From Modestobacter sp. DSM 44400 (GTDB taxonomy: Bacteria; Actinomycetota; Actinomycetes; Mycobacteriales; Geodermatophilaceae), in the NCBI RefSeq assembly GCF_900107175.1, contig NZ_FNOZ01000005.1:1-64000 (forward strand): a stretch of DNA of 64,000 nt. Direction: 5' to 3'. The notes beneath the pieces are model-generated. The model did no database searches. It had not been told where the DNA came from and saw only the letters and a list, made by a program, of their open reading frames with translations. The translations under genes and the position numbers were made by a program. Each line of letters begins with the position of its first letter. Within the stretch, counting starts at the first letter, position 1. Of this stretch, positions 1 through 64,000 are shown piece after piece.

Positions 1-251
1 CGATGCGGTCGACGAACATGATCGAGTCGATGATCTCCATCTGCCGGGATCACGCCGGCAACGTCAAGCGCTGGCGCGACGGGCAGATGGCGCTGCGCTG
101 GTGCGCCGCCGGGATGGTCGAGGCCGGCAAGCAGTTCCGCCGCGTCAACGGCCACCTCCACCTGCCCGTGCTACGCACCGCCCTCGAGCAGGCCACCACC
201 GCAACCGTCCTACCCGCCGTGCATGATGAGCCCGTCAGCAACGCCGCCTAG
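1..251 (+). pseudogene. IS256/mutator-type transposase, C-terminal part (cut by window edge)
   Basis: The frame is open from the left edge and ends with TAG at 249-251. The visible ~82 residues contain RSTNMIES, NVKRWRDGQMALRW and GKQFRRVNGHLHLP, which I recognise as the conserved C-terminal block of mutator/IS256-type transposases (DDE family, cut-and-paste or copy-out movement of the element). The catalytic D-D-E residues would lie upstream, outside the window, so it cannot be judged whether the full gene is intact. The adjacent thioesterase fragment suggests the element inserted into or deleted part of a host gene. Confidence 0.72.
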
Positions 252-301
252 TTGATCAACGGGCCGCCACCGAAGTTCCACGGAACTCGGGACATCCTCC
301 G
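252..301. mobile_element. Probable right end of the IS256-type element
   Basis: These ~50 bases lie between the transposase stop codon and the first base of recognisable thioesterase coding sequence, so the right terminus of the insertion sequence should fall here. The terminal inverted repeat cannot be confirmed because the left end of the element is outside the window, and no target duplication can be identified. Confidence 0.4.
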
Positions 302-622
302 AACAAGCCCGGCCCCGCCGACGTCTGGACCCGCGTCCGCGTCCCCCTCATCGCCGACCAGGAACTCACCGGGCTCGACCGCACCCTCATCGCCGCCGAC
401 GCCGCCAACGGCATCTCCGCCGAGCTCCCGATCAGCGACTGGCTCTCCATCCCACCCGGCATGACCACCCACCTCACCCGCGAACCGGACGGCGAGTGGG
501 TGCACCTCGCCTGCCGCACCCAGATCGCCGCCGACGGCATCGGCCTGTGCCTCGGCACGCTCTCCGACGCCCGCGGCTCGATCGGCGAGGTCTCCCAGCC
601 GCTGCTCGTCCGGGCCCGCTGA
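302..622 (+). pseudogene. Acyl-CoA thioesterase-like protein, C-terminal fragment
   Basis: Reading in frame from 302 to the TGA at 620-622 gives ~106 residues with no start codon. Features typical of the second hot-dog domain of TesB-like thioesterases are visible: an opening VWTRVRVPL strand, LIAADAANGISAELP, the THLTREPDGEWVHLACRT block and a closing GLCLGTLSDARGSIGEVSQPLLV. The N-terminal half is missing and is replaced by the insertion sequence, so this is a gene remnant. Family assignment rests on motif recall and could be another double hot-dog thioesterase-superfamily protein. Confidence 0.6.
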
Positions 623-661
623 CCGGTTCCGAACGCCCGGTGCCCTGCCGAGAACAGCACC

Positions 662-871
662 ATGAGGACTCGGGGCAGTCTTGACGACAAGACGGACGGC
701 GGGGACCTGGAGAGCTGGATCTCCGGCCTGACCGATGGAGAGACGTCCGCGCGCCGACTCCGGAAGCGCATCGGCTCCGCCGGCACCGCGGAGTGCCAGG
801 CGTGCGAGCAGGCGGCGACCGGCGAGTTGCACCACGACCACGGAGACGGATCCCGCCGGCTGACCGCCTGA
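662..871 (+). CDS. Small hypothetical protein with a CxxC pair
   Basis: A 69-residue frame from ATG to TGA with strong G/C preference at third codon positions, as in neighbouring genes, which argues for coding. The product is hydrophilic, rich in charged residues, and has one ECQAC motif near its middle followed by a His/Asp-rich stretch (HHDHGDG), so metal or redox binding is conceivable. There is no good ribosome-binding site before the ATG and I recognise no family. It may be a remnant in the disturbed zone next to the insertion sequence. Confidence 0.3.
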   Translation: MRTRGSLDDKTDGGDLESWISGLTDGETSARRLRKRIGSAGTAECQACEQAATGELHHDHGDGSRRLTA

Positions 872-947
872 CCTCAAGGGCTCCGCGAACTAGGGTCCGG
901 CCGGACGGAGGCGGCCAGGTCCGCGCGCCGCGGAGCCGAGGAGCCCC

Positions 948-2342
948 ATGCCCAGCACCGCCGACGACGTCGCGGCCACGCTCTCCGGGCTACCCGCCGC
1001 TGAGGCCGTCGCCGACCCGCGCTGGGCCGACCTGTGGCCGGCCCTCCCACGCCTGGCCGGGCACGTCGCGGCGCTGGCGAAAGGCATCGAGGACGGCGGT
1101 CGACTCCCCCAGCCGGCCAACCTCGACCTGCTCGCCGCCTACGAGAAGCTCGACCGCCTGGGCCGCCCGCTGGGCGCCGTCGTCCAGGTTCTCGACGCGC
1201 CGGCACGGGCAACGGACGGCCCGCTCCTCGGCATCGCAACAGCCGTCAAGGACATGATCGACGTCGCCGGCTGCGTCCGCGGCGACGGCAACCCGACGGC
1301 GATGGGCGGCTCCCCCGCCGCGCACGACGCCCCGGTCATCGCCCGCCTGCGGAACGCCGGCGCCGACGTCTTCGCCACCACCAGCCTGCTCGAGTACGCC
1401 GCCGGCGCTGCGCACCCCGACCTGCCCGAGGCGCTCAACCCCGTCCGCCCGGACCGCACCGCGGGCGGCTCCAGCGGCGGATCGGCCGCCCTCGTCGGCG
1501 CCGGCGTCTGCCCAGCCGCGCTCGGCACCGACACCGGCGGCTCGATCCGGCTCCCGGCGCACTACTGCGGCGTCGTCGGCGTCAAGCCGACCTTCGGGCT
1601 CGTCCCACTCGCCGGCGTGACCCCGCTGTCGCCGTCCCTCGACCACCTCGGGGTGCTGGCACGAGACGTGCAGACCGCCGCCCGCGTGCTGGCGGTCCTG
1701 GCCGACCGGCCTGCCATCGCAGCAGCCCAAAGCAGCAAGCCGCGGATCGGCGTCCTCACCGGTCAGCTCGCGCACCCCGCGCTCGACCCGGAGCTCGCCC
1801 GCCGCACCCGCGAGGTCATCGAAAGGCTGGCCGCCGCCGGAGCCACCGTTGTCGAGAGGGACGACGACGTCCTCGCCGAGCTCGGCGACCTGCTGGTGCC
1901 GATCCTGCTGCCCGAGGCCTGGGCCGTCCACGGCGAGCGCGTGACGGCCCGACCGGGCTGGTACGGCGCCGACACGCTGCGCCTCTTCCAAACCGCCGGC
2001 GAGGCCGACCCCGCCGAGCGCGAGGGAGCACTCCGACGGCGCGACGAGCTGCTGCCGCACGCCGAGGCCCTGCTCGACGGCATCGACGTCCTGCTCGGGC
2101 CGGTCGCCCCGTTCGCCGCCCCGGAGCTGACCCCGCCGATCGACACGCCTGAGGGCGAGGTGGAGGGCCTCTTCACCGGCCCGTTCAACGTCACCGGGCA
2201 GCCGGCCGTCTCGCTGCCGGCGGGCCTCACTGACGACGGGTTGCCCTTCGGCGTCCAGCTCGCCGGCCGGGTCGGCGGGGACGCCGAGCTACTGGCGGCG
2301 TGCGCCTGGATCGAGCGGGTCCTCGCTTCAGCGAAGTCCTGA
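948..2342 (+). CDS. Amidase (amidase-signature family)
   Basis: A 464-residue amidase-signature hydrolase, the usual family length. The Ser-cisSer-Lys triad is visible: Lys101 in TAVKDMID, cis-Ser175 in GGSSGGSA, and nucleophile Ser199 in GTDTGGSIR, followed by GVVGVKPTFG. Members hydrolyse amide bonds (small amides, aryl amides, allophanate, or glutamyl-tRNA in GatA); the substrate here cannot be read from the sequence. No GatB/GatC neighbours and no signal peptide are present, so a cytoplasmic catabolic amidase is more likely than GatA. The start is supported by a GAGGAG sequence 5 bases before the ATG. The gene stands alone between the IS debris and a toxin-antitoxin remnant. Confidence 0.9.
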   Translation: MPSTADDVAATLSGLPAAEAVADPRWADLWPALPRLAGHVAALAKGIEDGGRLPQPANLDLLAAYEKLDRLGRPLGAVVQVLDAPARATDGPLLGIATAVKDMIDVAGCVRGDGNPTAMGGSPAAHDAPVIARLRNAGADVFATTSLLEYAAGAAHPDLPEALNPVRPDRTAGGSSGGSAALVGAGVCPAALGTDTGGSIRLPAHYCGVVGVKPTFGLVPLAGVTPLSPSLDHLGVLARDVQTAARVLAVLADRPAIAAAQSSKPRIGVLTGQLAHPALDPELARRTREVIERLAAAGATVVERDDDVLAELGDLLVPILLPEAWAVHGERVTARPGWYGADTLRLFQTAGEADPAEREGALRRRDELLPHAEALLDGIDVLLGPVAPFAAPELTPPIDTPEGEVEGLFTGPFNVTGQPAVSLPAGLTDDGLPFGVQLAGRVGGDAELLAACAWIERVLASAKS

Positions 2343-2419
2343 CGGCGGCCTAGCGGTGGACCGCAGCGACTGAGGGCGAGTGGTACCGGTCTGCATCCCA
2401 CAGCGGTACCGTCCATCAC

Positions 2420-2653
2420 GTGAGCACTCAGATGGCGGTACGCCTGCCCGACGAGCTGGTTCGCTTCGTGGACCAGCTGGTGGCTGACGGCCGCGCACCG
2501 TCCCGGGCGGCCGTGGTCAGCCAGGCGCTGCAGCGCGAACGACGCCGCGAGGTGGCCGAGCGGGACGCCGCGATCCTGGCGGCCGCTGACGACGACGATC
2601 TCGACGCACTGGCCGAACACGCCGCCCGGACGTCGCTCGACGACCTCGACTGA
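2420..2653 (+). CDS. Ribbon-helix-helix antitoxin (MazE/ParD-like)
   Basis: A 77-residue protein that begins QMAVRLPDELVRFVDQLVADG, typical of a ribbon-helix-helix DNA-binding antitoxin, followed by a helix rich in Glu/Arg and an acidic C-terminal tail (DDDDLDAL, SLDDLD) of the kind that wraps around a toxin. The GTG at 2420 is used as start; ATG at 2432 is a possible alternative. Its TGA overlaps the toxin ATG by one base (TGATG), the usual translational coupling in these modules. The reading frame is intact although the partner toxin is frameshifted. Expected role: autorepressor of the operon and neutraliser of the MazF endoribonuclease. Confidence 0.75.
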   Translation: MSTQMAVRLPDELVRFVDQLVADGRAPSRAAVVSQALQRERRREVAERDAAILAAADDDDLDALAEHAARTSLDDLD

Positions 2654-2971
2654 TGCGCCCGATCCACCTCGCGTCCCTGGACAAGACGCGACCGGTGCTC
2701 GTGCTTACGCGGGAGCTGGTGCGCCCGCATCTCGCCCGGGTCACCGTTGCACCGATCACCAGCACAATCCGCGGCCTGTCCACCGAAGTGTCCGTTCGGC
2801 ACCGCCAATGGGCTGGAGCACGCGAGCGTCATCAGCTGCGACAACGTGGTGACGGTGCCGACGACCGCCCTCGGCCGTCAGATCGGCCGCCTCCTGCCCG
2901 AGCAGGAAGTCGCGCTCACCGCAGCGCTGCACGCCGCCTTCGACCTGGACGACCTGCCGCCTCCGCGCTGA
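2653..2971 (+). pseudogene. mazF: MazF/PemK-family endoribonuclease toxin, frameshifted
   Basis: The first frame (from ATG 2653) reads RPIHLASLDKTRPVLVLTRE and APITSTIRGLSTEVSV, clearly MazF. It then leaves frame; the continuation GTANGLEHASVISCDNVVTVP and LGRQIGRLLPEQE is in the +1 frame to the stop at 2971. Removing one base in gttcggc at 2794-2800 restores a continuous 105-residue protein, the normal MazF length. MazF toxins cut mRNA at short sequence motifs. As sequenced the toxin is inactive, while its antitoxin remains open. Either a real inactivating insertion or a single-base sequencing error. Confidence 0.75.
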
Positions 2972-2989
2972 GGCGGAGCGGCTCGCCGG

Positions 2990-4534
2990 TCAGCGGTCGG
3001 CCGCCGCGCCGGTCAGCATGACGCCCTCCGCAGCCCGCGGCGCCGGCACGGCCGGCCGCCCCAGCGCGTCGCGCAGCACCTCGGCGGAGGTGGTCTGCGA
3101 CGTCCCCCACATGCCCAGCGTCGTCGAGCCGGCGGTCAGCTGGTCGAAGAGATCGACCTCCGGCGCCGGCGCCGGAGCGACCTCGTCGGAGCGCCGCCGC
3201 AGCCCGCGCAGCACCCGGCCCAGCCCGCGCCGCTGCTTGCGACGCGCCGCCTCCTCGGCCGCCCGGGCCGCCTCGTCTCGGGCCGCGATCTCCCGGTCCA
3301 GCAGCTCCCGCGCCATCCGGTCGGTCTCGGCCGCGACCACCAGGTCCGCCCGGGCCTGCTGGGCGCGGCGCCGGCCCTCGCGGCGGATCTCCTCGAACTC
3401 GACCTCTTCGGCCTCGCGCAGCTCGACCAGCCGGTCGTACGCCGCCGGCTGCGCCATGTTCAGCAGCACCTTCACCAGCACCGGCAACAACTCGATCGAG
3501 AGGAACAGCAGGAACAGCACCAGGTGCGCCGCCCCGACCAGCGGCCGGTCCTGCGACAGCCGGTCCATCGCCTCCAGCCGGGCCAGGATCCCGGTGTTGT
3601 CGCTGTTCTCCGCCTCGAAGTTCGCCTGCCCGGCGGTGCGCGCATCGGTCAGCCGGGTCAACGAGGCCTGGTCGGTGACCAGGTCCGCCTGCGCGATCAC
3701 CACGCTGCGCGCGTCCGCGCTCTCCGCCGCCGCCTCAGCGGCGTCCCGAGCCGACGCCAGCGAGACCTCGGACGCGTCGAGCGCGGCCTGCGCCGCGTCC
3801 CGCACCGCCGCCTGCTGACCGGCCGCAGCCGCCGCCGACAGGTAGGCGTCGCCAGCACCGGCGTGCCCGGACCCGCACGTACCGTCCAGCTCGCACTGCG
3901 CCTTCGCCTGCAGCTCGGCGAACGTCGTGGTGGCCGCGTCGAACACCGCCTGCTTGGCGTCCCGCTCCGCCTGGGCCGCGACGACCAGGGGATCGGCGTT
4001 CGGGTCCGCGGTGCCGCCGCTGGCGATCACCGCCTGCTCGTCGGCGACCTTCTGCTGCAGCTCCGGGATCGGCGCGTACCGGGGGTCGGCGTCCAGGCCG
4101 GCGGTGAACTGCTGCGCCGCCTCGGCCTGCAGCGTCACCATCGTCGCCTCGATCTCCTTGCTGAAGACCTGCAGCGTCAGCGGCGTCGAGATCACGGTCC
4201 CCAGCAGGACGGCGAGGGCGAGCCGCGGCACCGCCATCCCCAGGTTCCGTAGCCACGACGAGTCGTGCCCCATGCCGACCAGCAGCATGCGGTCCAGGTT
4301 GACAATGACCACGCCCCAGCCGAGGCCGAGCAGCAGCGCCAGCGGCCACCACGCGCTCAGCGCCATGTGCAGCGCGAACGACATCGACACGGCCGCCAGC
4401 GCACCGGTGCTCAGCAGAACGCCGCCGAGGGCGACGTACTTGCTGCGCGCGCCGGGCGTGACCTTCAGCAGGTCGAGCCGCGCGCCGGCGAGCACGGCCA
4501 GCCGATCGCCGGACGTACGGGTGCTGACCCTCAT
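2990..4534 (-). CDS. DUF4407 domain membrane protein with coiled coil
   Basis: A ~514-residue membrane protein. The N-terminal part has three hydrophobic segments (around residues 35-55, 62-82 and 97-120 from the chosen start) with the conserved NLDRML motif between them; then a ~200-residue Ala/Glu/Gln-rich coiled-coil section, a fourth membrane segment (LVLFLLFLSIELLPVLVKV), and a charged cytoplasmic tail very rich in Arg/Glu (REAEEVEFEEIRREGRRRAQ). This layout is that of DUF4407 proteins, whose function is unknown. Start: ATG at 4534 is preceded by GAGAGGA at a good distance; an ATG nine codons upstream (4561) has none. Confidence 0.82.
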   Translation of the reverse strand: MRVSTRTSGDRLAVLAGARLDLLKVTPGARSKYVALGGVLLSTGALAAVSMSFALHMALSAWWPLALLLGLGWGVVIVNLDRMLLVGMGHDSSWLRNLGMAVPRLALAVLLGTVISTPLTLQVFSKEIEATMVTLQAEAAQQFTAGLDADPRYAPIPELQQKVADEQAVIASGGTADPNADPLVVAAQAERDAKQAVFDAATTTFAELQAKAQCELDGTCGSGHAGAGDAYLSAAAAAGQQAAVRDAAQAALDASEVSLASARDAAEAAAESADARSVVIAQADLVTDQASLTRLTDARTAGQANFEAENSDNTGILARLEAMDRLSQDRPLVGAAHLVLFLLFLSIELLPVLVKVLLNMAQPAAYDRLVELREAEEVEFEEIRREGRRRAQQARADLVVAAETDRMARELLDREIAARDEAARAAEEAARRKQRRGLGRVLRGLRRRSDEVAPAPAPEVDLFDQLTAGSTTLGMWGTSQTTSAEVLRDALGRPAVPAPRAAEGVMLTGAAADR

Positions 4535-4610
4535 CGGGGACGTCCTCTCGCTGGGATCCATCAGACCCAGGTATCGGTCGCCCTCCCCCGATCCGGTACC
4601 GCCCGAGCCC

Positions 4611-4742
4611 TCACAACTGGAGATGCGTCCGCAGCGCCTCGTCCAACTCGAGCATCAGCTCCGGTGGGACCCGACCCAGCACCGGACCGACGCGCCCGAC
4701 CGACACCGACCGGACCTGCTCGGCCTGGGCCTTGGAGTCCGT
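4611..4742 (-). pseudogene. MazF toxin C-terminal remnant (second copy)
   Basis: On the minus strand ~43 codons ending with a stop at 4611-4613 read KAQAEQVRSVSVGRVG, then LGRVPPELMLELDEALRTHL. This matches the C-terminal helix region of MazF/PemK toxins, where a conserved AEQVR(S/A)V block precedes LGRL...LDEALR.HL. No start codon or N-terminal half exists upstream; instead the sequence runs directly, head to head, into a truncated antitoxin on the other strand, so a recombination or deletion junction lies near 4740-4752. Confidence 0.55.
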
Positions 4743-4941
4743 CCGCAGACCCGTGCTGGTGGAACGCCTGGAACGTCTGGCTGCCCGAGACGCGACGTCG
4801 GTCAGCGCGGTGGCCCTGCGCGAGCTGGCCGAGATCTCCCGGCGGGTCGACAACCCGATGCTCTTGGACGCCCTACCCGACCGCGATGTCGGCCCCGTGG
4901 TCATCACCGACGAGTTGGACGCGGAGCGCGCAGAGCGGTGA
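4732..4941 (+). pseudogene. VapB/FitA-like antitoxin, N-terminally truncated
   Basis: Open from TTG 4732 (or GTG 4753) to TGA 4941. The part VERLERLAARDATSVSAVALREL and EISRRVDNPMLLDALPD resembles the ribbon-helix-helix and toxin-binding portions of FitA/VapB-type antitoxins, but the N-terminal beta strand that normally precedes VERLERLA is missing and replaced by unrelated sequence antisense to the MazF remnant. DNA binding is therefore probably lost. The stop overlaps the GTG start of vapC (GTGA), preserving the operon organisation. Confidence 0.5.
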
Positions 4942-5323
4942 TCGTGGTCGACGCCTCGGCGGCCTTGTCCGCGTTGCTCAATGCGGGACAGGCGCGGGCG
5001 GTGCTGGCGGGCGAGCAGGTGCACGTCCCTCATCTCATCGACTCGGAGATCGCCAGCCGGATGCGACGACACGTCCGCAGCGGGGCCGTGACGGCCGACG
5101 AGGGATGGACGGCGCTGGACACCTGGCGACGGCTCGGCCTCACCCGTCATCCGGTCGCCGGACTTCTCCCCAGAGGGTCTGGGAGCTCAGGGACAACGTG
5201 CCCGCCTACGACGCCTCGTACGTCGCCCTCGCCGAGGTACTCGGTTGCGCCGTGCTGACCGCCGACGCCCGGCTCAGCCGAGCTCCCGGGTTGCGGTGCG
5301 CCATCACCGTCGTCCCGCGGTGA
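4938..5323 (+). pseudogene. vapC: VapC-type PIN-domain toxin, frameshifted
   Basis: From GTG 4938 the frame gives VIVVDASAALSALL, HLIDSEIASRM and LTRHPVAGLLPR; after about 5170-5178 the homology continues one frame over with VWELRDNVPAYDASYVALAE and LTADARLSR to the stop at 5323. All conserved PIN acidic residues (VVDAS, SEI, AYDA, TADARL) are present once the frame is restored, and the restored length (~128 residues) is normal. The lesion is one base too few or two too many in cccagagggtct. VapC toxins are Mg-dependent RNases cutting tRNA or rRNA. Paired with a damaged antitoxin, consistent with a dead module. Confidence 0.75.
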
Positions 5324-5385
5324 GTGCCACACCGCCACCACCGGGCGCTGAAGGCCGCCTCGCCGCCGGCCGATAGCGTCCGGGC

Positions 5386-6393
5386 ATGACCTGGCCGGTG
5401 GACCGCGGTGTGCTCGAGCTCGGCGACGTGACGGTGGAGCGGGGCGGGACGATCCGAGACGCGCAGCTGGCCTGGCAGACCCACGGGACCCTCAACGCCG
5501 CCCGGGACAACGTGATCGTCTACCCGTGCAGCTTCGGGGCGACCTCCGACGAGCTGGCCTGGCTGATCGGTCCCGATGGGGTGCTGGACCCGACGCGCTG
5601 GTTCGTCGTCGTCCCGGACATGTTCTCCAACGGCCGGTCCAGCAGCGCCTCGCGGGCCGACGACTACCCGTCCGTCGTGACGGCTGCCGACAACGTGCGC
5701 GCCCAGCACAGACTGGTCGCCGAGCACTTCGGCGCCTCGACGGTCGCGGCCGTCTACGGCTTCTCGATGGGCGGCATCCAGGCCTACCACTGGGCCGCGC
5801 TGTACCCCGACGAGGTGCAGCGGGCGATCGTCGTCTGCGGCAGCGCCCGCACCGCCGACCACAACAAGGTCTTCCTGTCCGGCCTGCTGCGCATCCTCGA
5901 GGCCGCCCCGGAGCACCTCGGCGGCGGCCGCTTCTCCGCGGAGCCGCAGGCCGCACTGCGCGCCTTCGCCCACGTCTACGCCGGCTGGGGGTTGAGCCAG
6001 GACTTCTATCGGGAGGGCCTCTACCGCACCGCCCTGGGCGCACCGGACCTCGAGACGTTCCTGCGCACCGACTGGGAGGGCCGCTTCGGCCTGGCCGCGG
6101 CCGATCTGTACGCCGAGCTGCAGACGTGGTCGCACGCCGACATCAGCGCGTCGCGGTACGACGGCGACCTGACCCACGCGCTGCAGGCCGTGCGGGCACG
6201 CGTGCTGCTGCTCCCGAGCGAGACCGACCTGTACTTCCGCGTCGCCGACAACGCAGCCGAGCTGCCGCACCTCGCCGCGGCCGAACTGCGCCCCATCCCC
6301 AGCGTGTGGGGGCACCGCGCCGGCAACCCGAGCACGAACCCGGCCGACTTCGCCTTCCTGCGCGCGGCCGTTCGGGAGTGGCTCGACGCCTGA
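5386..6393 (+). CDS. MetX-like alpha/beta hydrolase (homoserine acetyltransferase-family)
   Basis: A 335-residue cytoplasmic alpha/beta hydrolase. The order of motifs follows the homoserine O-acetyltransferase-like group: QTHGTLN and NVIVYPCSFGATSDEL near the N-terminus, nucleophile Ser127 in YGFSMGGIQAYHWA, an acid residue in LPSETDLYFR, and the catalytic His in VWGHRAGNP. True MetX has longer stretches and GASMGG-type elbows next to met genes; here no methionine gene is adjacent, so a hydrolase of unknown substrate is preferred. It stands alone after the vapBC remnant. Confidence 0.8.
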   Translation: MTWPVDRGVLELGDVTVERGGTIRDAQLAWQTHGTLNAARDNVIVYPCSFGATSDELAWLIGPDGVLDPTRWFVVVPDMFSNGRSSSASRADDYPSVVTAADNVRAQHRLVAEHFGASTVAAVYGFSMGGIQAYHWAALYPDEVQRAIVVCGSARTADHNKVFLSGLLRILEAAPEHLGGGRFSAEPQAALRAFAHVYAGWGLSQDFYREGLYRTALGAPDLETFLRTDWEGRFGLAAADLYAELQTWSHADISASRYDGDLTHALQAVRARVLLLPSETDLYFRVADNAAELPHLAAAELRPIPSVWGHRAGNPSTNPADFAFLRAAVREWLDA

Positions 6394-6465
6394 TCGGCGG
6401 ACGAGCCGCCGCCCTGCTGTCGGAAGCCGGACGAGATCTCCGAAAGCCTTGGCTCCGTCGGCTAT

Positions 6466-7159
6466 TTGGGCAAGGATCAACTTGATTCTTCGCCCGAGCG
6501 ACTCCAGGCGGCCCTCGTCCATGCCCAGTTCGAGGCGATCCACCCGTTCACCGACGGCAATGGTCGAGTCGGCCGCGCGCTGATCCACACCGGCCTCACG
6601 CGGCGCGGATTGACGTCCGCATCCGTGCTGCCGGTGAGTCTCGTCCTCGCCACGCTCGGCCAGACCTACGTCGGCGGACTGACGAGTTGCCGCTATGAGG
6701 GAGCCTCCGACAGCGACGCGGCTCACCGGGCGGTGGAGGCCTGGCTGCGCGTGTTCCTCGATGCAGCGATCTTGGCCGCGGAGCAGGCCCAGCAGATCTC
6801 CGCGGACGTCGCCGCCCTCGCTGAGGAGTGGACCCAGCGTGTGCATGCGCACCGGACGAGCCTGGGACGGCGCGCATCTCCACGCACCGACTCCGCGACG
6901 CCCGGCTTCTCCTGCTGCTGCCCGAGGCGCCAGTCCCGACCATCCGCACAGTCCAGCGATCCTCGACGTGTCCGACGTCGCCGCCCGCAGCGGTCTCGAC
7001 GAGCTGGCTGATGCCGGCGTGCTGGTGCGCAGGACGGTCGGTCCAGGAGTTACGGGCTACTCGGCCACGGAGGTCTTCTCCCTGCTCGGTCACGCCGAAC
7101 GCACCCTGGCCAGCACCCAGTTCGACACCCGAATGTCCCCGCCACTGGCTACGGGCTGA
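6466..7159 (+). pseudogene. Fic-family AMPylator remnant with two frameshifts
   Basis: The segment from 6466 contains the Fic catalytic loop HPFTDGNGRVGRALIH and downstream helices (LPVSLVLATLGQTYVGGL, AVEAWLRVFLDAA). Homology then changes frame near 6855-6880 (HRLRDARLLLLLPEAP, TIRTVQRS) and again near 6956-6962 (LDVSDVAARSGLDELADAG, GYSATEVFSLLGHAERTLA). The N-terminal ~150 residues expected for this type of Fic protein are absent. Fic enzymes transfer AMP onto target proteins. The C-terminal winged-helix-like portion is characteristic of actinobacterial Fic proteins. Clearly non-functional. Confidence 0.75.
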
Positions 7160-7580
7160 CCGGGCCGTCAGTGCTCGGCTCGGCCTCAGGGATGCGGTAC
7201 AGCGCGGCCAGGCGGTCGAGCCCCTCCGGCGTCCACGGCTCGCCTGCCCGCTCGACGACCCAGCGGAGGAACTCCCACAGGTCGCGGTCGACAGCGCCCT
7301 GGTCCAGTGGGGTGAAGCGCTCCGGAAGTGCGGCGACCTCCAGGCCACCCGGGACCGGCTCGCCCGACCTCGCGGTGAGCACCACCTCGTAGAGGTTCCC
7401 CGCCGGAGTACGGAACCATCCGGGCGCCTCGGGCAGCGCGCGGCCGGTGACGGCGAAGTGGTCGACGAACACCTGGCGGAACGCCGGCACGTGGCCGAGC
7501 CCGAACTCGGTCAGCACGACCTGGCGCCGCAGCGCCGAGCGGTCCCCGAGCTCGCTGGGGTCCAGCCACTGGATGCTCAT
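7149..7580 (-). CDS. Hypothetical protein, 143 aa, coupled to the dehalogenase-like hydrolase
   Basis: A 143-residue protein with no membrane segment or signal peptide. It has no family I can name with certainty; motifs such as ALPEAPGWFRTPAGNLYEV and FLRWVVERAGEPWTPEGL are visible, and the latter suggests a substrate- or partner-binding protein rather than an enzyme. The start ATG overlaps the stop of the upstream hydrolase by four bases (ATGA), so the two are co-translated and likely work together. The 3' end overlaps the Fic remnant on the opposite strand by 11 bases. Confidence 0.72.
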   Translation of the reverse strand: MSIQWLDPSELGDRSALRRQVVLTEFGLGHVPAFRQVFVDHFAVTGRALPEAPGWFRTPAGNLYEVVLTARSGEPVPGGLEVAALPERFTPLDQGAVDRDLWEFLRWVVERAGEPWTPEGLDRLAALYRIPEAEPSTDGPVSP

Positions 7581-8485
7581 GCCTGCCCTTCCTCGACCTC
7601 GGCGAGGAAGCGCGCGACGAGCTCGCCGATCTCCCCGCCGGAGTCCTCCTGCAGGAAATGCCGCCCGGTGACCAGCACGGGGCCGCGGGCGTTGCCCAGG
7701 GCCTGCACGAAACGGTCGGCGTAGGACGGCGGGAACACCTCGTCCTCGCGGCCCCAGATCACCAGGGCCGGCATCTGCAGGGACGGCAGTTGCCCCTGCA
7801 GCCAGGAGAAGAAGCCGAAGGTCGGGGACTCCGGGTCCAGTGGAATCAACCGCGGGAACAGCACCGTGGGCAGCCGGCTTGCCGGGTCGGGCATGGCTTC
7901 GGCGTAGGCCCGACCGGCCCGTTCCCGGAAGCCTGCGCGGTCGACGACCGACAGGTAGACGCCCCGGTCGGCCAGGCTGTTGTGCCGGCCCAGCAGGTGC
8001 GGGCCGACGACGGGGGCGTGCAGCATCCGCCACGGCACGATCGAGGTGTGGAACGGCGAGGGCTCCGGCCAGGCCCACGTGCTCATCACCACCAGCGCCC
8101 GCACCGACTCCGGGTGCGCGGCGGCGAAGGCCAGGCCGATCGGACCGCCCCAGTCGTGCAGGACCAGGGTCACCTCGTCCAGCCCCAGCGCCTGCACCAA
8201 CCCGGCCAGGTCGGCGACGCGGACCTCCAGCAGGTCATCGTGCGGGCTGCCCATCGGCATCGAGTGCCCGAACCCGCGTTGGTCAGGAACGAGGACCCGG
8301 TGCCCGGCCCGGACCAGCGGCTCGATCGCGTCGCGCCACAGGTAGGACCAGGTCGGATTGCCGTGCAGCAGCAGGACCGGCGGCCCCTCGCCCTCGTCGA
8401 GCACGTGCAGCCGGGTGTCGTTGACCGGAACGTCGTACCCGCGGGCGGCAAACTCCTCGACCGCCGACCGCTCCTGGCTTCCCAT
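7577..8485 (-). CDS. Haloalkane dehalogenase-like alpha/beta hydrolase
   Basis: A 302-residue alpha/beta hydrolase with the hallmarks of haloalkane dehalogenases: LLLHGNPTWSYLWRD (halide-stabilising Asn and oxyanion hole), nucleophile Asp in LVLHDWGGPIGLA, VVMSTWAWP in the cap region, the acid VIWGREDEVFP and a catalytic His in TGRHFLQEDSG. Known members replace a carbon-bound halogen by water in the cytoplasm; luciferase-like and other hydrolases share the fold, so the substrate is not certain. ATG at 8485 is chosen because homology begins within 20 residues of it. It forms a two-gene unit with the following 143-residue protein. Confidence 0.82.
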   Translation of the reverse strand: MGSQERSAVEEFAARGYDVPVNDTRLHVLDEGEGPPVLLLHGNPTWSYLWRDAIEPLVRAGHRVLVPDQRGFGHSMPMGSPHDDLLEVRVADLAGLVQALGLDEVTLVLHDWGGPIGLAFAAAHPESVRALVVMSTWAWPEPSPFHTSIVPWRMLHAPVVGPHLLGRHNSLADRGVYLSVVDRAGFRERAGRAYAEAMPDPASRLPTVLFPRLIPLDPESPTFGFFSWLQGQLPSLQMPALVIWGREDEVFPPSYADRFVQALGNARGPVLVTGRHFLQEDSGGEIGELVARFLAEVEEGQA

Positions 8486-8679
8486 CGACCGACCGTATCC
8501 GATCGGAATCCCGGCCGGTGCGGTCGGAGCCGGGCGGGTGCCGTGGCCCGTTCGGATCCCACCGCGCGGTTCTGGTGCAGGTGACGATCGGCCAGGCGAC
8601 GCCGTCGTAACAGCCGGACGAGCGCATGACCGTCGATCCTGGGGACGTCGGCTGTCCCTACCGTGACCGCGATGTCTCC

Positions 8680-8732
8680 TGCGGAAGCTCGTGCTCTGAG
8701 CCACCGGGCGACTCAGAGCACGAGCTTCCGCA
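8680..8732. repeat. Palindromic element, copy 1 (21-bp arms, 11-base loop)
   Basis: A perfect inverted repeat: left arm 8680-8700, loop 8701-8711, right arm 8712-8732. The core GTGCTCTGAG / CTCAGAGCAC and the loop end CCGGGCGA recur at 56829-56865, showing a dispersed palindromic repeat family rather than a one-off terminator. It sits between the divergently read hydrolase gene and a truncated cobD remnant. Confidence 0.85.
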
Positions 8733-8740
8733 GTGGACCC

Positions 8741-8845
8741 GTGCCGGTGCATGCCGCGACCGCCGCCGGACTGGCCCTCGGTGCCGCCGCCGACCTGCTG
8801 TTCGCCGACCCCCGCCGCGGCCATCCGGTGGCCGGCTTCGGCAGG
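8741..8845 (+). pseudogene. cobD: cobD/cbiB N-terminal fragment
   Basis: Beginning at a GTG just after the palindrome, ~35 codons read AATAAGLALGAAADLLFADP then RRGHPVAGFGR. This is the N-terminal membrane segment and conserved DP(R)RGHPV motif of adenosylcobinamide-phosphate synthase (CobD/CbiB), which joins aminopropanol to adenosylcobyric acid in B12 synthesis. Homology ends abruptly at about 8845 and the hydratase gene starts 28 bases later, so the remaining ~280 residues are missing. A deletion end-point or insertion junction. Confidence 0.55.
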
Positions 8846-8873
8846 GTGCCCGTTCCAGGGAAAGGATGCGGGC

Positions 8874-9626
8874 ATGACCGAGTCCATACGCGTACTGGCC
8901 GCCCGTCAGCTGGCCGACTACCGGGCCGGGACGCCGGGCACGTTCTTCGCCGACCCCGGACGGCCCCAGCTCAGCCTGGACGACGCCTACCGGGTGCAGG
9001 CCGAGGTGGCGGCGCTGCGCGCTCCAGCGGAGCGGGTGATCGGTTACAAGGTGGGATGCACCGGGCCGGGAACCCGCGCGCAGTTCGGCTTGGACGGGCC
9101 GGTCCGCGGACTCCTGTACGACACCGAGCTGCACCCCTCCGGCAGCAAGATCTCCTATGCCGCCCACGCCGATCTGGCCATCGAGGGCGAACTGGCCGTG
9201 CGCCTGGGCGACGACGGCCGGATCGCCCAGGCCTTCCCCGTCATCGAGCTGCACAACTACGTCTTCCGCGGCCAGCCGCCGACGCTGCCGGAGCTCGTGG
9301 CCAACAACGGCATCCACGCCGGAGTGGTGCTCCCGCCCCCGGCGGCGGAGATGCCGTGGCGCGGGGACGAGCCGTTGACCGGGCGGTTGACGGTCCAGAT
9401 CGACGGGGTCCGTGTCGAGGAAGGACCGATGGACGGCGTCCCCGGCGGACCGGCGGGGTCGCTGCGGTGGCTGGCGCGGCATCTGGCCGACCACGGCCTG
9501 TCCGTGCGCCCCGGCCAGCTGATCCTCACCGGCACGCCACTGGGACTGATCCGGGTGCGACCGGGCGACTCCATCCAGGTGACCGCCGAGCACCTCGGTA
9601 CCGTCGAGGCCACGATCGGCGCCTGA
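8874..9626 (+). CDS. 2-keto-4-pentenoate hydratase-like (FAH/MhpD family)
   Basis: A 250-residue protein of the MhpD/FAH superfamily. Visible: GYKVGCTGP near residue 60, the metal-site segment LAIEGELAVRLGDD, PVIELHNYVF, NNGIHAGVVLP and the closing LILTGTPLGLIRVRPGDSI typical of the family. Relatives add water to 2-hydroxypenta-2,4-dienoate in meta-cleavage pathways or decarboxylate 2-oxo-3-hexenedioate. No ring-cleavage dioxygenase is adjacent, so the substrate stays open. ATG 8874 follows a GGGAAAGGA ribosome-binding site. Confidence 0.85.
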   Translation: MTESIRVLAARQLADYRAGTPGTFFADPGRPQLSLDDAYRVQAEVAALRAPAERVIGYKVGCTGPGTRAQFGLDGPVRGLLYDTELHPSGSKISYAAHADLAIEGELAVRLGDDGRIAQAFPVIELHNYVFRGQPPTLPELVANNGIHAGVVLPPPAAEMPWRGDEPLTGRLTVQIDGVRVEEGPMDGVPGGPAGSLRWLARHLADHGLSVRPGQLILTGTPLGLIRVRPGDSIQVTAEHLGTVEATIGA

Positions 9627-9629
9627 GCA

Positions 9630-10643
9630 TCACCCCGCCGGCTGCCACCCCAGCGCCGGGCCGAGCTTCGTGGCGATGTCGGTGAGGATCTGCACGTAGT
9701 CCTCGGCCTCGAAACTGAACGGCAGCGCGAAGACGACCTCGCTCACCTCGCGGAAGCCGGCGTGCGCGTACAGCTGCTCGGCGATCTCCGCCGACGTCCC
9801 CAGCAGGTCCGCGGCGAACATCATCCGCGCCGGGCCCTGCGGCGACCGGGTCCGCGGCGTGCGAGCCGCCACGTAGGCGGCGTACTTCTCCCGCTGCGCC
9901 GCCGACGCGGAGTCGGTCGGGATCACCACCAGCCCCTGCGACACCCGGCCGGCCGGGTGAGCGGCCTTGAACGCCTGCACCTGCGCCGTCTGCTCGGCGG
10001 CAAAATCAGCAGACGACTCCGCCTTCACCACGCTCGAGGTCAGGAAATTCATCCCGTTCTCCCCGGCCCACTGTGCCGAGCGCAGCGACGCCCCGCCGTA
10101 CCAGAGCCGCGAGCGCAGCCCCGGCGAGTGCGGCTGCACCCGGTCCGACCACTCCTCGACCACGCCCTCGCGGCCGGCGAACGTGGACGCCGGCTCCCCA
10201 GCGATGAGCCGCAGCAGCCGGGACACCCGCTCGTAGCTGAAGTCCTCGACCTCGGCGGTGTCCGGGTAGAGAGCGGAACGGACGTCGTCCCAGTGCATCG
10301 GCGTCCCCACGCTGACCCCCGGGTTGAGCCGTCCGCCGGAGAGCACGTCGACCGTGGCCAGGTCCTCGGCCAGCCGCAGCGGGTTCTCCCACGCCAGCGG
10401 GATCACCGCCGTCCCCAGCTCGATCCGGGAGGTGCGCTGCGTGGCCGCCGCCAGGACGGCGACCGGTGAGGAGATGCCGTACTGCAGGTGCCGGTTCCGC
10501 AGCCAGGCGCTGTCGAATCCCAGCCGCTCTCCCAGCTCGATCACCTGCAGCGTGGTCTCGTGCCCCGGCCCGGGGTCGACGCCGTCGAACAGGCCGATGG
10601 TCAGGAAGCCCAGTTTCTGCAGCGGTACGCCGGGAGAAGGCAT
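9630..10643 (-). CDS. LLM-class flavin-dependent oxidoreductase
   Basis: A 337-residue luciferase-like monooxygenase (TIM barrel, FMN/F420-dependent). Motifs: LGFDSAWLRNRHLQYG after the first strand, RIELGTAVIPLAWENPLRLAEDLATVD and SGGRLNPGVSVGTP, which together form the flavin-binding face, and LWYGGASLRSAQWAGENGMN. It could oxidise small organic or sulfonated compounds with a partner flavin reductase that is not in the window. Converges with the hydratase gene, leaving only three bases between the stops. ATG 10643 is the start that matches family N-termini. Confidence 0.85.
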   Translation of the reverse strand: MPSPGVPLQKLGFLTIGLFDGVDPGPGHETTLQVIELGERLGFDSAWLRNRHLQYGISSPVAVLAAATQRTSRIELGTAVIPLAWENPLRLAEDLATVDVLSGGRLNPGVSVGTPMHWDDVRSALYPDTAEVEDFSYERVSRLLRLIAGEPASTFAGREGVVEEWSDRVQPHSPGLRSRLWYGGASLRSAQWAGENGMNFLTSSVVKAESSADFAAEQTAQVQAFKAAHPAGRVSQGLVVIPTDSASAAQREKYAAYVAARTPRTRSPQGPARMMFAADLLGTSAEIAEQLYAHAGFREVSEVVFALPFSFEAEDYVQILTDIATKLGPALGWQPAG

Positions 10644-10815
10644 GCGCCGATCATCGTCGACGGCGCTGAGGCACCCCCGTGCCGGGCTGCGCAACAACAG
10701 CACCTGCCAAACCACCCGTCACACAGGCATCACGGCTCACCGTGCGAGCGCGCCGGCGCCGAACCGCGCCCCCACCAGGCTGAGACGTCCCAGCAGACGA
10801 CCTCCGGGAGCGAAC

Positions 10816-11217
10816 ATGCGCCGCCGAACCACCGCAGCAGCCGGTGTCCTTCTCACCGCCGCCCTGTCCACCGGCTTCGCCGGCACGGCCAACGCCGCCG
10901 ACCGGGACTGCGCGGACTTCCCCAGCCAGGCGGCCGCGCAGGCCGCCTACGACGCGGTGCCCGGCGACCCCGAGCGCCTCGATGCCAACAGCAACGGCCG
11001 CGCCTGCGAGGACTACCCCTACGCCGCCGCGGCCCCGGCCGCAGCGGTCACCTCCGCGGCCCAGGTCGCCACCCGCCCCGCCGGTGCCGTCGCCGCCGGT
11101 GACGGCAGCGCCGCCGATCAGAGCAGCGCGCTGCCCTACGTCCTCGGCGGCGTCACCCTGGTGGCCGCCGGCGGCGCCGCGCTGGCCGCCCGGCGCAGCT
11201 CCCGCGCCACGGCCTGA
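10816..11217 (+). CDS. Secreted excalibur-domain protein with C-terminal membrane anchor
   Basis: A 133-residue exported protein. Residues 1-28 are a signal peptide (RRRTT..., ending FAGTANAA), followed by an excalibur calcium-binding-like domain with the motif DCADFPSQAAAQAAYD and LDANSNGRACEDYPY. The C-terminus has a low-complexity linker, a hydrophobic segment YVLGGVTLVAAGGAALAA and positive residues RRSSR, i.e. the layout of a wall-sorting signal, although no LPXTG is seen (SALPY precedes the helix). ATG 10816 follows GGGAG. The sortase gene starts 9 bases downstream, so a substrate/enzyme pair is plausible. Confidence 0.8.
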   Translation: MRRRTTAAAGVLLTAALSTGFAGTANAADRDCADFPSQAAAQAAYDAVPGDPERLDANSNGRACEDYPYAAAAPAAAVTSAAQVATRPAGAVAAGDGSAADQSSALPYVLGGVTLVAAGGAALAARRSSRATA

Positions 11218-11226
11218 CCTGCAACC

Positions 11227-12021
11227 GTGCGACACCGCGCACCCGAGACCACCCGCCCCGACCTCGACGAGGACGGGGCGGGTGGTCCGCTGCGCATCGG
11301 CGGGGCCTATCCCCCACGCCTGACGCCCACCCGGTACGACAGGTCGAGAGCGCACGCGCCCCGCGCCGCGCGGACCTGGGCGGGCACCTCCGCGCTGCTC
11401 GCCGTCGCGGGGGCGGCCAGCATCGTCGTCGGCCTCCAGGACGGCGCCCGGCCGACCCGGCTCGACGTCCCGGTCGCCGTCGTCGCGGCGCCGTTCCCCG
11501 CGCCGACTCCGGCCATGAACCGGATCACCCTTCCCCGGACGACCGAAGCTCCCCCGGTGCTGCAGCTGCCGGCCAGCGACCCGGTGCAGGTCCGGATCCC
11601 GGCGCTCGGCATCACGTCCCGGGTCATGCACCTGGGCCTGCAGCGCGACGGCTCGATGGAGGTCCCGCCCGCCGCCTACCCGGTCGGCTGGTACGACCAC
11701 AGCCCCACGCCCGGCCAGCTCGGCCCCGCCGTCCTGGCCGGGCACGTCGACTGGAACGGGAACCCGGGCGCCTTCTACGGCCTGGCCGAGCTGCTGCCCG
11801 GCGACGAGGTCGTCGTCGACCGCGCCGACGGCACGGTCGCGACCTTCCGGGTCGACCGGGTCGAGGAGCACGCCAAGGACGAGTTCCCCGCCGACGCGGT
11901 CTACGACGACATCGACTCCGCCGGCCTGCGGCTGATCACCTGCGGCGGCAGCTTCGACGAGGACGCCGGCGACTACCGGGACAACGTCATCGTCTTCGCC
12001 AGCCTGGTCACCACATCCTGA
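11227..12021 (+). CDS. Class F-like sortase
   Basis: A 264-residue protein with one N-terminal membrane segment (around residues 55-75, LLAVAGAASIVVGL) and an external sortase domain. The catalytic triad is visible: His in LAGHVDWNGNPGAFY, Cys in LITCGGSFD and Arg in GDYRDNVIVF. Sortases attach proteins to the cell wall or link pilins by transpeptidation. GTG 11227 is the only reasonable in-frame start and lies 9 bases after the excalibur stop, suggesting coupled translation. A 14-bp-arm hairpin (11247-11287) lies inside the first codons. Confidence 0.85.
   Translation: MRHRAPETTRPDLDEDGAGGPLRIGGAYPPRLTPTRYDRSRAHAPRAARTWAGTSALLAVAGAASIVVGLQDGARPTRLDVPVAVVAAPFPAPTPAMNRITLPRTTEAPPVLQLPASDPVQVRIPALGITSRVMHLGLQRDGSMEVPPAAYPVGWYDHSPTPGQLGPAVLAGHVDWNGNPGAFYGLAELLPGDEVVVDRADGTVATFRVDRVEEHAKDEFPADAVYDDIDSAGLRLITCGGSFDEDAGDYRDNVIVFASLVTTS
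11247..11287 (+). terminator. Hairpin after the excalibur gene, inside the sortase 5' end
   Basis: Perfect inverted repeat, arms 11247-11260 and 11274-11287 (GACCACCCGCCCCG and its complement), loop 13 bases. It sits 30 bases downstream of the excalibur stop and 20 bases into the apparent sortase frame. It may be a partial terminator/attenuator lowering sortase expression relative to its neighbour, or simply a GC-rich coding coincidence. Confidence 0.4.
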
Positions 12022-12257
12022 ACCGCAGGCGTCAGCCGCTGAGGCCGGCGAACAGCTCGGCGGCCAGGCCGGCGACGCGGGCGACATCCTCCCGGCGTCC
12101 AGGTGCCCGGGCCGCCCGGGCCGCCCGGGACGACCCGCACGGGTGGTCCCCGCCCCGATCAGGTGCCGTAGGGCTGCCGCCGAACCGCCTTGATGGGATG
12201 GTCGTTGTTCAAGCGACGCCCGCCGTGGACGCCGACCGAACCTGCAGGAGGACCGTC
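12022..12257. other. Intergenic, 236 bases between sortase and PASTA kinase
   Basis: No complete gene is seen. A repeated GGGCCGCCCGG motif occurs near 12110-12130. On the minus strand ~22 codons ending at a stop near 12032 read REDVARVAGLAAELFAGLSG, which could be the tail of a lost gene, but nothing upstream supports it. The kinase promoter presumably lies at the right end. Confidence 0.35.
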
Positions 12258-13781
12258 GTGGAACCGAGGGGCCGCACCTTCGGTGGCCGCTACGAGCTGG
12301 GCGACCTCATCGCCACCGGCGGCATGGGCCAGGTCTGGAAGGCCCGCGACACGGTGCTGAGCCGGGACGTCGCGGTGAAGGTCCTGCGCAGCGAGTACAC
12401 CGGCGACCCGACGTTCCTGGCCCGCTTCCGGTCCGAGGCCCAGCTGTCGGCGAGCCTGGTGCACCCGAACATCGCGACGCTGTTCGACTACGGCGAGGTC
12501 GACCCCGGGAACGGGGGCGCCGAGCACCTCGCCTACCTGGTGATGGAACTGGTCCGCGGCGAGTCGCTGTCGGCGCTGATGGGCCGCGAGCACCGGTTGC
12601 CCGCAGACCGCACGCTCGACGTCCTCCGGCAGAGCGCCGCCGGGCTGGCCGCCGCGCACGAGGCGGGCGTCGTCCACCGCGACGTGAAGCCGGGCAACGT
12701 GCTCCTCGGCTCCGACGGCCGGGTCAAGATCACCGACTTCGGCGTCGCTCGGTCGGCCGCCACCGTCCCGCTCACCCAGACCGGCGCGGTGATCGGGACG
12801 GCGCACTACCTCTCCCCCGAACAGGCCCAGGGCGCCCGCGCCACCCCGGCCAGCGACGTCTACGCCCTCGGCATGGTCGCCTACGAGGCCCTCTCCGGGC
12901 GTCGCGCCTTCGAGGGCGAGAACCCCGTCCAGATCGCGCTGCTGCAGATCCGTGAGACCCCTGCCCCGCTTCCGGACGACGTTCCCGAGCCCGTCCGCCG
13001 GCTGGTCGAGCGCGCCCTGGCCAAGGAGCCCGCCGAGCGCTTTCCCGACGGCGCCGCGTTCCGGAACGCGGTCGACGACGTCATCGCCGGACGCCCGCTC
13101 GACGGCGCCGTCCCCTACGCCCCGACGGCGGTCCTCCCGGCCCTCGGCAGTCTCCCGCCCACCGGGACGGCACCGATCACCACGGCCAACGGAGAACGGC
13201 CCCAGGACGACGGACGACGGCGACGCCGGCTGCTCGTCCCGCTGTTCGCGCTGCTGTTCCTCGCCACCGTCGTCGTCGGCGCGCTGCAGCTGTCCGGCGG
13301 CACCACGCCCGCCGCCGACGGTGCCCCCGCCACCACCACGGTCGCCCCGACAACGACGCCGGCACCGACGACCAGCGCCGCCCCGACCGTGCAGCAGATC
13401 GCGCTGACCCTCGGCGACTACGTCGGCCGGCCCTATCCCGAGGTCCAGGCCGAGCTCCAGGCGCGCGGGCTCCAGGTCACCCTCCGCCCGCTGCAGACCG
13501 CCGACGTCCCCGACGGCCAGGTCATCGCCCTCGACCCGGTCGGCGAGCTCACCCCGGGAACCGCCGTCACGCTCACCCACGCCGTCGCCCCGCCGGTGCC
13601 CACCACCGTCGCTCCGCCGGTGGTCCCCGCCCCGCCCGCCGCTCCCCCGGCCGCCGCTCCCCCGCCCGCCGCGAACGACGACCAGTCGGGCGGGGACCAG
13701 GGAGGGAACGGGAACGGCAAGGGAACCGGCGGCGACAACGGCAAGGGGAACGGGAAGGGCAACGGCAAGAAGGACGGCTGA
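12258..13781 (+). CDS. Ser/Thr protein kinase with PASTA domain (PknB-like)
   Basis: A 507-residue membrane kinase. The kinase domain fills residues ~10-275: GGMGQVWKA glycine loop, Lys41 in VAVKVL, catalytic loop VVHRDVKPGNVLL, ITDFGVARSA, LSPEQAQG. A single transmembrane helix (LLVPLFALLFLATVVVGAL) follows a basic RRRRR-like stretch, then Thr/Pro linkers, one PASTA repeat (VGRPYPEVQAELQARGLQV) and a tail of Pro/Ala then Gly/Asn/Lys repeats (GNGKGTGG). PknB relatives sense muropeptides and control division and wall synthesis; those have 3-4 PASTA repeats, here one, so it is probably an accessory PASTA kinase. GTG 12258 follows GGAGGA. Confidence 0.92.
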   Translation: MEPRGRTFGGRYELGDLIATGGMGQVWKARDTVLSRDVAVKVLRSEYTGDPTFLARFRSEAQLSASLVHPNIATLFDYGEVDPGNGGAEHLAYLVMELVRGESLSALMGREHRLPADRTLDVLRQSAAGLAAAHEAGVVHRDVKPGNVLLGSDGRVKITDFGVARSAATVPLTQTGAVIGTAHYLSPEQAQGARATPASDVYALGMVAYEALSGRRAFEGENPVQIALLQIRETPAPLPDDVPEPVRRLVERALAKEPAERFPDGAAFRNAVDDVIAGRPLDGAVPYAPTAVLPALGSLPPTGTAPITTANGERPQDDGRRRRRLLVPLFALLFLATVVVGALQLSGGTTPAADGAPATTTVAPTTTPAPTTSAAPTVQQIALTLGDYVGRPYPEVQAELQARGLQVTLRPLQTADVPDGQVIALDPVGELTPGTAVTLTHAVAPPVPTTVAPPVVPAPPAAPPAAAPPPAANDDQSGGDQGGNGNGKGTGGDNGKGNGKGNGKKDG

Positions 13782-13797
13782 CCCGCCTCTCCCCGAC

Positions 13798-13863
13798 GAT
13801 CATGGGGCTGCGGTGGCGACGCGCCGCCGTCGCCCGGGGTGTCGCCACGCCAGCGCCATGATC
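13798..13863. repeat. Imperfect 23-bp inverted repeat downstream of the kinase gene
   Basis: Arms 13798-13820 and 13841-13863 pair over most of their length (GATCATGG..., ...CCATGATC with GTGGCGAC/GTCGCCAC), loop 20 bases. It lies 17 bases after the kinase stop. Could act as a terminator or belong to a dispersed palindrome family; no second copy was found in this window. Confidence 0.55.
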
Positions 13864-13925
13864 ACGGCGCCGCCACCGGCGACGAACCGGCCGGGTTCAG
13901 GAAACCATCGGTGCCGCAGGGCAGG

Positions 13926-14336
13926 ATGGCCGCCGTGGGCTACTTCGGCACCTTCATCTACCGCGACGGCCAGTGGCAGCAGCGCAGCGGCGCGAGCCCC
14001 GAGCTCGTCGTCGACGTCCACGACAGCGACATCGCGACGATCGACTACCGCCCGGCGCCGGCCGGCCTCGGCCGGTTCTACCTCGGCCATCAGCCGCGGA
14101 ACTACTTCGGCGACCCCGAGGCCAGCAGGCCGGTCGACGTCCCGGCCGAGGTCGAGGCGTTCCGTGGCTGGGCGACCGACACGCTGGGCCGGGCCCCCCG
14201 GGAAGAGGACATTCGCCCGCTGCTGGCCGAGCGCGACGGGCAGCAGCCGGCCGACGATGCCGTGGAGGACACCGTCGTCCGGCTGCTGGACCTGCTGGGC
14301 GTTCCGGTGCCCGAGGGCTTCGCCGCGGCGGACTGA
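13926..14336 (+). CDS. Hypothetical protein, 136 aa
   Basis: A 136-residue cytoplasmic protein, acidic, without membrane segments. It begins with a beta-rich portion (GYFGTFIYRDGQWQQ, LVVDVHDSDIATIDYRP) and ends in helices (EDTVVRLLDLLGVPVPEGF). Codon use is typical of the genome. I recognise no family. ATG 13926 is preceded by GCAGG; GTG 13935 would also be possible. It is followed by a convergent secreted-protein gene. Confidence 0.65.
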   Translation: MAAVGYFGTFIYRDGQWQQRSGASPELVVDVHDSDIATIDYRPAPAGLGRFYLGHQPRNYFGDPEASRPVDVPAEVEAFRGWATDTLGRAPREEDIRPLLAERDGQQPADDAVEDTVVRLLDLLGVPVPEGFAAAD

Positions 14337-14365
14337 CCGGCGGGGCGCCGGTTCGTCCGCCGGGG

Positions 14366-15190
14366 TCAGAACGCCAGCCCGCTGCAGGACAACGCGCAGT
14401 TGACCTTCCAGATCGACGACCCGAGCGAGCGGAGCGCCGCGGAGCGGACCAGCCGCTCGCCGTGCGGCCCGGGAATCCAGGTGGGGTCCGCCGGGGCCGA
14501 AGTCGTCGAGCCACTGCCCGGCGCGCTGCTGGCGGTGCTGCCGGCCGACGGCGACGGTGCGCTGCTCGCCGCCAGGTAGGTCAGCCCGCCGTCCAGCTCC
14601 GACGACCGGCCGTCGGGCGCGAACACGTACACGTCGTACGTGCCGGCCACCAGCGCCGGGTGGTGAACACCAGCCGCGTCGCCGACGCGGTGGACACCAC
14701 TGCCGGGGAGGTGAGCCCGATCCGGACCGTGGCGCCGGCCGGGATGGCCGTGCCGGTGATGGTCACCCCGGGTGCCGCCGTCGACCGTCACCCGGGCCGG
14801 GCTGATCGAGGCGAGCCCGAAGTCTCCGACCGGCGGATAGCTGAAGCTGCCACCGGGCCCGCGGGCGCTGCTGCTCGACGGGGTCGCCGCCCGGGTGCCC
14901 GTCGGGGTCGCCGCCGCGGAGCTGCTGGTCGGGGCTGCGGCCGGAGCGCTGGTCGGGGCGCCCGGCGCCGAGGTGGTGGACGCCGGGGACGCGGACGTCG
15001 CGGGAGGCGTGGACCCGCCGACCCGCGGGGTGGCCGAGGCGCCGACGCTGGGGACGGCGACCGGTGCGGAGCTGGCCGACGAGCACGGCGTCGTCGGGCC
15101 GCGGCCCGCCGACGGCGCGCCGCCCGAGGTCGGTACCGCGTAGCCTGCGGTCGGTGCCGCGCCGGCCGCGGGCGTCGCCGGCCGGCCCAC
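14366..15190 (-). pseudogene. Pro/Ala/Ser-rich IPT/TIG-domain protein with two compensating frameshifts
   Basis: The outer frame has a long P/A/S/T-rich section (residues ~1-110, SAPAAAPTSSSAAATPTG) and a structured part FSYPPVGDFGLASISPARVTVDGG. Then for ~130 bases the homology lies in another frame (VTITGTAIPAGATVRIGL, STASATRLVFTT), an IPT/TIG immunoglobulin-like fold, before the first frame resumes with AGTYDVYVFAPDGRSSELDGG. A one-base gain in a GGGG run near 14768-14772 and a one-base loss near 14662-14666 explain this. No signal peptide is visible at the GTG 15190, so the N-terminus may also be damaged; upstream codons in frame (AWLRFAAPLLVGRP) look coding but lack a start. Confidence 0.5.
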
Positions 15191-15397
15191 CAGCAGGGGG
15201 GCGGCGAACCGCAGCCAGGCCGGTGTACCGGCGGATGCCGTCCGGTCCGGTCACCATGCCGCTCCGGTCGAACGGGCCGAGGGGTGCAGCTGCGTCACGG
15301 TGGGACACGTCGTCTCCAGTTCCAGGCGGCTGGTTGCTGCCGGAAACCGTTCTGCGCGGGGTGTCCGCCCGTTGTGCCGGGTGGTCCGGCAGACCGG

Positions 15398-15649
15398 TCA
15401 GTCGGTGGGCTCCGCGGGTGCGTCGTCAGCCTGTTCCCCCGCCGCGTCCTGCTGCCGCCGGAACCGCAGCGACTCGATCGCCACGTAGCCGAACAGGACG
15501 CTCCAGGCGAAGGCGAGGAACGCCGCGCCCCACTCGCCGTCCACCAGCCGCAGGACGAGCCGCACGGCGTTGTAGATCAACGCCCCGGCAGCGAGCAGCT
15601 GCACCCCCCGGTTGGCGAACCAGGGCGGGCGGTACGGATCGGTGGCCAC
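15398..15649 (-). CDS. Small two-helix membrane protein
   Basis: An 83-residue protein with two hydrophobic segments (VQLLAAGALIYNAVRLVLRLV and AAFLAFAWSVLFGYVAIESL), a short basic loop RFRRQQ and an acidic cytoplasmic-type tail. GTG 15649 is the start. No family recognised. The gene shares orientation with the adjacent nuclease gene, whose stop lies 40 bases upstream of its start, so co-transcription is possible. Confidence 0.65.
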   Translation of the reverse strand: MATDPYRPPWFANRGVQLLAAGALIYNAVRLVLRLVDGEWGAAFLAFAWSVLFGYVAIESLRFRRQQDAAGEQADDAPAEPTD

Positions 15650-15689
15650 GAGGACGACGCTAGCCGCCGTACGGACCGAGGTCAGCCGA

Positions 15690-18311
15690 TCAGGACTCCG
15701 GCCCCTCCGGCTCGACCGGGCCGGTGCCCAGCCCCTGATCGAGCACGTCGGTACCCGGGCCGCCGATCAGGGTGTCGCTGCCGTTCTCGCCACGCACGAC
15801 GTCCTCGCCGAAGCCACCGAGCAGGACGTCGTCGCCGTTGTCACCGGCGATCGTGTCGTCGCCGGCGCCGCCGCAGATCACGTCGTCGGCGTTGCCGCCG
15901 GTGATCGTGTCGTCGCCCCCGAGCCCCATGATCACGTCGACGCCGTTGCCGCCGCGGAGCACGTCGTCGCCGGCGGTGCCGCGGATCGTCGGGACGAGAC
16001 CGTGGCAGCGCTCCGCCAGGTCGATTCCGATGACCAGCGGGTCGTGGTCGCTGGAGCGGTAGGGGTCCGCCGCGTACAGGGCGGGGTCGCCGGTGTACTG
16101 GTAGGCGAAGGACTCCACCGAGTTGATGTTCCAGTGCGCCACGTCGGTGATCTTCGCGGTCAGCTCCGCCGTCGCCAGCGCGTGGTCCAGCGAGCCGGAC
16201 AGCGCGTCGAACACGTAGCTGTACCGGCCGGCGTCGAACTCCTCGCCCAGGTCGGTGTAGCCCGCCGTCCGCAGCTCCTCGATCGGGTCCTCCTGGCTGT
16301 AGGCGTTGAAGTCGCCCATCAGCACCACGTCCGGGTCACCGGACTGCGCGCGCAGCGTCTCGGTGAACGCGGCCAACGAGGCGGCCTGCCGGACCCGGTC
16401 GCCGTTGTACGACCCCTGCCCGGTGTCGTCGGCGTTGTCGCCGGTGCCGTCCCCGCCCTTGGACTTGAAGTGGTTGGCCACCACCGTGAACGCGTCGCCG
16501 TCCTTGGCGAACGTCTGCGCGATCGGCTCGCGGGCGTTGGACCACACGGTCTCGTCGACCAGCCCGGCCGGCGCACCGACCGGTTGGACGACGCCCTGCT
16601 GGTAGATGATCCCGCTGCGGATCACGTCCCGGTCGACGGCGTAGAGCTCGGCCGGCAGCGGGACGTAGCTCCACTTGTCGTAACCGGCGGCCGCGTCGAG
16701 CCGGCCGACCAACTCGGCGAGCGCCGCGTCGGCGTTGCCGGGAGCGTAACCGGTGGAGTCGGTGTCCTCGATCTCCATCAACGTCACCACGTCGGCGCCG
16801 AGCGCCTCGATGGCCGGCACGATCTTGCCGGCCTGCTTCTCCAGCTGGGCCTGGTTCCGCGCACCGCGCCCCTCACCGCCGGAGGTGAGGAAGTAGTTCA
16901 GTACGTTGAAGGCGCCGAGCTGAACGTCACCGCCCACCTGCTCGGGTGCCACGGTGCGGGTGTTCTGTGGGGTGAAGACGCCGGCGGCGGTGCCGTCGGC
17001 CGGTTGCAGCCGGTAGGTGCCGAACCCGAAGCCCAGCACCAGCGGCTCGGTGAAGGTGAGTTCGTCGCCCACCCGCACCGGAGTCATCGGTGACAGGTAC
17101 GGCCGGCTCTTCACGCTCGTCCCGGCGCTGGCCCCGTCGTCCAGGGTGATGCTGCGGAGCGCGTTGTCGGCGGCGACGGCCGTGGCCTCCGGGGTACCCG
17201 GCCGGGCGGCCTCGGTCGGCTGCACCAGGACCCCACCCTGCGACAGGACGAGCTCCCCGAACCGGGTCAGGCCGAAGACCTCGCTGACCGTGAGCGCGTC
17301 GACCGGGCTGACGAGCATGCCTTCGAGCCGCTCGCGGTCGGCGTCATCGGCGGGCAGGTCCAGCAGTGCCGGCGCGGGCAGTTGGACCAGCGGGAGGTCC
17401 GTGCAGACCTGGACGTCGTTGCTGGAGACGATCTGCGTCTGGCCGCCGAACTCCAGCGCCTCGCCGGTGACTCCCACGGTGTCGCCCCGGTCCACGGCCA
17501 CCGGGCTGTAGACGAACACGCCGTCGGAGGTGGCGGTGTCCCCGTCTCCGTCGGCGTCCTGCAGGTAGAAGCCGGACAGGCCCGGCTCGTCGCCGACGAC
17601 GACGCCGCGGACGGTGACCTGCTGACCGGCCAGCGGCGTCTGGGCACCGGCGCCCTGGACGGCGCCGATCTCGTGCGTGGGGGTGGTGTCGCAGGCGGCG
17701 GTGACCGGCTCCTCCGACGGGGGCGCCACGTCGGGGTTCACCTCGCCCGGGGTGGCGGCCGCCGGGCCTCCCCAGACGAATGCGTCGATGGCGGCGCTGT
17801 AGCCGCGCGACAGTGACTGTCCGGCTTGTGTGCTGGAGCCCTCCGTGACCCTGATGTCCGTGCTGGTCCGCCCGGCCGCTGGGCCGGCTGTGGCAGCGAA
17901 CGCGCCCTCGTAGGAGAGGAACTCCAGGACCTCGCTGCCCCGCACGAGCGCGAGCCCATCCGGAGCACCGTTCTGGATGCCGGCTGTGGGTCCGTCGACG
18001 GTCACCACCGCAGCTCCACCGGCCAGCGCGGTGACCACCGGGAGCGGCAGCGTCGCGTAGGGAGCGCCCCCGCTGCCGTTGTAGAGCACGACGCTCAACC
18101 CGGTCGAGGTCGTCCCGTGCGGCAGCTGCACCTCGACGAACTCGCCGGTGTCGGTGTCAGCGTTGTCGTAGTGCAGCTCGGAGAGGAACGGGGTGCCGGG
18201 CGGAGCCGCGGAGGCGACCGCCGGGACGGCAAGGACGGCCAGTGACACGGCTGCGCTGCCGATGGCCGCGCGCCTCGCGAGGCTGCGGGTCCTGCCGGGG
18301 CGAACGGACAC
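15690..18311 (-). CDS. ExeM/NucH-type extracellular nuclease with lamin-tail and Ca-binding repeats
   Basis: An 873-residue secreted enzyme. Order: signal peptide (to ~residue 36, AVASAAPP), lamin-tail domain (PFLSELHYDNADTDTGEFVEV), an OB-fold nuclease-associated region (VTVRGVVVGDEPGLSGFYLQD), an endonuclease/exonuclease/phosphatase domain (FNVLNYFLT, LMEIEDTDS, VANHFKSKGG, LMGDFNAYSQEDPI, SLDHALAT, SSDHDPLV) carrying the metal and catalytic residues, and a C-terminal block of RTX nonapeptides (GGNGVDVI, GGAGDDTI, GGFGEDVV). It degrades extracellular DNA for phosphate or biofilm turnover. The gene is monocistronic or followed by the small membrane protein. Confidence 0.9.
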   Translation of the reverse strand: MSVRPGRTRSLARRAAIGSAAVSLAVLAVPAVASAAPPGTPFLSELHYDNADTDTGEFVEVQLPHGTTSTGLSVVLYNGSGGAPYATLPLPVVTALAGGAAVVTVDGPTAGIQNGAPDGLALVRGSEVLEFLSYEGAFAATAGPAAGRTSTDIRVTEGSSTQAGQSLSRGYSAAIDAFVWGGPAAATPGEVNPDVAPPSEEPVTAACDTTPTHEIGAVQGAGAQTPLAGQQVTVRGVVVGDEPGLSGFYLQDADGDGDTATSDGVFVYSPVAVDRGDTVGVTGEALEFGGQTQIVSSNDVQVCTDLPLVQLPAPALLDLPADDADRERLEGMLVSPVDALTVSEVFGLTRFGELVLSQGGVLVQPTEAARPGTPEATAVAADNALRSITLDDGASAGTSVKSRPYLSPMTPVRVGDELTFTEPLVLGFGFGTYRLQPADGTAAGVFTPQNTRTVAPEQVGGDVQLGAFNVLNYFLTSGGEGRGARNQAQLEKQAGKIVPAIEALGADVVTLMEIEDTDSTGYAPGNADAALAELVGRLDAAAGYDKWSYVPLPAELYAVDRDVIRSGIIYQQGVVQPVGAPAGLVDETVWSNAREPIAQTFAKDGDAFTVVANHFKSKGGDGTGDNADDTGQGSYNGDRVRQAASLAAFTETLRAQSGDPDVVLMGDFNAYSQEDPIEELRTAGYTDLGEEFDAGRYSYVFDALSGSLDHALATAELTAKITDVAHWNINSVESFAYQYTGDPALYAADPYRSSDHDPLVIGIDLAERCHGLVPTIRGTAGDDVLRGGNGVDVIMGLGGDDTITGGNADDVICGGAGDDTIAGDNGDDVLLGGFGEDVVRGENGSDTLIGGPGTDVLDQGLGTGPVEPEGPES

Positions 18312-18414
18312 GGAGGATCCTCTCGGAGGCGGGCACAGCCAGCGGGACGCTTGGAGCCTGAGCCCGCGCTGTGAACGGTAGATCGACCCTAAGTGATGAC
18401 GCGGTCACGTCAAG

Positions 18415-18540
18415 TCGTACGCAGCCCTCATCCGGGGCGGCGGCCAGCACGGTGTCGGCCAGCAACTGCTGGCCCTGCTGGCTCGGGTGACCATCGTCCG
18501 GCCGGACGAGCCCGGCCTCCGTGGACGACCCTGCACCGGG
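18415..18540 (-). pseudogene. SGNH/GDSL-type esterase C-terminal remnant
   Basis: In one minus-strand frame ~38 codons read TEAGLVRPDDGHPSQQGQQL and LADTVLAAAPDEG, resembling the end of SGNH hydrolases where the catalytic Asp-x-x-His (DDGH) precedes HPS..G...A. There is no start, no oxyanion blocks and no clean stop directly behind the homology. It occupies the divergent space between the nuclease and the GST-like gene. Weak evidence. Confidence 0.35.
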
Positions 18541-18572
18541 CGCGCACGCGCCGGACCGGCCAAGCTGGCCCC

Positions 18573-19616
18573 GTGATTACTGACACCAGCGGATCGGGCT
18601 ACGTCGAGGCCGGCCAGGAGTTCAAGCGCGACCAGAACTACATCCCCGACCGGATCACCGCCGACGGGTCCAGCGGATGGCCGGTGGAGGCCGGCCGCTA
18701 TCGGCTCGTCGTCGCCCGGGCCTGCCCCTGGGCCAACCGGGCGGTGATCGTGCGGCGGCTGCTCGGCCTGGCGCCGGTCATCTCGCTGGGCATCTGCGGA
18801 CCCACCCACGACGAGCGCAGCTGGACCTTCGACGAGGACCCCGGCGGCCGCGACCCGGTGCTGGGCTACGAGCGGCTGCAGGAGGCCTTCCTCGCCCGCG
18901 ACCCGGAGTACCCGCGCGGCATCACGGTGCCGGCGATGGTCGACGTCCCCACGAAGGCCGTCGTCACCAACGACTTCCTGCAGATGACGCTGGACTTCTC
19001 CACCCAGTGGACGGCGTTCCACCGCGACGGCGCCCCGGACCTCTACCCCGAGGCGCTCCGCCCGGAGATGGACGAGGTGATGCAGCGCGTCTACACCGAG
19101 GTCAACAACGGCGTGTACCGCTGCGGGTTCGCCGGCTCGCAGTGCGCCTACGACAAGGCCTACGACCGGCTGTTCACCGCACTGGACTGGCTGTCCGAAC
19201 GACTGGCCGGCCAGCGGTACCTGATGGGCTCCTCGATCACCGAGGCCGACGTCCGGCTGTTCACCACGCTGGCCCGCTTCGACGCCGTTTACCACGGCCA
19301 CTTCAAGTGCAACCGGCAGAAGCTGACCGAGATGCCGGTGCTGTGGGCCTACGCCCGCGACCTCTTCCAGACCCCGGGGTTCGGCGACACCACCGACTTC
19401 CCGTCGATCAAGCAGCACTACTACGTCGTGCACTCCGGCATCAACCCGACGCAGATCGTGCCGCTGGGCCCGGACACCGCCGGCTGGCTGACCGACTCCG
19501 GCCGGAACGAGATGGGCGGTCGTCCGTTCGGCGACGGCACCCCGCCCGGCCCGGTGGCCGCCGGCGAGGAGGTCCCCGTCGACCACGGGCCGGGAGGCAT
19601 CGGCCGGCTGGCCTGA
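18573..19616 (+). CDS. Glutathionyl-hydroquinone reductase-like (ECM4/YqjG, xenobiotic GST family)
   Basis: A 347-residue GST-superfamily protein. N-terminal thioredoxin-fold part has the active-site Cys51 in ARACPWANRAVIVRRLLGL, the signature of glutathionyl-hydroquinone reductases, followed by WTFDEDPGGRDPVLG and the helical C-terminal domain with YLMGSSITEADVRLFTTLARFDAVYHGHFKCN. These enzymes reduce glutathionyl-quinones; in actinobacteria, which lack glutathione, mycothiol is the likely thiol (inference). GTG 18573 is the start. The following EthD-like gene is 71 bases away and may be co-transcribed. Confidence 0.9.
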   Translation: MITDTSGSGYVEAGQEFKRDQNYIPDRITADGSSGWPVEAGRYRLVVARACPWANRAVIVRRLLGLAPVISLGICGPTHDERSWTFDEDPGGRDPVLGYERLQEAFLARDPEYPRGITVPAMVDVPTKAVVTNDFLQMTLDFSTQWTAFHRDGAPDLYPEALRPEMDEVMQRVYTEVNNGVYRCGFAGSQCAYDKAYDRLFTALDWLSERLAGQRYLMGSSITEADVRLFTTLARFDAVYHGHFKCNRQKLTEMPVLWAYARDLFQTPGFGDTTDFPSIKQHYYVVHSGINPTQIVPLGPDTAGWLTDSGRNEMGGRPFGDGTPPGPVAAGEEVPVDHGPGGIGRLA

Positions 19617-19687
19617 ACCGCTCGCAACTGGTTGGTTCAGGACCGACGCCCGGGCAGCCGAGCCCGGGACCGAGCAGAGGTGGCGCG

Positions 19688-20008
19688 ATGGTGCACAGAC
19701 TGATGGTCTCGTACGGGCAGCCGACCGACCCGGCGGCGTTCGACCAGCACTACCGGAACGTGCACGCCGGGCTCGGCAAGGCGATCCCCGGGGTGCTCCG
19801 GTTCACCATCGGCCACGGCGCGCCGCTGGCCCCGGGCCAGCCGGCGCCCTACCTGGTGGCCGAACTGGACTTCGAGTCCGCCGAGGCGATGGCCGAGGCG
19901 ATGGCCTCGCCGGCCGGCGCCGCGGCGGGCAGCGACGTGGGCACCTTCGCCACCGGCGGGGCGACGATGGTCAGCTTCGACGTGGAGGAGGTCAGCCCCG
20001 CCGGCTGA
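19688..20008 (+). CDS. EthD-family protein
   Basis: A 106-residue protein of the dimeric ferredoxin-like (EthD/ABM) fold: KMVSYGQP-like start (HRLMVSYGQPTDPAAF), DQHYRNVHAGLGKAIPGVL with the conserved HY..VH, and a final FATGGATMVSFDVEEV strand. Such proteins support P450 or ring-processing reactions or act as small dehydratases; the role here is open. ATG 19688 follows AGAGG. A 15-bp hairpin lies 10 bases behind the stop. Confidence 0.85.
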   Translation: MVHRLMVSYGQPTDPAAFDQHYRNVHAGLGKAIPGVLRFTIGHGAPLAPGQPAPYLVAELDFESAEAMAEAMASPAGAAAGSDVGTFATGGATMVSFDVEEVSPAG

Positions 20009-20018
20009 CCCGACCCTC

Positions 20019-20052
20019 CCCGTGGGCAGAAATGGCAATTTCTGCCCACGGG
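20019..20052 (+). terminator. Perfect 15-bp hairpin after the EthD-like gene
   Basis: Arms 20019-20033 and 20038-20052 (CCCGTGGGCAGAAAT and its complement), loop of four bases GGCA. It starts 10 bases after the stop codon. It has no T-run, as is common for actinobacterial terminators; it could also be a member of a dispersed palindrome family. Confidence 0.65.
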
Positions 20053-20123
20053 CGGGGCGCTGCGGAGGAGGATCCGCGGTACGGCCGAGCCCGCGCCCCG
20101 ATCTTCCCGGAGGGACCCCCGTC

Positions 20124-20969
20124 ATGACCGATGCGGTTCGCGATCGCGACGTCGTGCGGGCTCCCCTCGGCCGCGGCGACCTGCCGGCGCTCGTGCTGGC
20201 CAGCACCGGCCCGGACCCGCTGCCTTGGGACACCGCACTGGCCGCCGTCCTCGGCTACGCCCGCGGCCGTCGTCCGCTGCGCTTCCGCACCCCCGACGAC
20301 CCACAGGGCCGCTGGTTCTCGGTGCTCGCCTTCGGCTACGAGCGCTTCGACCGTCAGCCGGTGGCCGACGGGCCGCTCGGGGACGCCGACGTGCTGGTCG
20401 CCGAGGGGCTGCACGGGCGGCTGGGCCCCACCCGGTGGGCCGCCGTCCGGGCCACGCTGGACGATGTCCGCCCACTCGCCGAGGCCGCGGTCGCCCGGGC
20501 CGCCGGCCGGGCCTGCTGGGAGCTGCCGGCCGAGGAGTTCTCCGTGCTCGCCGAGCCCGGGACGGTCGGTGCCGCGCTGCGCGAGGTGTGGCAGCGCAGC
20601 CAGGACGCCGACCACCTCCGCCCCGACCTGGTCAGCGCGGCGCTGCACCACCGTTTCCCCACCCTCGTACCGCATGTCGACCGCACCACCCGGCGGCAGC
20701 TGTGGCCGCACGTGGTGGAGGGCGACAGCGGGGTGGAGGCCGTGGTGCACCGCGAGCTGCGGGACAACGCCGCCGCCTTCGCCGTCCTGGAGACGGCCGT
20801 CGCCGCGATGCTGGCCGACTCCGCCGGCCGTGCCGGCCCGTCGCTGACGCGGCTGCGACTGCACGACGTCCTGCTGTGGCTGAGTGGCAGTCTGCGCCTG
20901 GCGCACGCGGTCGCGCTGGGTCGGGCGACCGAGGAGTGGCGGCGGTACGAGGTCGGCGGGGTCCACTGA
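20124..20969 (+). CDS. Hypothetical protein (DUF6308-like)
   Basis: A 281-residue cytoplasmic protein, no membrane segment. Its middle section (VSAALHHRFPTLVPHVDRTTRRQLWPHV) resembles the HhH-type block around (K/R)P.L.P..D in DUF6308 proteins of actinobacteria, whose function is unknown; the N-terminal part (VLGYARGRRPLRFRTPDD) also fits. ATG 20124 is preceded by CGGAGGGA. Isolated gene between two strong hairpins. Family assignment is from recall and only moderately sure. Confidence 0.7.
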   Translation: MTDAVRDRDVVRAPLGRGDLPALVLASTGPDPLPWDTALAAVLGYARGRRPLRFRTPDDPQGRWFSVLAFGYERFDRQPVADGPLGDADVLVAEGLHGRLGPTRWAAVRATLDDVRPLAEAAVARAAGRACWELPAEEFSVLAEPGTVGAALREVWQRSQDADHLRPDLVSAALHHRFPTLVPHVDRTTRRQLWPHVVEGDSGVEAVVHRELRDNAAAFAVLETAVAAMLADSAGRAGPSLTRLRLHDVLLWLSGSLRLAHAVALGRATEEWRRYEVGGVH

Positions 20970-21172
20970 TCCGCTCGTGACGTCAGCGGCTGGACGGCCG
21001 CCAGGCCGGATCCCGGCCGGTCTGCCCGAGGAGCCGGTCCAGCACGCGTGCGCCGGTCGGCACGGGGACGACCGGGACCCCGACACTGATTGTGGGGATC
21101 GGGAGAGTGACCCCGGCCCGACCGAGCGAGTGGCCACCTGGAGCGGCCGGAGCACCCGGGGCTGGGCCCCTC

Positions 21173-21217
21173 CCACACACCGACGCCCCGGCCATCGGCC
21201 GGGGCGTCGGTGTGTGG
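21173..21217. terminator. Perfect 21-bp hairpin between convergent genes
   Basis: Arms 21173-21193 and 21197-21217 with a three-base loop (ATC): an extremely stable bidirectional terminator between the DUF6308-like gene (plus) and the S53 peptidase gene (minus), whose stop lies 18 bases away. Confidence 0.85.
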
Positions 21218-21234
21218 CAGGTGCGGAGGCGGGG

Positions 21235-22434
21235 TCAGAAGGCGGACGTGCCCCTCGGCGTGCCCAGACCGGTCGGGCCGTCCCAGCCGGTGCCGGCGGT
21301 GCACCAGACGGCGGTGGTGCAGGTGCCGTTGGAGCCGCTGACGACGTCGTTCAGCCCGGTGGTCGACACCCAGGTGTGCGCCGCCGGGTACGGCGTCGTC
21401 CCCACGCTGGGGCCCATCGCATACACGCTGGCGATGATCGGCGACGAGGCGCTGGTGCCGCCGAAGACCAGCCAGCCCTTGGTGCCCTGGTAGGCGTAGG
21501 AGTCGTAGACCGCGACGCCGGTGTTCGGGTCGGCCACAGCGGAGACGTCGGCGGTGGCCTTCGTGGTGCAGCCGGTCACCGTGTTGTCCTGCCAGAGCTC
21601 GCTGTTGAGCGTCGAGCAACCTGACCCGGCCCCGCTCCACGCCGTCTCGGTCCAGCCCCGGGTCGAGGAGGCTTTCTTCAGCGACGTGCCACCCACCCCG
21701 ATGACCGTCGGAAAGGACGCCGGGGCCTCGACCCCGTAGCCGGCGTCACCGGTCGACGCGGTGATGGCGATGCCCTCGTGCTGGTAGGACGCGAGGACCG
21801 TCGGGGTGCCGAGGTCGCTGCCGCCGTAGCTGTTGCTGATCGCCACCGCGCCGAGCCGGGCGGCGGTGTCGACGGCGGCGGCGAGGTCGGCGAAGGAGGC
21901 GCTGTCGGCCTCCACCAGCAGGATGCTGCAGTCCGGGCAGGTGGCCGAGACCATGTCGAGGTCCAGCGAGATCTCCTGCGCCCAGCCGCCGTTTGCCTTG
22001 GGCAGCGGACTGGCCATGCCGTTCTGATTGACCTTGGTGAAGCAGCCGTCGTTCGCGGCGCAGGCCGGCAGACCGAACTGCTTGCGGTAGGTGGCGAGGT
22101 CGGCCTCGGCGGACGGTGCGTCGTAGGCGTCGACGATCGCGACCGTCTTCCCACCACCCGCCGCCGCCGTCAGGCCGTAGGCCGACCGGATGTCGGCGGG
22201 TCCGTATCCGGCCGGGGTGGTGGCCGGCGGGACCGGCTTGCCGTTGCGGTCCACCTTGTCGTGGCGGATGGCGTCACAGCTGGCCGCGCCCGCGGGGGCG
22301 TCCGCGCACACCGGGACGTTGCGGTGCTGTAGACCGGTGTCCCACGGGGCGGCGGAGGCGGTGGCCGCCAGCCCGACGCTGGAGAGGGACAGGGCTGTCA
22401 CAGCCGTCAGGACGGCGATAGTTGGTCGGCGCAT
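21235..22434 (-). CDS. Secreted S53 (sedolisin-type) peptidase
   Basis: A 399-residue secreted serine-carboxyl peptidase. Signal peptide ~1-29 (ending ATASAAP). The catalytic set is visible: Glu154 and Asp158 in GGWAQEISLDLDM, oxyanion Asp230 in TASTGDAGYG, and nucleophile Ser328 in VFGGTSASSPIIA. The prodomain is short; it starts with Cys-containing segments (VPVCADAP, ASCDAIRHD) and GYGPADIRSAYGL marks the mature enzyme. Sedolisins work in acid; many actinobacterial relatives are neutral secreted proteases. No Ca-site check was possible. Single gene, terminated by the 21-bp hairpin. Confidence 0.88.
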   Translation of the reverse strand: MRRPTIAVLTAVTALSLSSVGLAATASAAPWDTGLQHRNVPVCADAPAGAASCDAIRHDKVDRNGKPVPPATTPAGYGPADIRSAYGLTAAAGGGKTVAIVDAYDAPSAEADLATYRKQFGLPACAANDGCFTKVNQNGMASPLPKANGGWAQEISLDLDMVSATCPDCSILLVEADSASFADLAAAVDTAARLGAVAISNSYGGSDLGTPTVLASYQHEGIAITASTGDAGYGVEAPASFPTVIGVGGTSLKKASSTRGWTETAWSGAGSGCSTLNSELWQDNTVTGCTTKATADVSAVADPNTGVAVYDSYAYQGTKGWLVFGGTSASSPIIASVYAMGPSVGTTPYPAAHTWVSTTGLNDVVSGSNGTCTTAVWCTAGTGWDGPTGLGTPRGTSAF

Positions 22435-22466
22435 CTGCGCACCGAATCACGCAGAGCGAGGTTGCC

Positions 22467-22492
22467 CCGCGTGTCCGGTGCAGGACACGCGG
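22467..22492 (-). terminator. 10-bp hairpin behind the UGSC operon
   Basis: Arms 22467-22476 and 22483-22492 (CCGCGTGTCC / GGACACGCGG), loop six bases. It lies ~78 bases downstream of the last gene of the UGSC operon and 33 bases upstream of the S53 peptidase start, so it is either the operon terminator or part of the peptidase leader. Confidence 0.5.
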
Positions 22493-22569
22493 AGAGGAAC
22501 GCCGTCACCATATGCTCCGTCGGGTTCGGCGACCGGCGCGCAGCCCGTCGAGGACGTCGGGAGCTGGGC

Positions 22570-23613
22570 TCAGACCGGGGTGACGGGCACGGTCACCGAT
22601 GTCGTGCCCCCGGCCCAGGTGGGCAGCAGCAGCATCTTGACCCCCGCCCCTCCGGTGACGACGACGTGCACGTCGTCCGGCGAAGCGGCCACCCGCAACC
22701 CGTCCGCGGCGTACGCCGACAGGCCCTGGGCGTCGAGCCGGGCAGCGGCCGAGCGCAGCAGGGCCGTGCCCTGCTCGAACAGGAACGTGGCGATCCGACC
22801 GCCGTCCCACCCGCGCGCGGTGAGCAGATCGGCCAGCTCCGGCGGCAGGAGCAGGAACTGCTCGCCCGACCCGGCCCGCCGGGGATCGCCGGCGGCCAGC
22901 GCGACCGAGGCCAGTGCGGCCGCCGCGGGTGCCAGCACCGAGGGGCCGTCCCGGTGGCCCTCCGCGGGCAGCACCTCCAGGGTCCCGCTCACCCCGACCA
23001 CGGTGACCGCGTCCGTGCCGGGGGGCAGCCCGCGACGCAGCGCCAGGGAGGGGAACGGGGAGTCGGCCGCCTCCGCCGTGCAGCACGTGTACTTGGCCGG
23101 CTGGCCGATGGTCGCCATGTCCGTCAGTCCGGCCCGGGCGCCGCCGATGCCGGCCAGCGCCAGGGACACCGCCCGGCCGATGCAGGCGTTGGGCCGGTTG
23201 CCCGTCCCGAGCCCACCGGCCGCCGAGGTCATCCCGAGCCGGGCCGCGACCGGACCGTGCACCAGTACGGCCACTGCCGGCGAGCCGGTGGTCGTCGCGA
23301 TGCCGAGCAGGTTGAAGCGCGGGTCCAGCGCCGCCCGCACCGCGGCCAGCACCACCGGCAGCTCGGCCGGCCGGCAGCCGGCCAGCACGGCGTACCAGGC
23401 GACCGCCCGGGCCGTCAGCTCTCCGAACAGCGGCGGGACCTGGCCGGTGGAGCGGTCCGGGTCGGCGACGCCGGCCAGCATCGCGTCGAGCCGGGCAGCT
23501 GTCGGGGGCACGACCGGCAGGCCGTCGCCGAGCCCGGCGGCGAGCAGCTCCGCCAGCACCAGCGCCGGGTCCGTGCCGTCGGCCACCAGCGGCAGATCGG
23601 CCGGCGACGTCAC
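22570..23613 (-). CDS. UGSC-operon protein C, paralogue of protein B (unknown function)
   Basis: A 347-residue soluble protein with no family name I can give. It is a clear paralogue of the gene before it: shared blocks are GDGLPVVPPTAARL, LAGCRPAELPVVLAAVRAAL, NACIGRAVSLALAGIGGARAG, QPAKYTCCTAE, DSPFPSLALRRGLP and a C-terminal VVVTGGAGVKMLLLPTWAGG. Conserved Cys residues (AGCRPA, YTCC) are candidates for redox or metal roles. The GTG start overlaps the TGA of protein B (GTGA), so the two are made together, probably as a heteromer, and follow the TrxR-UGSC selenoprotein gene. Role inferred only from context. Confidence 0.75.
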   Translation of the reverse strand: MTSPADLPLVADGTDPALVLAELLAAGLGDGLPVVPPTAARLDAMLAGVADPDRSTGQVPPLFGELTARAVAWYAVLAGCRPAELPVVLAAVRAALDPRFNLLGIATTTGSPAVAVLVHGPVAARLGMTSAAGGLGTGNRPNACIGRAVSLALAGIGGARAGLTDMATIGQPAKYTCCTAEAADSPFPSLALRRGLPPGTDAVTVVGVSGTLEVLPAEGHRDGPSVLAPAAAALASVALAAGDPRRAGSGEQFLLLPPELADLLTARGWDGGRIATFLFEQGTALLRSAAARLDAQGLSAYAADGLRVAASPDDVHVVVTGGAGVKMLLLPTWAGGTTSVTVPVTPV

Positions 23614-24644
23614 GTCGGGACGGGCACCGGTCGCGACACCGCGGCCGTGGCCCCGAAGGACGGGATCCATGCCGAGTGCTTCCCCGCGCCCCCGGCCACG
23701 AGCACGTGCAGCTGCTCCGGCCCGGTACTTACGGGAAAGGCGTCGCCGTCGGGCTGCACACCCCAGTCCTCGAACTGTCGCTGGTTGGCCCGGGACACCT
23801 TCTCGACCGGGATCCGCGCCCGTTCCCACAGCGCCTGCTGCAGGTCCGGCACGGTCCAGCCGTCGCGGTGCAGCGTGGCCGCGTGCTCGGGCCCGAGCAC
23901 CAGGAAGTGCGGACCCTTGACATAGACGTTGTTCGACCCCGGCTGGGCCATCGTGCCGGCGATGGTCAGCAGCAGGTCCTCGCCGGTCGTGCTGCCGTGG
24001 TCGTTGATGTTGTGCGGCCCCTCGGTGGCCGCGACGGTGACCACCGACTGGCCGGAGCCGAACCCGCGGCGCACCGAGTACGGCTCGAACGGGCTCTCCT
24101 CCTCGTTCTCGCCGAAGCAGAACGAGTACTTCGCCGGGCCGCCCTGGGTGGACCGGTCCATCGAGCCCGGACGGGCGCCGCCGATGTGCGTGGTCACCAG
24201 CTGCACCGCCCGGCCGATCACGGCGTTGGCCCGGGTGCCCTGGCCGAAGCAGTTGGCGCCGCAGTTGATCCCGAGGTCCAGCCGCGCCGGTCCGTTGACC
24301 ACCACCAGCGGTGCGCACGGGTGCGTGGTCGCGAGCACGCCGTGCAGGTTGTACTCGGGCGCGAGCAGCGCCCGGATCGCGACCAGCACCACCGGCAGGT
24401 CGGCGGGCCGGCAACCGGCCATCACCGCGTTCGCGGCGAAGCTCTCCCGGGTGGGCACCAGCCCGGACGGCGGCACCGGCGCCAGCTCCAGGTCGAAGCC
24501 CGCCAGCGCGGCCAGGGCCGCCTCGACCCGCGCCGGGGTCGGGGCGACCGTCGGCAGCCCGTCGCCCCAGCCGCGCCGGAACGCCTCCTCCTGCCAGCTC
24601 TCCTCCGTCACCCCCGGCAGGTCGAGCACACCGAGCTCGGTCAC
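23610..24644 (-). CDS. UGSC-operon protein B, paralogue of protein C (unknown function)
   Basis: A 344-residue soluble protein. Motifs shared with protein C: GDGLPTVAPTPARV, NAVMAGCRPADLPVVLVAIRA, NAVIGRAVQLVTTHIGGARPG, GPAKYSFCFGENEEESPFEP, and VLVAGGAGKHSAWIPSFG. It has two extra Cys in GINCGANCFGQG. The GTG start at 24644 overlaps by four bases the TGA (24641-24643) that ends the UGSC domain, i.e. its translation is coupled to ribosomes that have read through the internal TAG of the preceding gene. Function unknown; a partner of the UGSC redox protein is the best inference. Confidence 0.78.
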   Translation of the reverse strand: MTELGVLDLPGVTEESWQEEAFRRGWGDGLPTVAPTPARVEAALAALAGFDLELAPVPPSGLVPTRESFAANAVMAGCRPADLPVVLVAIRALLAPEYNLHGVLATTHPCAPLVVVNGPARLDLGINCGANCFGQGTRANAVIGRAVQLVTTHIGGARPGSMDRSTQGGPAKYSFCFGENEEESPFEPYSVRRGFGSGQSVVTVAATEGPHNINDHGSTTGEDLLLTIAGTMAQPGSNNVYVKGPHFLVLGPEHAATLHRDGWTVPDLQQALWERARIPVEKVSRANQRQFEDWGVQPDGDAFPVSTGPEQLHVLVAGGAGKHSAWIPSFGATAAVSRPVPVPT

Positions 24645-26095
24645 GACGTACCCCGGGCTTCGTCGGCCAGTGCCAGCAGCGCCGCGGCGGCAAAGGCGAT
24701 CTTTTCGGCCAGCTCCGCCTCGTTCAGCCCGCCGATCGGGTGCGGCACGACGATGACCCGCGGGTCCACCCGCCGCGCCTTGGCCTGCGCCTGCACCAGC
24801 GGCAGGAACGTCGAGGTCACCACCAGCGGTGCCACGACGCCACGCTTCTCCAGTTCCACCGAGTCGTGGAGACTCCACGACGAGCACGAGCCCTAATCAC
24901 CGGCGGCCACCAGGACCATGCGATAGCGCTGGGCCAGCCAGTCGATGGTGTCCCCGTCGGCGGGAACCGAGGCACTCTCCTTGCTGGCGAACCCGAGCTC
25001 GGGCAGGTCCCAGTGCGCGCGCAGCTTCGCGCCCATGCCCTGCAGCAGCTCGGTCGCGTTGGGCTTGGAGTTGGAGAACAGCGCGACCTGTGTCCAGTCG
25101 GTGGTGCCGGCCGGCGCCCCGGCAGCGGCTCCCTCGTCCTCCGGCAGGACGCCGTGTGTGGGGTCGATGATCCGCAGGTTGAGCCCGCCGTCCGCCGGCC
25201 GCAACGCGGCCACCGCGGCCTCCCCGGCGCGCGTCCCGTCGGCGGTCGCGGCGGCCAGCGACTGCTCGGCGCCGGCGCGCGCGTCACCGGCCACGAACAC
25301 GGGGCCGACCGCGGCCGGGGCGCCGCTCCCGGCGTGCAACCGGCCCGCCGCGTCGGCCGGCACGCCGTCGACGAGCCCGGCCGGCCCGCGCCGCCCGACG
25401 TAGGAAAACAGACCGCTCACCGCCAGCTCCCGCTCCCCGCCGGCGGTGCGGACGATGACGCCGGACAGCACGCCACTCCCCCGCAGCGCCACCACCGACG
25501 CGGAGGTGAGCACCTCGACCCGGTCCGCGGCCGCCAGCCGCTCGGCGCGGGCCGCCGACCAGCGCGGCTCCCCCGGCACCAGCACGGTGACCGTCGAGGC
25601 GAGACCGGCCAGTTCCAGCGCCTCATCGGCGGTCCACTCGTCGTCGCCGACGACCGCCACCGACCTGTCCCGGAAGAGCGGCCCGTCGCATCCGGCGCAG
25701 GTCGAGACGCCGCGGCCGACGAGCTCCTCCTCGCCCCGGAGACCGAGCCGGCCGGCGCTCAGGCCCGTGGCGACGAGGACCGCACCGGCGGTGACCTCGC
25801 CGTCGGTGGTCGACAGGCGCGGCGGCGCGCCGGCGTGCACCCGGGTGACCTCCGCGAAGTTCATCGTGACGCCGGCGGCCGCTGCCTGCGCGACCAGCTC
25901 GGCCATCAGCTCGCTGGCCCCAGACACCAGTCCCGGCTGCGGGAAGTCGTGCAGGACCGTCAGGTTCACCAGCTGACCGCCCGGTGCCATGCGGTCATAG
26001 GCCACCACCCGCAGACCCGACCGCGCCGCCACGGTGGCCGCGGTCAGCCCGGCGGTGCCGGCGCCGACGACGGCGACGTCCCAGTCGGTGGTCAT
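24641..26095 (-). CDS. Thioredoxin reductase-UGSC fusion selenoprotein, internal TAG read as selenocysteine
   Basis: One continuous frame of 484 residues if the TAG at 24893-24895 is decoded. Residues 1-~300 are a TrxR-like flavoprotein: FAD motif VVGAGTAGL, redox pair Cys133/Cys136 in STCAGCDGPLF, a degenerate NAD site VAVVGDDEWTADEAL, and FVAGDARAG. Residues ~306-484 form a UGSC domain: RIIDPTHGV, ALFSNSKPNATELLQG, KESASVPAD, LVAAGD, then residue 401 (TAG) followed by GSCSSWSLHDSVELEKRGV and VVPHPIGGLNEAE. In the UGSC family this residue is Sec or Cys. A SECIS-like hairpin follows the TAG. Start ATG 26095 overlaps the preceding acyl-CoA dehydrogenase stop (ATGA). If the TAG acted as a stop, a 400-residue product without the UGSC centre would result. 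Confidence 0.88.
24863..24895 (-). promoter_or_regulatory. Bacterial SECIS-like hairpin directly after the UAG codon
   Basis: On the minus strand the TAG occupies 24895-24893. Starting 12 bases later, GTCGTGGA (24881-24874) pairs perfectly with TCCACGAC (24870-24863), leaving the three-base loop GTC (24873-24871). Bacterial SECIS elements lie just behind the Sec codon with a short apical stem whose small loop begins with G followed by U, bound by SelB; distance, size and loop bases all fit here. Confidence 0.7.
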
Positions 26096-27171
26096 GCGCT
26101 CACCAGCCCGGTCGAGATCCGCGGCCACAGCTCATCGGCGCCCGCCTCGGCCAGCCGCCGGCCCAGCTCGCGGCTCCAGTACCGCTCGCTGCCGAACTCG
26201 TCGCGCCACGACCACAGCCGTCGGCTGAGCTGGCCGAGCTCGTACTCCTTGGTCATGCCGATGGCGCCGTGCGCCTGATGGGCCGCGGCCGCCGCCCCCG
26301 TCGCCGCCTCGCCGGCGACCGTCTTGGCCGCCGCCACGTCGAAGAACGACGGGTCGGGCGCGGCGTTCAGCGCGGCGACCGTGCTGGCCATTCCCGCCAG
26401 CTGCGCCTCCTCGGCGATGTGCACCAGGTGTGCCTGCACCGCCTGGAAGCGGGAGATGGGCCGGCCGAACTGGTGCCGCTCGTCGGTGTAGCGGACGGTC
26501 AACTCGGCGACCCGGGCCAGCGCGCCGGAGATCAGCGCCGCCCGGCCGAGAGCCCCGCGCAGCCGTAGCTGGTCGGCGTCCACCCCGGGTGGGGCCGGGG
26601 CGACCGAGTCGTCGGAGACCGCGGCGCCGTTCCAGCTGAGGGTGTCGCGCGGCTCGGCGGCGAGGTTGCGGCCCGGCGTTGCCTGCGCGGACGACGTCGG
26701 CGCCGACACGACGTACCGCTCGCCGCCGACGGCGGCGAGGACGACCACCCGCGTGCTCCGCCGTCCCCACGGAACGCGGTGCAGCCGGGCGGTCAGCCGC
26801 CAGGAGCCGGGGCTCCCGGTCAGCTCCACGACGTCACGCGGCCGGCCCACCCCCACGCTCACCGGGCCCGCGGGCAACGGCAGGCCGGCCGCGGCCAGCG
26901 CCCAGCCGCCCAGCAGCCCGGCCTCGGCCAGCGGCACCGGTGCGGCGTAGCGCCCGGCCACCGACAGCAGCGCGCAGGCGTCGGCGACGTCGCCCCCGGA
27001 CCCACCGGCGGTCTCGGGCACCGACACGTACGGAAAGTGCGCCTCGGTCAGCGCCCGCCACAGCGGCTCGCTCCAGCCGGTGGCCTCGGCGGCGACGACG
27101 TCCTCGGGGGTGCACAGGTCGCGGAACAGACCCGCGGCCACCTCGGTCAGCAGAGTGCGCTCGTCGCTCAT
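26092..27171 (-). CDS. Acyl-CoA dehydrogenase, small/beta-type subunit
   Basis: A 359-residue acyl-CoA dehydrogenase-family protein. The N-terminal helices (EPLWRALTEAHFPYVSVPE, GGSGGDVADA), a divergent middle beta domain and a C-terminal helical domain with RYTDERHQFGRPISRFQAVQ, HQAHGAIGMTKEYELGQL are visible. The ERHQFG(R)PI..FQ(A/A)VQ block is the FAD/CoA-interacting motif. It directly follows a second, longer ACAD with a four-base overlap; such adjacent pairs in actinobacteria form alpha2beta2 heterotetramers (steroid side-chain FadE/ChsE pairs), which I infer here. It is followed without a gap by the selenoprotein gene. Confidence 0.87.
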   Translation of the reverse strand: MSDERTLLTEVAAGLFRDLCTPEDVVAAEATGWSEPLWRALTEAHFPYVSVPETAGGSGGDVADACALLSVAGRYAAPVPLAEAGLLGGWALAAAGLPLPAGPVSVGVGRPRDVVELTGSPGSWRLTARLHRVPWGRRSTRVVVLAAVGGERYVVSAPTSSAQATPGRNLAAEPRDTLSWNGAAVSDDSVAPAPPGVDADQLRLRGALGRAALISGALARVAELTVRYTDERHQFGRPISRFQAVQAHLVHIAEEAQLAGMASTVAALNAAPDPSFFDVAAAKTVAGEAATGAAAAAHQAHGAIGMTKEYELGQLSRRLWSWRDEFGSERYWSRELGRRLAEAGADELWPRISTGLVSA

Positions 27172-28307
27172 GTGGACAGCCCCTTCGCGGCGACGGACCG
27201 GAGGATCTCGGTGGTGCCGCCGCGCAGCGTGAACGACGGACCGGTCAGCACCGCCTCGGCCAGCAGCGCATGGAACAGCGAGCCGGAGTCCGCGTCGACC
27301 TCGGTCTCGGCGCAGGTACGCAGCACCTCGACGACCTCCTGCTCGAACCGGGTGCCGACCTCCTTGACCAGCGCCGCCTCGACGGCGGGGGCCGCACCGG
27401 CATCGAGGGCACGGGCGACCGCCAGCGACAGCTGCCGGATCGCCCAGTACCGCGCGGCGAGGCGACCGACGACGGTGGCCTCCTCGTCCGAGACCGCCTT
27501 GCCGGGGCCCTCGCGCAGGAACTCGCGCAGCACCGTGAAGGTGGACAGCCACCGGTCGGGCCCGCTGCGCTCGTAGGCCAGCTCGGACGTCACCTGCCGC
27601 CAGCCGGAGCCGATCTCGCCGAGCACCCGCTCGTCGGGTACGAACACGTCCTCGAGGGCCACCTCGTTGAAGTGGTGACTGCCGTCCAGGTACGGGATCG
27701 GCGAGACGGTCACCCCGGGCGCGTGCAGGTCCACGATGAGCTGGGAGAGCCCCGCGTGCCGGTTGCCGTCCTCGACCGGCGAGGTCCGGCACAGGACGGC
27801 GAAGAAGTGGTTGAGGTGGGCCAGGCTGGTCCACACCTTGGTGCCGGTGACCGTCCAGCCGCCCTCGACCCTGCTCGCCCGGGTGCGCACCGAGGCGAGG
27901 TCCGAGCCGGAGTCGGGCTCGCTCATCCCGAGGGAGAAGTAACAGTCGCCGGCGGAGATGGCCGGCAGGAACGTCCGCCGTTGCTGTTCGGTGCCGTAGT
28001 GCAGCAGGGCCGGGCCGGTCTGCCGGTCGGCCACGAAGTGCGCCCCGATCGGGGCGCCGGCGGCCAGCAGCTCCTCGGTGACGATGAACCGGTCGACCGC
28101 GGTGCGTCCCCGGCCGCCGTACTCCGGCGGGATCGCCATCCCGACCCAGCCGCGGGCGGCGAGCTTGCGGGAGAAGTCGGGGTCGTGCCGGGCGGCCATG
28201 CCCAGGCCGGGCCGGTGGTCCGGGGGAAGTTCCGCGGCCAGGAACTCCCGCACCTCGCGGCGCAGCGACTCCTCGGCGGGGCTGAGGGTGGTGGGACCGA
28301 ACTGCAT
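27168..28307 (-). CDS. Acyl-CoA dehydrogenase, large/alpha-type subunit
   Basis: A 379-residue acyl-CoA dehydrogenase. Family signatures: REVREFLAAELPPDH at the start, YGGRGRTAVDRFIVTEELLAAG, the flavin-contacting MSEPDSGSDLASVRTRA, VTGTKVWTSLAHLNHF, and the end block FTLRGGTTEILRSVAAKGL. It oxidises acyl-CoA to enoyl-CoA in the cytoplasm with electrons passed to ETF. ATG 28307 has GGAG at a suitable distance. It lies 64 bases behind the enoyl-CoA hydratase gene and overlaps the next ACAD (ATGA), matching a beta-oxidation-like sequence of steps. Confidence 0.9.
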   Translation of the reverse strand: MQFGPTTLSPAEESLRREVREFLAAELPPDHRPGLGMAARHDPDFSRKLAARGWVGMAIPPEYGGRGRTAVDRFIVTEELLAAGAPIGAHFVADRQTGPALLHYGTEQQRRTFLPAISAGDCYFSLGMSEPDSGSDLASVRTRASRVEGGWTVTGTKVWTSLAHLNHFFAVLCRTSPVEDGNRHAGLSQLIVDLHAPGVTVSPIPYLDGSHHFNEVALEDVFVPDERVLGEIGSGWRQVTSELAYERSGPDRWLSTFTVLREFLREGPGKAVSDEEATVVGRLAARYWAIRQLSLAVARALDAGAAPAVEAALVKEVGTRFEQEVVEVLRTCAETEVDADSGSLFHALLAEAVLTGPSFTLRGGTTEILRSVAAKGLST

Positions 28308-28371
28308 CGCAGGGCTCCTGGGTCGAAGTTCTCCGCCGGGCCGGCGTCGTCGACGGCCCGACGGAGATGTG

Positions 28372-29109
28372 TCAGCTGGTCTCGCGGCGGCGCTGGGACC
28401 ACATCTGGGTCGCCCGCTCGAAGTGCAGCGCCGCGTCCCAGCCGATTCCGGGCGGTCCGGCCTCGGTGCGGAAGGAGCGCACCGCCTCACGGGCGAGCTC
28501 GGGGTCCTTCGCCGCCCGGCCGGCCAGCTCCAGGGCGAGGTCCTCGACCTGCTCGTCGGGGACGGCCTTCCAGGCCAGCCCGATCTCGGCGGCGCGCACG
28601 CCATCGACCTCCTCGCTGAACAGCCCCATCGCGGCGGTCGCCTCCCGGCCGGCCGTGCGCGAGGAGATGGTGAAATAGCCGCCACCGGGGTGCAGCCCGA
28701 TCCGCAGGAAGCCGGCCATCAGCCGCGCGGTCTCCGACACGACGCGCAGGTCGGTGGACAGCGCCAGGTTGATCCCGGCGCCCACTGCCGCGCCACGGAC
28801 CGCCGCGATCGTCGGCACCTGCAGGGTGCCGACCCGCTTGAACGCGGTGTAGACCGCGCCCAGCTCCTTGTAGGTGGTGTCCTCGGCCTGGTCGGCGCCG
28901 GCCGTCCAGCGCCGACGGTCGGCGCCGGAGCAGAACGTGCCGCCCGCGCCCCGGACGACGGCCGCGCCGATCGCCGGGTCGGCGTCGATGTCGTCGCACA
29001 GCGCCGACAGCTGCAGCCCCATTTCCGGCGTCAGGCCGTTCTTGACCTCGGGCGAGTCGACGGTCAGCACGGCGACGCCGCCCTGCTTCTCCAGCTGTAC
29101 CTGTCCCAC
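28372..29109 (-). CDS. Enoyl-CoA hydratase/isomerase family protein
   Basis: A 245-residue crotonase-fold protein. Oxyanion-hole segments: GGTFCSGADRRRW (first) and RGAAVGAGINLALSTDLRVVSE (second). The position normally carrying the second catalytic Glu reads LRIGLHPGGGYF, so Gly/His occupy it; this suggests an isomerase, thioesterase or other crotonase rather than a classical hydratase. GTG 29109 is the start because the protein then begins with the standard VQLEKQGGVAVLTVDSPE. Second gene of the operon after the acyl-CoA synthetase. Confidence 0.87.
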   Translation of the reverse strand: MGQVQLEKQGGVAVLTVDSPEVKNGLTPEMGLQLSALCDDIDADPAIGAAVVRGAGGTFCSGADRRRWTAGADQAEDTTYKELGAVYTAFKRVGTLQVPTIAAVRGAAVGAGINLALSTDLRVVSETARLMAGFLRIGLHPGGGYFTISSRTAGREATAAMGLFSEEVDGVRAAEIGLAWKAVPDEQVEDLALELAGRAAKDPELAREAVRSFRTEAGPPGIGWDAALHFERATQMWSQRRRETS

Positions 29110-29159
29110 GGGGGATGTCCTGCCTCTCTGCTGCGGATGAGATCGGGGCTTGCGTGCGG

Positions 29160-31343
29160 CTACTCGCCCAGCGGGGCGCTCGGTCCCGTGCCGACGCCCA
29201 CCAGGACGTCGACCGCGGTCGCCCCGCCGCCGCGGGCAGCGACGATGAGCGGGTTGACCTCGAGCTCGGTCAGCCGGTTCCCGGCCGCCACGACGGCTTC
29301 GGACAACCGCACGACCGCGTCGACGGCGGCCGGGACGTCGGCCGGCGGCGCACCACGGAAGCCGGCCAGCAGCGGCCAGGCCCGCAGGCTGCGAAGCATC
29401 GTCCAGGCCTGCTCCGGGCTCACGGGCGCGAGCCCCGACGCGATGTCGCGGTAGAGCTCGGTGGTCACCCCGCCCAGCCCCACGGTGACCACCGGCGGGA
29501 ACCCGTCCTGTCCCGCGGTGGCGCCGATGATCAGCTCGATGCCCGGGGGGATCAGCTCTTGGACCAGCACGCCCGCGACGTCGGGGACGCGGTGGCGGGT
29601 CGCGGCGTCGAGCAGCTCCGTGAAGACCTGCGCCGCCTCGTCCGTGGCGACGCCGACCCGAACCCCCCCGACGTCGCTCTTGTGCGCGAGTTCGCCGGCG
29701 GACAGCTTGAGGACCCCGGGGCCGGGCAGCGCCGCAACGGCCGCGCGCGCGGCCTCGGGAGTCGTCACGAGCGTGGAGGCCGGCTGGGCGACGCCGATGG
29801 CGCGCAGCAGCGCCGGGCCGTCCACGACCGGGGCCGCCAGCTGGGCGCGCACCGCCTCGGCCGGGAGCCCGGGCGCCGGCGACAGCACGGGGGCGGCGCC
29901 GCGGTACGGCGGTGGGGCCAGCCGCGCGGCGCAGCGGACGAGGTCGCCGACCGAACCGAAGACCGGGATGGCGGCCTCCCGGAAGGCGGCCCGCCCCGCG
30001 GTGGTGAGTTCCTGACCGGCGATCCAGCCGACGAGCAGCGGCGTGGCGAGCTTGCCCGCGGTGACGACGAGGTCCTCGGCCAGCCGGGCACCGGCCTCGC
30101 CGACCACCATCGTCACGAAGACGGCCACGGCGTCGACGGAGGGGTCGTCGGCGACGATCCGGCAGACGTCCCCGAAGGCGTGCGCCCCCCGGTTGAACAG
30201 CTGCGCGGTGACGTCGACCGGGTTGGTCAGGGCGCCGAAGGCCGGGATCAGGGGACGGAGGCGGTCCTGCGTCTCCGCGGACAGTTCGGGCAGCTCGAGG
30301 CCGAGGTCCTCGCACAGGTCGGCGGCCAGGCTGCCGGCACCGCCGGAAGTGGTGACGACGACGACCCGCCGTCCCTCGGACCGCTTGCCGGTGGCGAGCA
30401 CCGCGGCGACCGAGAGGAGCTCGTCGATGTCGTCGACGAGCACCACGCCGTGCTCCCGCGAGGTCAGCACGAACGCCACGTCGTCGCCGAGCATCGACCC
30501 GGTGTGGCTGGCCACCGCACGCCGCCCGGCGCTCGACCGGCCCGAGCGCAGCACGACCAGGTGCTTGCCCGCCGTGCGCGCCTGGCGGGCCAGTGCGGCG
30601 TAGGCCTTCCCGTCGCCGGCGGCCTCGACGTAGAGCATGAGCACCCGGACGGCCGGGTCCTCCAGGAGGGCCCGGGACACCTCGACCAGGCCGAGGTCGG
30701 CCTGGTTGCCGGTGCTGGCCCAGGCAGCCAGACCCAGGCCCATGTCGGTGGCCAGGTCGAGCACGGAACCGCCGACCGCCCCGCTCTGACCCACGTAGGC
30801 GACCCCGCTGTCAGAGGCCAGGGGCCGGTCCGCGGCGGCGGTGAAGGTGGCGACGACCCCGGTCGGCGCGTAGAGGAAGCCCTGGCAGTTCGGGCCCAGC
30901 ACCCGGACCCCGGTCTCCCGCGCGACCGCGGCCAGCCGCTGCTGCAGCGCCACACCCTCCGGGCCGACCTCGGCGAAGCCCGACGCGTACACGACCGCAG
31001 CAGTGGCCCCGGCCGCCGCCGCCTGCCGGATCGCGTCCTCCACGGCCTCGGCCGCGACGAGGACCAGCACCAGGTCCACCGGCCCGGGCACGTGGGCCAG
31101 CGTCGGATAGCACTTCTGCCCGACCAGCTCGTCGTACTTGGGGTTGATCGGGTAGATGGCGCCGGAGTACCCGTGCTCGACCAGGTAGCGCAGCGGGCGG
31201 GCCATCAGGTTGTCCGAGCGGCCGGAGATCCCGAGCAGGGCGATGCCGCGGGGGCGCAGCAGTGCCTGCAGCTCCTCCGACCGCGGAGCCGACGACCGGT
31301 CCCCGGACGTCTCGAGCTGCGGAGGGGGCTGCGGCACGGGCAT
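29160..31343 (-). CDS. Acyl-CoA synthetase (NDP-forming), acetate-CoA ligase family
   Basis: A 727-residue fusion of the two ADP-forming acyl-CoA synthetase chains. N-terminal CoA-binding domain (RPRGIALLGISGRSDNL, AIYPINPKYDE), succinyl-CoA-synthetase-like flavodoxin domains (VLGPNCQGFLY, VAYVGQSGAVGGSVLDLA) with the phosphohistidine region SHTGSMLGDD, then a C-terminal ATP-grasp domain (VLKLSAGELAHKSDVGGVRVGV, ELEVNPLIV). It activates a carboxylic acid to its CoA ester with ATP. First gene of the minus-strand operon: it would feed the hydratase and dehydrogenases behind it. ATG 31343 lies 43 bases after a good promoter that is flanked by the divergent TetR gene. Confidence 0.92.
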   Translation of the reverse strand: MPVPQPPPQLETSGDRSSAPRSEELQALLRPRGIALLGISGRSDNLMARPLRYLVEHGYSGAIYPINPKYDELVGQKCYPTLAHVPGPVDLVLVLVAAEAVEDAIRQAAAAGATAAVVYASGFAEVGPEGVALQQRLAAVARETGVRVLGPNCQGFLYAPTGVVATFTAAADRPLASDSGVAYVGQSGAVGGSVLDLATDMGLGLAAWASTGNQADLGLVEVSRALLEDPAVRVLMLYVEAAGDGKAYAALARQARTAGKHLVVLRSGRSSAGRRAVASHTGSMLGDDVAFVLTSREHGVVLVDDIDELLSVAAVLATGKRSEGRRVVVVTTSGGAGSLAADLCEDLGLELPELSAETQDRLRPLIPAFGALTNPVDVTAQLFNRGAHAFGDVCRIVADDPSVDAVAVFVTMVVGEAGARLAEDLVVTAGKLATPLLVGWIAGQELTTAGRAAFREAAIPVFGSVGDLVRCAARLAPPPYRGAAPVLSPAPGLPAEAVRAQLAAPVVDGPALLRAIGVAQPASTLVTTPEAARAAVAALPGPGVLKLSAGELAHKSDVGGVRVGVATDEAAQVFTELLDAATRHRVPDVAGVLVQELIPPGIELIIGATAGQDGFPPVVTVGLGGVTTELYRDIASGLAPVSPEQAWTMLRSLRAWPLLAGFRGAPPADVPAAVDAVVRLSEAVVAAGNRLTELEVNPLIVAARGGGATAVDVLVGVGTGPSAPLGE

Positions 31344-31385
31344 CGGGCGGCGCCTTCCGGTGGGCGTGGGGTGGGCTGGTCCCCC

Positions 31386-31414
31386 AGCTAAGTTGACATT
31401 GACATCGGTGTCAA
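31386..31414 (-). promoter_or_regulatory. Promoter of the UGSC/acyl-CoA operon
   Basis: On the minus strand TTGACA (31414-31409), a 17-base spacer, and TTAGCT (31391-31386) form a near-consensus sigma-A-type promoter, 43 bases upstream of the acyl-CoA synthetase start. Its -35 box lies inside the inverted repeat at 31399-31414. Confidence 0.6.
31399..31414. promoter_or_regulatory. Inverted-repeat operator, probably for the divergent TetR
   Basis: TTGACA-TCGG-TGTCAA, a perfect 6-4-6 inverted repeat in the 129-base space between the operon and the divergent tetR gene; a further TTGACA copy abuts it at 31393-31398. Its overlap with the -35 box of the operon promoter fits repression by the TetR protein and autoregulation. 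Confidence 0.55.
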
Positions 31415-31472
31415 GATTGACGGCGGTCCCGGCCGACCTCTTCCTGCCGGGAGGCGACGAGGAGGTACGGCC

Positions 31473-32144
31473 ATGGGATCCGACGACCCCCAGGAGGACG
31501 CGGCCGACGCCGGCAGCCCGGCCCTGCCGGCCACCGAGCGCGGCCGCCGGATGCGTGCCCGGCTGCTGGACGCGGCCCGGACGGTGTTCGAGCGCGACGG
31601 GTTCCTCGACGCGCGGGTCACCGACATCTCCGCGACGGCCGGCGTCGCACACGGCAGCTTCTACACCTACTTCGGCTCCAAGACCGAGGTCTTCCGGGCA
31701 CTGGTCGCCGGCACTATGGACGACCTCTACTCCTCCCTCGGCGACGCGGGCGCGCCACCGGCCGAGGACGCCGACCGGCACGGCGCGGTCGGCCGCATCG
31801 ACCGGGCGAACCGCCGCTTCGTCGCGATGTACCTGCAGAACACGGCGCTGATGGCGCTGTTCGAGCAGGTGACGACCTTCGACCCGGAGGTGCGGGCCGT
31901 GCGCCAGGCTGCTCGCGAGCGGATGGTCGGCCGGGTGCGGCACAGCATCGAGCAGCTGCAGGCCGACGGCCTGGTGGCCGCCGACCTCGACGCCGCATAC
32001 AGCGCCCACGCGCTGGTGGCCATGGTCAACGGCCTGGTGCACTACTGGTTGGTGCTGGGCGGGGACTTCGAGCAGGAGCGACTGGTCGCGACGATGACCC
32101 GGCTCTGGGTCCAGGCCCTCGGGCTGCCCCCGACCGGGACCTGA
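31473..32144 (+). CDS. TetR-family transcriptional regulator
   Basis: A 223-residue repressor. Residues ~28-75 form the TetR helix-turn-helix: RARLLDAARTVFERDGF, RVTDISATAGVAHGSFYTYF, GSKTEVFRALV. The C-terminal part is a ligand-binding helical domain (FVAMYLQNTALMALFEQVTTFDP), as in TetR regulators of lipid/steroid genes. ATG 31473 follows AGGAGGT. Divergent from the acyl-CoA/UGSC operon with the operator between them, so that operon is the likely target, with an acyl-CoA thioester as plausible inducer (inference). Confidence 0.9.
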   Translation: MGSDDPQEDAADAGSPALPATERGRRMRARLLDAARTVFERDGFLDARVTDISATAGVAHGSFYTYFGSKTEVFRALVAGTMDDLYSSLGDAGAPPAEDADRHGAVGRIDRANRRFVAMYLQNTALMALFEQVTTFDPEVRAVRQAARERMVGRVRHSIEQLQADGLVAADLDAAYSAHALVAMVNGLVHYWLVLGGDFEQERLVATMTRLWVQALGLPPTGT

Positions 32145-32154
32145 ACGCCCCGGG

Positions 32155-32184
32155 CGCCCGGGCGGGTGCCCGGACGCCCGGGCG
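32155..32184. terminator. GC-rich hairpin between convergent tetR and FAH genes
   Basis: CGCCCGGGCG occurs at 32155-32164 and again at 32175-32184, giving a 10-bp stem with a ten-base loop. It lies just after the tetR stop (32144) and before the stop of the convergent FAH gene (32187), a good bidirectional terminator position. Confidence 0.55.
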
Positions 32185-32186
32185 GC

Positions 32187-32963
32187 TCAGCCCGCGACGA
32201 TCCGGGTGACGAGCGTGCCGATGCCGTCGATGCTCACCGCCACCTCGTCCCCGACCTGGATCGCCCCGACGCCTGCGGGTGTCCCGGTCAGGACCACGTC
32301 GCCGGGCAGCAGGGTCATCGCCTGGCTCACGAAGGACACGCAGGCGGCGACGTCGTGCAGCATGTCCGCGGTCGTGCCGTCCTGGCGGACCTCACCGTTG
32401 ACCGTCGTCCGCAGGCCCAGCGCCGACGGGTCGACCTCGGTCTCCACCCAGGGCCCCAGCGGGCAGGACCCGTCGAACGCCTTGGCCCGGGTCCACTGCT
32501 TCTCGGCGCGCTGGAGGTCCCGCATGGTGAGGTCGTTGGCCACGGTGTAGCCGATGACCACCTCCGCGACCTGCTCCGGGGACACGCGGGTGCAGCGGCG
32601 GCCGATAACGACGGCCAGCTCACCCTCGAAGTGCAGGTTGCTGGTCAGCGCCGGATAGCCGACCTCCGCGCCGGGACCGACCACCGAGGTGGAGAACTTG
32701 GCGAACACCACCGGAATCTCGGGCACCTCGTTGCCCAGCTCCCTGGCGTGCTCGGCGTAGTTGCGGCCGAACGCGAGCACCTTGCTCGGCTCGACGGGCG
32801 CCAGCAGGGTGACCTCGGCGAGCGGGGTGCGCTCCCCGGTGGGGCGGACTGCCTCGTAGGGCAGCCCGTCGAGGGCGACGACGACCGCCTCCTCGCCGTC
32901 CCCCTCGAGAAGGCCGTAGGACGCCGGGCCGCCGGCGGCTGGGGTGTAGCGGACGATGCGCAC
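32187..32963 (-). CDS. Fumarylacetoacetate hydrolase-family protein
   Basis: A 258-residue FAH-domain protein. Metal-binding acidic residues appear in NLHFEGELAVVIGR and later in NDLTMRDLQR; the entry motif VLAFGRNYAEHARELG and closing MTLLPGDVVLTGTPAGVGAIQVGD are typical. Members hydrolyse or decarboxylate beta-diketo acids in aromatic and sugar-acid pathways. It is the last gene of a four-gene minus-strand set (DapA-like, FAH, SDR, FAH), 24 bases behind the SDR. Confidence 0.88.
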   Translation of the reverse strand: MRIVRYTPAAGGPASYGLLEGDGEEAVVVALDGLPYEAVRPTGERTPLAEVTLLAPVEPSKVLAFGRNYAEHARELGNEVPEIPVVFAKFSTSVVGPGAEVGYPALTSNLHFEGELAVVIGRRCTRVSPEQVAEVVIGYTVANDLTMRDLQRAEKQWTRAKAFDGSCPLGPWVETEVDPSALGLRTTVNGEVRQDGTTADMLHDVAACVSFVSQAMTLLPGDVVLTGTPAGVGAIQVGDEVAVSIDGIGTLVTRIVAG

Positions 32964-32987
32964 AGCGGGTCTCCTGGGGACGGGGGG

Positions 32988-33776
32988 TCAGAGGGCCTTG
33001 ACCATGCCGCCATCGACCAGGAACGCCTGGCCGGTGAGGTAGGTGTTTGCGCCGGAGACGAGGAAGGCAGCCACCTTGCCGAACTCCTCGGCGGTGCCGT
33101 ACCGACCGAGGGGGATGGACTTCTCGGCCTGCGCGCGCACCTCCTCGATCGACATCCCGGACTTCTCGGCCCGGGTGGCGTCCAGGCCGGCGACCCGGTC
33201 GGTCGCGATGCGGCCGGGACCGATGGTGTTGACGAGCACGCCGTCGGGGGCGAACTCGATGGCCAGGCTCTTGGCCAACCCCAGGATCGCCACGCGGTAG
33301 GTGTTGGACAGCAACAGGTTGTCCAGCGGCTGCTTGATCGACGACGAGGCGATCGTCACGATCCGGCCCCACCCCTGGGCGCGCATGTGCGGCAGCACGC
33401 CACGCATCAGCCGGATGCCCGACAGCAGGTTCAACTCGAAGGCCTGCTGCCACGCGGCGTCGTCCAGGGCGTCGAAGCCGCCGGGACGCGGACCGCCGGC
33501 GTTGTTCACGAGGACGTCGACGCCACCGAGCCGTTCCTCGGTCTCCCGCAGCAGCCGGGCGAGGTCGGCGGCGTCGGACACGTCGGCCGGGCAGTGCTCC
33601 ACCTGCGCGCCGGTCGCGGCGCTGATCTCGGCGGCGGTCGCCGCGAGCTGCTCCGCGCCGCGGCTGGAGATCATCACCCGGGCGCCCTCGGCGGCGAGCT
33701 GGGTGGCGGTAGCCCGGCCCAGCCCCTTGCTGGCTGCGGTGACGAGCGCGACCCTGCCGGTCAGTTCCAGGTCCAT
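32988..33776 (-). CDS. SDR-family oxidoreductase without canonical YxxxK
   Basis: A 262-residue Rossmann protein: cofactor loop TAASKGLGRATA (TAASxGLG), NNAGGPRPGGF, and the catalytic area IASSSIKQPLDNLLLSNTYRVAILGLAKSLA. The Tyr in that segment is followed by Arg and there is no Lys four residues later, so the classical YxxxK pair is altered; this subgroup often lacks a proven reductase activity. The end (FLVDGGMVKAL) is standard for SDRs. ATG 33776 chosen because it starts the family-typical MDLELTGRVALVT. Lies between two FAH-family genes. Confidence 0.87.
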   Translation of the reverse strand: MDLELTGRVALVTAASKGLGRATATQLAAEGARVMISSRGAEQLAATAAEISAATGAQVEHCPADVSDAADLARLLRETEERLGGVDVLVNNAGGPRPGGFDALDDAAWQQAFELNLLSGIRLMRGVLPHMRAQGWGRIVTIASSSIKQPLDNLLLSNTYRVAILGLAKSLAIEFAPDGVLVNTIGPGRIATDRVAGLDATRAEKSGMSIEEVRAQAEKSIPLGRYGTAEEFGKVAAFLVSGANTYLTGQAFLVDGGMVKAL

Positions 33777-33780
33777 CAGG

Positions 33781-34635
33781 TCACTCCACGGGGTTCGAGA
33801 GGGTGCGGAAGCCGGCGATCGAGCAGCCGGCCACGTCACCGGGACGGATGTGGGCGGCACCGGGGGTGCCGGTGGAGATGATGTCGCCGGGCAGCAGGGT
33901 CATCACGCGGGAGTGGAAGGCGACCAGCCACCAGGGCCGGAAGGTCATGTTCGCCACCACGTTGCGTCGGTGCACCTGGCCGTTGTGCAGGGTGGCGACC
34001 TCCAGCGCCTCGACGTCGGCCACCTCGTCGACGGTCACCAGCTCCGGGCCGAAGCTGAAGAACGTGTCGAAGCTCTTCGACCGGGTCAGGTAGCGCGGGT
34101 TCTTCTCCAGGATGTCCTCGGCAGTCATGTCGATGATCGTGGTGAAGCCGGCGACGACGCCGGGGGCGTCCGCCTCGTCGACGTCCTTGCACTCCCGGCC
34201 GATGACCAGGCCCAGTTCCCCTTCGGCGGTAGTGCGCTGGGACTGCGGTGGGACCCGGATCGCGTCGCCGGGTCCGATGATCGCGGTGTCCGGCTTGAGG
34301 AAGCTGGCCGGCTCGGTGGACGGCGCCTTCTCCGACAGGTCCGCGGCGTGCTCGACGTAGTTGAGACCGATGCCCCAGACCTTGCGCGGACGGCGGTAGA
34401 GCGGGGCGTACGCCAGGCCTTCCTGCGGCAGCGCCATCCCGTTCAGCCGGGCGGCGTCGGCGTCGGCGACCCAGTCGCGCAACGCCTCCACCCGGCCCTC
34501 CTCCAGCAGCTCCTGCACCGTGGCCGGCCACGAGGTGCCGAAGGCGTCGTTGACCGCGGCCAGCGGCACCGCGCCGTCCGGGCGCACCAGCGCGCCGGGC
34601 TCCTCGCCGTCGATCCGCAGGGTGGTCAGTCGCAC
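33781..34635 (-). CDS. Fumarylacetoacetate hydrolase-family protein
   Basis: A 284-residue FAH-fold enzyme with an N-terminal cap (LRIDGEEPGALVRPDGAVPL). Visible: KVWGIGLNYVEHAADL, metal residues in AEGELGLVIGRECKDVDE and IIDMTAEDIL, and MTLLPGDIISTGTPGAAHIRPGD. Only ~30% look-alike to the other FAH protein here by eye, so the two probably act on different intermediates. It sits 30 bases after the DapA-like lyase and directly before the SDR (stop and next start five bases apart). Confidence 0.88.
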   Translation of the reverse strand: MRLTTLRIDGEEPGALVRPDGAVPLAAVNDAFGTSWPATVQELLEEGRVEALRDWVADADAARLNGMALPQEGLAYAPLYRRPRKVWGIGLNYVEHAADLSEKAPSTEPASFLKPDTAIIGPGDAIRVPPQSQRTTAEGELGLVIGRECKDVDEADAPGVVAGFTTIIDMTAEDILEKNPRYLTRSKSFDTFFSFGPELVTVDEVADVEALEVATLHNGQVHRRNVVANMTFRPWWLVAFHSRVMTLLPGDIISTGTPGAAHIRPGDVAGCSIAGFRTLSNPVE

Positions 34636-34665
34636 AGCGGGTGTCCTCTCGGTCGGGGGCGCGGG

Positions 34666-35553
34666 TCAGAGTCCGACGACGGAGATCAGGTCGTCGAGCT
34701 CGGCGAGGGTCAGTTCGTCCACCGGAGGGGCGGGAAACCGGGCGTGCGGGGAGCTGATCGCGCCGCGGCGGGCGAACACCTGCTTGCGGATCGTCACGCC
34801 CCCGACGCCCAGCTGGGCCTCGTAGCGGATCAGCGGCAGGTGCCGGAAGAAGTACTCCTGCGCCGCTGCGCGCTGGCCGGCGACGAAGCGCTCGTAGGTG
34901 CCGACCAGCACCTGTGGGAAACCGAAGCCGGTCATGATGCCGTCGGCGCCGCGCAGCAGCTCCTCGTACAGGTACAGCCCGCCCAGGCCACCGAAGATGC
35001 CCACCGGGCGCTGCACCCGCTCCCGGACCGCGGTGATCTTGGGCAGCGTCGGCGTCTCCTCCAGCTTGAGGTACCGGCAGCCCTCGATCTCCTCCAGCAG
35101 TCGAATCAGGAAGGGTGCGGGCATCGTCACGCCGGTGTTCACCGGCTCGTCCTGGACGACGACCGGCACGGACACCGCCCCGGCGACCTGGCGGAAGTGC
35201 TCGAAGACAAGCTCGAGGTTCCGGGTGTTGTCCGGCGGGGCGAGCATGACCGCGGCCGCCCCGGCGTCCTCGGCCCGCCGGGCGTAGTCCAGCGACATCC
35301 GGGTCGCCCGCGCCGACACCCCGACGACGACCGGGGCCCGGCCGGCGGTCGCCTGCACGTACCGGCGCAGCACCGTCTCCCGCTCGTCGTCGAGCAACTT
35401 CGCGGCCTCGCCCATGATCCCGAGGATGGTCAGCCCGTGGGCCCCGGCGCCGAGGTAGTCCTCCACGAGGGTGTCGATGCTGCCCTCGTCAACCGCGCCG
35501 TCATCGGTGAAGGGAGTCAGTGTGATGGGGAGCACACCCCGGAGCCCGGTCAC
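34666..35553 (-). CDS. Dihydrodipicolinate synthase (DapA)-family lyase
   Basis: A 295-residue class I aldolase-fold protein. PITLTPFTDDGAVDEG opens the barrel, TILGIMGEAAKL replaces the usual GTTGE, and the Schiff-base Lys lies in CRYLKLEETPT. C-terminal GVGGVTIRKQVFARRGAI resembles relatives acting on 2-keto-3-deoxy sugar acids and 4-hydroxy-2-oxoglutarate-type compounds, not lysine synthesis. First gene of the minus-strand set, transcribed away from lhgO across a region with a palindromic operator. Confidence 0.87.
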   Translation of the reverse strand: MTGLRGVLPITLTPFTDDGAVDEGSIDTLVEDYLGAGAHGLTILGIMGEAAKLLDDERETVLRRYVQATAGRAPVVVGVSARATRMSLDYARRAEDAGAAAVMLAPPDNTRNLELVFEHFRQVAGAVSVPVVVQDEPVNTGVTMPAPFLIRLLEEIEGCRYLKLEETPTLPKITAVRERVQRPVGIFGGLGGLYLYEELLRGADGIMTGFGFPQVLVGTYERFVAGQRAAAQEYFFRHLPLIRYEAQLGVGGVTIRKQVFARRGAISSPHARFPAPPVDELTLAELDDLISVVGL

Positions 35554-35616
35554 CGCCGATTACCCTGCGACGCAGGTCGACGGAGGGTGTGGCTGGGGAA
35601 AACGGTGAGCCTGATC

Positions 35617-35630
35617 ACGGTGCACACCGT
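35617..35630. promoter_or_regulatory. 14-bp palindromic operator candidate between divergent dapA-like and lhgO genes
   Basis: ACGGTG-CA-CACCGT is a perfect 6-2-6 palindrome centred in the 149-base divergent intergenic region (35554-35702). It is a likely regulator-binding site for both directions; no regulator gene is immediately adjacent, the nearest being the GntR gene at 49.5 kb. Confidence 0.45.
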
Positions 35631-35702
35631 AGCCACGCCGCGTTCCGCCCCCGCCCGGTACCCAGAAAGTGGCTCCCGCGCCGCCCCGAGGATCGGAGCA
35701 CC

Positions 35703-36920
35703 ATGTCTGTCCAGCGCTATGCCGTGGTCGGTGGCGGCATCATCGGCGCCGCGGTCGCCCGCCGGCTGCTCGAGGTACGGCCCGACGTCCAGGTCACCCT
35801 CGTGGAGAAGGAGGACCGGCTGGCCGCGCACCAGACCGGCCGCAACAGCGGGGTCGTGCACGCGGGCCTCTACTACCAGCCCGGCTCGCTGAAGGCGACG
35901 CTGTGCCGCCGGGGCGTGGGGTTGCTGAAGGATTTCTGCGCGGAGAAGGGGCTGCCCTACGACGAGGTCGGCAAGGTGCTCGTCGCCCTCGACGCCGAGG
36001 AGCAGCGGCGGCTCGACGACATCGCCGACCGGGCCCGGGTGAACGGGGTGCCCGGGGTCCGGGTCATCGACCGGGACGAGCTCCACGCCCTCGAGCCGCA
36101 CGTCACCGGGATCGCCGGACTGCACTCGCCGACCACCGCGATCGTCGACTACGTCGGCATCACCGAGCAGCTGGCCGCGGACGCGCAGGCCCGCGGCGCA
36201 ACGGTGCGCACCGGCTTCCCGGTCACCGGGCTCGAGCACACCGGGGGCGCCGCCGACGGGGAGGTCGTCGTCCGCGGCGCCTCGGGCGAGGAGGTCGTCG
36301 CCGACCGGGTCGTGCTCTGCGCGGGCCTGCAGGTCGACCGGCTGGCCGTGCTGGCCGGCGACGGCGACGCGCCCCGGATCGTGCCCTTCCGCGGTGAGTA
36401 CTACAAGCTGGCGCCGGAGCGGCGCACGCTGGTGAACGGCCTGGTCTACCCGGTGCCCGACCCCCGCTACCCGTTCCTGGGCGTGCACCTGACGCCGCGG
36501 TTCGACGGCGAGGTGCTCATCGGACCCAACGCCGTCCTGGCGCTGGCCCGGGAGGGGTACCGGCGCCGCGACGTCTCGGCCCGGGACCTCGCCGAGATCG
36601 TCCGCTACGCCGGCTTCCGGCGTTTCGCCGCGGAGCACTGGCGCACCGGGATCGGCGAGATGCGCGGGTCGCTGAGCAAGCACGCCTTCGTCGCGGCGGC
36701 CCGGCGCTACGTGCCCGAGCTGCGGACCGCCGACGTGGTGCCGGCCGCGGCCGGGATCCGCGCGCAGGCGCTGGAGGCCGACGGCAGCCTGGTCGACGAC
36801 TTTCGGATCACCCGGACGGGCTCGGTGGTGGCCGTCCGCAACGCCCCCTCGCCGGCCGCCACCTCGTCGCTGGCCATCGCCGAGCACCTCGTCGACCTGC
36901 TGCTCCCCGCGGCCGCGTGA
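35703..36920 (+). CDS. lhgO: L-2-hydroxyglutarate oxidase-like FAD protein
   Basis: A 405-residue DAO-family flavoprotein. The FAD Rossmann motif YAVVGGGIIGAAVARRLLE is at the start, followed by HQTGRNSGVVHAGLYYQPGS, the signature of LhgO, then KVLVALDAEEQ and PFRGEYYKL. LhgO oxidises L-2-hydroxyglutarate to 2-oxoglutarate at the membrane or in the cytoplasm. Here it opens a plus-strand set with a D-2-hydroxyacid-type dehydrogenase and an MFS carrier (overlaps of four bases), so it may act on another hydroxy acid. ATG 35703 is the family start. Confidence 0.9.
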   Translation: MSVQRYAVVGGGIIGAAVARRLLEVRPDVQVTLVEKEDRLAAHQTGRNSGVVHAGLYYQPGSLKATLCRRGVGLLKDFCAEKGLPYDEVGKVLVALDAEEQRRLDDIADRARVNGVPGVRVIDRDELHALEPHVTGIAGLHSPTTAIVDYVGITEQLAADAQARGATVRTGFPVTGLEHTGGAADGEVVVRGASGEEVVADRVVLCAGLQVDRLAVLAGDGDAPRIVPFRGEYYKLAPERRTLVNGLVYPVPDPRYPFLGVHLTPRFDGEVLIGPNAVLALAREGYRRRDVSARDLAEIVRYAGFRRFAAEHWRTGIGEMRGSLSKHAFVAAARRYVPELRTADVVPAAAGIRAQALEADGSLVDDFRITRTGSVVAVRNAPSPAATSSLAIAEHLVDLLLPAAA

Positions 36921-38345
36921 GCGCCGCGCCCGTCCCGGACGGCGCTGGGGCCGACGCCGGGCACGACTTGGCCGACCGGCTGGCCCGCGTGGTGGGTGCC
37001 GGGCACGTCCTCCTCGACCCCGCGGTGACAGCGGGCTACGTGCGGGACTGGACCGGCCGGTGGCGCGGTGGGTGCGCGCTGGTCGTCCGCCCGGGGGACG
37101 AGGCGCAGACCGCGGCCGTGCTCGCGGAGGTGGCGGCCGCTGGCCGGCGCGTCGTCGTGCAGGGCGGCAACACCGGGCTCGTCGCCGGCGGCATCCCCGA
37201 GGCCGGCGACGTCCTGCTGTCCACCACCCGACTGACCCGGATCGGCCCGGTCGACCCGGTCGCCGGCACCGTGGTCGCCGAGGCAGGGGTGACCCTGGCC
37301 GCCCTGCAGGCGCACCTGCGGCCGCACGGCCTCGAACTCCCCGTCGACCTCGCCGCCCGGGACAGCTGCACGGTGGGCGGGATGGCCGCCACCAACGCCG
37401 GCGGCATCCGTGTGCTGCTCGACGGGATGATGCGCGCCCAGGTGCTGTCGGTGGACGCGCTCAGCGTCGACGGGCGCCCGCTGGTGCGGCTGCACCCCCT
37501 GGTCAAGGACAACACCGGGTACTCGCTGTCCGCCCTGCTCGTCGGCAGCGAGGGGACGCTGGGGGTCATCACCCGGCTGCTGTTGCGCGTCGTCCCCCGG
37601 CCGGTGAGCCGGGCCGTGGTGCTCCTCGGCCTGCCCGGCCTGCCCGCCACCCTCGGCGTGCTCGCCGCCCTTCGGGTGCGCCTGCCCCAGCTGCGCGCCG
37701 CCGAGTTCGTCGACGACGCGACGCTGCGGCTGGTCCTCGCCCACACCGGCGAGCCGGACCCGCTGCCCCGCCGGCACCCCGCCCACCTGGTGCTGGAGCT
37801 CGCCGGGGCACCCGGCCGGCTCGACGAGCTGCTCGGGGCGTTGGCCGGCGCCGGCCTCGGCGACGACCCCGACGTCGACGTCGCGGCCGCCGAGGACGTC
37901 GCGGGCGCGCGTCGCCTGTGGGGTCACCGCGACCGGGTCACCGAGTCGGTGGCCGCCGCCGGCGTGCCGCACAAGCTCGACGTCTCGATTCCGGCGATGC
38001 GCACCGCCGAGTTCGTGGCCCGCTGTGGCGAGCTGGCCGTCGGCGGGGCCGCCGCCCCGGCCGTTCTTCTTCGGTCACCTCGGCGACGGCAACATGCACC
38101 TGAACGTCCTGGACGCCGATCCCCGTGACGACGCGCTCGACGATGCGATCCTGCGACTGGCCGCCGAGCACGACGGCAGCATCAGCGCCGAGCACGGCAT
38201 CGGGCGGGCCAAGGCCCACCTGCTGCCGCTCAACCGCACCGCGGACGAGATCGGTGCCATGGTCGCGGTGAAGCGCGCGCTGGACCCCGCGGGGCGCCTG
38301 GGCCGCGCGCTGTTGCCCGTCGCCGGCGACCGCCGGCCGGGATGA
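36917..38345 (+). pseudogene. FAD-binding D-2-hydroxyacid dehydrogenase (GlcD type), frameshifted
   Basis: From GTG 36917 (GTGA overlap with lhgO) the frame gives the PCMH FAD domain: VVVQGGNTGLVAGGIPE, DSCTVGGMAATNAGGIR, VKDNTGYSLSALLVGSEGTLGVI. Near 38060-38068 homology passes into another frame, FFFGHLGDGNMHLNVL and ISAEHGIGRAKAHLLPL, the conserved C-terminal part, ending at 38345. Removing one T in gccgttcttcttc gives AVFFGHLGDGN and a ~475-residue protein of normal size. Either a true +1 frameshift in a T/C-rich run or a sequencing error. Predicted role: oxidation of a D-2-hydroxy acid. Confidence 0.8.
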
Positions 38346-39568
38346 GCCGCGACCCAGCGGTGCGGCGGCCCGCGGGCTCCCGCTCGGCCGCCGTGGCCGC
38401 GGTGACCGTGACCACGGTCGGCGTCCTACCGGTCTACCTGGCGGGCGTGCTGTCGGTGCAGTTGCGGGCGGACCTCGGCTTCGGCCCGGCGCTGCTGGGC
38501 GTGCTCGTGGCGACCTTCTTCGCCACCTCGGCGGCATCCTCGTTCACCGCCGGCCTGATGGTTCGGCGGTGGGGCCCGGTCGCCGTCGTCCGGCTCTCCG
38601 CCGTGGTGGCCGGCGCGGCGCTCGCTGCCATCGCCCTCGCGGCACGCGACGTCCTGACGCTGAGCGCCGCCCTGGTCGCCGCCGGTTGGGCGAACGGCGT
38701 CGGGCAACCGGCGAGCAACGACCTCATCGCCCGGTCGGTGCCCCCCGAGCGGCAGGGACTGGCCTACGGCCTCAAGCAGGCCGCCATTCCGCTCGCCACC
38801 CTGCTGGCCGGTGTGGGCATCCCGCTGATCGCCATCCCCTTCGGCTGGCGGTGGGCCTTCGGCCTGGCTGCGGTGCTGGCGCTCCTCGTCGCGGTCTCCG
38901 TACCGGGCGGCGGCCGTCTCCGACCGACCGCCTCCTCCGCGCCATCGGAGGCCGCCGGGCCGTTCCGCCGCGCCCCGCTGCTCGTGCTCGCCGGCGGGCT
39001 GCTGCTGGGCGCGGCGACGGGCAACGCGCTGGGGGCGTTCTTCGTCGCCTCGGCGGTCGCCGAGGGCATCCCGCCCGCCACCGCCGGTGTGCTCGCCGCG
39101 GTCGCCAGCATCGCCGGGATCGGGACGCGCATCCTGATCGGCTGGCTGGCCGACCGGGTGCGCGCCCGCTGGTTGCTGATCGTCGCGGCCCAGATGGCCG
39201 TCGGCGGTGCGGCGTACGCGCTGCTGGGGAGCGGCCGGGAGGCGCTGGTGGCCGTCGGCGTGATCGTCGGCTACTGCTCGGGCTGGGCCTGGGCCGGCCT
39301 GGCGACCTACGCCGTCGCCCGGATGCACCACGGCATGGCCGCGCGGGCCACGGCCATCACCCAGGGCGGCATGGGCTCCGGTGCCGCCCTCGGACCCCTT
39401 GCCTTCGGCGCCGCGGCGGCCGCCACCTCCTATTCGGTGGCCTGGTACGGGACGGCGGTGCTCTCGCTGCTGGGTGCCGCAGTGTGCGTGCTGGGCCGGT
39501 CGATGCTGATGCGCGACCGGCCCGCGCTGGTGGCCGCGCAGCAGCAGCGGCGGGGCGCCCGCGCCTGA
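38342..39568 (+). CDS. MFS transporter
   Basis: A 408-residue major facilitator with 12 hydrophobic segments. Typical loops: LMVRRWGPVAVV after TM2, RSVPPERQGLAYGLKQAAIPLATLLAG in the middle, IGWLADRVRARWLLI between TM8 and TM9. It starts with an ATG overlapping the previous stop (ATGA), so it is translated with the two oxidoreductases. A similar MFS (same LGIKQ/LKQ..IP motif) is encoded at 41161-42426, suggesting both carry related substrates. Direction and substrate unknown. Confidence 0.9.
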   Translation: MSRDPAVRRPAGSRSAAVAAVTVTTVGVLPVYLAGVLSVQLRADLGFGPALLGVLVATFFATSAASSFTAGLMVRRWGPVAVVRLSAVVAGAALAAIALAARDVLTLSAALVAAGWANGVGQPASNDLIARSVPPERQGLAYGLKQAAIPLATLLAGVGIPLIAIPFGWRWAFGLAAVLALLVAVSVPGGGRLRPTASSAPSEAAGPFRRAPLLVLAGGLLLGAATGNALGAFFVASAVAEGIPPATAGVLAAVASIAGIGTRILIGWLADRVRARWLLIVAAQMAVGGAAYALLGSGREALVAVGVIVGYCSGWAWAGLATYAVARMHHGMAARATAITQGGMGSGAALGPLAFGAAAAATSYSVAWYGTAVLSLLGAAVCVLGRSMLMRDRPALVAAQQQRRGARA

Positions 39569-39590
39569 GCCGGCCGGCTCCGCGGCCCGT

Positions 39591-40484
39591 TCAGCCGGTC
39601 CCGTCCGCCGGCAAGGAGCGCAGCGCCTCCAGGGCCGCCGCCAGGGTGGGCGGCACCGCACCGGGCTCGTGCCCGGCGGCCGCCAGCCCGCGGGCGCTGA
39701 GCTGGTGGCGGGCCAGCAGGCCGGAGGTCAGCAGCGGCGGCACCCCGGTGCCCGCCACGGTGTCGCGGGCCATCGCCACCTCGGCCGAACGGCGGCCGGC
39801 GTGGGCAACGTGCGTGGTGACCAACATGGTGGCGAAGTCCCGGGTCGACCAGCGGTCGAGTGTCTCCTCGATCATGGCCATGAGCGGCTCGACCACGTCG
39901 AGCTCCCGGGCAGCGAGCAGGGCCTCGACCCACAGGCCCTCCATGCCCTTGACGACGACGCTGCGCAGCATCTTCAGCGCCGCCGCGGCACCGATCTCTG
40001 CGCCGACGACGGCGGCGGTCAGCCCTGCGCCGGTGAGCACCTGCGCGGCCTCGGCGGCATCCGGGCCGGCCAGGGAGATCGGGATGCGCGCGCCGTCGAG
40101 CTGGATGCCCCCACCGGTCATCACGCCGTCTACGACCCGCGCGCCGGTCAGTGCCGCAGCCATCGCGCGCTTGTCCGTCGGGGCGGTCGAGTTGAGGTCG
40201 AGGTAGAGCACCCCGTCCCGTGCGTGCGGAGCGAAGCCGACGGCGGCGGCCAGCGCCGTGGCCGGCGTGACCAGCGACAGCACCACGTCCCGGTCGGCCA
40301 GCTGCGCGACGTCCGCGACCGGGACGGCGCCGATCGCCGAGATGGCCTCGGCCAGTCCAGGACCGCGGGCAGGGTCGAGCAGCGCGCGGTCGTGCACCGC
40401 GAGGTCCGCACCCGCCCCGGCCAGCACGCCACCGATGACCCGGCCGGCCTCACCGAAGCCCACCAGCCCCCAGCGCAGGGTCAC
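39591..40484 (-). CDS. NAD(P)-dependent dehydrogenase with DUF1932 domain
   Basis: A 297-residue protein of the 6-phosphogluconate/3-hydroxyisobutyrate dehydrogenase superfamily. N-terminal Rossmann motif LVGFGEAGRVIGGVLAG, VLSLVTPATAL, then the catalytic region VMTGGGIQLDG and AAALKMLRSVVVKGMEGL with the conserved Lys, and the DUF1932 C-terminal helical domain. It oxidises or reduces a hydroxy acid. The GTG start overlaps the RraA-like stop (GTGA). Last gene of the eight-gene operon, converging with the MFS gene 22 bases away. Confidence 0.85.
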   Translation of the reverse strand: MTLRWGLVGFGEAGRVIGGVLAGAGADLAVHDRALLDPARGPGLAEAISAIGAVPVADVAQLADRDVVLSLVTPATALAAAVGFAPHARDGVLYLDLNSTAPTDKRAMAAALTGARVVDGVMTGGGIQLDGARIPISLAGPDAAEAAQVLTGAGLTAAVVGAEIGAAAALKMLRSVVVKGMEGLWVEALLAARELDVVEPLMAMIEETLDRWSTRDFATMLVTTHVAHAGRRSAEVAMARDTVAGTGVPPLLTSGLLARHQLSARGLAAAGHEPGAVPPTLAAALEALRSLPADGTG

Positions 40485-41164
40485 CGGGCCACCTGGTCGG
40501 CGACCGGGATCTCGGTGAGCGACTGCAGGACCCACGACCGCTCCAGCGTGCCCGCCGCGATCTGCGCGAAGACCGCCTCCTCCTCGCGCAGCCGCGCCCA
40601 GCCGGTGGCGACGACCTCCGCCGCCCGTTCCTGCGGGAGCACGACGACGCCGTCCGCGTCGCCGACCACGACGTCGCCGGAGCGCACCACCGTGCCGCCG
40701 ACCTGCACCGGTCCGTACAGCTCGCCGGGGCCGTCCTTGTAGGGGCCCAGGTGGTTGACGCCGCGGGCGAAGACGGGCAGCGGCCCGGCGGCCAGCCCCT
40801 CGGCGTCGCGGACGGCACCGTCGACCACGAGGCCGGCCAGACCGCGGGCCGCGGCGTACCGGGCCATGATCTCGCCGAGCAACGCCCGGTCCACCGAACC
40901 GCCGCCGTCGACGACCAGCACGTTCCCGGGCTCGGCGAGGTCCAGGGCCCGGTGGACGACGAGGTTGTCGCCGGGCCGGGTCCGCACGGTGAGGGCGGGG
41001 CCCGCCACCCGCGGCCACCGTCCACCCGGGACCCAGTGCACGCCGCTGATCCCACCGACCCGCTCCATGCTGTCGGACAGGATGCTGGTCGGCAGGTCCA
41101 GGCACTGCTCGAGCAGGTCCGGGTCGGGCTGTGGTCCGGGACGGTGCATGCGGCAGGTGCTCAC
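40481..41164 (-). CDS. RraA-family protein (4-hydroxy-4-methyl-2-oxoglutarate aldolase-like)
   Basis: A 227-residue RraA/demethylmenaquinone methyltransferase-like fold. Visible: LPTSILSDSMERVGG, GPALTVRTRPGDNLVVHRAL, the active-site stretch GLAGLVVDGAVRDAEGLA (conserved D-G-x-x-R-D), LPVFARGVN and VVVGDADGVVVLP. Enzymatic members cleave HMG/oxaloacetate-like keto acids with Mg. Such an aldolase fits next to hydroxy/keto acid dehydrogenases. GTG 41164 overlaps the MFS stop. Confidence 0.87.
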   Translation of the reverse strand: MSTCRMHRPGPQPDPDLLEQCLDLPTSILSDSMERVGGISGVHWVPGGRWPRVAGPALTVRTRPGDNLVVHRALDLAEPGNVLVVDGGGSVDRALLGEIMARYAAARGLAGLVVDGAVRDAEGLAAGPLPVFARGVNHLGPYKDGPGELYGPVQVGGTVVRSGDVVVGDADGVVVLPQERAAEVVATGWARLREEEAVFAQIAAGTLERSWVLQSLTEIPVADQVAR

Positions 41165-42426
41165 GTGGCTGTCCTCCTCGTCGGTGTCACGGGTGTCAGT
41201 CCGGTCCGGCGGTGGCCGCCGGAGGGACGGCGCAGGGCGGCCACCGGCAGCCCCCGCGACCGGCGGACCATCCGCCGGCCGGTCCGGATCATCAGCGCGG
41301 CGGCCAGGCTCAGCACCGCGGCGGACAGCCAGGCGACGGCGTAGGAGGACGACTGGGCGACGATCCCGAAGAACAGCGGCCCGCTCGCCGCGCCCAGCGA
41401 CAGTCCGGTCTGCACGAAGCCGGTGACCGCGGCCGCCGCCCCCCGGTTGTCGCGGATGACCGCGAAGTGGAACAGCCCGGTCCATGCCCAGCCCAGGCCG
41501 TAGGCCAGCAACGACCCGACGACGAACACCGGCACCCGGCCAGTGGCCAGCAACAGATAGCCGACGGCCCCGGCGGTGAGCAGGTTGGCGATGAACAGGT
41601 AGCGACTGCGCTCGACGTGCCGGTCGGCCAGCCAGCCGAACCCGACCCGGCTGGACAGTCCGAGCACCGAGCAGCCGGCGAACAGCAGGCCGGCAGTCGC
41701 CGGCGTCGCCCCCGCGGCCACCGCGGAGTCGACGAGGAAGACCCCGGTGGGGGTCGCGGCCGCCGAGCCCAGGAAACCGCCGAGGGTCAGGACGACCAGC
41801 CCGCCCCGCGGAAGGCCCTTGTCCGGCTCCCGGGCCGCGTCCGGCCGTCGCCCGGTCGCGGCGACGCGCCAGCGGGTTCCCGACCACGCCAGCAGCAGGG
41901 CGGCGAGGGCCACGGCGGCGACCGCCGCCCACCGCCAGCCTAAGACGAGCGCCACCCCCGGGACGGCCAGGCCGCCGAGGAGGGTGGCCGCCGGGATGGC
42001 CGACTGCTTGATGCCGAAGGCCAGGCCGAGCCGCCGGTCGGAAACCAGTTGGGAGATCCCGAGGTTGGCCGTCGGCTGCGCCACGGCGTTGCCGAGGCCA
42101 CCGATCGCCAGGGCGACCATCAGCCAGCCGGGCGACCGGGCCAGCGCCACCGTGCCCAGCGAGACGGTTGCGAGCGCGGCGGCCAGTGCCGCGCCCCGGC
42201 CGGCGCCCAGTCGCTGCACCAGGCGACCGCCGGAGCGGGCCAGGAGGCCGGAGACGGCGAACAGCGTGGCGGCGGCGATCCCGAACATGCCGAGGCCCAT
42301 CCCCAGGTCCGCCCGGATCTGGACGGCAAGCGCCCCGACGAGGAAGGCCGGCAGCACGCCCAGGATGGCGACCGAGACGGCCTGCAGCGTGCCGCGCGTC
42401 GTCTCGCCCGCCCGGAGCCGGCTCAT
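41161..42426 (-). CDS. MFS transporter
   Basis: A 421-residue, 12-helix major facilitator. Start ATG overlaps the end of the fusion dehydrogenase (ATGA). Signatures: RLVQRLGAGRGAAL after TM2, ISQLVSDRRLGLAFGIKQSAIPAATLLGG, FGWLADRHVERSRYLF between halves, and a basic tail RRMVRRSRG. Similar to the plus-strand MFS at 38.3 kb. It is embedded in the operon that also encodes the TRAP importer, so it may export a product or import a related acid. Confidence 0.9.
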   Translation of the reverse strand: MSRLRAGETTRGTLQAVSVAILGVLPAFLVGALAVQIRADLGMGLGMFGIAAATLFAVSGLLARSGGRLVQRLGAGRGAALAAALATVSLGTVALARSPGWLMVALAIGGLGNAVAQPTANLGISQLVSDRRLGLAFGIKQSAIPAATLLGGLAVPGVALVLGWRWAAVAAVALAALLLAWSGTRWRVAATGRRPDAAREPDKGLPRGGLVVLTLGGFLGSAAATPTGVFLVDSAVAAGATPATAGLLFAGCSVLGLSSRVGFGWLADRHVERSRYLFIANLLTAGAVGYLLLATGRVPVFVVGSLLAYGLGWAWTGLFHFAVIRDNRGAAAAVTGFVQTGLSLGAASGPLFFGIVAQSSSYAVAWLSAAVLSLAAALMIRTGRRMVRRSRGLPVAALRRPSGGHRRTGLTPVTPTRRTAT

Positions 42427-44627
42427 CCACGGACCGGCGCGCCGAGGGGCAGGCCGACGCTGTCGCCCAGGGCGCGAAGGGCGCGGTGGGTCTCCGCGTC
42501 CAGCGGGATGCCCGCCGCCCGCCGCCGGACACGCTCGGCCGCCGCCCGCTGCCCGGGGGTACGCACCGGAACCCCTTCCTCGACCGGGTCCAGGGCACGC
42601 AGCCCGGCGAGCAGCCGGTGCGCGCCGGAGCCCAGCTCCGCCGGGTCCCCCAGCCGTGCCGGGTCCAGGACGACCATGAGGTGGCTGGTCCCCGGCGGCC
42701 CGCCGCCGTCCCGGAAGGTCAGGTTCCCGACCCCTGGGCCGGTCGGCCCCGATGCCAGGACACCGGTCAGGACCTCGACCAGCAGGGCCAGCCCGTAGCC
42801 CTTGTGGCTGGAGCGTTCCCGGTCGCTGCCCAGGGGCAGCAGCGCGCCCCGGCCCGGAAAGACGTCGGCCGGGTCGGTGGTGGGCCGGCCCGCGGCGTCC
42901 AGCCCCCAGCCCAGGGGCACCGGTCTGCCGGTACGCAACGCGATCTCGAACTTGCCGGCCGCAACGGCCGAGGTGGCCATGTCGAAGACCAGCGGGTCTT
43001 CGCCGGCGACCGGCATGCCCAGCGCCAGCGGGTTGGTGCCGAGGTGGGGGCGGACGGCGCCGGTCGGGGCGACGACCGGCCCGGTGTTGGTGGCGACGAG
43101 GGCGACCAGGCCCTGCTCGGCCGCCTCGAAGGCATAGGCGCCGCTGGCCCCGTGGTGGCTGCTGTTGCGCACGTTCACCCAGCCGACGCCGTGCTGCCGC
43201 GCCCGGGCGACCGCCTCGGCGAGCGCGGTGCGGCTGACCGGGTGTCCGAGCAGCCCCTGTCCGTCGACGAGGGCGACCGCGCCGCCGTCGGAGCGGACGG
43301 TGGGTTCGCCCCCGGTGGCAATGACGCCCGAGCGGAGCGCCTGGACGTAGGCCGGCAGCCGGGCGCTGCCGTGCGAGTCGATGCCGGACAGGTCGGCGTA
43401 GGCCAGCACCCGGGCGGTGTCCCGGGCATGGTCGGGGCGTACCCCGACGGCCGCCAGGACGTCGGCCGACCAGCTCTCGAGCAGGTCCGCCGGCACCCAC
43501 GCAGCCGGCTCGTCCATCACCGGCCGATCGGCCGGGCGGCTCGCGGCAGCTGCCGGGCGGGAACCCCCCGCGGCGTCCTCCTCCAGCGCTTCGTAGGCGG
43601 CGAGGACGGCATCGGCCACGGTCGAGGTCGACGCCGGCGCGCAGTCCACCGGCGCCAGGTCGTAGGTCCAGGGGCCCTGGCGCAGCACCGCGTGCGTCGC
43701 CGTCCGCAGCCGGGCTCCGAGTTCGCGAGTCACGTCGAAGTGCTGCAGGAGCGCGACGAGGGCCAGGAAGCCGCCGAGCGGATTGACCTGGTCGCGCCCG
43801 GCACGGCGCGGCGCCGAGCCGTGGGCAGGCTCGAAGAGCCCGACGCACCGACCCTGCGCCGGCTCCCCAGGGTGGATCGACGCCGAGCCGCACAGCGCGG
43901 GCGACCCCGCCCGTCCCGCCGCCAGGTCGCTCAGGATGTCACCGAGCAGACCCTCGGTGACCAGCACCGCGGGCACCTCGGCACCGGACCCCAGCTCGAA
44001 GGCGGCCCGGTCGACGTAGCGGTGCTCCACCGGCACCCCCCGCGCCCGGGTGACTTCCTCCGCGGTCTGCCGCCACAGCCGGCCGGTGGCATAGAGGTTG
44101 GCCTTGTCCACCGACACCAGCCGGCCACCACCCCGCTGCGCGAGCACGTCGCAGGCGGTGTGCACGACCTCGGCCACCCGCTGCGGGGTCAGCCGCAGGA
44201 CGTCGAACGCCTCGCCGCCGTCCCGGCTCTCCTGCCGGTCGCCCGCCGCACCGTAGGAGCCGCCGATGAGGTTGCGGACGACGGTGAGGTCGCTGTGCTC
44301 GTCGACCGGGATCTCGCGCACGGAGATGCGCAGGTCGTACCGTTCGCGGAGCCGGTGCAGCGCCGCCTCCGGCCGCGGGCACACGTCGGCGGGCACGCGG
44401 GGGTCTTCCCCCACGGCACCCAGCAGCAGCGCGTCGGCGTCGTCGCAGGCCGCCAGCGTCTCCGGCGGCAGAACCGAGCCGGTGCTCGCCGCGCCGCGGG
44501 CGCCGACCGGCCACGGACCGCTCACCTGGACCAGCCCCTGCTCGGCCAGCCTGCGCAGCAGCCGGGTCGGCCCCGCCAGCACCTCGTCCCCGACGCCGTC
44601 CCCGGGGAGCAGCGCGATCCGGATCAC
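42423..44627 (-). CDS. Fused LeuB-type and Ldh2-type dehydrogenases
   Basis: A single open frame of 734 residues. Residues 1-~345 form an isopropylmalate/tartrate-dehydrogenase-like domain: IRIALLPGDGVGDEVLAG, VEHRYVDRAAF, LLGDILSDLAAG (metal Asp) and CVGLFEPAHGSAPRRAG. A ~25-residue Ala/Pro linker (GGSRPAAAASRPADRP) leads to residue 371, where an Ldh2/malate-type dehydrogenase starts: LSGIDSHGSARLPAYVQ, VRNSSHHGASGAYAF, HLGTNPLALGMPVAG. Normally two genes. There is no stop between them and no good ribosome-binding site at the internal ATG (43517). GTG 44627 overlaps the DUF6282 stop. Likely oxidises two successive hydroxy acids. Confidence 0.82.
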   Translation of the reverse strand: MIRIALLPGDGVGDEVLAGPTRLLRRLAEQGLVQVSGPWPVGARGAASTGSVLPPETLAACDDADALLLGAVGEDPRVPADVCPRPEAALHRLRERYDLRISVREIPVDEHSDLTVVRNLIGGSYGAAGDRQESRDGGEAFDVLRLTPQRVAEVVHTACDVLAQRGGGRLVSVDKANLYATGRLWRQTAEEVTRARGVPVEHRYVDRAAFELGSGAEVPAVLVTEGLLGDILSDLAAGRAGSPALCGSASIHPGEPAQGRCVGLFEPAHGSAPRRAGRDQVNPLGGFLALVALLQHFDVTRELGARLRTATHAVLRQGPWTYDLAPVDCAPASTSTVADAVLAAYEALEEDAAGGSRPAAAASRPADRPVMDEPAAWVPADLLESWSADVLAAVGVRPDHARDTARVLAYADLSGIDSHGSARLPAYVQALRSGVIATGGEPTVRSDGGAVALVDGQGLLGHPVSRTALAEAVARARQHGVGWVNVRNSSHHGASGAYAFEAAEQGLVALVATNTGPVVAPTGAVRPHLGTNPLALGMPVAGEDPLVFDMATSAVAAGKFEIALRTGRPVPLGWGLDAAGRPTTDPADVFPGRGALLPLGSDRERSSHKGYGLALLVEVLTGVLASGPTGPGVGNLTFRDGGGPPGTSHLMVVLDPARLGDPAELGSGAHRLLAGLRALDPVEEGVPVRTPGQRAAAERVRRRAAGIPLDAETHRALRALGDSVGLPLGAPVRG

Positions 44628-45493
44628 CGCTGCACCAGCCGGCGGCCGACGGTGGTCATGATCATCTCCGTGCCGGACTCCCCCACGGACCGTTTCAGGT
44701 CGGCGAGCCAGCCCGGCAGGGCCTGCTCCATCGTCGGGTAGTGGGCGTGTCCGAGGTCGCCACCGAAGGCCAGCATGTCGTGCGGGTACACCTCGCCGAG
44801 CGTCGTCGACGGCGGCCCGTCGATGGTGAGGATGTCGGGCAGGATGCCGAGCTCCAGCACCACGCCGAGCCCGGCGAGCTCGGGCACCGCGGCGTCGTCC
44901 CAGCGGAGGAAGGGCATCCGCGGGTGGTTGAACAGCATCCGGGTCACGCCGGCCCCCCGCGCCGCGCGGAACAACACGAGAGCCTGCGCGCAGGTCAGGT
45001 GACCCGAGGCCAGGACCAGGTCGTGCGCGGCGACGACGTCGAGGACGTCCTGCCACCCAGGGAGCAGTGCGCCGCCGTCGTCGAGCACGTCCACCTGCCG
45101 GAACGCCAGGCCGCGGTGCACCGACAGCTCCGGGCTCGAGGCAGCGGCGATGTGCGCGGGTGCGGAGACGGTCGGCATCCACACCACCCGCCCACCGAGC
45201 CGCGCCGCGACCTCCACGGCATCGGCGTTGGCGCCTCCCACCGGCGAGTTGAGCACGATGCCGCCGACCACCTCGACCCCCGCGGCCTCCTCGCGCTGGC
45301 CGGCGAGCACCGCGCGCTCGACGGTCGAGCCCTCGTGCGCCTTGAGGACGGCGAAGTCGACGCCGACGGCTCCGTGCGCGCCCAGCACCTCGTGGTCGAA
45401 GCCGTGCCGTTCGACGAGGCTGGGCGCCCCGTGCACGTGCAGGTCGGCGACTCCGGAGATCAGCACAGCACCGGGCCCGGCACCTGCGACCAC
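44624..45493 (-). CDS. DUF6282-family metal-dependent hydrolase
   Basis: A 289-residue TIM-barrel amidohydrolase-like protein. The metal-binding motif DLHVHGAPSLVERHGF lies at the N-terminus; further conserved His/Asp blocks are FAVLKAHEGST, LASGHLTCAQALVLF, LFNHPRMPFLRWDD and MLAFGGDLGHAHY. Substrate unknown; probably ring-opening or lactone hydrolysis of the transported compound (inference). GTG 45493 lies 1 base after the TRAP permease stop region, and its end overlaps the fusion dehydrogenase start. Confidence 0.82.
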   Translation of the reverse strand: MVAGAGPGAVLISGVADLHVHGAPSLVERHGFDHEVLGAHGAVGVDFAVLKAHEGSTVERAVLAGQREEAAGVEVVGGIVLNSPVGGANADAVEVAARLGGRVVWMPTVSAPAHIAAASSPELSVHRGLAFRQVDVLDDGGALLPGWQDVLDVVAAHDLVLASGHLTCAQALVLFRAARGAGVTRMLFNHPRMPFLRWDDAAVPELAGLGVVLELGILPDILTIDGPPSTTLGEVYPHDMLAFGGDLGHAHYPTMEQALPGWLADLKRSVGESGTEMIMTTVGRRLVQR

Positions 45494-45494
45494 C

Positions 45495-47738
45495 TCAGGG
45501 GCTCTTGTCGCGGCGCGGGCCCGCTGCGGGGGCGTCCCGGTGCGCGTCGGCCATCGGCTGGGCCGGGGAGGCGGTCCCCGCCTGCTGGTCATCCGCGGTC
45601 CCGCCGGTGCCGGCCACCGTGGCGGGGTCCCCGGCTGCGGGCAACTGGTCACCGCCCTTCCGGCGCCCCCCCAGGTGGACCACCACACCGGCGGCGAAGA
45701 ACGCTGCGCCGATCCCGATGGCCAGCGGGGTCATCACCAGCAACGCCAGCGCGGCGACGAAGAACAGCAACCGCTCCGGCAGCTTCGCCGGGCCGAACAA
45801 CCAGGCCCCGGTCACCACGGCGAGCGCACCGACTGCGAAGCAGGACGTGATGAACGCGATGGCAATGGTGAGGAGGCCGCCTTCCAGGAGCAAGCCGATA
45901 CCGCGGTCCGACAGCACGAAGATGAACGGCACCAGGAAGGCGGGCAGCGTGTATTTCCACGTCAGCCACATGGTCTTGACCGGTTTACCGCCGGTGATGG
46001 CAGCAGCGGCGAACGGCGACAACGCGGTCGGCGGGGAGACCTCGCTGAGCACCGCGTAGTAGAAGATGAACATTGCCGAGGCGTAGACCGGGACCCCCAC
46101 CTGCTGCAGTGCCGGTGCGATGACCACGAACGAGATGATGAAGCTGGCCGTCACCGGCACGGCGAGGCCGAGCAGGGTCACCACGATGGCCGAGAAGATC
46201 GCGGTGAGCACCAGGTTGCCGCCGGCGAAGTCCACGATGATGCCGGCCAGCCGCAGGGCCAGACCGGTCAGCGTCATGACCCCGACGATGAGGCCGGCGG
46301 CCGCCATCACCGGAATGACCGAGAGCGCCCCGGTGGCGCCGGAGGCAAGCGCGGACCATGCCCGCTTCGGGGTGATCCAGGACTTGCGCTCGAGGAAGCT
46401 GAGCAGGAAGGCGAGGGCGGTGGCGTAGACGACCGCCCGGAAGGGCGTGAGCCCGAGGATGAGGAACACCACGATGGCGATCAGCGAGCTGAAGTGGTAG
46501 CCGAACCGCAGCAACAGCCGGCCGGCTGAGGCCGTCTGGATGTCGATGGTGTGGGTCTTGTACCGCCGGGCGTCCATCTCGATCGCCAGGATGATGCCGA
46601 GGTAGTACAGGATCGTCGGGATCGTCGCCCAGATCAGCACCTGCAGGTAGTTGACCTGCAGCAGCTGGGCGATGATGAACGCGGCGGCACCGAGCGTCGG
46701 GGGTGACAGAATCGCCCCGATGCCGGCCGCGGCCAGCACGCCACCGCCGCTCTCCGCCGGGTACCCCGCCCTGCGCAGCAGCGGCCAGGAGATGCCACCG
46801 AGGGTGACGGTGGTGGCGACACCCGAGCCGGAGACCGTGCCCAGCAGGAAGCCGGCGAGGGTCACGGTGCGGCCGGGGCCGGCCGGCGACTGCCCGAACG
46901 CGGCGAACGACACGTCGATGAAGAAGCGGCTGGCCCCGGACGCGGCGAGCACCGCGCCGTAGATGGTGAACAAGATGATGTAGGTGGCGGCGACGTCCGT
47001 CGGAACGCCGAACACGCCCTGGGTGCCCATGACGTTGTGCCCGACCAGGCGTTGCCACTGGAAGTCGGCGGTCGTGAAGGGCGCCGGCATGTAGGAGCCG
47101 AAGTAGGCGTAGAGCAGGAACCCGACGACGACCAGCGGCACCAGGACGCCGACCGTGCGCCGCGCGGCCTCCAGCACCAGCAGGATGATGAGCGTCCCCA
47201 TGATCAGGTCGAGCTGGGTGGGGAGCACCGCCCGCCGGAAGAACGCGTCCCAGTCCGAGACGATGTAGGTGAACGGGATCAGCGACGCGATGGCCAGCAC
47301 CCAGTCCACGACGTTGGGGTTGTCCTTCTTGCCCGCGGCCTTCGCCCCGCCGGGGGTCCCCCAGCCGCGGTAGGTGAGGAACGTCAGGAAGAGCCCGAGA
47401 CCCAGGAACGCCGGCAGGTAGATCTGCTTGGCCATCGGGTCGAAGACCCAGTAGAGGCCGTAGAGGGACAGGGCGACGCCGAACACCTGGACCACCAGGC
47501 GGGGCACACCGGTCACCGCACGGGCCGGTTTCTCGGCCTCGTACTCGGCCAGCAGTGCCTCTTCGTCGATCGCGTCGTCGTCCTTGAGGGGCGGCGCGTC
47601 GCCGGTTTCGTCGAGGGTGGCAGCGTTCACCGGCTGCGCGTCCGAGGCACCCGGGGAACTTCCGTCCGCCACCCGGGTGGAGCCATGCGCCTCCGCTGCG
47701 TGATCAACCGGCTTCTGCGTGCGGCGTGGCAGCTTCAT
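45495..47738 (-). CDS. TRAP transporter fused permease (DctQM, TAXI type)
   Basis: A 747-residue inner-membrane protein combining the 4-helix DctQ and the 12-helix DctM parts of TAXI-type TRAP systems. A charged N-terminal tail (~80 residues) precedes the first helix; characteristic DctM stretches are GTVSGSGVATTVTLGGISWPLL, LSPPTLGAAAFIIAQLL and LSEVSPPTALSPFAAAAITGG. With the TAXI binding protein it imports organic acids using the sodium or proton gradient. Its ATG overlaps the DUF1850 stop by one base (TGATG). Confidence 0.93.
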   Translation of the reverse strand: MKLPRRTQKPVDHAAEAHGSTRVADGSSPGASDAQPVNAATLDETGDAPPLKDDDAIDEEALLAEYEAEKPARAVTGVPRLVVQVFGVALSLYGLYWVFDPMAKQIYLPAFLGLGLFLTFLTYRGWGTPGGAKAAGKKDNPNVVDWVLAIASLIPFTYIVSDWDAFFRRAVLPTQLDLIMGTLIILLVLEAARRTVGVLVPLVVVGFLLYAYFGSYMPAPFTTADFQWQRLVGHNVMGTQGVFGVPTDVAATYIILFTIYGAVLAASGASRFFIDVSFAAFGQSPAGPGRTVTLAGFLLGTVSGSGVATTVTLGGISWPLLRRAGYPAESGGGVLAAAGIGAILSPPTLGAAAFIIAQLLQVNYLQVLIWATIPTILYYLGIILAIEMDARRYKTHTIDIQTASAGRLLLRFGYHFSSLIAIVVFLILGLTPFRAVVYATALAFLLSFLERKSWITPKRAWSALASGATGALSVIPVMAAAGLIVGVMTLTGLALRLAGIIVDFAGGNLVLTAIFSAIVVTLLGLAVPVTASFIISFVVIAPALQQVGVPVYASAMFIFYYAVLSEVSPPTALSPFAAAAITGGKPVKTMWLTWKYTLPAFLVPFIFVLSDRGIGLLLEGGLLTIAIAFITSCFAVGALAVVTGAWLFGPAKLPERLLFFVAALALLVMTPLAIGIGAAFFAAGVVVHLGGRRKGGDQLPAAGDPATVAGTGGTADDQQAGTASPAQPMADAHRDAPAAGPRRDKSP

Positions 47739-48316
47739 CAGCTCTCCTCGATGTCCAATATCACGGTCGGGTCGTCGGTGACGACGCGCTGCCAGATGGG
47801 GATCGGCACGTGCCCGGGCACGTGCAGGGTGCGTTCGCCGAGGTCGGTCGCTGCGATGCGCAGCGTCCGGAAGACGGCCGGCTGAGCCGGGTTGGGTTCC
47901 ACCACGTAATTGCGCCGGTCGCCCACTGGGGCGGCGCGGGGCGCTCCAGGCACGGCGTAGTACTCCTCGAGGACCGCGAGCTGGTCGGCAGCGATCTCAA
48001 CCAGCTCGAAGCGGCCGTCCGCCCGCACGCGGTACCGCTCCTCGGCGAGTGTGTGGTAGATGCTGTTGCGGTAGCTGACGGCGAAAGTGTCACCGGCGAG
48101 CGGGATCCGGGCGATCAGGTCGCCGTCCGGCGTCCGCACGGTGACGGCCGGCACGCCCGGCTCGTCGACTGCCGCCACCGCCGCTGCCGAGCCGGCCGCC
48201 ACGACCAGCGCGACGACAAGGGCGATGACCCACCGCCTGTTCCGGGCGCGACGCCCAGGCGGCGTGCTACCAGGGCCGCGGGAGGCGCGGTCGACCGGCA
48301 GCACGCCGTCGGTCAC
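47738..48316 (-). CDS. DUF1850 protein of a TAXI-TRAP system
   Basis: A 192-residue protein with one N-terminal membrane helix (WVIALVVALVVAAGSAAAVAAV) and an exported domain beginning TVRTPDGDLIARIPL, then FAVSYRNSIYHTLAEERY (the conserved SY.HS(I/V)-like block). DUF1850 genes are regular companions of TAXI-TRAP permeases, with unknown function. It overlaps its neighbours at both ends (four and one bases), placing it firmly in the operon. Confidence 0.83.
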   Translation of the reverse strand: MTDGVLPVDRASRGPGSTPPGRRARNRRWVIALVVALVVAAGSAAAVAAVDEPGVPAVTVRTPDGDLIARIPLAGDTFAVSYRNSIYHTLAEERYRVRADGRFELVEIAADQLAVLEEYYAVPGAPRAAPVGDRRNYVVEPNPAQPAVFRTLRIAATDLGERTLHVPGHVPIPIWQRVVTDDPTVILDIEES

Positions 48317-49317
48317 TTGACGGAGTCGAAGTAGGCCTGCGCGCCCGGGCAGGTCTTGATGAAGTCGACCTCCCCGGCGGTCTTGGGGTCGAGCTCCTTG
48401 GCCGCAGGGTGCACCTGGATGAGTGCGTCCTTGTTCTCGAAGATCGTCTTCGTGATGTCCTGCTGCAGACTCTCGTCCATGTCGGTGCGAACGACCAGGA
48501 TGTTGGGCGAGACGACGTTGGGCGAGGCCTTCTTCTGCCCTTCGTACGTACCGGCGGGGATGTCCGCGGCGAAGTAGAAGTCGCCGTACTTCTTCGCCAT
48601 CGCGTCGGCGTACTGACCGGTGTCGATCAGGACGAGCTCGCCGGTGCTGGCCAGGTCGACGATGGCGCCGGTCGGGAGGCCGCCGGACCAGAAGCCGGCG
48701 TCGATGGTGCCGTCCTTGAGCGCGTCGACGGTCTCCGCCACACCCAACTGCGAACGCTCGATGTCCTTCTGCGGGTCGAGTCCCGCTGCCTCCAGGATGC
48801 GGTCGGCGGTGACCTCCGAGGCCGAACCCGGCGCGCCGACCGCCACGCGCTTGCCCTTCATCTGCTCGATCGACGTCACACCCGCCGAGGTGGTCGAGAA
48901 GACGTGGACAAAGTTGTTGTACAGGTTTCCCAGCGAGCAGATGTCGAGCGCCCCGTCGGAGAAGTCGTGCTCCCCGTTGGCGGCGTCGGAGACGACGTCG
49001 CCGAGGCCCAGTGCCATCTGAGCCTGGTCGGACTGCAGCAGCTTCATGTTGTCCACCGAGGCATTGGTCTCCTGCACGGTGACGACCACGCCCGGCAGGT
49101 CCTTGCTGAGGACGTTGGCCATGCCGCCGCCGTAGGGGTAATAGACGCCGCCGGTGCCGCCGGTGGCGAACGTCAGGTTCTCGTTGCGCTGCCCAGCGGC
49201 ATCGCCGCCGCCCGAATCACCCCCACCGCAGGCGGTGAGGAGGACGCTCGCCGCGACCCCCGCGGTCAGGAGCAGGCGGGATCGCTGCCGTGAGGCAGTG
49301 CCTGAGGTGGAGGACAT
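48313..49317 (-). CDS. TAXI-family TRAP transporter substrate-binding lipoprotein
   Basis: A 334-residue lipoprotein: signal sequence with lipobox LLTACGGG (Cys ~31), a Gly/Ser linker, then the TAXI fold (LTFATGGTGGVYYPYGGGMANV, VVTVQETNASVDNMKLLQ, ALGLGDVVSDAANG, KRVAVGAPGSASEVTA). It captures the ligand outside the membrane for the fused permease. First gene of the eight-gene operon. Start ATG 49317 fits the signal peptide. Upstream, 172 bases separate it from the divergent GntR gene, so the operon promoter and operator must lie there. Confidence 0.92.
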   Translation of the reverse strand: MSSTSGTASRQRSRLLLTAGVAASVLLTACGGGDSGGGDAAGQRNENLTFATGGTGGVYYPYGGGMANVLSKDLPGVVVTVQETNASVDNMKLLQSDQAQMALGLGDVVSDAANGEHDFSDGALDICSLGNLYNNFVHVFSTTSAGVTSIEQMKGKRVAVGAPGSASEVTADRILEAAGLDPQKDIERSQLGVAETVDALKDGTIDAGFWSGGLPTGAIVDLASTGELVLIDTGQYADAMAKKYGDFYFAADIPAGTYEGQKKASPNVVSPNILVVRTDMDESLQQDITKTIFENKDALIQVHPAAKELDPKTAGEVDFIKTCPGAQAYFDSVK

Positions 49318-49489
49318 CGTCGGCCTTCCTGTGGTGTGCGGATCGGGCCTGGGAAGTGGCGACCGGCACCAGCAGTTCGCTCGCTGACCGCCTGTCTCCC
49401 GGCCGGTCAGGTCGTGAGCAAGGCGAGTGAAGCAGCTCACAGAAGGCTCTGTCTACTGTTTACGATGTTCCGAGAAGGTCACGATCTCG
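49318..49489. promoter_or_regulatory. Divergent control region of the TRAP operon and gntR
   Basis: The 172 bases between the divergent binding-protein and GntR genes contain no gene. An AT-richer patch at 49450-49470 (TCTACTGTTTACGATG) is the most promoter- or operator-like stretch, but I find no clean palindrome. Confidence 0.35.
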
Positions 49490-50254
49490 ATGACCACACG
49501 GAGGGCGGACGCGGTGTTCGACGGGCAACCCATCACGGCGGCGCCGCTGCGTGAGCACGTCTACCAACGGCTGCAGGAACTCATGATCTCGCGGACGTTC
49601 GCGCCCGGCGACCACCTCGTGGAAGAGACCCTCGCGCAGCGGCTCGGCGTCAGCCGCGGTCCGGTGCGTGAGGCGCTGCAGCGGCTGCACCGCGACGGCT
49701 GGGTCACGCTGCGCCCCCGGTACGGCGCCTTCGTCAACCAGCCCACGACGCAGCAGGTACTCGAGTTCTTCGAAGCCCGCGAGCTGGTCGAGAGCTCGGC
49801 CGCACGGCTCGCGGCCCAGCGGTGCAGCATGCAGGACGCCGCAGACCTGCTGCAGATCTGTGACGAGGCGGACGAGGACCTGCGTCGGGGCGTTCCCCCG
49901 CAGCAGATGGCCGCCCACACCGCTCGCTTCCACCGGGCTGTGCTGAAGAACGCGCGCAACCACATCCTGCTCGAGTTCGGCGAGCAGCTGTCCCACCGCA
50001 GCCGGTGGTTCTTCGCCCCCCTGGTGGCGAGCATCGCCCCGCGCGCCTGGGTGGAGCACCGGGAGGTCGCACAGCTGATCATGGCCGGCCGCGCCGACGA
50101 GGCCGCCGAGTCCATGCGCGCACACGTCACGGTCTCCCGCGACACCTACCTCGCGACCCAGCCGGTGGCCGAGCCGGTGGCCGAGCCGTACCTCGACGAG
50201 GAGCCGGTCCGGGCGACGGCCCTGGCCTCGCCGCTGCACCCGGGCTCCTCGTGA
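49490..50254 (+). CDS. GntR-family (FadR-type) transcriptional regulator
   Basis: A 254-residue regulator from ATG 49490. The winged helix-turn-helix reads LREHVYQRLQELMIS, VEETLAQRLGVSRGPVREAL, HRDGWVTLRPRYGAFV; the all-helical FCD ligand domain follows (FFEARELVESSAARLAAQ, HTARFHRAVLKNARN). FCD regulators respond to organic acids. It is divergent to the TRAP/catabolic operon, which it probably controls. An upstream ATG at 49427 would add 21 residues without homology; GAAGG lies before 49490. The C-terminal tail contains a repeated VAEPVAEP. Confidence 0.88.
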   Translation: MTTRRADAVFDGQPITAAPLREHVYQRLQELMISRTFAPGDHLVEETLAQRLGVSRGPVREALQRLHRDGWVTLRPRYGAFVNQPTTQQVLEFFEARELVESSAARLAAQRCSMQDAADLLQICDEADEDLRRGVPPQQMAAHTARFHRAVLKNARNHILLEFGEQLSHRSRWFFAPLVASIAPRAWVEHREVAQLIMAGRADEAAESMRAHVTVSRDTYLATQPVAEPVAEPYLDEEPVRATALASPLHPGSS

Positions 50255-50323
50255 CGGCGGCACACCGGAGACAACACAGTCAGGGACCCTGCCGACCAGG
50301 TCGCACCCGACCGGAGGAGAAAC

Positions 50324-51082
50324 GTGCACACCGATCAGGTAGTGCTGGTGACCGGCGCCTCGAGCGGCATCGGCCGGGCGTGCGTCAAGGCCTTCCTGGT
50401 CCAGGGGGCACGGGTCATCGCGGCGGCGCGCCGCGGGGAGCGGCTCGCGGAGCTGCAGGCCGGACGCGAGGACTCGGTGCTGCCGGTGACCATGGACGTC
50501 CGGGACCGCGCCGATGTCCGGGCCGCCCTGACCGGCCTGCCGGACGGTTGGGGGCCGATCGACGTGCTGGTCAACAACGCGGGCCTGGCCGCCGGGCGGG
50601 GGCCGATCCAGACCGACGACCCCGACGACTGGGACCGCATGATCGACACGAACGTCCGCGGACTGCTGAACGTCTCCGGCTGCGTCCTCCCGGGCATGGT
50701 TGAGCGCGGCGCCGGCCACGTCATCAACATCGGGTCGAACGCCGGGCGCGAGGTCTACCCGGGCGGCGCCGTCTACTGCGCGACGAAGGCCGCGGTGGAG
50801 CGGATCACCCGGGGGATGCGGATGGACGTGCTGGGCAGCGGCGTCAAGGTCAGCCAGGTCGACCCAGGCCTGGTCGAGACGGAGTTCTCGCTGGTGCGCT
50901 TCGACGGCGACGCGGACTCGGCGGCGGCGGTCTACGAGGGGCTCGAGCCGCTCGCGGCCAGCGACATCGCCGACGTCGTCGTCTGGGTGGCGACCCGCCC
51001 TCCGCACGTGGTGATCGCCGACGTGCTCGTGTACCCGCTGGACCAGGCCGGTTCCGGCAAGGTCGCGCGCAGGCCGCGCTGA
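50324..51082 (+). CDS. SDR-family oxidoreductase
   Basis: A 252-residue classical SDR: cofactor motif TGASSGIGRACV, NNAGLAAGRGP, catalytic Ser in NIGSNAGREVYPGG and the intact YCATK (YxxxK). The C-terminal part VDPGLVETEFSLVRFDGD resembles the YdfG/serine-3-dehydrogenase subgroup that oxidises 3-hydroxy acids. GTG 50324 follows GGAGGAGAAAC. It lies 69 bases behind gntR in the same direction and before a broken MFS gene. Confidence 0.9.
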   Translation: MHTDQVVLVTGASSGIGRACVKAFLVQGARVIAAARRGERLAELQAGREDSVLPVTMDVRDRADVRAALTGLPDGWGPIDVLVNNAGLAAGRGPIQTDDPDDWDRMIDTNVRGLLNVSGCVLPGMVERGAGHVINIGSNAGREVYPGGAVYCATKAAVERITRGMRMDVLGSGVKVSQVDPGLVETEFSLVRFDGDADSAAAVYEGLEPLAASDIADVVVWVATRPPHVVIADVLVYPLDQAGSGKVARRPR

Positions 51083-51134
51083 GCACGTCCTGTCCGGGGA
51101 CCCGCCGCGGCGCCGGGACTTCCCGGGCCGGCGC

Positions 51135-52286
51135 ATGGCGTGGGCGCTGTCGGTCACCGAGACATTCGCCTACGGCGTGCTGTTCTACAGCTTCGCGGTC
51201 TTCCTCGTGCCCATGCGCGAAGCGCTGGACGCCAGCACCGCGCAGCTCTCCGCTGCCCTCAGCCTGGCCATGGGCGTCACCGGCGTGGCGGCGGTCGGCG
51301 TAGGGCGTTGGCTCGACCGGCACGGCCCGCGTTGGCTCATGACCGGCGGCAGCCTGCTCGGCGGCGCGTCCGTGGTCGCCTGGTCGCAGGCCCGCGACCT
51401 GACCCACCTGTACCTGGCCTTCGTCGGTGTGGGGCTGGCCGGCGCCGCGGTGCTGTACGAGCCGGCGTTCGCACTCATCAACACGTGGTTCCGACGGGGA
51501 CCGCCCGGCTGCGCTGCTCACCCTGACGGTGGTGGCCGGCTTCGCCTCCACCATCTTCCTGCCGACCTCCCAGGCGCTCATCGACACGCTCGGCTGGCGG
51601 TCGGCGCTCCTGGCCGCTGTCCTGGCCGCCTGCACCGTGCCGCAGGCCGTGCTCCTCCGCCGGGCGCCCGCCGACCTCGGTGTGCACCCCGACGGCCGGA
51701 GCGAGGCGCCGGCCACCGGACCGACCTCCTCGCAGCGCGAAGACCTGGGCGGTCTGTTCGGACCCGGCGGTGCGTGGCGGCGTCCGGCGGTGCGCTGGCT
51801 GACGCTGGCCTCGGCCTTCGAGATGCTGGCGATCACCGCGGTCGCGGTGCACCTGGTCGCCCACCTCCGCCAGAACGGTGCGGCGCCGGGCGCCGCGGCG
51901 GCCGCGGCCGGGGCGCTCGGCGTGCTGTCGGTGGCCGGGCGGGTCGTGCTGACCTCGCTGGGCCGGCGGGTGGGGATCGGGCACGTGACCGCCCTGCTGG
52001 TCGCCGGCCAGTCCCTCGGCGTCGCCCTGCTGTTCCTGCTGCCGCAACCGGCAGGCACGGTGCTCTTCGTGCTGCTGTTCGGTGCCGGCTTCGGGGCCAT
52101 GCACATCGCGCCGGGTACGGCGTCGCCTTCGCCGGCGTGGCCGGCTGCACCCTGGCCGCCGCGGCTCTCCTGGTGGCCGCCGAGCGGTCCGACCGGGGCG
52201 GGCCACTCAGGCCGGCGGGCCCGCCTGCGCCTGCACCGGCGGGTGATGGACGGCGCCGGTCGCTGCGCGCACCTCGTCCTCGTTGA
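51135..52286 (+). pseudogene. MFS transporter, frameshifted and internally deleted
   Basis: Begins as an MFS protein (FAYGVLFYSFAVFLVPM, RWLDRHGPRWLMTGGSLLGG, EPAFALINTWFRR) and shifts frame in a GGGG run near 51496-51500, continuing with RPAALLTLTVVAGFASTIFLP to LLFGAGFGAMHIA. Then near 52110 it jumps to the last helices in the first frame (GYGVAFAGVAGCTLAAAALL), skipping roughly 40-50 residues expected for TM10-11. Even with the frameshift corrected the protein is incomplete. The 3' end overlaps the CoA-transferase gene on the other strand. Confidence 0.75.
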
Positions 52287-53430
52287 GCCCCAGGGACCCC
52301 AGAGTCGCCGCCGTGTGGGCGCCGAGGGCCGGTGCGGCCGGCAGCGTCGGCGCCCCGCTGCGGGAGAAGGTCCACGGCAGCCGGGCCTGGACGAGCGGCC
52401 CCTCCGTGGGGTGCTCGACGTCCTCGAACAGCTCGACGGCGGCGAGGTGCTCGTCGTCGAAGAGCTCCTCGACGGTGTGCACCGGCATGACCGGGATAGC
52501 GTGCCGCGGCAGCAGCTCCAGCCACTCCGCGGTGGTGCGCAGGGCGAGCTGTTCCTCGACCATCCGGTACAGCTCGTCGATGCGTTCGGTCCGGCCCCGA
52601 ATGGTGCGCAGCTGCGGGTCGCCGGCGAGGTCCGGCCGGTCGATGAGCGAGAAGAAGGAAAGCCACTGCCCGTCGGTGTAGGGCAACACGGCGACCGTTC
52701 CGTCGGACGTGCGATAGGGCTTGCGGTACGGCGAGTCGGTCCGCGCGTAGCCGGTGCCCCCACGTCGACCGGCGTAGACCCGGCCGCCCTGCTGCTCGAG
52801 CAGGAGGAAGGTCGCCATGGACTCGAACATGGGGACTTCGACGGCCTGGCCCAGACCCGACGTCGACCGTTCCTGCAGCGCGGCCAGGATCGCGGCCAGC
52901 GCCATGACCCCGACGGTCTTGTCGACGACCTGCGTCCGCACGTACTGGGGTTCCCCGGCCCCGCCCTGGACGGCGGCCAGGCCGGAGACCACCTGGACCA
53001 CGTCGTCGTAGGCCGGCTGGTCGCGGTACGGGCCCCGCGACCCGTAGCCCACCGCGTGGCAGTAGACGACGCGGGGGTTGCGGGCCAGGACGGTGTCGGC
53101 GTCGATGCGCAGGCGGGTCATCGCGCCGGGGCGCATGTTGTGCAGGAAGACGTCGGCGCCGTCGATCAGCCGGTCCAGCGCCTCCCGGCCCGCCGGCGCG
53201 GTGAGGTCGAGGACGACGGACTCCTTGCCCCGATTGAAGTTCAGGAACGCCGGCCCCAGGCCCACCTCCCGCTCGTCGGCGACGTACCGGATGATGTCGC
53301 CCTCGCGGGGCTCCACCTTGACGACGCGCGCGCCCAGCTGGGCTAGCAGCAGCGAGCAGTACGGACCCAGGAAGGTCGACGTGAGGTCGACGACGGTGAG
53401 GCCGTGCAGGGGACCACGCGGGGACGTCAC
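52207..53430 (-). CDS. CaiB/BaiF-family CoA-transferase
   Basis: A 407-residue class III CoA-transferase. N-terminal part LTVVDLTSTFLGPYCSLLLAQ and LGARVVKVEPREGDIIRYV bind CoA; NRGKESVVLDL and ADVFLHNMRPGAM (with the catalytic Asp expected around this region and VVQVVSGLAAVQG) follow; the closing section has LLPRHAIPVMPVHTVEELFDD. It moves CoA between acids. Neighbouring acyl-CoA dehydrogenases (53.5-55.7 kb) point to joint use. GTG 53430 is the start; 73 bases separate it from the upstream ACAD stop. Confidence 0.9.
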   Translation of the reverse strand: MTSPRGPLHGLTVVDLTSTFLGPYCSLLLAQLGARVVKVEPREGDIIRYVADEREVGLGPAFLNFNRGKESVVLDLTAPAGREALDRLIDGADVFLHNMRPGAMTRLRIDADTVLARNPRVVYCHAVGYGSRGPYRDQPAYDDVVQVVSGLAAVQGGAGEPQYVRTQVVDKTVGVMALAAILAALQERSTSGLGQAVEVPMFESMATFLLLEQQGGRVYAGRRGGTGYARTDSPYRKPYRTSDGTVAVLPYTDGQWLSFFSLIDRPDLAGDPQLRTIRGRTERIDELYRMVEEQLALRTTAEWLELLPRHAIPVMPVHTVEELFDDEHLAAVELFEDVEHPTEGPLVQARLPWTFSRSGAPTLPAAPALGAHTAATLGSLGLNEDEVRAATGAVHHPPVQAQAGPPA

Positions 53431-53503
53431 GGGGAGCCTCTCGGTCAGGCGGCCCGTCGCGGCAGGGCCAGCTCCCTGCCACGCCCGAGCCGCGTCGGGG
53501 CGG

Positions 53504-54568
53504 TCACACGACGTGCGTCAGCGCAGGCCAGAGCCCGTCGGGGTCGGCGATCAGGCCGGCGCCGAGCACGCGCGACCACGCCACCTCGGTGCCGGCCTCG
53601 TCCCGCCAGGACCAGCAGCGCCGGGTGAGGTGGTGCAGCTTGTGCTCCTGGGTGAAGCCGATCGCGCCGTGCACCTGGTGGGCGAGCTTCGCCACCACCT
53701 CGACCGCCGCACCGGCCCGTACCTTGGCCGCCGCGGCGGCGAGGGTGACCGACTCGCCCCGGTCGAGCGCCTGGACGGCGGCGTCGACGAGCGCCGCCAC
53801 CGCGGTCACCTCACCGGCCATCTGCGCCAGCTCCATCTGGATGGCCTGGAACTTGCCCAGCGGCCGGCCGAACTGGTGCCGCTCGCCGGCGTACTGGACC
53901 GTCCAGGTCAGCACCTGCTCCAGTGCGGCCGACAGCTGCACGGCCCGGGCCAGGGCGTACCGGGCGCGGAGCTCGGCGACCCGGGCGTCGGTCAGCAGCG
54001 CACCGCTGGCGGCCACCCCGTCGAAGACCAGGGAGCCGCGCGGCTCGCCGGCCAGGTTGGCCGTGTGCGTCGCGGCGAGGCCGGCGACGTCGACCAGCGC
54101 CAGCACCGGCCCGGCCCCGCCGTGCGCCAGGACGGCGACGTGCCGGGCGACTCCGGCCCACGCCACGTCGGTCGCCGTCCCGGTCAGCGTGAAGCGGCCC
54201 GGGCCGTCACCGTCGTCGGAGGCCGCGGCGGTCACCACGCCGTCCACCGCGATGGTCAGCGGCTGCTCGGGCGAGGGTAGGTCGAGATCGGCGGCCAGCA
54301 GCGCCGGGCCGGCCACCAGTAGCTGCTCGGCGACCGGCACCGCCGCCGCCCCCGCGGCCAGAGTGGCCACGATGGCCACCGCGTCGGCCAGCTCACCGCC
54401 GGAGCCGCCGGCCTCCTCGGGCAGGCCGACGCCGGTCAGCCCGGCCTCGGCCAGCACCGACCAGAGACCCTCGTCCCACGGCCGCTCGCGGCTGAGCACG
54501 AACGGCTCGTGCTTGGTGAGGATGTCCCGGACGGTCTCGACGACCAGATCGGTGCCGGAGGTGGACAT
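53504..54568 (-). CDS. Acyl-CoA dehydrogenase, beta-type subunit (second pair)
   Basis: A 354-residue ACAD-family protein built like the one at 26.1 kb: LWSVLAEAGLTGVGLPEEAGG at the N-terminus, YAGERHQFGRPLGKFQAIQME and HQVHGAIGFTQEHKLHHL in the C-terminal domain. ATG 54568 overlaps the stop of the longer ACAD (TGATG), so the two subunits are co-translated and likely form a heteromer (inference from FadE/ChsE pairs). Substrate unknown. Confidence 0.87.
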   Translation of the reverse strand: MSTSGTDLVVETVRDILTKHEPFVLSRERPWDEGLWSVLAEAGLTGVGLPEEAGGSGGELADAVAIVATLAAGAAAVPVAEQLLVAGPALLAADLDLPSPEQPLTIAVDGVVTAAASDDGDGPGRFTLTGTATDVAWAGVARHVAVLAHGGAGPVLALVDVAGLAATHTANLAGEPRGSLVFDGVAASGALLTDARVAELRARYALARAVQLSAALEQVLTWTVQYAGERHQFGRPLGKFQAIQMELAQMAGEVTAVAALVDAAVQALDRGESVTLAAAAAKVRAGAAVEVVAKLAHQVHGAIGFTQEHKLHHLTRRCWSWRDEAGTEVAWSRVLGAGLIADPDGLWPALTHVV

Positions 54569-55731
54569 CAGCGCAGCCCCAATCCGCGAGCGACGATCCC
54601 TCTGAGGATCTCGTTGGTCCCGCCCCGCAGTGTGTAGCCAGGCGCGTGCAGCTGTGCCTCGGCCAGTGCCCGGCCCAGCGGGTCGGGGGCGTCCAGCGAC
54701 GCATGGACGTCGACCGCCCGGCGCACCTCGTCGATCACGTCGGCCTCGAAGGTCGTCCCGACGTCCTTCACCAGCGCCGCCGGGATGTCGGGGAGCTCGC
54801 CGCGGTCGAGTGCCGCGGCGATCCGCAGCGACATCTGCCGCAGCGCGAGCAGCCGCGCCGACAGCCGGCCCAGCGCTGCGAGCCCGGCTGGCTCCTGCGT
54901 CTCGGCCACCCGGCGGGCGAACTCGGCGACAAGGGGATATGTCGACAGGAATCGCTCCGGCCCGGACCGCTCGAAGGCCAGCTCGGCGGTGACCTGGTGC
55001 CAGCCGGCGCCCTCCTCGCCCAGCAGCATGTCGGCGGGGATGACGACGTCGTCGAACACCACCTCATTGAAGTGGTGCCCGCCGTCCAGGATGCGGATCG
55101 GGTTGACGGTGATGCCCGGCAGCGACAGGTCGACCAGCAGCTGGGAGAGCCCGGCGTGCCGGTTGGCCGGGTCGGCCGCCGACGTGCGCACCAGGGTGAT
55201 CGCGTAGTGCGACAGGTGGGCGTTCGACGTCCAGACCTTTGCGCCGTTGACCACCCAGTCGCCGTCGCCGTCGCGGGTGGCCCGGGTGCGGATGGACGCC
55301 AGGTCCGAGCCGCTGTCCGGCTCGCTCATCCCGATGACGAAGTAGCACTCCCCCGCGGCGATCCTCGGCAGGATCTCCCGGCGCTGGGCCTCGGTGCCGT
55401 AGCGCAACAGGTTGGGGCCGGACTGCCGGTCGGCGATCCAGTGGGCGGCGACCGGAGCCCCGGCGGCCAGCAGCTCCTCGGTGACCGCGTACCGCTCCAT
55501 CGCGCTGCGCTCGTGGCCGCCGTACTCCTTGGGCCAGGTCATGCCCAGCCAGCCGCGTTCGCCGAGCTTGCGGGAGAACGCCGGGTCGACTCCGGACAGC
55601 CAGGTGTCGACGTGGGTCGAGAAGGCGCCGGCGGCGAGCTCGGCGGCAAGGAACTCGCGCACCTCGGCCCGGACCACCTCTGCGGCCTCCGAGCGCGGCG
55701 CGGGCGCCAGCGTCAGTGAGTTGGTGCTCAT
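54568..55731 (-). CDS. Acyl-CoA dehydrogenase, alpha-type subunit (second pair)
   Basis: A 387-residue acyl-CoA dehydrogenase with REFLAAELAAG, YGGHERSAMERYAVTEELLAAG, VIGMSEPDSGSDLASIRTRA, VVNGAKVWTSNAHLSHYA, and YTLRGGTNEILRGIVARGL. It is closely similar along its length to the ACAD at 27.2 kb, so the pair is a duplicated module. First gene of the minus-strand set ACAD-ACAD-CoA-transferase. Confidence 0.9.
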   Translation of the reverse strand: MSTNSLTLAPAPRSEAAEVVRAEVREFLAAELAAGAFSTHVDTWLSGVDPAFSRKLGERGWLGMTWPKEYGGHERSAMERYAVTEELLAAGAPVAAHWIADRQSGPNLLRYGTEAQRREILPRIAAGECYFVIGMSEPDSGSDLASIRTRATRDGDGDWVVNGAKVWTSNAHLSHYAITLVRTSAADPANRHAGLSQLLVDLSLPGITVNPIRILDGGHHFNEVVFDDVVIPADMLLGEEGAGWHQVTAELAFERSGPERFLSTYPLVAEFARRVAETQEPAGLAALGRLSARLLALRQMSLRIAAALDRGELPDIPAALVKDVGTTFEADVIDEVRRAVDVHASLDAPDPLGRALAEAQLHAPGYTLRGGTNEILRGIVARGLGLR

Positions 55732-55901
55732 CGTGCGGCGTGCTCCCCACGTCGGTGTGGCCGTCGTCCTGGGTCGGTTCTACAGGGCACCTCCGACGGG
55801 CGCGCAGTGGAGGCGCCGGGACTGGTTCCGCCGGACCCGCGGACCCCCTACCCTCGGGGCCCGCGGGGTTTCCGTTCGAGTCGACGGCCAGGGAGGCCGA
55901 C

Positions 55902-56318
55902 ATGCGACGACAGACGCTGCTCCTCCGGTTCGAGCCCCGGGCCACCCCGCCCACCGACGACCCACCGACCTTCGACGTCACGTCCGGACCGGGCACGGTG
56001 ACGCTGCTGGAGGGCGATGAAGACGGGGTGCCGACCTCCGCCCGGTATGCCTCCCACGTGACGATGACCGGCGAGGACACCTTCGAGGAGACCGGCGAGA
56101 TCACCTTCGACGGCGGCTCCTTCACGCTCTCCACACCCATCCCCGGGGTCATGCAGGAGTTCCCCGAGAGCGGCATGGTCCTGGGCGCGGTCACCTGGCG
56201 CGTCCAGGGCAGCGGCCGCTTCAGCGGTGCGAGCGGTCTGGTGTCGTCGAACTTCGCGTTCCAGACGGACGGCAGTGGCGCCATCGAGGAACAGGTGGCG
56301 CGGATCGTGCTGCCCTGA
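55902..56318 (+). CDS. Hypothetical 138-aa beta-rich protein
   Basis: A 138-residue acidic protein with alternating beta strands: RRQTLLLRFEPRATPP, TVTLLEGDEDGVPTSARY, FTLSTPIPGVMQEFPESGMV and ITWRV-like VTWRVQGSGRFSGASGLVSSN. The last motif (GSGRFSGASG) resembles a lipocalin-like or dirigent-like barrel end, where F.GA.G.. is common, but I cannot name a family. ATG 55902 follows GGGAGG. No signal peptide. Confidence 0.65.
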   Translation: MRRQTLLLRFEPRATPPTDDPPTFDVTSGPGTVTLLEGDEDGVPTSARYASHVTMTGEDTFEETGEITFDGGSFTLSTPIPGVMQEFPESGMVLGAVTWRVQGSGRFSGASGLVSSNFAFQTDGSGAIEEQVARIVLP

Positions 56319-56331
56319 GAGCGTGCGCGGG

Positions 56332-56757
56332 GTGAGCGACCCCTTCGACCTCCAGCGGTTCGTCGACGCCCAGGACGCCGGGGGCACCTACGACCAGGCG
56401 CTGCGGGAGCTGCGGGCCGGCGCGAAGCGCAGTCACTGGATGTGGTTCGTCTTCCCCCAGGTTGCCGGGCTCGGGCGCAGCGCCACCGCCCAGCACTTCG
56501 CCCTTACCGGGCTCGCCGAGGCACGCGCCTACCTGGCCCACCCGGTGCTCGGCCCCCGGCTGCTCGAGTGCACCCGCGTGCTGACCGGGTCGACCTGCAC
56601 CAGCGCGGTCGCCGTCCTCGGCCCGGTCGACGCGCAGAAGCTGCGCTCGTCCATGACGCTGCTCGCTCGCGCGGCTCCCGACAAGCCGGTCTTCCGCGCG
56701 GTGCTCGACCAGTGGTTCGACGGCGCCGAGGACGACGGGACGACGTCCCGACTCTGA
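56332..56757 (+). CDS. DUF1810-family protein
   Basis: A 141-residue protein matching DUF1810 (calpastatin-like name in databases): DPFDLQRFVDAQDAGGTYDQAL, AGAKRSHWMWFVFPQVAGLGRS (the SHWMW(F/Y)(F/I)FPQ signature) and ARAYLAHPVLGPRLLECT. Usual family length. Function unknown. GTG 56332 is chosen because it places the typical SDPFDLQRF at the N-terminus; it lies 13 bases after the previous stop. Confidence 0.85.
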   Translation: MSDPFDLQRFVDAQDAGGTYDQALRELRAGAKRSHWMWFVFPQVAGLGRSATAQHFALTGLAEARAYLAHPVLGPRLLECTRVLTGSTCTSAVAVLGPVDAQKLRSSMTLLARAAPDKPVFRAVLDQWFDGAEDDGTTSRL

Positions 56758-57084
56758 GCCCTTTCCTCCAGCCGGCGTCACCGCGGTGCTGGTCGGGCTC
56801 GCCCTGACGGCTGAGGGCTGCGGAGGGAGTTGTGCTCTGAGTTCCCGGGCGACTCAGAGCACGACTGTCCCGGGAGGACGTGCCAGCCCCCGGGACAGCA
56901 GCAAGGGTTGCGCTCGGTGCCCGTCCCCACGCCCGGCGTCCGCACGCGCCGCTCCCCGGCAGACCGGCCGACCGGGTTCCCGGAAGGCCGCCGCGGGGCC
57001 GTTCCGCTGGCCCGGGTGAGCGAGGACGCTGGCCCCTGCGGCGGGACCGCCGGGGCCTCGCCCGCACGGAGAGGAGTGGTGGGC
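56758..57084. other. 327-base intergenic region with two hairpins
   Basis: No gene supported. It carries copy 2 of the GTGCTCTGAG palindromic repeat (56829-56865), immediately followed by a second inverted repeat CTGTCCCGGG / CCCGGGACAG (56865-56874 and 56889-56898). The right end holds GAGAGGA, the ribosome-binding site of the next gene. Confidence 0.6.
56829..56865. repeat. Palindromic element, copy 2
   Basis: Arms 56829-56841 and 56853-56865 (core GTGCTCTGAG / CTCAGAGCAC, one G-T pair), loop 11 bases ending CCCGGGCGA. Shares core, loop length and most loop bases with the element at 8680-8732, so both are copies of one repeat family. Confidence 0.8.
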
Positions 57085-57708
57085 ATGTACGCCAGATCCA
57101 CCACCGTTCACGGCAGCCCCCAGAAGATCGACGAGGGGATCGGCTACGTCCGGGACCAGGTGATGCCCATGGTCGAGCAGATGGACGGCTGCATCGGGCT
57201 GTCCATGCTCGCCGACCGGAGCTCCGGCCGGTGCATCATCACGACGGCGTGGGAGTCCGAGGACGCCCTGCGCGCGAGCGCCGAGGCGGTCAAGGACAGC
57301 CGGGCCCGGGCCGGGGAGGTGCTCGGGAGCGACCAGCCGGAGGTCGCCGAGTGGGAGCTCGGCCTCATGCACCGCGTCCACCCCGCGGACGCCGGAGCCT
57401 GCACCCGGGTCATCTGGGCCCACCGCGGGGCGGGCGCGATGGACGACGCCCACGACGTGATGCGGATGAGGATCCTGCCGCAGGTGGAGGAGCTGCCCGG
57501 CTTCTGCAGCCTGAGCTTCATGGTGGACCCGACGTCCGGCCGGACCGCGACGGCGGTCACCTACGAGAGCCGCGCCGCGATGGACCGGGCCGCCGAACGC
57601 GGTTCGGCGCTGCGGACGGAGTTCTCGCAGGCGGCCGGCATGGAGATCACCGAGGTAGCCGCTTTCGACCTGGTGATCGCCCACCTGCAGGTCCCCGAGC
57701 TGGTCTGA
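57085..57708 (+). CDS. Tandem ABM-like (dimeric ferredoxin-fold) protein
   Basis: A 207-residue protein made of two similar halves of the antibiotic-biosynthesis-monooxygenase-like fold: half one YARSTTVHGSPQKIDEGIGY ... MDGCIGLSMLADRSSGRCIITTAWES; half two TRVIWAHRGAGAMDDAHDVM ... LPGFCSLSFMVDPTSGRTATAVTYES. Such folds in stress or cofactor-free oxygenases; catalytic residues cannot be assigned. ATG 57085 follows GAGAGGA. A 13-bp tandem duplication (57700-57725) covers its stop codon region. Confidence 0.78.
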   Translation: MYARSTTVHGSPQKIDEGIGYVRDQVMPMVEQMDGCIGLSMLADRSSGRCIITTAWESEDALRASAEAVKDSRARAGEVLGSDQPEVAEWELGLMHRVHPADAGACTRVIWAHRGAGAMDDAHDVMRMRILPQVEELPGFCSLSFMVDPTSGRTATAVTYESRAAMDRAAERGSALRTEFSQAAGMEITEVAAFDLVIAHLQVPELV

Positions 57709-57725
57709 CGGGCTGGTCTGACGGG
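57700..57725 (+). repeat. 13-bp tandem duplication at the stop codon
   Basis: CTGGTCTGACGGG occurs twice in direct succession (57700-57712, 57713-57725). The first copy contains the TGA of the ABM-like gene. A small replication-slippage duplication. Confidence 0.8.
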
Positions 57726-57744
57726 GCCAGGGCGGCTGCGGGGC

Positions 57745-58476
57745 TCACACCACGCGCACCCGCAGCCGCCGAAAGCCGCGGCCCTTGTTCTCCATCTTGA
57801 CCACCTCGACCCGGCCGACCAGCGCCGTGGAGGCCACGTGCGTGCCGCCGTCGGCCTGGGTGTCCAGCCCGACGATGTCCACGATCCGTACCTCCGCGAG
57901 GTCCGGCGGCAGCAGGTCGGTCGCCGTCCGGATGATGTCGGGGATCGCGTACGCCTCCTCCCGCGGCAGCACCCGCACCTCGATCCGCCGGTCGGCCACC
58001 AGTTCGGCGTTGACCGCCGCGGCCACCCGGTCCTTGAAGTCGGTGGGCACCTCGGCCAGGTCGAAGTCCATCCGTGCGGTCAGCGGCTCCATGCTGCCGC
58101 CGGTCACCCGCGCGCCGAAGTCCCGAAACACCACCCCGGTCAGCACGTGCAGCCCCGAGTGCGTCCGCATCAGGGCCGTGCGCCGCTCGTCGTCCAGGGC
58201 ACCGCGCACGGCCGTCCCCACCGGCGGCAGCGGATCGCCCTCGACCGGTAGCAGGTACAGCTCGTCGCCCCGGCGGGTACCGGCGATGCGGGTGCGCACC
58301 CCGCCCCAGAGCAGCACCCCCTCGTCCGGCGGCTGTCCGCCACCGCCGGGGTAGAAAGCCGACCGGTCCAGCACGATGCCCTGCTCGGCGTCGGCGGACA
58401 GCACGGTGGCGTCCCACTCCCGAACCGTCGCGTCGAACAGGTCGAGCCGGTGCGTGTGCCCGTGCGCGGATGTCAC
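57745..58476 (-). CDS. Alanyl-tRNA editing (AlaX-like) protein
   Basis: A 243-residue protein of the AlaRS-editing superfamily: FYPGGGGQPPDEGVLL at the N-terminal half, zinc motif THSGLHVLTGVVF (HxxxH), and DTQADGGTHVASTALVG near the end, corresponding to the C..GGTHV site with Gln/Asp in place of the usual first Cys. It would remove Ser or Gly wrongly attached to tRNA-Ala. GTG 58476 is the start. Divergent from helD with 177 bases between. Confidence 0.85.
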   Translation of the reverse strand: MTSAHGHTHRLDLFDATVREWDATVLSADAEQGIVLDRSAFYPGGGGQPPDEGVLLWGGVRTRIAGTRRGDELYLLPVEGDPLPPVGTAVRGALDDERRTALMRTHSGLHVLTGVVFRDFGARVTGGSMEPLTARMDFDLAEVPTDFKDRVAAAVNAELVADRRIEVRVLPREEAYAIPDIIRTATDLLPPDLAEVRIVDIVGLDTQADGGTHVASTALVGRVEVVKMENKGRGFRRLRVRVV

Positions 58477-58653
58477 CAGGCCATCCTGCCCCGCCGGGCA
58501 CCTCCCGTCAGAGGGCGGGGAGCCCGACGGCGGCCGCCGGAGCAGGGGGACGACACTGGAGCTCCGCCTCCGTGGCACGCTGCCGTGCCCGCTGCCCTCG
58601 AGCAGTCCCGCGAGGAGGGCACCAGTGGACACCCACCCAGGGAGCAGCAGCAG

Positions 58654-60993
58654 TTGTCGAGTTCTGTGCCCGCCGCCGAGCCCGCCCCCGACCCGCGCCT
58701 GGCCGACGAGCAGGTGCACGTCACCGGCCTCTACCGGCGGCTGGACGACGCCCGGGCCCTTTCGGTCACCCGCCTGAAGCAGGCCATCTCGGGCCCGTCT
58801 GCGGGCAACCCGCAGTCCCTCGGCGAGCGGGAGGCGATCGTCCGCTTCCACACCGAGCGGATCACCGCGCTGGACGCCGCCGACCCGGGCCTGGTCATCG
58901 GTCGGCTGGACCGCACCGAGCGACCCGAGCCGCTCTATGTCGGGCGCACCGGCCTGCCCGCCGACGACCCGGCGGGTGACCCGGCGCTGATCGACTGGCG
59001 GGCCCCGGCGTCCCGGCCGTTCTACACGGCCACCGCGTTCCGCCCGGACGGCGTGCTGCGCCGCCGGCACATCCGCACCCTCGGCCGGCGGGTGACCGGC
59101 GTCGACGACGAGGTCCTCGACCTGGCCGACGCCGACGAGACCAGTACCTCCAGCCTGACCGGCGAGGCGGCGCTGCTCCGGGCGCTGACCGCCGACCGCA
59201 CCGGCCGGATGACCGACATCGTGCGGACCATCCAGGCCGAGCAGGACGAGGTCATCCGCAGCGACGCCCAGGGCGTGCTGGTGGTGCAGGGCGGCCCGGG
59301 CACCGGCAAGACCGCCGTCGCGCTGCACCGCGCGGCGTTCCTGCTCTACACCCACCGCGAACGGCTGGCCCGCAGCGGGCTCCTCGTCGTCGGCCCCACC
59401 CCGACGTTCCTGCGCTACATCGCCGATGTGCTGCCCGCGCTCGGGGAGACCGGCGTTCTGCTCGCCGGCCTCGGCCAGCTGCGGCCGGGACTGGACGCTC
59501 GCGCCGACGAGGCACCCGAGGTCGCCGAGGTCAAGGGCCGGCTGACGATGGCCGGCGTGCTCGCCGCCGCGGTCAGGGCCCGGCAGACCGTTCCGCGCGG
59601 TGTCCGCGAGGTCGTGGTCGACCGGGAGGTGATCACGCTGCGTCCCACCGACCTGACCCGCGTCCGGACGGCGGGGCGGCGGGCCTCCCGGCAGCACAAC
59701 CTCGGCCGGCCGGCCTTCGCTCGCGCCCTGGTGGAGCTGATCGCGGACCGGTACGCCGACCACCTCAGCTCCGCGGTGCGGGACACCGGCGAGCTCCTCG
59801 ACGCCGAGGACCGGCGGTCGCTCCGCGCCGAGGTCGCGGCCGAACCCGCAGTCCGGGAGCTGGTCGACGAGCTGTGGCCCGAGCTCACCCCGGAGCAGTT
59901 GCTCACCGAGCTGTACGCCTCCCCCGCCCGCATCCGCGCCGCCACCCGCGGCTTGGACGACGCCGACCGCGCGCTGCTGGAGCGACCGGCGCCACTCCTG
60001 GGGAACTCCGTGGAGTGGACGCCGGCCGACGTTCCGCTGCTGGAGGAGGCCGACGAGCTGCTCGGCACCGACGACTCCGCCGAGCGGGCCCGCGAGCAGC
60101 GTCGGCTGCGCCGCGAGCGCGCCTACGCCCAGGAGACCCTGGACCTGCTGCACGGCTCGCGGTCCACCGACCTCGACGACGACTCCGACGGCGAGGAGCT
60201 CACCGCCGGTGACCTGCTCGACGCCTCCTCGCTGGCCGAGCGGGAGGCCGTCGCCGACTACCGGACGGCAGCCGAGCGGGCCGCGGCCGACCGCACCTGG
60301 ACCTTCGGGCACGTGGTTGTCGACGAGGCCCAGGAGCTGTCGGCGATGGCCTGGCGACTGCTGGCCCGCAAGTGCCCGACCCGGTCCATGACCGTCGTCG
60401 GCGACCTGGCCCAGACCGGCAGCCTGGCCGGCGCCACCAGCTGGGGCGACGTGCTCCGGCCGCACGTCGGGGAGCGGTGGCGGCTGGCCGAGTTGACGGT
60501 CAACTACCGCACGCCGGCCGAGATCATGGAGGTCGCCGCGGACGTGCTGGCCGCCTCGGACGCGACCACCTCGGCGCCGCGGTCGGTCCGCAGCACCGGG
60601 GTGCCCCCCACCGCTGAGCGGGTGGCCGAGGCCGAGCTGCTGACCCGGACGGCGCAGGTCACCGCGGAGCTGGCCGCCCAGGGCGGCACCGTCGTCGTCC
60701 TCACCCCGCGCAGCCGGCTGGCCGACTCCGTCGCCTGCCTGGCCGAGACGCTGCCGTCGGTGTCGTCCGGCCCGGCCGCGGACTCCTCGGCGGGCCCGGT
60801 CGTGCTGCTCCCGCAGGAGGCCAAGGGGCTGGAGTTCGACTCGGTGCTGCTGGTCGACCCGCAGGCGGTGCTGGACGAGGGCGTCCGCGGGCACAGCGAC
60901 CTCTACGTGGCGCTCACCCGGGCGACCCAGCGGCTGGCCGTGCTGCACCCCGGCGAGTTGCCGGTCGAGCTGCAGCGTCTGACCGAGGTCTGA
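58654..60993 (+). CDS. helD: HelD-like RNA polymerase-recycling/UvrD-family ATPase
   Basis: A 779-residue UvrD/Rep-type ATPase of the HelD group. N-terminal coiled coil (DEQVHVTGLYRRLDDARALS), then DWRAPASRPFYTAT, the HelD-typical block, Walker A QGGPGTGKTAVALHRAAF, a large insertion, motif II VVDEAQELSAMAW, VVGDLAQTGS, VNYRTPAEIMEVA and C-terminal EAKGLEFDSVLLVDP, LYVALTRATQRL. HelD releases stalled RNA polymerase from DNA; actinobacterial relatives (HelR) also protect against rifamycins. Start TTG 58654 is preferred because AGGGAG lies nine bases before it; GTG 58666 is the alternative. Confidence 0.87.
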   Translation: MSSSVPAAEPAPDPRLADEQVHVTGLYRRLDDARALSVTRLKQAISGPSAGNPQSLGEREAIVRFHTERITALDAADPGLVIGRLDRTERPEPLYVGRTGLPADDPAGDPALIDWRAPASRPFYTATAFRPDGVLRRRHIRTLGRRVTGVDDEVLDLADADETSTSSLTGEAALLRALTADRTGRMTDIVRTIQAEQDEVIRSDAQGVLVVQGGPGTGKTAVALHRAAFLLYTHRERLARSGLLVVGPTPTFLRYIADVLPALGETGVLLAGLGQLRPGLDARADEAPEVAEVKGRLTMAGVLAAAVRARQTVPRGVREVVVDREVITLRPTDLTRVRTAGRRASRQHNLGRPAFARALVELIADRYADHLSSAVRDTGELLDAEDRRSLRAEVAAEPAVRELVDELWPELTPEQLLTELYASPARIRAATRGLDDADRALLERPAPLLGNSVEWTPADVPLLEEADELLGTDDSAERAREQRRLRRERAYAQETLDLLHGSRSTDLDDDSDGEELTAGDLLDASSLAEREAVADYRTAAERAAADRTWTFGHVVVDEAQELSAMAWRLLARKCPTRSMTVVGDLAQTGSLAGATSWGDVLRPHVGERWRLAELTVNYRTPAEIMEVAADVLAASDATTSAPRSVRSTGVPPTAERVAEAELLTRTAQVTAELAAQGGTVVVLTPRSRLADSVACLAETLPSVSSGPAADSSAGPVVLLPQEAKGLEFDSVLLVDPQAVLDEGVRGHSDLYVALTRATQRLAVLHPGELPVELQRLTEV

Positions 60994-61003
60994 GCCGAGC
61001 AGC

Positions 61004-63259
61004 TCAACGGGCGCGGGTGAGCGCGAGCAGCGCGATGTCGTCGGCGCGGTGGCTGCCGGCCAGGTCCGACAGCAGCCGGTCGCACAGCTCGTCCGGGTCG
61101 CTGGTCGCCGTCCGGACCGCCGAGGCGCGCAGCCGGGCGAGCCCGGCGTCGATGTCGTCGGCCCGGCTCTCCACCAGCCCGTCGGTGAAGAGCACCAGCG
61201 TGGCGCCGGGCGGGAGCACGCCGGTCCACTCCTGCGCGGGGGCCGGCGGGGCGCCGAGCATCGGGCTGGGCCGGACAGGCAGGTACTCCGCCCGCCCGCC
61301 GGTGAGCAGCAGCGGTGGCGGGTGCCCGGCCGAGGCGATCCGGAGCCGGCCGGAGGTCAGGTCCAGCGTGGCGAACAGCGCGGTCGCCAACCGCTGCAGC
61401 CCCAGCAGCGGCCAGCTGGCCTGCAGCCGGTCGATGACCGCGCTCGGCGCCGGGCTCTCGACCAGCAGCGACCGGTAGACGCTGCGCAGTTGGCCCATCG
61501 TCGCCGCGGCGGTGATGTCGTGGCCCACCACGTCGCCGACGGCGATCGCCACCTGCCCGCCGGGCAGCGGCGCGACGTCGTAGAAGTCGCCGCCCACCTC
61601 GACCCCGCGGGTCGCCGCCAGGTACCGGACTGCGACGGCGATGCCGGGCACCTCCGGCGGAGGCGGCGGCAGCAGGTTGGCCTGCAGGGTGTGCGAGGTG
61701 CGTGACTCGAACTCGTAGCGCTGCGCCTTGGCCATCACCAGCGACAGCTGGGCGGCCAGCTGCTCGGCGACGTCGACGTCCGCCGCGGTGAAGCCGCCGC
61801 GGCGGCGGTCCGCGCTGAGGGTGACCACGCCCAGCGCCTGCCCCTCGGCGACCAGCGGGACCGCGACGATGCTGGCCAGCTCCAGGCCCTGGACGGCGGC
61901 CAGCTCACGCGGGTCGCGGACGGCGGACTCGAGCCAGTCGGGGGCGATCACCGGGAACCACTGGGTGCGCCGCAGGTTCAGCGCCTGCCGCGCCGGGTAC
62001 GGCAGATCGCGGGCCGGCGGAGCCCACTCCCGCAGCTCGTCGACCAGGTGCTGGCGCGCCGGGTCGGCGTGCCGGGCGCCCACCCGGCGGACTCCGTGCT
62101 CGGTCACCAGGTCGATCATGCAGACGTCGGCCAGCCCAGACACGGCCAGGCCGGCCAGCCGCTCGACCATCTCCTCCACCCCGGCGGCGCCGGCCAGCAA
62201 CCGGGCCGCGTCGAGCAGGAAGGCCGAGCGCTCGCCCTGTCGGGCGGTCTCCTCGTGCAGCTGGGCCCGTTCCAGCGCCTGTCCGGCCTGCCGCCCCAGG
62301 GTCCACAGCAGGTCGACGTCCCGGGCGGACAGCTCACCGGGCACGGGCTGGTCGAGGTCGATCAGGTCGCCGGCGCGGGCCTCGCCGAGGGCCAGCACGA
62401 GCACGCCCAGCGCCCGGCTGGCCGCCGACACCGGGACGACGACCAGCGAATGCAGCCCGGCGTCGGCCATCGCGGCGGCCAGCCGCGGCCGCTGTGCGGT
62501 CAGCCGGTCGCCGAGGACCAGCGTGCGCAGCCCCTCGGCGAGCTCCAGCGCGACCCGGCCCTCCGCGGCCGTCGCCAGTTCCGCCAGCAACCCGTCGGGC
62601 AGGCCGTCGCTGCGCGCGACCACCAGGCTGGGGCGGTCGGCTTCCCCCGCGGCGCGGTCGGTCACCAGCCACAGCGCGGCGCCGCGGGCCCGCAGCGCAC
62701 CCCGGGCCTGCTCGACCACGACCGTGGCGACGTCGGAGACGGTGGTTGCCCGGGCGAGCTCGGACACCACCTGCTGCAGCGTGCGCGACCGGGCCTCGGA
62801 CTCCTCGGCGGCCCGGTGGGCGGCCAGGATGTCCCGCTCGTAACGCCGCCGCGCGGTGGCCTCGAACAGCGTCGCCCGCACCATCAGCGGCGCCCCGGTG
62901 TCGTCGCGCAACTCGACGGCGTTCACCAGGCAGGGCAGCAGCGACCCGTCGACCCGGACGACGTCCAGCGCCACCTCGCGGACCGCGCCCTGCATGCGCA
63001 GCAGCGGCGCCAGGTGGGTGTCGTGGAAGACCTGCCCGCCGACGCTGAGCACGTCGCGCAGCCGGGTGTGCAGGAGCTGCTCGGGCGTGCGCCCGGTCCA
63101 CGCGCAGAACGTCCGGTTGACCTTGACGATCCTGCCGTCGGGCAGCGTGGACAGGTAGCCGCAGGGCGCGTTCTCGTACAGGTCTGCCGGGTCGTCCTCG
63201 AGCAGCTGGTCCAGCTGCGCCCGGACGTCGCTCCCGGACCGCCGTTCCGCGTCGGGCAT
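61004..63259 (-). CDS. PAS-GAF-GAF-PP2C (SpoIIE/RsbU-type) phosphatase, RsbP-like
   Basis: A 751-residue sensor phosphatase. Residues ~25-135 PAS (ENAPCGYLSTLPDGRIVKVN, RTFCAWTGRTPEQLL), a coiled linker (RRRYERDILAAHRAAEES), GAF 1 (~165-325), GAF 2 (~345-510, LAAVQGLELASIVAVPLVAEG) and the PP2C domain from ~525: LPPPPPEVPGIAVAVRYLAA, EVGGDFYDV, VGDVVGHDITAA, LFTDGLVESRADDID, RADDIALLALT with all metal Asp residues. It dephosphorylates an anti-anti-sigma factor. It starts 8 bases after the RsbQ-like gene stop, so they form one module. Confidence 0.92.
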   Translation of the reverse strand: MPDAERRSGSDVRAQLDQLLEDDPADLYENAPCGYLSTLPDGRIVKVNRTFCAWTGRTPEQLLHTRLRDVLSVGGQVFHDTHLAPLLRMQGAVREVALDVVRVDGSLLPCLVNAVELRDDTGAPLMVRATLFEATARRRYERDILAAHRAAEESEARSRTLQQVVSELARATTVSDVATVVVEQARGALRARGAALWLVTDRAAGEADRPSLVVARSDGLPDGLLAELATAAEGRVALELAEGLRTLVLGDRLTAQRPRLAAAMADAGLHSLVVVPVSAASRALGVLVLALGEARAGDLIDLDQPVPGELSARDVDLLWTLGRQAGQALERAQLHEETARQGERSAFLLDAARLLAGAAGVEEMVERLAGLAVSGLADVCMIDLVTEHGVRRVGARHADPARQHLVDELREWAPPARDLPYPARQALNLRRTQWFPVIAPDWLESAVRDPRELAAVQGLELASIVAVPLVAEGQALGVVTLSADRRRGGFTAADVDVAEQLAAQLSLVMAKAQRYEFESRTSHTLQANLLPPPPPEVPGIAVAVRYLAATRGVEVGGDFYDVAPLPGGQVAIAVGDVVGHDITAAATMGQLRSVYRSLLVESPAPSAVIDRLQASWPLLGLQRLATALFATLDLTSGRLRIASAGHPPPLLLTGGRAEYLPVRPSPMLGAPPAPAQEWTGVLPPGATLVLFTDGLVESRADDIDAGLARLRASAVRTATSDPDELCDRLLSDLAGSHRADDIALLALTRAR

Positions 63260-63267
63260 CTCGGCGC

Positions 63268-64000
63268 CTACTGCAGGAACGCCCGGATGGCGGCGGCGGT
63301 CTCCTCGGGCGCACTCAGGTTGGGGCAGTGCCCGGTGGCGGCGAGCTGGGTGAAGGCGCTCCCCAGCACGTGCTCGTGCACGTAGCGGCCGGCCGACTCC
63401 GGGGCGATGACGTCCTGGCTACACTGCAGCACCAGCGTCGGCACCTGCACGCGGGGCAGGTCGGCCCGGTTGTCGGAGAGGAAGGAGACCCGGGCGAACT
63501 GACGGGCGACGTCGGGACTGGTGCGGCAGAAGCTGTTCGTGAGCTCGGCAGCGAGCTCGGGGCGGTCGGGGTTGCCCATGATCGCCGGGGCCATGGCGGC
63601 CGACCAGCCCAGCTGGTTGGCGTCCAGGCTGTCCAGCAGTTCACGGATCTGCTCCCGGGAGAAGCCCCCGGCGTAGTCGCCGTCGTCGACGTAGCGGGCG
63701 CTCGGGCCGACCATCACCAGGACGCCGAAGCGCTCCGGCGCCTCCAGGTAGGCGAGCACGCCGATCATCGCGCTCACTGAATGGCCCACGAAGACGACAT
63801 CGGTGAGTTCCAGTTCGCGCAGCATCTCCACGACGTCCGCGGCGTAGCCGCGCAGCGAGTTGTACTTGACCGGGTCGTACGCCGACAGGTCCGACTGCCC
63901 GAAGCCGACGTGGTCGAAGGTGACGACCCGGTGGTCGACCTCGAAGTCGGAGACGACGAAGCGCCACATGTTCTGGTCGCAGCCGTAACCGTGGGCGAAG
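63268..64000 (-). CDS. RsbQ-like alpha/beta hydrolase (5' end beyond window)
   Basis: Partial gene, the frame runs to the right edge. Near the edge it reads FAHGYGCDQNMWRFVV, the RsbQ-type start of the family. Then VTFDHVGFGQSDLS, nucleophile Ser in FVGHSVSAMIG, acid Asp in LQCSQDVIAPES, and His in AATGHCPNLS. RsbQ in Bacillus binds a small hydrophobic ligand and activates RsbP to signal energy stress; the tight linkage to the PP2C gene here suggests the same job. About 25 N-terminal residues lie outside the window. Confidence 0.88.
   Translation of the reverse strand, partial: FAHGYGCDQNMWRFVVSDFEVDHRVVTFDHVGFGQSDLSAYDPVKYNSLRGYAADVVEMLRELELTDVVFVGHSVSAMIGVLAYLEAPERFGVLVMVGPSARYVDDGDYAGGFSREQIRELLDSLDANQLGWSAAMAPAIMGNPDRPELAAELTNSFCRTSPDVARQFARVSFLSDNRADLPRVQVPTLVLQCSQDVIAPESAGRYVHEHVLGSAFTQLAATGHCPNLSAPEETAAAIRAFLQ

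Follow-up and report, generated by a model that had tools for sequence, protein, structure and literature searches.

In Modestobacter sp. DSM 44400, the bacterium studied here, a reductase gene contains midway a UAG stop codon that very probably encodes selenocysteine (Sec). The gene lies in a stretch of 64,000 nucleotides (the window), and its predicted product joins a thioredoxin reductase (TrxR)-like part to a UGSC domain. Recoding of the UAG at codon 401 as Sec, which would make the product a selenoprotein, is the best explanation of the genomic evidence as a whole, and we hold it with high confidence. Few natural Sec codes apart from UGA have been documented, and the locus is a clear candidate for a UAG-coded selenoprotein found together with its machinery. 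Comparison with its relatives suggests how the Sec codon shifted within a bacterial family.

The fusion gene and its in-frame TAG

Reading the minus strand from 26095 to 24641, we found one frame with an ATG start and a terminal TGA at 24641-24643 (Table 1). Its single in-frame stop is the TAG at codon 401, which is followed by 83 sense codons. An earlier reading of the sequence only had claimed that the frame continues for 83 more codons past the TAG at 24893-24895. The frame itself confirms this, as do third-position GC, which is 0.94 5' and 0.89 3' of the TAG, and the Pfam UGSC model (PF24696), which matches residues 309-474 across the TAG with an E value of 2.8e-34 and 119.2 bits, above its gathering cutoff of 25.

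Table 1. Coordinates of the fusion gene, its parts and neighbors, and related loci on other contigs (window positions unless a locus is named; G000 is the window's genome)
Feature	Coordinates	Strand	Remark
TrxR-like/UGSC fusion gene	24641..26095	-	484 codons plus TGA stop; UAG (putative Sec) at codon 401
In-frame TAG, residue 401, U of U-G-S-C	24893..24895	-	Putative Sec codon; TAG in 19 of 19 fusions
UGSC domain (residues 309-474)	24674..25171	-	Spans the TAG; Pfam match
FAD/NAD(P)H-dependent TrxR-like domain (residues 6-286)	25238..26080	-	Pyr_redox_2 match
C133-A-G-C136, presumed redox pair of the TrxR-like domain	25688..25699	-	Cysteine census of the protein
C404 of the U-G-S-C motif, presumed Sec partner	24884..24886	-	Invariant in alignment A3
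Bacterial SECIS-type hairpin, GUCGUGGA-GUC-UCCACGAC	24863..24881	-	Starts 11 nt after the TAG; comparative evidence
Protein A, partner	23610..24647	-	Starts with GTG, overlapping the terminal TGA of the fusion
Protein B, paralogue of A (38% identical), next gene	22570..23613	-	Sequence comparison
Acyl-CoA dehydrogenase-like gene	26092..27171	-	Stop overlaps the fusion's ATG (ATGA)
Acyl-CoA dehydrogenase	27168..28307	-
Enoyl-CoA hydratase/isomerase	28372..29109	-
CoA ligase, ATP-grasp_5/Succ_CoA_lig type	29160..31337	-	Ordinary TAG stop
SBP_bac_5-type gene with in-frame TAG	L018:9477-11153 (G000 C78)
Second, paralogous SBP_bac_5-type gene, TAG at the Sec column	G000 C115:43823-44791 (L218)	-	Match covers query residues 4-332 only
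UCA tRNA-Sec beside AhpD-like ORF with in-frame TGA	L158:1169-2154 (G059 C17)		Insertion-sequence-rich DNA

The sequence-only reading had called the protein a fusion of thioredoxin reductase and UGSC. The UGSC half stands by its Pfam match; the reductase half scores 187.3 bits against the curated thioredoxin reductase model TIGR01292, below the cutoff of 343.45 bits, and we therefore name it only TrxR-like. That half does contain the CxxC pair and the (predicted) TrxR fold, residues 1-303 of the modeled fusion matching thioredoxin reductase structures. In addition to its low TIGR01292 score, the protein differs from thioredoxin reductases and AhpF-type reductases in its C-terminal, putative Sec domain. 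Compared with the UGSC-containing selenoprotein family (PF24696, NF041046), it has the same domain, the same U-G-S-C motif, and a hairpin after the Sec codon, but it is fused to a TrxR-like domain, has UAG instead of UGA, and scores 103.5 bits against the NCBIfam equivalog NF041046 (cutoff, 125 bits), to which it is thus not assigned.

Because the structural matches end at residue 303, the UGSC fold is outside their reach. In the model of this part, strands alternate with helices and residue 401 lies between a strand and a helix; a PDB search with a UGSC-domain sequence profile gave nothing convincing (best E value, 1.2). The only cysteines of the fusion protein are at 133, 136, and 404. We take C133 and C136 to be a redox pair from what is known of the family, and it is plausible that they form a relay with C404 and U401, in which NAD(P)H would reduce FAD and electrons would then move through C133/C136 in the TrxR-like half and U401/C404 in the UGSC half to the substrate. 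The fusion also suggests an electron donor for UGSC proteins. A passage of PMC2398784 supposes a thioredoxin-like fold for UGSC, and another describes UGSC fused to a different domain (Unknown_1); a literature text search found no mention of a TrxR-UGSC fusion in the accessible text of PMC2398784 or PMC13188914.

The fusion is present in 19 of the 112 Geodermatophilaceae genomes that we compared. The other 18 copies, found like the window's by whole-protein search, are 71-75% identical to it, and in every one of the 19 a single TAG occupies the same column, which rules out chance and makes a sequencing error hardly likely. UGSC domains occur in 54 of the 112 genomes, with 95 matches: 72 with one TAG, 23 with no stop, and none with TGA. 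Beyond the family, we scanned species genomes for UGSC by peptide patterns and kept the best 80 of 581 named loci. The TAG had been proposed to stand at the Sec/Cys position of UGSC proteins, a matter for alignment at column 401. The alignment agrees: among 30 family loci examined, 22 align over the column (8 do not), 17 with TAG and 5 with TGC, the latter being all five of the stop-free loci aligned there, and the best 80 of the 581 named loci have TGA in 75 and TAG in 5, these five belonging to Blastococcus and Geodermatophilus.

The same best 80 of 581 loci bear on the origin of the fusion. A TrxR-like gene with its own stop lies on the same strand, at most 0.8 kb upstream, at 30 of the 75 TGA loci, and at all 5 TAG loci the TrxR-like and UGSC parts share one frame. 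In a sample of the phylum searched at 1e-80, with few candidates scored per genome, only the window's genome has the fusion (1 of 396). Separate genes at the TGA loci and this single occurrence make the fusion look like a Geodermatophilaceae trait, and it looks as though it unites two proteins that UGA-using bacteria often encode in adjacent separate genes. Five of the contigs with UGA-coded UGSC genes (L289, L299, L308, L312, and L322) are metagenome-assembled and titled Bordetella parapertussis, a species label that looks doubtful.

Selenocysteine machinery and the hairpin after the TAG

If the UAG encodes Sec, the sequence-only reading had argued, the same genome should hold selA, selB, selD, and a tRNA-Sec with a CUA anticodon. 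All are present above their cutoffs, on a single contig (C78) of the 182 that make up the 5.0-Mb assembly. The tRNA-Sec (C78:57174-57265) matches the Rfam tRNA-Sec model over 91 positions with 66.9 bits (gathering score, 47), and its anticodon loop, CUCUAAA, gives the anticodon CUA. The selA (421 bits), selB (277 bits), and selD (386 bits) genes exceed curated cutoffs; selA and selB come after the tRNA-Sec, and selD, encoded on the opposite strand, precedes it by about 3.7 kb. A second tRNA hit above the Rfam tRNA-Sec cutoff in this genome was rejected as tRNA-Ser(UGA).

By established bacterial Sec biology, SelA would make Sec on the tRNA-Sec(CUA) with selenophosphate from SelD, and SelB would bring the Sec-tRNA to the ribosome and bind the hairpin. 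With SelB bound there, only that UAG, not UAG generally, would be read as Sec, and termination would compete with this reading.

The case for the hairpin rests on comparison, since the 64-nt stretch taken singly folds with an ordinary energy (z, -0.09) and the Cys forms of that stretch come close to the others (mean, -10.0 kcal/mol, versus -12.1 for TAG and -10.9 for TGA forms). In the 19 fusions, the nucleotides 3' of the TAG are almost identical: the synonymous codon difference after the TAG is 0.064 over 16 columns versus 0.304 elsewhere, and the lowest of 214 other windows has 0.146. The seven inner pairs form in all 79 distinct Sec sequences (19 TAG and 60 TGA) and the outermost pair forms in 19 of 19 TAG and 31 of 60 TGA sequences, with named loci taken from the best 80 of 581, whose conservation is inflated at the hairpin because the peptide patterns include hairpin codons; the 19 fusions are unaffected. 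In five Cys sequences, these inner pairs form in 22 of 35 cells.

For covariation, we used 38 sequences picked by hand from 116 Sec rows. In this set, 97.4% of cells are paired, versus 14.8-50.3% when the hairpin is slid, and three pairs have changes on both sides. None of 500 shuffles attained this paired share, and none attained the covariation score of 0.187. Of the five measures, two are not above the shuffles, namely pairs with both-sided changes (reached by 61 of 500) and pair types (343 of 500), and the hairpin slid by -2 has 16 both-sided cells versus 15 in the true register. An Rfam search around the TAG returned no SECIS family, and its one match was below the gathering score and on the opposite strand. 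On this comparison, the predicted hairpin is constrained at synonymous sites and is common to UGA-coded UGSC genes of other phyla.

If the UAG were an ordinary stop, the TrxR-like protein would end at residue 400, with the UGSC half dead or the TAG a nonsense mutation. Translation table 11 does terminate the frame at codon 401, and TAG ends 3 of the 48 other called genes in the window. However, such a stop would split the UGSC domain in two, and it fits poorly with the 19 of 19 genomes that share this TAG and keep the frame open beyond it, with the TGA that 75 of 80 named relatives (the best 80 of 581) have at this column, and with Sec machinery of matching anticodon in the genome; we regard termination here as very improbable. 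A near-cognate tRNA or a suppressor might also read the UAG as an ordinary amino acid, without selenium. Low-level stop-codon read-through is a general phenomenon, and nothing specific to this gene adds to it, whereas the synonymous-site-constrained hairpin common to UGA-coded UGSC genes and the tRNA-Sec(CUA) in 101 of the 108 genomes with a tRNA-Sec leave such a reading only a slight chance.

Insertion of pyrrolysine would agree with the ARAGORN label of the tRNA, "tRNA-Pyl," which goes with a CUA anticodon. Yet it is the same tRNA that fits the Rfam tRNA-Sec model over 91 positions with 66.9 bits, selA, selB, and selD are on its contig, and relatives show either TGA or a Cys codon at this position, so that we give pyrrolysine almost no credence. 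Decoding of the UAG as Sec is the reading we retain. Mukai et al. reportedly described, in 2016, the UAG-programmed selenocysteine of Geodermatophilaceae, a report whose title is cited in the paper discussed next and which we take to be its reference 56.

PMC5330540 lists three Geodermatophilaceae genomes with tRNA-Sec(CUA), credits FDH and UGSC-motif selenoproteins to its reference 56, and adds AhpC in B. saxobsidens DD2. The UAG-programmed Sec named by the sequence-only reading is thus in print, with the correction that UGSC proteins are already included there; in view of that text, the finding is very probably real and known in kind. The window's genome resembles this described system in its tRNA-Sec(CUA), its selA, selB, and selD, a UAG at the Sec/Cys column, and a SECIS-type hairpin supported by comparison. 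Added here are the history of the fusion, a family-wide anticodon map, an SBP_bac_5-type family, and a genome with both CUA and UCA tRNA-Sec (G059).

Sec codons across the Geodermatophilaceae

A tRNA-Sec was found in 108 of the 112 family genomes, the four without it being 72-82% complete. The 110 matches comprise 102 with the anticodon CUA and 8 with UCA. Counted by genome, CUA occurs in 101 of 108 and UCA alone in 7 (genera g6, g7, and g8); G059, a CUA genome, also has a UCA copy. The "tRNA-Pyl" label is given by ARAGORN to the CUA tRNA-Sec at L001 and at 22 of the 30 loci L049-L078, so automatic annotation of Geodermatophilaceae may report a pyrrolysine tRNA. Formate dehydrogenase (Fdh-alpha) matches at 1e-120 occur in 91 of the 112 genomes, G000 not among them; TGA forms are confined to G072, G074, and G075, and no TAG form is found among these matches.

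Between the tRNA-Sec(CUA) and selA of the window's genome lies a gene of 558 codons for an SBP_bac_5 protein (PF00496, 130 bits), with one TAG, at codon 161. The TAG falls in a motif that is mostly GEGHW-U-(V/I/A)IDxPGPW. This protein or a paralogue was found at 1e-60 in 14 of the 112 family genomes, and the Sec column of 18 family loci holds TAG in 16, TGA in 1, and TAA in 1. The TGA gene (L205) adjoins a UCA tRNA-Sec, and a CUA tRNA lies beside five TAG loci. Of the 396 genomes sampled from the phylum, 24 have a match: the window's genome itself and 23 from a single other actinobacterial family, whose 24 retrieved loci (of 25 rows) uniformly carry TGA at the Sec column. Within the class to which this family belongs, 24 of 39 genomes match, each row with at least one TGA, the column itself having been checked only in the 24 loci. 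A predicted hairpin is supported here too: across 40 distinct sequences, each pair forms in 38 to 40, with a C-G/G-C exchange at one.

No Cys form of the SBP_bac_5-type protein was found at the thresholds used. The protein did not match the models of SaoX and SaoB at 0.001, which are the substrate-binding selenoproteins in Table 1 of PMC13188914, and a selenoprotein of the SBP_bac_5 type was found neither in that table nor in text searches of the literature. It looks like an unlisted selenoprotein family, with TAG in CUA genomes and TGA elsewhere. Two of its loci are irregular. L206 and L217 (G048 C1) are one gene in two frames, split at about query residue 227 by a frameshift or a sequencing error. 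L213 (G075 C70), from a genome with the UCA anticodon, carries TAA at the Sec column plus another TAG in frame; it may be a decayed gene, an assembly problem, or something else, and unless decayed it falls outside the scheme of code change.

Within the Geodermatophilaceae, the anticodon would have changed from UCA to CUA, a direction that we infer from outgroups, and the Sec codons examined (UGSC and SBP_bac_5-type) from UGA to UAG, while the hairpins stayed. We favor, with moderate confidence, a joint reading in which most of the family moved Sec from UGA to UAG keeping its hairpins, with other genera still at UCA/UGA, the SBP_bac_5-type family was carried along, and at least one member gained a UGA-reading tRNA-Sec. 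The 112 genomes supply matched genes, with the same protein and the same hairpin but UGA or UAG, for following a code change through a selenoproteome. Among the 48 other genes called in the GC-rich window, the stop is UGA in 45 and UAG in only 3. Moving to UAG would thus place Sec on a stop that is seldom used, a testable idea for why the code changed.

The member with both tRNAs, G059, has its CUA tRNA-Sec on contig C11 and its UCA tRNA-Sec on contig C17, the first 19 kb of which contain transposase and antitoxin genes. The AhpD-like ORF, 0.3 kb from the UCA tRNA-Sec, scores 112.6 bits versus 81.8 with TIGR01926, and its TGA lies in a CFY-U motif followed by a predicted 7-bp hairpin. The 19-kb piece gave no match at 1e-4 to SelA, SelB, SelD, or the SBP_bac_5-type protein of G000. 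With a second, UGA-reading tRNA-Sec, the cell may use UGA and UAG side by side as Sec codons; alternatively, C17 may be assembly contamination.

The gene row around the fusion

The flanking genes both overlap the fusion, by ATGA on one side and GTGA on the other, and the UGSC half thus sits within a tightly packed gene row. In all 19 fusions, the terminal TGA overlaps the start of the next gene (ATGA, GTGA, or TTGA), the arrangement one would expect if ribosomes continued beyond the TAG.

Proteins A and B have no match in Pfam or NCBIfam at 0.001. The predicted fold of protein A has a pLDDT of 88.3; Foldseek with this model found no match below an E value of 0.02 among solved structures, and a PDB search with its sequence profile found nothing convincing (best E value, 0.19). 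Among the best 80 of 581 UGSC loci, a homologue of A occurs at 74, in several phyla, and hits to B occur at 73, partly falling on A because the two proteins are 38% identical. The fusion may act together with A and B, within an operon of acyl-CoA-type enzymes, and the neighboring genes suggest that its chemistry is linked to acyl-CoA. The two acyl-CoA dehydrogenases and the enoyl-CoA hydratase are found only at the 5 Geodermatophilaceae loci among the best 80 of 581. A crude codon-usage caller gave 49 genes in the window, with UGA as the stop of 45, UAG of 4 (one of them the Sec codon), and UAA of none.
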